Assembly (NCBI GenBank): GCA_018055565.1
Contig: JAGPHI010000004.1
Coordinates: 1 to 14,291, forward strand
Length of the DNA: 14,291 bases
DNA from: Oscillospiraceae bacterium
GTDB lineage: Bacteria; Bacillota; Clostridia; Oscillospirales; Ruminococcaceae
Direction: 5' to 3'
The translations under genes and the position numbers were made by a program. Below the pieces are notes generated by a model that was given only the letters and a program-made list of their open reading frames with translations, was not told the DNA's origin and ran no database searches. This document shows positions 1 through 14,291 of this stretch, in pieces; the stretch's first letter is position 1, and the number at the start of each line of letters is the position of its first letter.

Positions 1-210
1 TTTGAGCTGTTTGTCGAATGCGAGGCTTTCCTCGCCGAGTGTTCCTGCGCTGGGCGCAAGATGCTTTGGATTTTTGCGTTTTGGGCCGTCTAGGCGATAT
101 TGTCGGCCATTTGCAATCAGCACATAGCCGTCTTTTTCGCCTGTTACCACATAAATGCCCACATCGCGCCCTTTTAGTGTGCGCACCAATTGTCCTCTTG
201 CGAAGTTCAT
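1..210 (-). CDS. KOW-domain RNA-binding protein (L14e/L24-like), 3' end off window
   Basis: This is a small basic protein of the KOW-domain family that often sits between map and infA in Clostridia. Seventy residues are visible from the ATG at 210, and the C-terminus lies beyond the left edge. It opens MNFARGQLVRTLKGRDVG, then continues IYVVTGEKDGYVLIANGR, the usual KOW beta-barrel pattern, followed by a basic stretch (RLDGPKRKNPKH). An in-frame ATG at 222 adds four residues (MSKT), but it directly abuts the AAAGGA ribosome binding site. The ATG at 210 sits 12 nt after GGA and matches the family N-terminus better. A role in RNA or ribosome binding is inferred from the fold; the exact function is not known to me. 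It lies 102 nt after map, behind a repeat-like leader shared with rpmD. Confidence 0.82.
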   Translation of the reverse strand, partial: MNFARGQLVRTLKGRDVGIYVVTGEKDGYVLIANGRQYRLDGPKRKNPKHLAPSAGTLGEESLAFDKQLK

Positions 211-219
211 GGTTTTGGA

Positions 220-308
220 CATTCCTTTCTTGGGGCGTTGTGCCGCTTTCGGCTTTGCCGAAACCTCGCCGTTTTTACAGCAATCAGGCACAAATCCCAA
301 AGCGTGAA
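220..308 (-). repeat. Copy 2 of an ~85-nt repeat-like leader ahead of the KOW gene
   Basis: Read on the minus strand, this 89-nt stretch begins TTCACGC and ends CCCCAAGAAAGGAATG. It resembles the stretch ahead of rpmD (3967-4049). By hand alignment I count at least 53 identical positions over about 90 columns, concentrated at both ends. It contains a 7-bp hairpin (TTTCGGC at 247-253, GCCGAAA at 257-263). A small AAAGC/GCTTT hairpin (299-313) overlaps its left end and the map stop codon. Whether this is a dispersed genomic repeat or a shared regulatory leader cannot be decided from one window. Confidence 0.6.
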
Positions 309-312
309 GCTT

Positions 313-1080
313 TTACCCTTCAAACTTTTCCCGCGGCACTGTTAAGATTTCGGGGCCGTTTGATGTGATGGCGATGGTGTGCTCAAAATGAGCAGACAGC
401 CCGCCGTCCACAGTTTTTACGGTCCATTCATCAGACAATGTTTTCACCACATGGCTTTTTTCATTCACCATCGGTTCAATGGCAAGCGTCATGCCGCTTA
501 CTAAGCGCGCACCGCGCCCCGCCGGACCAAAATTGGGTACCTCCGGTTCCTCGTGCAGCTTTCTGCCCACGCCGTGGCCCACAAAGGTGCGCACCACGGA
601 AAAGCCGTTTTGCTCCACACAGTTTTGCACCGCTGCACCGATATCTCCCACGCGCGCGCCCGTCACCGCCGCGGCAATGCCAAGAGCGAGGGACTCGCGT
701 GTAACATCCATCAATGTTTGCGCTGCGTTTGAAACTGTGCCGCAAGCAAAGGTAGCCGCGTTGTCTCCGTTAAAGCCGTTTATCTCGGCGCCCACATCAA
801 TGCTGACGATATCGCCCTCTTTCAGCACAATGCTTTTAGAGGGAATGCCGTGAATCACCGTGTCGTTTACCGAAATGCAGGCCGAGCCCGGAAACCCGCC
901 GTAGCCTTTAAAGCTGGGTTTTGCGCCCTGCCCTACGATATAATCGTAGATCAGTTTGTCGAGGTAAGCAGTTGTGATACCGGGGCGGACAGCTTTTCCT
1001 GCCAATGCCAGCACTTCGGCTGATATGTGGCAGGCAAGGCGCATCTCATCGATTTCCTTTGCCGTTTTTACAGATATCAC
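313..1080 (-). CDS. map: Methionine aminopeptidase, type I
   Basis: This enzyme removes the initiator methionine from nascent proteins as they leave the ribosome. The 255-residue protein has the pita-bread fold without an N-terminal extension. All five expected metal ligands can be placed: D95, D106, H169, E202 and E233. The catalytic-site histidines H77 and H176 are also present, each two positions before the E. coli numbering. The start is GTG, sharing one base with the adk TAG stop (TAGTG), and GGAGG lies about 7 nt upstream inside adk. This implies translational coupling to adk. The order secY-adk-map is standard in Firmicutes. The next gene starts about 100 nt downstream, after a repeat-like leader. 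Confidence 0.97.
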   Translation of the reverse strand: MISVKTAKEIDEMRLACHISAEVLALAGKAVRPGITTAYLDKLIYDYIVGQGAKPSFKGYGGFPGSACISVNDTVIHGIPSKSIVLKEGDIVSIDVGAEINGFNGDNAATFACGTVSNAAQTLMDVTRESLALGIAAAVTGARVGDIGAAVQNCVEQNGFSVVRTFVGHGVGRKLHEEPEVPNFGPAGRGARLVSGMTLAIEPMVNEKSHVVKTLSDEWTVKTVDGGLSAHFEHTIAITSNGPEILTVPREKFEG

Positions 1081-1715
1081 TATTTCGCCTCCAAAGCGCT
1101 AATCAAAAGCGCTGTGGTATCGCTGACCTCTTGCTGCCCTTGCACCACCACAAGCTTGCCTTTTGCCTTATAGTAATCCACCAAAGGCTCGGTTTGCTCG
1201 TGATAAACACGCAGGCGCTCAAGGATTGTGGCAGGCTCATCATCCTTGCGGATAATCAGCGCGCCGCCGCAACGGTCGCATATTTCGGGCTTTGCCGAGG
1301 GCTTGTGCACCGTGTGGTAGGACGCGCCGCACGCGGAGCATACTCTGCGTCCGGATAGGCGCTTCAAGATGTCGTCATCCGCCACCTCGATATCCACCAC
1401 TTTGTCGATTGCAATGCCCATAGCATCTAATGCCTCGGCCTGTGCTACAGTGCGGGGAACGCCGTCGAGGATAAAACCGTTTTTGCAGTCGTCCTCGGCG
1501 AGGCGTTCTTTAATAATGCCGATAATCACTTCATCGGGAACAAGAGCGCCTGAATCAATAAAGCCCTTTGCTTTACTGCCCATCTCAGTGTTTTGCTTGA
1601 CGGCCTCACGGATGATATTCCCTGTGCTTACCGCAGGAATATTGTATCGATCGCAGACAATCTCTGCCTGAGTGCCCTTGCCGGCGCCCGGAGCGCCTAA
1701 AAGGATCAGTTTCAT
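1080..1715 (-). CDS. adk: Adenylate kinase with zinc-binding lid
   Basis: This cytoplasmic enzyme interconverts ATP + AMP and 2 ADP. The 211-residue protein has the P-loop GAPGAGKGT at residues 7-15, the NMP-binding segment around STGNIIREA (30-38) and the lid at about 120-157. The lid carries C126-x2-C129 and C146-x2-C149, the four-cysteine zinc site found in many Gram-positive adenylate kinases. The usual DGFPRT motif reads DGVPRT here (84-89), a Phe-to-Val change that I note as unusual. The ATG at 1715 follows a GGGGGAAAAGG site, 27 nt after secY. Its TAG stop overlaps the map GTG start. Confidence 0.97.
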   Translation of the reverse strand: MKLILLGAPGAGKGTQAEIVCDRYNIPAVSTGNIIREAVKQNTEMGSKAKGFIDSGALVPDEVIIGIIKERLAEDDCKNGFILDGVPRTVAQAEALDAMGIAIDKVVDIEVADDDILKRLSGRRVCSACGASYHTVHKPSAKPEICDRCGGALIIRKDDEPATILERLRVYHEQTEPLVDYYKAKGKLVVVQGQQEVSDTTALLISALEAK

Positions 1716-1742
1716 TAACCTTTTCCCCCTTTTTAGAAGTGT

Positions 1743-3047
1743 TTATTCAAGGAAGCCTTTGTGATGGCGCATGAGCATGTAGGATTCCAAGCTGCGGGAT
1801 GTATCCAGCGCAACGCCCACCAAGATAAGGAGGGAGGTGCCGCCGAGTGCCAGGCCCTGCATATTGGGAATACGTGCAAGCGCAATCGGAAGAATGGCCA
1901 CAACAGCGAGGAATAAAGCGCCGATAAAGGTGATTTTGCCCAGCACTTTTGTAATGAAATCGCTGGTGGGCTTGCCCGGACGATAGCCCGGAATGGTACC
2001 ATTGTTATTGCGCAGATTATTGGCAATTTCAATGGGGTTATACTGGATGGCTACGTAGAAATAGTTGAAACCGATAATCAGCAGCAAATAAATCGACGCA
2101 TACAGAAAGCCCGTGGATTTGAACGTATTGAAAAACGATGTCCAAAACGGATGGGCAATCGGATCCAGATTCAAAAGACCGCCGATTGTCGAGGGAATGC
2201 TGACAAGCGCGGAGGCAAAGATAACCGGCATAACGCCACTCATATTCACCTTGATGGGGATGTGGGTGTTTTGCCCGCCCATCATCTTTCGGCCCACAAC
2301 GCGCTTTGCGTATTGCACGGGGATGCGGCGTTCAGCGGCATTTAAGATAACCACAAAAACCACAACCGCGAGCGACAAAAGCGCGATAACGGGAATTAAG
2401 AAAAACATTTTGGTATCGCCGGCAAGCCCTAAGTCAATCAGATTCTTGACGCTTGTCAAAAGGCTGGAGAACCTAGACACGATGCCCGCAAAGATAATCA
2501 GCGAGATACCGTTGCCGATACCCTTGGAATCAATCTGCTCGCCAAGCCACTGAATGAGCATAGAGCCCGCCGTAAACGCCAGCACAATTACCACTGCGGC
2601 ATAAATGCCGGAAAAACCAGTAGTGTACATCAAAGCGTTTTGGCTGCGCAGCACAAAATAGTAGCCGATAGCCAGTGCCAAGCCAATGCCGGCGCCCGTG
2701 TAACGGGTGATACGGGTAATCTTGCGACGTCCCGATTCGCCCTCCTTCGACAGGCGCTCAAGCGCCGGAATGGCGACAGTAAGCAGCTGAATGATGATGG
2801 AGGCGTTGATATATGGCGTTACGGAAAGCGCAAACAAAGTGGAATTGCCGAACGAACCGCCCGTGAGCATATCCAAGTAACCGAGGAAGCCGCCCGCCTG
2901 TTGCATAAAGCCTTGCAGGGCGCCCGCCGTGATAAACGGAACGGGGATGGCAGAGCCGAGACGAAAGATCACGAGAATCATCAAGGTGAAGAGCAGCTTC
3001 TTGCGAAGCTCCGCTATTTTCCACGCATTGCGAAACGTATCAAACAC
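1743..3047 (-). CDS. secY: Protein translocase channel subunit SecY
   Basis: SecY forms the membrane pore of the Sec translocon and works with SecE, SecG, SecA and the ribosome. The 434-residue protein shows the usual series of about ten hydrophobic helices. Family landmarks include FRNAWKIAELRKK at the N-terminus, the basic cytosolic loop GRRKITRITRY (106-116), the ERRIPVQYAKR loop (239-249) and NNGTIPGYRPGKPT (348-361). The start codon is GTG, one base after the rplO TAA stop. Its AGGTGA ribosome binding site lies in the last codons of rplO, so translation is probably coupled to L15. Position between rplO and adk is the conserved one. I see no truncation. Confidence 0.98.
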   Translation of the reverse strand: MFDTFRNAWKIAELRKKLLFTLMILVIFRLGSAIPVPFITAGALQGFMQQAGGFLGYLDMLTGGSFGNSTLFALSVTPYINASIIIQLLTVAIPALERLSKEGESGRRKITRITRYTGAGIGLALAIGYYFVLRSQNALMYTTGFSGIYAAVVIVLAFTAGSMLIQWLGEQIDSKGIGNGISLIIFAGIVSRFSSLLTSVKNLIDLGLAGDTKMFFLIPVIALLSLAVVVFVVILNAAERRIPVQYAKRVVGRKMMGGQNTHIPIKVNMSGVMPVIFASALVSIPSTIGGLLNLDPIAHPFWTSFFNTFKSTGFLYASIYLLLIIGFNYFYVAIQYNPIEIANNLRNNNGTIPGYRPGKPTSDFITKVLGKITFIGALFLAVVAILPIALARIPNMQGLALGGTSLLILVGVALDTSRSLESYMLMRHHKGFLE

Positions 3048-3048
3048 C

Positions 3049-3486
3049 TTAAATCACCTCTGCCTTTCCGCCCGCTTTCTCTATCTTTTCCTTTGCGGTG
3101 GCAGTATAGGCGGTGAGTTTTACGGTAAGAGCTTTCGACAGCTCGCCGTTGCCAAGTACCTTGACGCCGTCGTTCACCTTTTTGATAATACCTTTTTCGA
3201 TGAGCGCGTTTGCGTCTACCACGCTGCCTGCCTCGAAACCTTCGAGGTCGCTAATTTTAACTGTAGCATAGACAGTGGCAAAAATATTGTTGAAACCGCG
3301 TTTCGGCAAACGTCTTTGCAAAGGCATCTGGCCGCCTTCAAACCCGGCTTTTTTAGCGCCGGAACGAGCCTTTTGACCTTTGTGGCCGTAGCCCGCGGTT
3401 TTACCGTTGCCGGAAGCAGCGCCGCGGCCCTTGCGTTTTGCGGCTTTTGCAGCACCGGCTGCGGGTTTTAATTCATGAAGCATCAT
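3049..3486 (-). CDS. rplO: 50S ribosomal protein L15
   Basis: L15 binds 23S rRNA and is needed for late 50S assembly. The 145-residue protein has the expected basic glycine-rich N-terminal arm, [22 protein letters not shown], followed by [18 protein letters not shown] (about 27-44). The arm threads into rRNA in known structures. The globular part carries the L15 core around [11 protein letters not shown]. Two ATG codons are adjacent (3486 and 3483). The first is chosen because AAGGAGGTG lies at normal distance, though the second cannot be excluded. The gene lies 21 nt after rpmD and 1 nt before secY. The end of the gene holds the secY ribosome binding site. Confidence 0.97.
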
Positions 3487-3507
3487 TACGAGTGCACCTC
3501 CTTGCTT

Positions 3508-3957
3508 TTAGCGCTTTGTAACCACAACCATGTGAGAAATTTTTGCGATTTTGCCTTTGGTGGCTTCATTGTCGGGCTGCACGGTGGTGCTGCCCACTTT
3601 GTTAAGCCCGAGGCTCTTCGCGGTGGCAATCTGATTTTTGCTGCGGCCTACAAGACTACGCACAAGCTTGATGCAAATGCCGGTCTTTTCCGCGCTGTCA
3701 GTTTTTTGGGCGGGCGCCTTTTTAGCGGGCGCGGGCTTTTCGCTGACGGCTTTCTTTGCGGGCTCCTTCTTTTCGGCGGCCGGCTTTGCAGCAGGCGCTT
3801 TCTTTGCGGGAGCTTTTTTCTCGGCGGCCGGTTTTTCGGCAGCCGTTTTCTTTGCGGGGGCTTTTGCGGCGGCCGGCTTCTCAGCGGCCGGTTTCTTTGC
3901 GGCGGCCGATTTTTCCGAAGTTGCCTTCGTGGCCACTTTCTTTGTTTCTTCTGCCAT
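3508..3957 (-). CDS. rpmD: 50S ribosomal protein L30 with a long repetitive basic N-terminal tail
   Basis: The last 58 residues (from TGICIKLVRSLVGRSK to the end) are a complete bacterial L30, a 23S rRNA-binding protein normally about 58-60 residues long. About 91 residues of Lys, Ala, Pro and Glu precede it, likely disordered. Counting from an upstream in-frame ATG at 3969 (residue 1), residues 26-89 form four imperfect repeats of 15-17 residues of the type K-x-AAEKPAA-x-K-x-APAK, and the L30 core starts near residue 96. I use the ATG at 3957 (MAEETKK, 149 residues). The ATG at 3969 abuts the AAAGGA ribosome binding site, whereas 3957 is 12 nt from it. The tail is in frame with L30 and has no stop, so it should be translated. 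Its function is unknown. The gene is preceded by an unusual 120-nt leader. Confidence 0.93.
   Translation of the reverse strand: MAEETKKVATKATSEKSAAAKKPAAEKPAAAKAPAKKTAAEKPAAEKKAPAKKAPAAKPAAEKKEPAKKAVSEKPAPAKKAPAQKTDSAEKTGICIKLVRSLVGRSKNQIATAKSLGLNKVGSTTVQPDNEATKGKIAKISHMVVVTKR
3684..3957 (-). repeat. Degenerate in-frame repeats encoding the L30 N-terminal tail
   Basis: This DNA is built from recurring units containing CGGCCG and CGCAAAG-like words, with a main spacing near 45-48 nt. It encodes the AAEKPAAEKKAPAKK-type peptide repeats of the tail. The pattern suggests growth by unequal recombination or replication slippage within the coding sequence. Base composition is richer in GC than the adjoining L30 core because Ala, Pro and Lys (AAG) codons dominate. 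Copy number may vary between strains. Confidence 0.75.
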
Positions 3958-3966
3958 AATAAAATT

Positions 3967-4049
3967 CATTCCTTTCTGGGGAATTGAGCCGTTTCGGCGA
4001 AGCCGAATGCACGTCGCTCCGACGCGCTAGGCGCAAAACCCGGCGTGAA
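3967..4049 (-). repeat. Copy 1 of an ~85-nt repeat-like leader ahead of rpmD
   Basis: On the minus strand this 83-nt stretch begins TTCACGC and ends CCCCAGAAAGGAATG, matching the ends of the stretch before the KOW gene (220-308). It holds a 6-bp hairpin with a 3-nt loop (TTCGGC 3993-3998, GCCGAA 4002-4007) and a 5-bp hairpin (CGTCG 4012-4016, CGACG 4020-4024). The two copies share the segment from the first hairpin through the ribosome binding site to the first ATG. The middle part is poorly conserved. Confidence 0.6.
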
Positions 4050-4066
4050 AAATATTTTTTTCACGC
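4043..4066 (-). other. Perfect 10-bp intercistronic hairpin after rpsE
   Basis: GCGTGAAAAA and its exact complement flank a 4-nt loop, 11 nt after the rpsE stop. No T-run follows on either strand, so it does not look like a normal intrinsic terminator. It could stabilise an RNA 3' end, act as a processing site, or cause partial attenuation between rpsE and rpmD. Confidence 0.6.
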
Positions 4067-4077
4067 TGAGTTGCCCC

Positions 4078-4578
4078 CTAACCCAAAATTTCTTTTACGG
4101 TTTTGCCGCGCTTTGCAGCGACCTGCTCTGCGCTTTGCAGCGACACAAGGCCGTTGATTGTTGCAGTAACAACGTTGCAGGGGTTATTGGTGCGCTGGCA
4201 CTTGGTACGAATGTCGCGGATACCCGCAACTTCTAATACCGCGCGCACTGCGCCGCCCGCGATAACGCCTGTACCGGCAGCAGCCGGACGAAGCAGCACG
4301 CGGCCCGCGCCGAAGATACCAACTGTTTCATGGGGAATGGTGGTACCTTTCATTGCGATGCGATGCAGATTCTTTTTCGCATCCTCGATGCCCTTGCGGA
4401 TTGCTTCGGGTACTTCACCGGCTTTGCCCAGGCCGAAGCCCACAACGCCGTTGCCATCGCCGACAACCACGAGCGCGGAGAATTTGAAAATGCGGCCGCC
4501 CTTAACGGTTTTGGATACACGGTTGATTGCAACAACCTTCTCCTGTAAATCTAAAGTAGACGCGTCAATGATTTCCAT
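4078..4578 (-). CDS. rpsE: 30S ribosomal protein S5
   Basis: S5 is a 30S body protein involved in decoding fidelity. The 166-residue protein has the N-terminal dsRBD-like domain, with [15 protein letters not shown] (15-29) forming the loop associated with spectinomycin resistance. [22 protein letters not shown] (48-69) and the C-terminal [16 protein letters not shown] (129-144) follow. A TTG one codon earlier (4581) would be a possible start, but the ATG at 4578 is preferred because AAGGAGG lies 6 nt upstream. The gene begins 11 nt after rplR. It is followed by an unusually long gap, whereas rpsE and rpmD are normally nearly adjacent. Confidence 0.98.
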
Positions 4579-4589
4579 CAATATCCTCC

Positions 4590-4949
4590 TTACAGCTCGA
4601 GGCCGCCCTCGCGGGCACCCTCAGCCAAAGCTTTTACACGGCCGTGATACACAAAGCCGCCACGGTCATAGACCGCTTTCGTAATGCCTTTTGCGAGAGC
4701 CTTTTCAGCAATCGCCTTACCAACTTTTGTTGCAGCCTCAATGTTTCCGCCGAAGCCCTCAAAATCTTTATCCATGCTGGATGCCGCTGCCAGTGTTACG
4801 CCGGCAACATCATCTATCAACTGGGCATAAATATGTTTGGAGGAACGAAACACGTCAAGACGCGGATACGCAGCCGTGCCGGAAATCTTACCGCGAACGC
4901 GGCGATGGCGGCGCAAACGGGCAACGTTTTTATCGGGTTTATTAACCAT
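4590..4949 (-). CDS. rplR: 50S ribosomal protein L18
   Basis: L18 binds 5S rRNA and, with L5, builds the central protuberance of the 50S subunit. The 119-residue protein has the basic N-terminal arm [36 protein letters not shown], in which R-x-x-R-x-x-R-x-R-x-K contacts RNA. The C-terminal [26 protein letters not shown] is the conserved L18 ending. AAGGAG stands about 8 nt before the ATG. It lies 18 nt after rplF and 11 nt before rpsE, the standard spc order. Length is normal. Confidence 0.98.
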
Positions 4950-4967
4950 TGTCTTTCACTCCTTACC

Positions 4968-5513
4968 TTATTTCGAGCCCTTGCCGGCCTTGCCCTCTTT
5001 GCGGATGACATATTCACCCACATAGCGGATACCCTTGCCCTTATAAGGCTCAGGCGGGCGTTTTTCGCGCACTTCTGCGGCGAACTGGCCAACACGCTGT
5101 TTGTCGATACCGTTGATGATGATTTTTGTAACCTCAGGCACATCAATGGTGATGCCGTCTGTTTCAGGCACAATAACCGAATGGGAATAGCCAAGGTTCA
5201 TCACAAGGTTATTACCTTGCTTTGAGGCACGATAGCCAACACCCTGAATTTCCAATTCTTTCTTAAAGCCGTTTGTAACGCCTTCCACCATGTTCGCAAT
5301 CAGCGTACGGGAAAGGCCATGCAGGCAGCGAGCCTGTTTTTCGTCATTGGGGCGGGTCACCACTATTTCGCCATTCTCTATTGCAATATGCATTAAAGGA
5401 TGGATATTGGAATTCAGTGTGCCCTTGGGGCCCTTTACGCAAACGTTGGTACCGTCGATTTTCACTTCAACGCCTGCCGGAATGACGATGGGTTTTCTTC
5501 CAATTCTCGACAT
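4968..5513 (-). CDS. rplF: 50S ribosomal protein L6
   Basis: L6 sits near the base of the L7/L12 stalk and supports the sarcin-ricin loop region. The 181-residue protein has two repeated L6 domains. [15 protein letters not shown] opens the first domain, and the second ends in the family signature [13 protein letters not shown] (152-164). Its C-terminal tail is basic ([11 protein letters not shown]). The ATG at 5513 follows an AAAGGGG site. It is 18 nt downstream of rpsH and 18 nt upstream of rplR. No irregularity is seen. Confidence 0.98.
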
Positions 5514-5531
5514 TGTCTTATAGCCCCTTTC

Positions 5532-5930
5532 TTACCATACAAAGGCGAGGACTTCGCCGCCGACGTTGTTTGCACGTGCGGCTTTGTCTGTCATAACGCC
5601 TTTAGAGGTGGATATGAGTGCGACACCAAGCCCTTTAAGCACCTTCGGCATATCTTCACGATTGGTGTAGATGCGAAGACCGGGCTTCGATACGCGGCGC
5701 AGGCCCTGAATAACAGGAGCGCCTGTTTCTTGATATTTAAGTGTGATGCGGATAACGCCCTGCTTATCGTCCTCGATAAACTGTACGCCCTTCACATAGC
5801 CCTCTTCCAAAAGAATATTGGCAATAGCCTTCTTCATATTAGACGCAGGAATGTCCACAGAAGGGTGTTTGGCAGTGCTGGCGTTGCGAACGCGCGTTAG
5901 CAAGTCCGCGATTGGATCTGTAGTTTGCAT
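5532..5930 (-). CDS. rpsH: 30S ribosomal protein S8
   Basis: S8 is a primary 16S rRNA-binding protein of the 30S body. In E. coli it represses the spc operon by binding mRNA. The 132-residue protein starts [17 protein letters not shown] and carries the C-terminal signature [13 protein letters not shown] before GGEVLAFVW. The reading frame stays open upstream to 5975, but AAGGAGGT lies 7 nt before the ATG at 5930, which also gives the normal family N-terminus. A 113-nt gap separates it from rpsN. That is long for this operon and leaves room for a control site. Confidence 0.98.
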
Positions 5931-6043
5931 GCCACTGACCTCCTTAATTAGTTGTAGTGAATGGTGAATATCCAATAGTGTTTGAGAAAAGAGGGCCGCT
6001 TGTTTTGCAAACGATGCTCTAATCTCTATGCGCTATTTTCTAT
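5931..6043 (-). other. 113-nt non-coding gap between rpsN and rpsH
   Basis: This gap is A/T-richer than its neighbours and has no reading frame I can support. The only secondary structure I see is a weak hairpin (CGCTTG 5997-6002, CAAACG 6008-6013, one wobble pair) and the strong rpsH ribosome binding site at its downstream end. I find no convincing promoter. It may be a remnant of an inserted sequence or an S8 regulatory target. Confidence 0.5.
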
Positions 6044-6229
6044 TTACCAGCTGGCTTTCCTTACGCCGGGGATTTCACCCTTGTAAGCAAGCTCACGGAA
6101 GCAGATACGGCAAACGCCGTATTTGCGCAGATAGGCGTGGGGCCTGCCGCAGATTTTGCAGCGGTTATATGCGCGCGTAGAAAACTTGGGTGCAAGCTGC
6201 TGGCGCACTTTCATACTGGTTTTAGCCAA
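6044..6229 (-). CDS. rpsN: 30S ribosomal protein S14, zinc-binding type Z
   Basis: S14 binds 16S rRNA in the 30S head. The 61-residue length and the cysteines C24-x2-C27 and C40-x2-C43 identify the short zinc-containing form, as opposed to the roughly 89-100-residue zinc-free form. The start codon is [13 protein letters not shown] matches the family N-terminus exactly, and GGGAGGG lies 8 nt upstream. Translation from the internal ATG (MKVRQ) would lose the conserved start. A 4-codon ATG frame (MRFG, 6222-6236) overlaps the TTG in another frame. The gene is 15 nt after rplE. Confidence 0.97.
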
Positions 6230-6244
6230 ATCTCATGCCCTCCC

Positions 6245-6787
6245 TTAATTTGCAAACGGAGCGCCGAGGAGCTTCAAAAGCTCTTTGGCCTCTTCGTCAG
6301 ATTTCGCAGTAGTGACAAAAGCAATGTCCATACCGCGAATCGCGTCAATTTTGTCATAATCGATTTCCGGGAAAATCAGCTGCTCTTTTACGCCGCAGCT
6401 GTAGTTGCCGCGCCCGTCGAAGGAGTTGCCGTTGATGCCGCGGAAGTCGCGCACGCGGGGCAAAGCCACGCTGAAGAAGCGATCTACGAACTCGTACATA
6501 CGCTCGCCGCGTAAGGTAACCTTAGCGCCGATGGGCATGCCTTCGCGCAGCTTAAAGTTTGCCACGCTCTTTTTTGCTTTGCAGATTATGGGCTTTTGGC
6601 CTGTAATCTTTGCAAGGTCCGCCACGATGGCGTCCATAATCTTCGGGTTGTCACGCGCTTCGCCGCAGCCAACATTGATAACCACTTTGTCAAGCTTCGG
6701 CACTTGCATTGCGCTTTTATAGCTGAATTTCTTCATAAGCGCGGGAGCGACAACGCCCTGGTAAGTTTCTTTTAATCTTGCAGCCAT
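6245..6787 (-). CDS. rplE: 50S ribosomal protein L5
   Basis: L5 binds 5S rRNA and the P-site tRNA region in the central protuberance. The 180-residue protein begins [21 protein letters not shown] and contains the conserved [16 protein letters not shown] (about 29-44), [17 protein letters not shown] and [22 protein letters not shown]. The frame extends upstream to 6898, into rplX sequence. The ATG at 6787 is chosen from the family N-terminus and the GAGGGAG site about 8 nt before it. It lies 17 nt after rplX, in the standard position. Length is normal. Confidence 0.98.
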
Positions 6788-6804
6788 TTGTCTTACTCCC
6801 TCTC

Positions 6805-7119
6805 TTAAAATTCTGCGTTGCATTTTTTGCAAACGCGCACTTTTTTGCCATCTTTTTCTACATGTCCAATGCGAGTGGCTTTGCCGCATTTGGGGCATAC
6901 GGGCATTACCTTCGACGCGTAAAGCGCGCCCTCGGCTTTCACGATGCCGCCCTGTTCGCCTTGACGGCGGGGTTTTACGTGCTTTGTTACCATGTTGCGG
7001 CCTTCAACGATAACCTTGCCCTCTTTCGGGCTTACCTGCAACACCTTGCCGGAGTTGCCACGGTCTTTACCGCTGATTACCATTACGGTATCGCCGGTTT
7101 TAACATGAAGCTTTGTCAT
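6805..7119 (-). CDS. rplX: 50S ribosomal protein L24, four-cysteine form
   Basis: L24 initiates 50S assembly by binding the 5' end of 23S rRNA. The 104-residue protein has the KOW motif [21 protein letters not shown] (9-29). Its C-terminal zinc-ribbon-like part has C75-x2-C78 and C97-x2-C100, a zinc-binding form seen in some Firmicutes; B. subtilis L24 lacks these cysteines. AAGGAGG lies 9 nt before the ATG. The gene is 14 nt after rplN and 17 nt before rplE. Confidence 0.97.
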
Positions 7120-7133
7120 TTTTACTAGCCTCC

Positions 7134-7502
7134 TTACAGCGATTCCGGAGCAAGGCTAACGATTTTCAAGTAGCCGTTGTCGCGCAATTCGCGCGCCACC
7201 GGTCCAAAAATACGTGTGCCCCTCGGGTTTTTGTCCTCGCGGATAAGCACCGCGGCGTTCTCGTCAAAACGGATATAAGAACCGTCTTCACGGCGCAAGG
7301 CGTCTTTGCTGCGTACAATAACAGCTTTAACAACCTCGCCTTTTTTCACATTGCTATTGGGTGCGGCTTTCTTAATGGAAGCCACAATTACATCGCCGAT
7401 TCCGGCGTATCTCTTCTTGGAACCGCCCAGCACACGGATACACATGATTTCTTTGGCACCTGTGTTGTCGGCCACTTTGAGATAGGTCTGCATCTGAACC
7501 AT
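7134..7502 (-). CDS. rplN: 50S ribosomal protein L14
   Basis: L14 lies at the 50S-30S interface, forming bridge contacts with 16S rRNA, and is the docking site of the silencing factor RsfS. The 122-residue protein starts [27 protein letters not shown], nearly the family consensus. It has the conserved [26 protein letters not shown] ending. AAAGGAGG lies about 8 nt before the ATG. It is 28 nt after rpsQ and 14 nt before rplX. Length equals the usual 122. Confidence 0.98.
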
Positions 7503-7530
7503 AGTCAGATCCTCCTTTCAAAGTCGAGGC

Positions 7531-7785
7531 TTATTTCGCCTTCTCTAATATTTTGACAAGTCTCCAGCGCTTATCGGCGCTCAAGGGGCGAGTCTCCATA
7601 ATCAACACACGGTCACCAATGCCACATTCGTTGTTTTCGTCGTGGGCTTTAAACTTCACGGTGCGCTTCATGATTTTCTTATAGAGAGGGTGCTGCACGC
7701 TGTCTTTCACAGCGACAACAACGGTTTTATCCATTTTGTCGGATGTAACCGTGCCGACACGGGTTTTTCTCAAATTGCGTTCCAT
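7531..7785 (-). CDS. rpsQ: 30S ribosomal protein S17
   Basis: S17 is an early-binding 16S rRNA protein with an OB fold. The 84-residue protein starts [26 protein letters not shown], with the family signature [22 protein letters not shown] near residues 57-78. GGGAGG lies about 8 nt before the ATG. It sits 18 nt after rpmC and 28 nt before rplN, in canonical order. No anomaly is seen. Confidence 0.98.
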
Positions 7786-7803
7786 ATCTTTATCCTCCCT
7801 CTC

Positions 7804-8004
7804 TTAATTTGCGTTTTTAAGATTCAACGCGTGCAAAACAGTTTTTACACGAGCGATATCTTTTTTAACGGTATTGATGCGGCCCGGGTTCTCAAGCTGG
7901 TTGATGGCATGTTGAAAGCGGAGATTAAAAAGCTCTTCTTTCAGTTCTACCAGCTTTTTATTCAGCTCTGCGCCGGTCATGTCTCGAAGCTCTGTTGCTT
8001 TCAT
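7804..8004 (-). CDS. rpmC: 50S ribosomal protein L29
   Basis: L29 is a small two-helix protein near the peptide exit tunnel, close to L23 and the docking area for SRP and trigger factor. The 66-residue protein contains [25 protein letters not shown] followed by [17 protein letters not shown], the L29 hairpin. Its ATG shares one base with the rplP TAA stop (TAATG), and GGAGG lies inside rplP, which implies coupling to L16. Length is normal. Confidence 0.98.
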
Positions 8005-8429
8005 TATTGCTCATCCTCCAATCCGTCCCGTTTCACAAACTTACATTTGATAGGGAGTTTATGCATGGCAAGGCGAAGCGCCTCGCGTGCAATTGTTTCA
8101 TCCACGTCCGCAATTTCGAACAGTACGCGGCCGGGCTTTACCACGGCTACCCAGTACTCGGGGCTGCCTTTACCGGAGCCCATGCGGGTTTCGGCTGGCT
8201 TTTCGGTAACGGGCTTATCCGGGAAAATCTTGATCCACACCTTACCGCCACGCTTGATATAACGTGTCATGGCGATACGAGCAGCTTCGATTTGGTTTGA
8301 GGTAATCCAAGAGGGCTCTAAGGCAACAATGCCGAAATCGCCCTGAGATACTGTATTGCCGCGCATCGCTTTACCGGTCATACGGCCGCGATGAACTCTG
8401 CGGTATTTTACGCGCTTAGGCAGTAACAT
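8004..8429 (-). CDS. rplP: 50S ribosomal protein L16
   Basis: L16 organises the A-site side of the peptidyl transferase region and is needed for late 50S maturation. The 141-residue protein starts [25 protein letters not shown] and has the signature [25 protein letters not shown] (81-105). Its ATG overlaps the rpsC TAA by one base (TAATG), and its own stop overlaps rpmC in the same way. rpsC, rplP and rpmC therefore form a tightly coupled trio. GGAGG lies 10 nt before the ATG. Confidence 0.98.
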
Positions 8430-9118
8430 TATTTGTTGCCTCCTTCTTTACGAGCTTGCGGCTTCGCGCCTTTCAGCACTTCGCCTTTGTAAATCCACAC
8501 CTTAACGCCGGTTTTGCCGTAGGTGGTATTGGCTTCGGCAAAGCCGTAGTCAATGTCGGCGCGCAGGGTTTGCAGGGGGATTGTGCCTTCGTGATAATGC
8601 TCGGTGCGCGCGATGTCCGCGCCGCCAAGACGGCCGCCAACCTGCACTTTGATGCCCTTTGCGCCAAGACGCATTGCGCGTCCCATGCAAAGCTTCATCG
8701 CACGGCGGAAGGAAATGCGGCGCTCAAGCTGGCCCGCAATGTTTTCGGCTACCAGTGTGGCGTTTACGTCGGCGTTTTTCACCTCAATGATGTTTACGCT
8801 AACGCTTTTGCCGCCGCAGATTTTTTCAATCTGCAAACGCAGCTTTTCGATTTCGGCGCCCGCGCGGCCAATAACCATACCGGCCTTTGCGCAGTGGATG
8901 TTTACCTTAACCTTCGGTGCACGGGTTTCGCTGTCCACTGTGCGCTCGATTTCAATTTTCGGAATGCCTGCAGCGTAAAGCTGCTTTTTCAAGGTGGTGC
9001 GGATTTTGTGATCCTCTACGAGGGTGTCGCCAAACTCGCGCTTGGACGTAAACCAGCGGCTGTCCCAATCCTTGATAACGCCTACACGGAATCCGTTCGG
9101 ATTAACTTTCTGACCCAT
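8429..9118 (-). CDS. rpsC: 30S ribosomal protein S3
   Basis: S3 lies at the mRNA entry channel of the 30S subunit. The 229-residue protein starts [23 protein letters not shown] and has a KH domain with [14 protein letters not shown] (80-93). The C-terminal domain includes [20 protein letters not shown] and [27 protein letters not shown]. The tail is short and basic ([12 protein letters not shown]). AAGGAGG lies about 9 nt before the ATG. It is 14 nt after rplV and overlaps rplP by one base. Confidence 0.98.
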
Positions 9119-9132
9119 ACTGCTTTACCTCC

Positions 9133-9471
9133 TTACCCTTCAATTTCTTTAAGAACCACGGTGATATGGCTGGTTCTCTTTAATATTCTGAACGCACGGC
9201 CCTGTGCGCGGGGACGCATTCTCTTTAATGTGGGGCCGGGTGTGACAAAGCACTCCGCCACGTAAAGATTGTTTTTATCCATGTTATGATTCGCATCCGC
9301 ATTGGCGGCAGCAGATTTCACCAGCTTGTAAAGGAGCTCAGAGGCGGCCTTCGGGGTGTACTGCAAAATAGCCAGCGCTTTGTCAAGGGGCTGATTGCGG
9401 ATTAAGTCCAGCACAATCGTTACCTTGCGGGGCGCGATGCGGGCGTATCTAAGATGTGCCCTTGCTTCCAT
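9133..9471 (-). CDS. rplV: 50S ribosomal protein L22
   Basis: L22 lines the nascent peptide exit tunnel; mutations in its loop cause macrolide resistance. The 112-residue protein starts [25 protein letters not shown]. It has the extended beta-hairpin region leading to [29 protein letters not shown], the family signature. The hairpin has normal length, with no insertion of the type seen in resistant mutants. AGGAGAGG precedes the ATG. It sits 19 nt after rpsS and 14 nt before rpsC. Confidence 0.98.
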
Positions 9472-9490
9472 TGTAATCCTCTCCTATCCT

Positions 9491-9766
9491 TTATTTACCG
9501 GTGCTCTTCGAGCCGGAATGCCCTTTGAAGGTGCGTGTGGGGGCGAACTCGCCGAGCTTATGCCCGACCATGTCTTCCGTGACATACACGGGAACATGCT
9601 TGCGGCCGTCATGCACTGCAAAGGTGTGACCTACGAAATCAGGGAAAATCGTAGAGGAGCGGCTCCAGGTCTTGAGCACTCTCTTCTCGCCCGCGGCATT
9701 CATCGCTTTTACGCGCGCCAGCAGTACGGGCTGTACGAAAGGTCCTTTTTTAATACTTCTGCCCAT
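9491..9766 (-). CDS. rpsS: 30S ribosomal protein S19
   Basis: S19 is a 30S head protein that contacts 16S rRNA and S13. The 91-residue protein starts [19 protein letters not shown] and has the signature [29 protein letters not shown] (50-78). AGAGGAG lies about 6 nt before the ATG. The gene follows rplB by 15 nt and precedes rplV by 19 nt. Length matches the family, with no irregularity. Confidence 0.98.
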
Positions 9767-9781
9767 GTCATTGCTCCTCTC

Positions 9782-10612
9782 TTAATCGTTTGCACGCTTG
9801 ACAATAAATTTGTCAGAGCGATTATGATGCTTGCGGGTTTTGTAACCCAGTGCGGGCTTGCCCCACGGGGTAACAGGGCCGGGACGACCCACAGGGCTTT
9901 TGCCCTCACCACCGCCGTGCGGATGGTCGCACGGGTTCATGACGCTACCGCGAACGGTTGGACGCCAGCCCATGTGACGCTTGCGGCCAGCTTTGCCGAG
10001 ATTGACGTTTTCGTGGTCGATATTGCCAACCTGGCCGATAGTGGCCATGCAGTTCAGCTGCACATTGCGCATCTCGCCTGACGGCAGACGAACGAGTGCA
10101 TATTTGCCCTCTTTCGCCATCAGCTGCGCCATGTTGCCTGCACTACGCACAAGCTGCGCGCCCTTGCCGGGATACAGCTCGATGTTGTGGATAACAGTAC
10201 CAACCGGAATGTTGGCAAAAGGCAAGCAGTTGCCGGGCTTAATGTCGGCATTGGCGCCGCTCATGATCACGTCGCCAACCTTAAGGCCTTCCGGCGCGAT
10301 GATGTAGCGCTTCTCGCCATCCTCATACTGCAAAAGCGCGATGTGCGCCGAGCGATTCGGATCGTACTCAAGGGTTTGCACGGTAGCCGGCATATCCAGC
10401 TTGTTGCGCTTGAAGTCAATCACACGATACTTCGTGCGGTTGCCGCCGCCATGATGGCGAACGGTGATGCGGCCGGTGTTGTTGCGGCCCGCATGATGCT
10501 TCATGGGTTTGAGCAGGCTTCTCTCCGGCTCAACCTTGGAAAGGCCCGAGTAATCGGTAACCGTCATACCACGACGGCCCGGTGTAGTCGGTTTGTATTT
10601 TTTGATAGCCAT
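9782..10612 (-). CDS. rplB: 50S ribosomal protein L2
   Basis: L2 binds 23S rRNA domain IV and supports subunit joining and the peptidyl transferase centre. The 276-residue protein has an N-terminal OB-like domain, an SH3-like domain, and the C-terminal signature around [20 protein letters not shown] (225-244). H230 corresponds to the conserved histidine near 229 in E. coli. The usual MNPVDHPHG reads MNPCDHPHG, a Val-to-Cys change at 228. GAGGAG lies 7 nt before the ATG. A 111-nt gap with two hairpins separates it from rplW, although these genes are normally close. Confidence 0.98.
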
Positions 10613-10723
10613 TCGGTTTCTCCTCTTTCTTAAAGGCTAGTCAAAAGGACGCGTTGTTCCTTTTGAGTAGTTCTTATGACATTATCGGGTTCATATACCC
10701 ATATCCGATTCCTAACAGGAATC
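10613..10723 (-). promoter_or_regulatory. Structured 111-nt intercistronic region upstream of rplB
   Basis: Two hairpins occupy this gap. A 7-bp stem with a 3-nt loop (GATTCCT 10707-10713, AGGAATC 10717-10723) directly abuts the rplW stop. A longer one has a 9-bp stem (TCAAAAGGA 10641-10649, TCCTTTTGA 10658-10666) that extends by three more pairs (to 10637 and 10670) after one mismatch, with an 8-nt loop. It lies about 25 nt before the rplB start, just upstream of the ribosome binding site. No T-run follows, so termination is unlikely. A role in translation control or RNA processing is inference. Confidence 0.5.
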
Positions 10724-11020
10724 TTACACCATGCTCTCGAAGAATTCGATGCCTTTCGAGGCAGCGGTGAGGGTGACAATCGCCTTTTTCGTGGCGGCGG
10801 TGTAACCCGCATGTGCACCCTGACGGCGGAAACGGCCGCGCACCGAAACGGTGTTGACCTTATCCACTTTCACACCGAACAGCTCTTCGGCTGCGCGGGC
10901 GATGTCGATTTTTGTGGCGGTGGTGGCAACCTTGAAGGTGTACTTCTTAGCGGCGACGCCTGCCATTGAAGCCTCGGTAATGATCGGGGCTAAAATGATG
11001 TCCTGAGCGGGTGTTTTCAT
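10724..11020 (-). CDS. rplW: 50S ribosomal protein L23
   Basis: L23 lies at the exit of the peptide tunnel and docks trigger factor and SRP. The 98-residue protein starts MKTPAQDIILAPIITEASM and contains YTFKVATTATKIDIARAAEELFGVKVDKVNT (28-58), the conserved core. Its ATG overlaps the rplD TGA by 4 nt (ATGA), so it is probably coupled to L4. AGGAGG lies inside the end of rplD. The gene is followed by a structured 111-nt gap. Confidence 0.97.
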   Translation of the reverse strand: MKTPAQDIILAPIITEASMAGVAAKKYTFKVATTATKIDIARAAEELFGVKVDKVNTVSVRGRFRRQGAHAGYTAATKKAIVTLTAASKGIEFFESMV

Positions 11021-11643
11021 ACCGTATATACCTCCTCAAGTTTCTTCGCCGCGTCCACGCTGATGATAAATTTGCCGCCGTTCAGCACCGCATAGGTGTT
11101 GATGTTGTCGGCAGTAGTTGTCGCAACGCCCGGAATGTTGGAAGCGCTTTTTACAAGCTTTGTTTCCACAGACGGGGTAACGATAAGGGCTTTGCGGGTG
11201 GCGCCCACGGCAGCCAGCATGTTCACGACGGTCTTGGTCTTGTATTCGTTCACGGCAAGATCGTCAATCACGATGATGTCGCCGCTTTTTGCTTTTGCGC
11301 TCAGCGCAGAAAGCACTGCAAGGCGCTTCACCTTACGATTCAGCGAATAGCTGTAATCGCGGGGCTTCGGGCCGAGGGCGATACCGCCGTGTGTCCACTG
11401 CGGCGAACGTGTAGAGCCCTGGCGTGCACGGCCTGTGCCCTTTTGCTTCCACGGTTTTCTGCCGCCGCCGGATACCTCTGCACGGGTTTTGGTGCTCTGT
11501 GTGCCCTGGCGCTGATTGGCCAAGAAATTCACAACGGCCATGTGCATGACCTTTTCGTTCGGCTTGATGCCGAACACGGCGTCGGAAAGCTCAACTGTGG
11601 AAACCTTCTTGCCGTTCATGTCTAAAACGTCAAATTTTGCCAT
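11017..11643 (-). CDS. rplD: 50S ribosomal protein L4
   Basis: L4 reaches into the peptide exit tunnel. In gamma-proteobacteria it also represses the S10 operon, but that mechanism is not established for this group. The 208-residue protein has the tunnel-loop segment GGGRKPWKQKGTGRARQGSTRSPQWTHGGIALGPKPRDYSY (about 55-94), which is conserved and of normal length. AAAGGAGG lies about 8 nt before the ATG. It follows rplC by 14 nt and overlaps rplW by 4 nt. Confidence 0.98.
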   Translation of the reverse strand: MAKFDVLDMNGKKVSTVELSDAVFGIKPNEKVMHMAVVNFLANQRQGTQSTKTRAEVSGGGRKPWKQKGTGRARQGSTRSPQWTHGGIALGPKPRDYSYSLNRKVKRLAVLSALSAKAKSGDIIVIDDLAVNEYKTKTVVNMLAAVGATRKALIVTPSVETKLVKSASNIPGVATTTADNINTYAVLNGGKFIISVDAAKKLEEVYTV

Positions 11644-11657
11644 TTTGCTTTCCTCCT

Positions 11658-12290
11658 TTACGCCTTAACGCTGTCTGAGATGCAAACCACGCTGCCCTTA
11701 GGGCCGGGGATTGCGCCTTTGATAGCAATAAGATTGTTTTCAGCGTCAACCTTCGCAACCATCAGGTTTTGAATGGTAACGCGCTCTGCGCCGAGATGAC
11801 CCGGCAGCTTCTTGCCTTTAAATACACGAGAGGGCGAGGAGCAGGAGCCCATAGAGCCCGCATGGCGGGACACAGGGCCGGTGCCGTGGGTTTCACGCAA
11901 GCGGTGGTTGTTCCAGCGCTTGATGGTGCCGGCGTAGCCTTTACCTTTGCTGGTGCCCACAACGTCGATATGCTCGCCCACTGCGAACAAGTCTGCTTTG
12001 AGGATGTCGCCGATGTTGATGGCGCTAATGTCCGCAAGGCGGAACTCGCGCAGCGTCTTCTTCGGGGCAACGTCTGCTTTGTCGAAGTGGCCTTTGGCGG
12101 GCTTCGATACTTTTTTGCTGGATACGTCGCCGTATCCGAGCTGCACGGCCACATAGCCGTCGCTTTCGATGGTTTTCTTCTGCACTACTGTGCAGGGGCC
12201 GGCCTCTACAACGGTTACGGGCACTACTTTGCCGTTTTCGTCGAAGATCTGCGTCATGCCCAGTTTCTTGCCGATGATTCCTTTGTTCAT
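11658..12290 (-). CDS. rplC: 50S ribosomal protein L3
   Basis: L3 is an early assembly protein whose extension approaches the peptidyl transferase centre. The 210-residue protein starts [33 protein letters not shown]. The central extension includes [20 protein letters not shown] and ends [37 protein letters not shown] lies about 7 nt before the ATG. A 101-nt gap separates it from rpsJ, longer than usual. Length is normal. Confidence 0.98.
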
Positions 12291-12391
12291 TTTTATGCCT
12301 CCTAATAGGTTATTGGTTGATACCGTATGGCACCAACATGACCGCTCCGGGTTTAGTGTCGGATGAAATGCCTGTCCTATATAATGTAGGA
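12291..12391 (-). other. 101-nt intercistronic region between rpsJ and rplC
   Basis: A 5-bp hairpin (TCCTA 12375-12379, TAGGA 12387-12391) directly follows the rpsJ stop. The remainder shows no clear promoter or reading frame. The rplC ribosome binding site TAGGAGG is at its downstream end. A short word, TGCC(A/T)TACGGT on the minus strand (about 12320-12331), recurs near 12777-12788 in the rpsJ leader, which could be chance. Confidence 0.4.
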
Positions 12392-12703
12392 TTAAAGCTT
12401 GATTTCAATATCGACGCCGGCGGGGAGCTGCAAGCTCATCAGAGCCTCCACCGTCTTGTTGGACGGCTTCAGAACATCGATTAAGCGCTTATGTGTGCGG
12501 GTTTCAAACTGCTCGCGGCTGTCCTTGTATTTGTGCACAGCGCGCAAAACCGTGATGATCTCCTTGTCGGTGGGAAGAGGAATCGGGCCCGAAACGCGTG
12601 CGCCTGTGCGCTTTACTGTCTCGACGATTTTCTCCGCCGCATTGTCAATCAACGTTGCATCATAGCTCTTTAAACGAATTCTGATTTTTTCCTTAACTGC
12701 CAT
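12392..12703 (-). CDS. rpsJ: 30S ribosomal protein S10
   Basis: S10 is a 30S head protein and, as NusE, a partner of NusB and NusG in antitermination. The 103-residue protein starts [45 protein letters not shown], close to consensus, and ends [11 protein letters not shown]. The frame is open up to 12787, but AAAGGAGG lies 8 nt before the ATG at 12703, which gives the standard length. It is the first gene of the ribosomal cluster. The str-operon genes (fusA, tuf) that often precede it are absent here. Confidence 0.98.
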
Positions 12704-13020
12704 TGTGTTCGCCTCCTTTAATTTTTGTGCTTTGGATGGGGCTGGATAAATACTGAACACTGCGCCGGGTGTACCACCGTAAGGCATCAGAAAAGCCGGT
12801 GAACCGCACAGCAGTTCCCCCGGACAAGACTTTGCAAATTAGGGTGGACATTGGTTTTCACAAGGAAAACGTATCCCTTTGCATCAGTATTGTTTCGCCC
12901 GGTTTAAAATCGGACATACTCGGCGGAAATTCCCCTCACAAAGTGAGGCCACCTCCCGCGTCAACGCATATCTAGCCTGCAAATACACATAGGCATTCAC
13001 AGTCGCCTAATAATAATACC
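12704..13020 (-). promoter_or_regulatory. Long structured leader of the S10 operon
   Basis: About 300 nt without a convincing gene precede rpsJ. Three hairpins are visible. A 6-bp stem with a 3-nt loop lies at 12934-12948 (CCTCAC/GTGAGG). A composite 51-nt stem-loop lies at 12833-12883. An interrupted stem lies at 12796-12823 (CCGG and GAAC paired with GTTC and CCGG). An 11-codon GTG frame (12904-12939) behind GGGAGGTG could be a leader peptide, but support is weak. Such length and structure fit a regulated untranslated leader of a ribosomal operon. The ligand, if any, is unknown. Confidence 0.5.
12833..12883 (-). promoter_or_regulatory. Composite stem-loop in the rpsJ leader
   Basis: On the transcript, UGCAAA at the 5' end pairs with UUUGCA at the 3' end. 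A GGG/CCC pair block follows across a 3-nt bulge. An asymmetric internal loop (4 nt and 9 nt) then leads to a 6-bp GUUUUC/GAAAAC stem with a 5-nt loop. The bulge and asymmetric loop are typical of protein-binding RNA. Function is inference only. Confidence 0.45.
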
Positions 13021-13041
13021 AAAAACCCCTCGCAAAAGCAA
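13013..13041 (-). promoter_or_regulatory. Candidate sigma-A-type promoter for the S10 operon
   Basis: On the minus strand TTGCTT (13036-13041) is separated by exactly 17 nt from TATTAT (13013-13018). This would start transcription near 13005-13007. The -35 box lies inside the terminator hairpin. The boxes match the consensus only partly. If it is wrong, the promoter lies further upstream and the terminator becomes an attenuator in the leader. Confidence 0.35.
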
Positions 13042-13050
13042 GGGGTTTTT
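13021..13050 (-). terminator. Strong inverted-repeat terminator upstream of the S10 operon
   Basis: AAAAACCCCT and AGGGGTTTTT form a perfect 10-bp outer stem around a 10-nt loop that itself can form two more GC pairs. The T-tracts on both ends make it potentially bidirectional. It most simply ends transcription from the glycosyltransferase-small protein pair, whose last stop is about 180 nt away. An attenuation role for the ribosomal operon is possible. Confidence 0.8.
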
Positions 13051-13230
13051 AAAATAAATTTGTATTCGGTGCATTTTGTATAGATTAACAAAACAAACGC
13101 GTGCGCAATAGCATTAACTGTGCGAATAGCCCTGTGCCGCAAAACTCGATTTGTTTACAGTGCGCAATTCAAAAGCGTGTGTCGTGATTCTGCGGTTTTG
13201 CCTCTTCCCCGACACCCACAGGCGTAAAGC
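13051..13230. other. 180-nt region with no supported gene
   Basis: Between the small membrane protein and the terminator I see no gene, RNA gene or convincing promoter on either strand. Minus-strand AT-rich words such as TTGTTA and TATACA occur near 13075-13095, but they do not form a correctly spaced promoter pair. Confidence 0.5.
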
Positions 13231-13413
13231 TCATCCTCCTACGGCAACCTGCGTCTTAGACGCGCCGCTGTTTGGGCTGAAGGCAGACACCTTTACCTGC
13301 CATTCACTATCCGCCTTTGCCCGCCCCGCACCTGTACCTAAAAAATAACCGAGTGCAAAAGCGGCGCAGATAATCACCAAAGCAATAGCCGCGAGAAATA
13401 CTTTCTTTTTCAT
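13231..13413 (-). CDS. Small single-pass membrane protein, function unknown
   Basis: The 60-residue protein starts MKKKVFLAAIALVIICAAFALGYFLG. It has a basic tip followed by one hydrophobic helix (about 5-26), then a short polar tail (GRAKADSEWQVKVSAFSPNSG...) that is probably outside the membrane. I do not recognise a family. The ATG at 13413 is chosen because the positive tip and helix begin there and GGGAGGG/AAGGAG lie just upstream; the frame is open to 13473, inside the preceding gene. It starts 16 nt after the glycosyltransferase-like gene, so the two are probably co-transcribed. The hydrophobic segment has no clear lipobox or cleavage site, so a signal anchor is more likely than a secreted protein. 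Confidence 0.65.
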   Translation of the reverse strand: MKKKVFLAAIALVIICAAFALGYFLGTGAGRAKADSEWQVKVSAFSPNSGASKTQVAVGG

Positions 13414-13429
13414 GTCTCCTTGCCCTCCC

Positions 13430-14291
13430 TCACATGTTTTCGCCGCGCTTTTGCAGTATTTGAAAAAGGCCAAATACCGCTGCCGTCACAAAAACGCCCA
13501 TATAGTTTACAAGATATCGGTGCCCCGCCTCCCAAAGTAGCAGAAAGAGATACAGGCCGAATATGCTTACAAGTGGCACCGTAAAGCGATAATCGCGCCG
13601 TTTTAGCGCAAGAGCTGCCCCCGCGATGATCAAAGAAAACAGCAGCACATGATAGCCTTGAAACACATGCGAAGCCGCAGAAAAAAAGCGACCAGCGGGT
13701 GAAATGCACTCCACCAAAAAGGTTTGGCGCATGGGCGAATCGGCAGGCATGCCCTCTGCGCCGAGGGTGCCGCTGCCAAAGCTGCGCACGCCCTTTGCGT
13801 TTAAAAATTGCAAATAGCCAAAGGGGCCAAAATCGTTTAACCGCTGGCGCAAGGTGCGCAGTGTAACAGCCTGCTTATCCGCTTTGCTTTCTTCGTTCCA
13901 CACAAGATAATTGTCTTCGGGATTGTGCGCGCCGTCACCCCCAAGACCCATCATCACCCATGAAAGCAGCGGCGTGGCGCGATCCTCGGCAAGGTTTTTA
14001 TCCAAAATATGCGCGTACATAAAGCTGTTGAAAAGCATGCTCCACAAAAGAAAGCCCGCCGCCGTACTTGCCAATGCCGCCAGCATCAGGCGAAAGCGTT
14101 TGTGCAGCAGCATATCAATGGCCAGTGCCACCGCCGTAATTACTACCGAATATTTCAGCGCCATGCCAAAGCCCAGCAGCATGCCGCCAAATACAATCAG
14201 CCCATAGCGCAGCGCCGATTTTTGTGCCTTTTGTGCTTTGAGATAGAGATAAAAAGCAAGCGGCGCAAACAGCATCGTAGTGGTGTCGGTG
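13430..14291 (-). CDS. Multi-pass membrane glycosyltransferase-like protein (GT-C/GT39-like), 5' end off window
   Basis: The C-terminal 286 residues are visible and the frame runs off the right edge. The visible part starts TDTTTMLFAPLAFYLYLK, a sequence typical of membrane glycosyltransferases of the GT-C fold, in which a Y-x-D/TDT segment starts a cytoplasmic-to-membrane stretch. Several hydrophobic helices follow. A large hydrophilic loop (about residues 85-190) contains GDGAHNPEDNYLVWNEE and FGPFGYLQFLNAKGVRSFGSGT. The end, LLWEAGHRYLVNYMGVFV, resembles the E-x-x-x-RYL-x-x-Y motif of related Firmicutes proteins. It probably transfers sugars from lipid carriers at the cell envelope, but substrate and exact family are unproven. 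It is not functionally linked to the ribosomal genes. Confidence 0.65.
   Translation of the reverse strand, partial: TDTTTMLFAPLAFYLYLKAQKAQKSALRYGLIVFGGMLLGFGMALKYSVVITAVALAIDMLLHKRFRLMLAALASTAAGFLLWSMLFNSFMYAHILDKNLAEDRATPLLSWVMMGLGGDGAHNPEDNYLVWNEESKADKQAVTLRTLRQRLNDFGPFGYLQFLNAKGVRSFGSGTLGAEGMPADSPMRQTFLVECISPAGRFFSAASHVFQGYHVLLFSLIIAGAALALKRRDYRFTVPLVSIFGLYLFLLLWEAGHRYLVNYMGVFVTAAVFGLFQILQKRGENM

Follow-up and report, generated by a model that had tools for sequence, protein, structure and literature searches.

Two leaders of like layout on the minus strand of the window (the whole stretch of 14,291 nucleotides that was analysed), copy A ahead of rpmD and copy B ahead of the gene that follows map, are members of one dispersed family, which explains the two odd gaps in this ribosomal operon. 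Both are probably copies of a single structured and mobile leader that integrates at sites of translation initiation and comes with a Shine–Dalgarno (SD) sequence of its own. For the family as a whole, the best reading is that of a folded cassette of approximately 110 letters, with its own ribosome-binding site, that has become dispersed across genomes within a group of gut bacteria. As a rule, small interspersed repeats are tolerated at the least harmful places. The leader element instead directly abuts start codons, among them those of recA, alaS and one ribosomal protein gene, where it would supply a usable ribosome-binding site.

The Two Leaders in the Window

The window belongs to genome G000, a 1.49-Mb assembly that is 69.6% complete. 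The features of both leaders are listed below; P1 to P4 are the helices of the element, SD2 is its own SD sequence and SD1 the native one upstream of it.

3958..4066, minus strand: copy A, from P1 to the last base before the rpmD start codon (model R3, E = 5.8e-16 for 3967–4066)
4043..4066, minus strand: copy A hairpin P1 (GCGTGAAAAA/TTTTTCACGC), a 10-nt perfect inverted repeat with covariation across copies
4030..4041, minus strand: copy A P2 5′ strand (GGGTTTTGCGCC), from fold and covariation
4009..4027, minus strand: copy A hairpin P3, from fold and covariation
3993..4007, minus strand: copy A hairpin P4 (TTCGGC/GCCGAA), from fold and covariation
3979..3990, minus strand: copy A P2 3′ strand (GGCTCAATTCCC), from fold and covariation
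3970..3976, minus strand: copy A SD2, GAAAGGA, from sequence and family-wide conservation
4074..4078, minus strand: putatively decayed native rpmD SD1, GGGGG (GGAGG in the nearest relatives), from a 79-locus comparison and sequence
3508..3957, minus strand: rpmD, ribosomal protein L30 with a Lys/Ala/Pro-rich N-terminal extension (Pfam PF00327, E = 5.7e-16)
211..325, minus strand: copy B, from P1 to the last base before the start of the gene after map (R3, E = 1.1e-8 for 220–325)
302..325, minus strand: copy B hairpin P1, imperfect, from R3 alignment and sequence
223..229, minus strand: copy B SD2, GAAAGGA, from sequence
1..210, minus strand: gene after map, truncated by the window edge (open frame from ATG 210; no Pfam match at 1e-3)

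The preliminary description had placed the two stretches at 3967–4049 and 220–308, sharing TTCACGC, a TTCGGC/GCCGAA hairpin and an identical GAAAGGAATG end. All of these are present in the sequence at those positions, TTCACGC being the 3′ arm of hairpin P1. The stretches are real and the limits too narrow, as the elements run from 4066 to 3958 (A) and from 325 to 211 (B). The ATG that had been called decoy-like is found in both copies, 12 nt upstream of the true ATG and in frame with it, and the start codons directly behind the elements are ATG 3957 for copy A and ATG 210 for copy B. The 5′ arm of P1 in copy B overlaps the last codons and the stop codon (315–313) of map, and the SD1 of rpmD overlaps the rpsE stop codon by one base. 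The gene behind copy B had been labeled a KOW gene, a label that found no backing in the Pfam search of the truncated frame. In L30 (3508–3957, minus strand), the Lys/Ala/Pro-rich N-terminal extension covers about 90 residues, and the protein also matches histone-like HC2 below the cut-off; some relatives also have a long N-terminal part.

A Dispersed Family of Repeats

A covariance model built from 20 copies, A and B included (R1), gives 66 matches at E ≤ 0.1 in G000 and 54 at 0.001, among them copies outside ribosomal operons; 150 of 2113 candidates were scored, so that the copy count is a floor. BLAST searches of G000 with A and then with B list 41 and 45 matches, respectively, at E ≤ 10, many of them short, and B is absent among the 41 matches listed for copy A alone. 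The link between A and B is drawn through the family and through model R3. R3 was built to lessen circularity and consists of 57 rows, all from other genomes, with a structure line that derives from the first alignment, which contained both copies. Run on the window with filters off, it finds A at E = 5.8e-16 and B at E = 1.1e-8; the next match, at 0.013, is P1 read on the opposite strand. Over 60 other G000 loci, R3 gives 62 matches at E ≤ 0.01, three of which are the opposite strand of real copies. The stretches as first delimited align locally with a score of 44, compared to a maximum of 27 over 2000 shuffles of one copy (33 with longer limits). Rfam gave no match over the element, either in the window at the gathering thresholds or in 20 loci at E ≤ 0.5.

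Over 61 genomes (G000 included), R1 at E ≤ 0.001 finds 50 matches in G000, 14 in G033 and one each in G014 and G026. Wider searches with model R2, in which 10 candidates were scored per genome so that copy and genome counts are floors, detect the element at 0.001 in 28 of the 396 genomes searched from the bacterial family, which represent 21 of the 126 genera, and at 1e-4 in 16 of the 394 searched from the order, 13 of which belong to seven other families. For 81 of 88 copies, the nearest neighbor lies in the same genome (shuffled mean 16, maximum 29), which points to expansion of the copies within genomes rather than descent with the gene.

Fold and Second Shine–Dalgarno Sequence

The family fold consists of hairpin P1, followed by the P2 stem (GGGTTTTGTGCC...GGCACAATNCCC) with hairpins P3 and P4 inside it, and then by GAAAGGA and the start codon. 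The predicted minimum free energy is −43.9 kcal/mol for copy A (z = −4.71) and −39.9 kcal/mol for copy B (z = −3.50). Covariation of the stem positions, a check suggested in the preliminary description, was assessed over 108 matches (107 distinct rows) from many genomes. There, 92.3% of the cells pair, and changes on both sides occur in 29 of 31 pairs. Doubly changed cells number 613 as opposed to 174.5 in shuffles, none of 500 shuffles being as high, and sliding the partners by 1–3 columns yields at most 109; in these counts, as in every other given here, copies within one genome are non-independent. Smaller alignments agree, with one of five measures being unremarkable in the first 20-copy alignment (further pair types, 63/500 shuffles). 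The rows of alignments A3–A5 were aligned to the model, biasing them towards it, and a MAFFT alignment of the first 20 copies gives the same picture; A4 holds the 108 matches from 99 chosen loci, a subset of the copies. Such strong covariation indicates that the P1–P2(P3,P4) fold is under selection.

SD2 is nearly invariant across the family, and so is the TTTC of P1 in the first alignment. The paired parts are highly variable and, by eye, there is no conserved unpaired core apart from SD2. The predicted probability of SD2 being unpaired is 0.77 in copy A and 0.52 in copy B, with a range of 0.34–0.80 over the seven copies folded. According to these predictions, SD2 is not clearly free in all copies. 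Some copies carry an extra hairpin between P4 and the 3′ strand of P2 (the L012 copies, L011 323–442 and L132 1500–1620).

Position at Translation Starts

The element is positioned at start codons. Behind 78 of 99 non-tandem copies (the 108 matches after removal of eight tandem units and of a single copy located at a contig end), an ATG at a distance of 2–14 nt opens an ORF of at least 60 codons, compared to 8.5% for random places in the same loci and 3 of 99 when looking outward from the other end. In several of the 21 remaining copies, a small additional hairpin separates SD2 from the start. Such a hairpin (e.g., CTTTCG..CGAAAG) is seen in L208, L211, L213, L308, L309, L311, L313, L328–L331 and L333. 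Some copies have no clear gene behind them (L157 and, by eye, L252).

The target genes are unrelated and involve translation, purine and glycogen metabolism, motility and transport. From the 65 downstream proteins of at least 60 codons in the G000 list, 30 were picked for an NCBIfam scan. The best matches above the cut-off include acetate kinase, AlaS, RecA, PurF, PurM, PgsA, GlgC, GlgD, ProA, YchF, QueA, peptidyl-tRNA hydrolase, dephospho-CoA kinase and V-ATPase subunit B; GatA and FliS fall below it, and one of the 30 is without a match at 1e-8. No ribosomal protein is found among the 30 scanned. An inherited ribosomal autoregulatory leader was considered as well and rejected, as the examined relatives are without the element and the scanned targets are non-ribosomal except for rpmD. 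In L121 (812–1188), a T-box-like match below the gathering threshold lies directly before the alaS copy of the element, giving two stacked leaders.

Upstream of the element, a second SD-like sequence is often present. A run of this kind lies within 16 nt upstream of P1 in 61 of 108 copies, as opposed to 10 of 108 in a control window. Leaving aside the eight later tandem units, the counts are 54/100 vs. 10/100, composed of 13/38 vs. 3 in G000 and 41/62 vs. 7 in other genomes. When fewer motifs and a window of 24 nt were used in a previous count, the result was 24/36 vs. 4–6 in other genomes and 18/60 vs. 5–8 in G000. The native SD is kept in all eight copies of genome G184, and that of rpmD is degraded. 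The pattern fits an upstream SD1 that would be a relic decaying with time after insertion. Tandem units (C205 and C289 in G000; G120, G064 and G729) start a few bases behind the SD of the preceding unit.

Element-Free Sites in Relatives

At the orthologous sites, relatives of G000 are without the element. R1 found no copy in any of the 80 secY loci of the named relatives, which are of other genera in the rpmD comparison; rpsE and rpmD were both found in 79 of these loci. In all 18 nearest relatives (L037–L054), rpmD starts at a distance of 14 nt from the rpsE stop and has its own SD, as TAAGGAGGCAGTGACCA-ATG. In the window, the junction reads TAGGGGGCAACTCA, element, ATGGCAGAAG, and the distance from stop to start is 120 nt. 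Farther relatives vary, a few having longer gaps between rpsE and rpmD without a model match (e.g., L082, with the start 77 nt after the stop). In relatives that have the gene after map, it starts within or adjoining the map stop in the cases inspected (L039, L045, L048), compared to a gap of 102 nt in the window; in the two nearest relatives (L037, L038), this gene is apparently absent, as judged by eye.

G184 (genus g93) contains eight near-identical copies that agree over the entire unit, which opens with the first P1 base and stops directly before the ATG. The unit measures 112 nt in seven of them and 114 nt in one, and their flanks do not match each other in blastn. When the flanks are joined with the element taken out, a contiguous match is found in the sister species G251 at four of the eight sites. 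Three of these are clean, with the native SD on the left, the ATG on the right and between two and about eight spacer bases lost; the coding start of the fourth (L249) is a different one in G251. Over four genomes of the genus, the G184 unit has 10, 4, 0, and 0 matches, and G251 has a single full-length copy at 99%; the sister genomes G092 and G304 are without the unit. The genomes are single assemblies, and such filled and empty sites suggest transposition as the means of spread.

Proposed Mobilization and Rival Explanations

The mobile leader would work as follows. A non-autonomous element of about 110 nt would insert, in a single orientation, between the SD1 and the start codon of a gene, dropping a few spacer bases, so that its 3′ end abuts the start codon. 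SD2 (GAAAGGA) at this 3′ end would act as a working ribosome site and keep the gene translatable, and SD1 would decay later. Tandem arrays would result from repeated insertion by the same rule, which they fit because each new unit begins a few bases past the previous SD. The fold may be kept as a handle recognized by a trans-acting mobilizing factor, on single-stranded DNA or RNA, or alternatively as an insulator that shields SD2 from upstream structure and keeps it usable.

Searches for the mover have been negative within their scope. No autonomous partner or enzyme was found, nor a longer autonomous form among the matches to the G184 unit in the four genomes of its genus. Y1_Tnp, the domain of REP and IS200/IS605-type transposases, has no match in G184, which holds the near-identical copies, or in the 69.6% complete G000, and mobilization of the Y1/REP type was rejected on this ground; the domain is present in G033, G105, G120 and G251. 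In G033, the 34 Y1_Tnp matches are mostly contig-end fragments, and IS200-type copies may break this assembly. The outer ends of three copies have no terminal inverted repeats (TIRs) beyond 6 nt of A/T (in the G184 copy), the inverted repeats being internal helices, and the comparison of filled and empty sites reveals no target-site duplication (TSD), with spacer loss instead. Carriage by phages or plasmids was also rejected, as neither phages and plasmids (copy A, distant mode) nor viral contigs (one exact P1 pattern) gave a match. A bolder proposal stands at slightly below an even chance: that of a mobile element which targets the interval between SD and ATG in one orientation and flush with the start codon, carries an SD, is mobilized through its fold as RNA or single-stranded DNA by a non-Y1 enzyme, and rewrites the start regions of dozens of housekeeping genes in its hosts. 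The location of the element raises testable questions: how it finds start codons, which enzyme moves it, and how bacteria maintain expression once an essential gene has had its translation start region replaced.

Other explanations have to be weighed against the mobile leader. The family could represent a cis-regulatory RNA class, i.e., a riboswitch or protein-binding leader that governs a regulon and is passed on together with its genes. Such a class would share the RNA-type fold with covariation and the location of most copies upstream of genes. Moreover, alaS is a target in G000 and, by eye from N-terminal sequence, in G152 (L205), V-ATPase subunit B of G000 has a look-alike in G033 (L155, by eye), and the nearly invariant TTTC belongs to a P1 whose 3′ arm (UCUUUC) could sequester SD2 (GAAAGG), a pairing that is possible by eye. 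However, the element is not retained at orthologous genes (0/80 secY loci, element-free rpsE–rpmD junction), copies group by genome, targets span unrelated functions, and the widely varying paired parts surround, by eye, no conserved unpaired core beyond SD2, so that we regard this class as unlikely. The preliminary description had left the choice between a dispersed repeat that supplies a ribosome-binding site and a common RNA control element. The former is now strongly supported by the many copies outside ribosomal operons, their placement at start codons and the element-free sites in relatives. From the latter, the shared RNA-type fold is real, whereas a common regulon is unsupported by targets this unrelated and by clustering per genome.

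It is quite improbable that SD1 and an NTG in P1 start a leader ORF of 30–40 codons, running through the fold to near the main start and allowing coupled translation from the native SD. The spacing from SD1 to NTG does peak at 7 nt, and the frame is open to SD2 in 65 of 93 NTG-bearing copies, compared to 41/93 for frame +2 and 17.4/93 in shuffles. In G000, however, openness of the leader frame does not exceed that of frame +2 (24 vs. 26 of 35), many frames end early, and 15 of 108 copies are without NTG. When only the stretch behind P1 is considered, the copies with an open frame 0, +1, and +2 number 42, 29, and 33 of 58 in other genomes and 23, 24, and 26 of 35 in G000, so that much of the contrast stems from the conserved P1 loop. 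A conserved leader peptide was rejected, as frames shift between copies and the signal is largely gone behind P1. A chance resemblance between two GC-rich gaps that have ordinary ribosome-binding sites, for which the absence of B among the 41 matches listed for A could be cited, is already refuted for practical purposes, given that none of the 2000 shuffles reaches the A–B score, that the other-genome model R3 finds both copies and that the family counts 66 matches.

Relation to Known Elements

Among known systems, REP/REPIN sequences moved by RAYT (TnpA-REP) transposases are, as commonly described, short, palindromic, non-autonomous and present in many copies that form genome-specific populations. 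The REP unit is a palindrome of 20–40 nt with a GTAG/CGTC tag. The leader element is likewise short, palindromic and non-autonomous and has many copies in genome-specific populations, but it is about 110 nt long with a four-helix fold, lies at start codons with an SD and does not fit a tagged palindrome of that length. Furthermore, the genomes with recent copies would be expected to contain a Y1 HUH transposase, for which G184 and the 69.6% complete G000 gave no match. In the account consulted, pneumococcal BOX, RUP and SPRITE repeats are reported to be enriched in the gaps separating convergent genes, and TIR and TSD are given as features of MITEs (PMC3049150). The leader element resembles MITEs and these repeats as a small interspersed structured repeat in which a transposase gene is absent, and it resembles MITEs in being dispersed, non-autonomous and missing from the corresponding sites of relatives. 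It differs from them by the lack of outer TIRs beyond 6 nt of A/T and of a TSD, and by its start-codon location. It is filed here as an element that acts like a small dispersed non-autonomous repeat and falls outside MITEs and REPs by the features compared, its new part being start-codon targeting. No description of such an element was found in the open-licence papers searched.

For annotation, the covariance model can be applied to gaps of about 110 nt in genomes of the order, where the in-frame GGAATG could be mistaken for a start. Rfam ribosomal-protein leaders (e.g., S10-Clostridia, RF03136) are, like copy A, structured RNAs 5′ of a ribosomal protein gene, and compensatory helix changes of the kind expected for structured RNA occur in the element; unlike these leaders, it has no Rfam match, and 0 of 30 scanned downstream proteins are ribosomal. 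Elsewhere in the window, at 12895–12972 on the minus strand, an S10-Clostridia leader (RF03136) is matched with 35.9 bits against a gathering threshold of 35.1.
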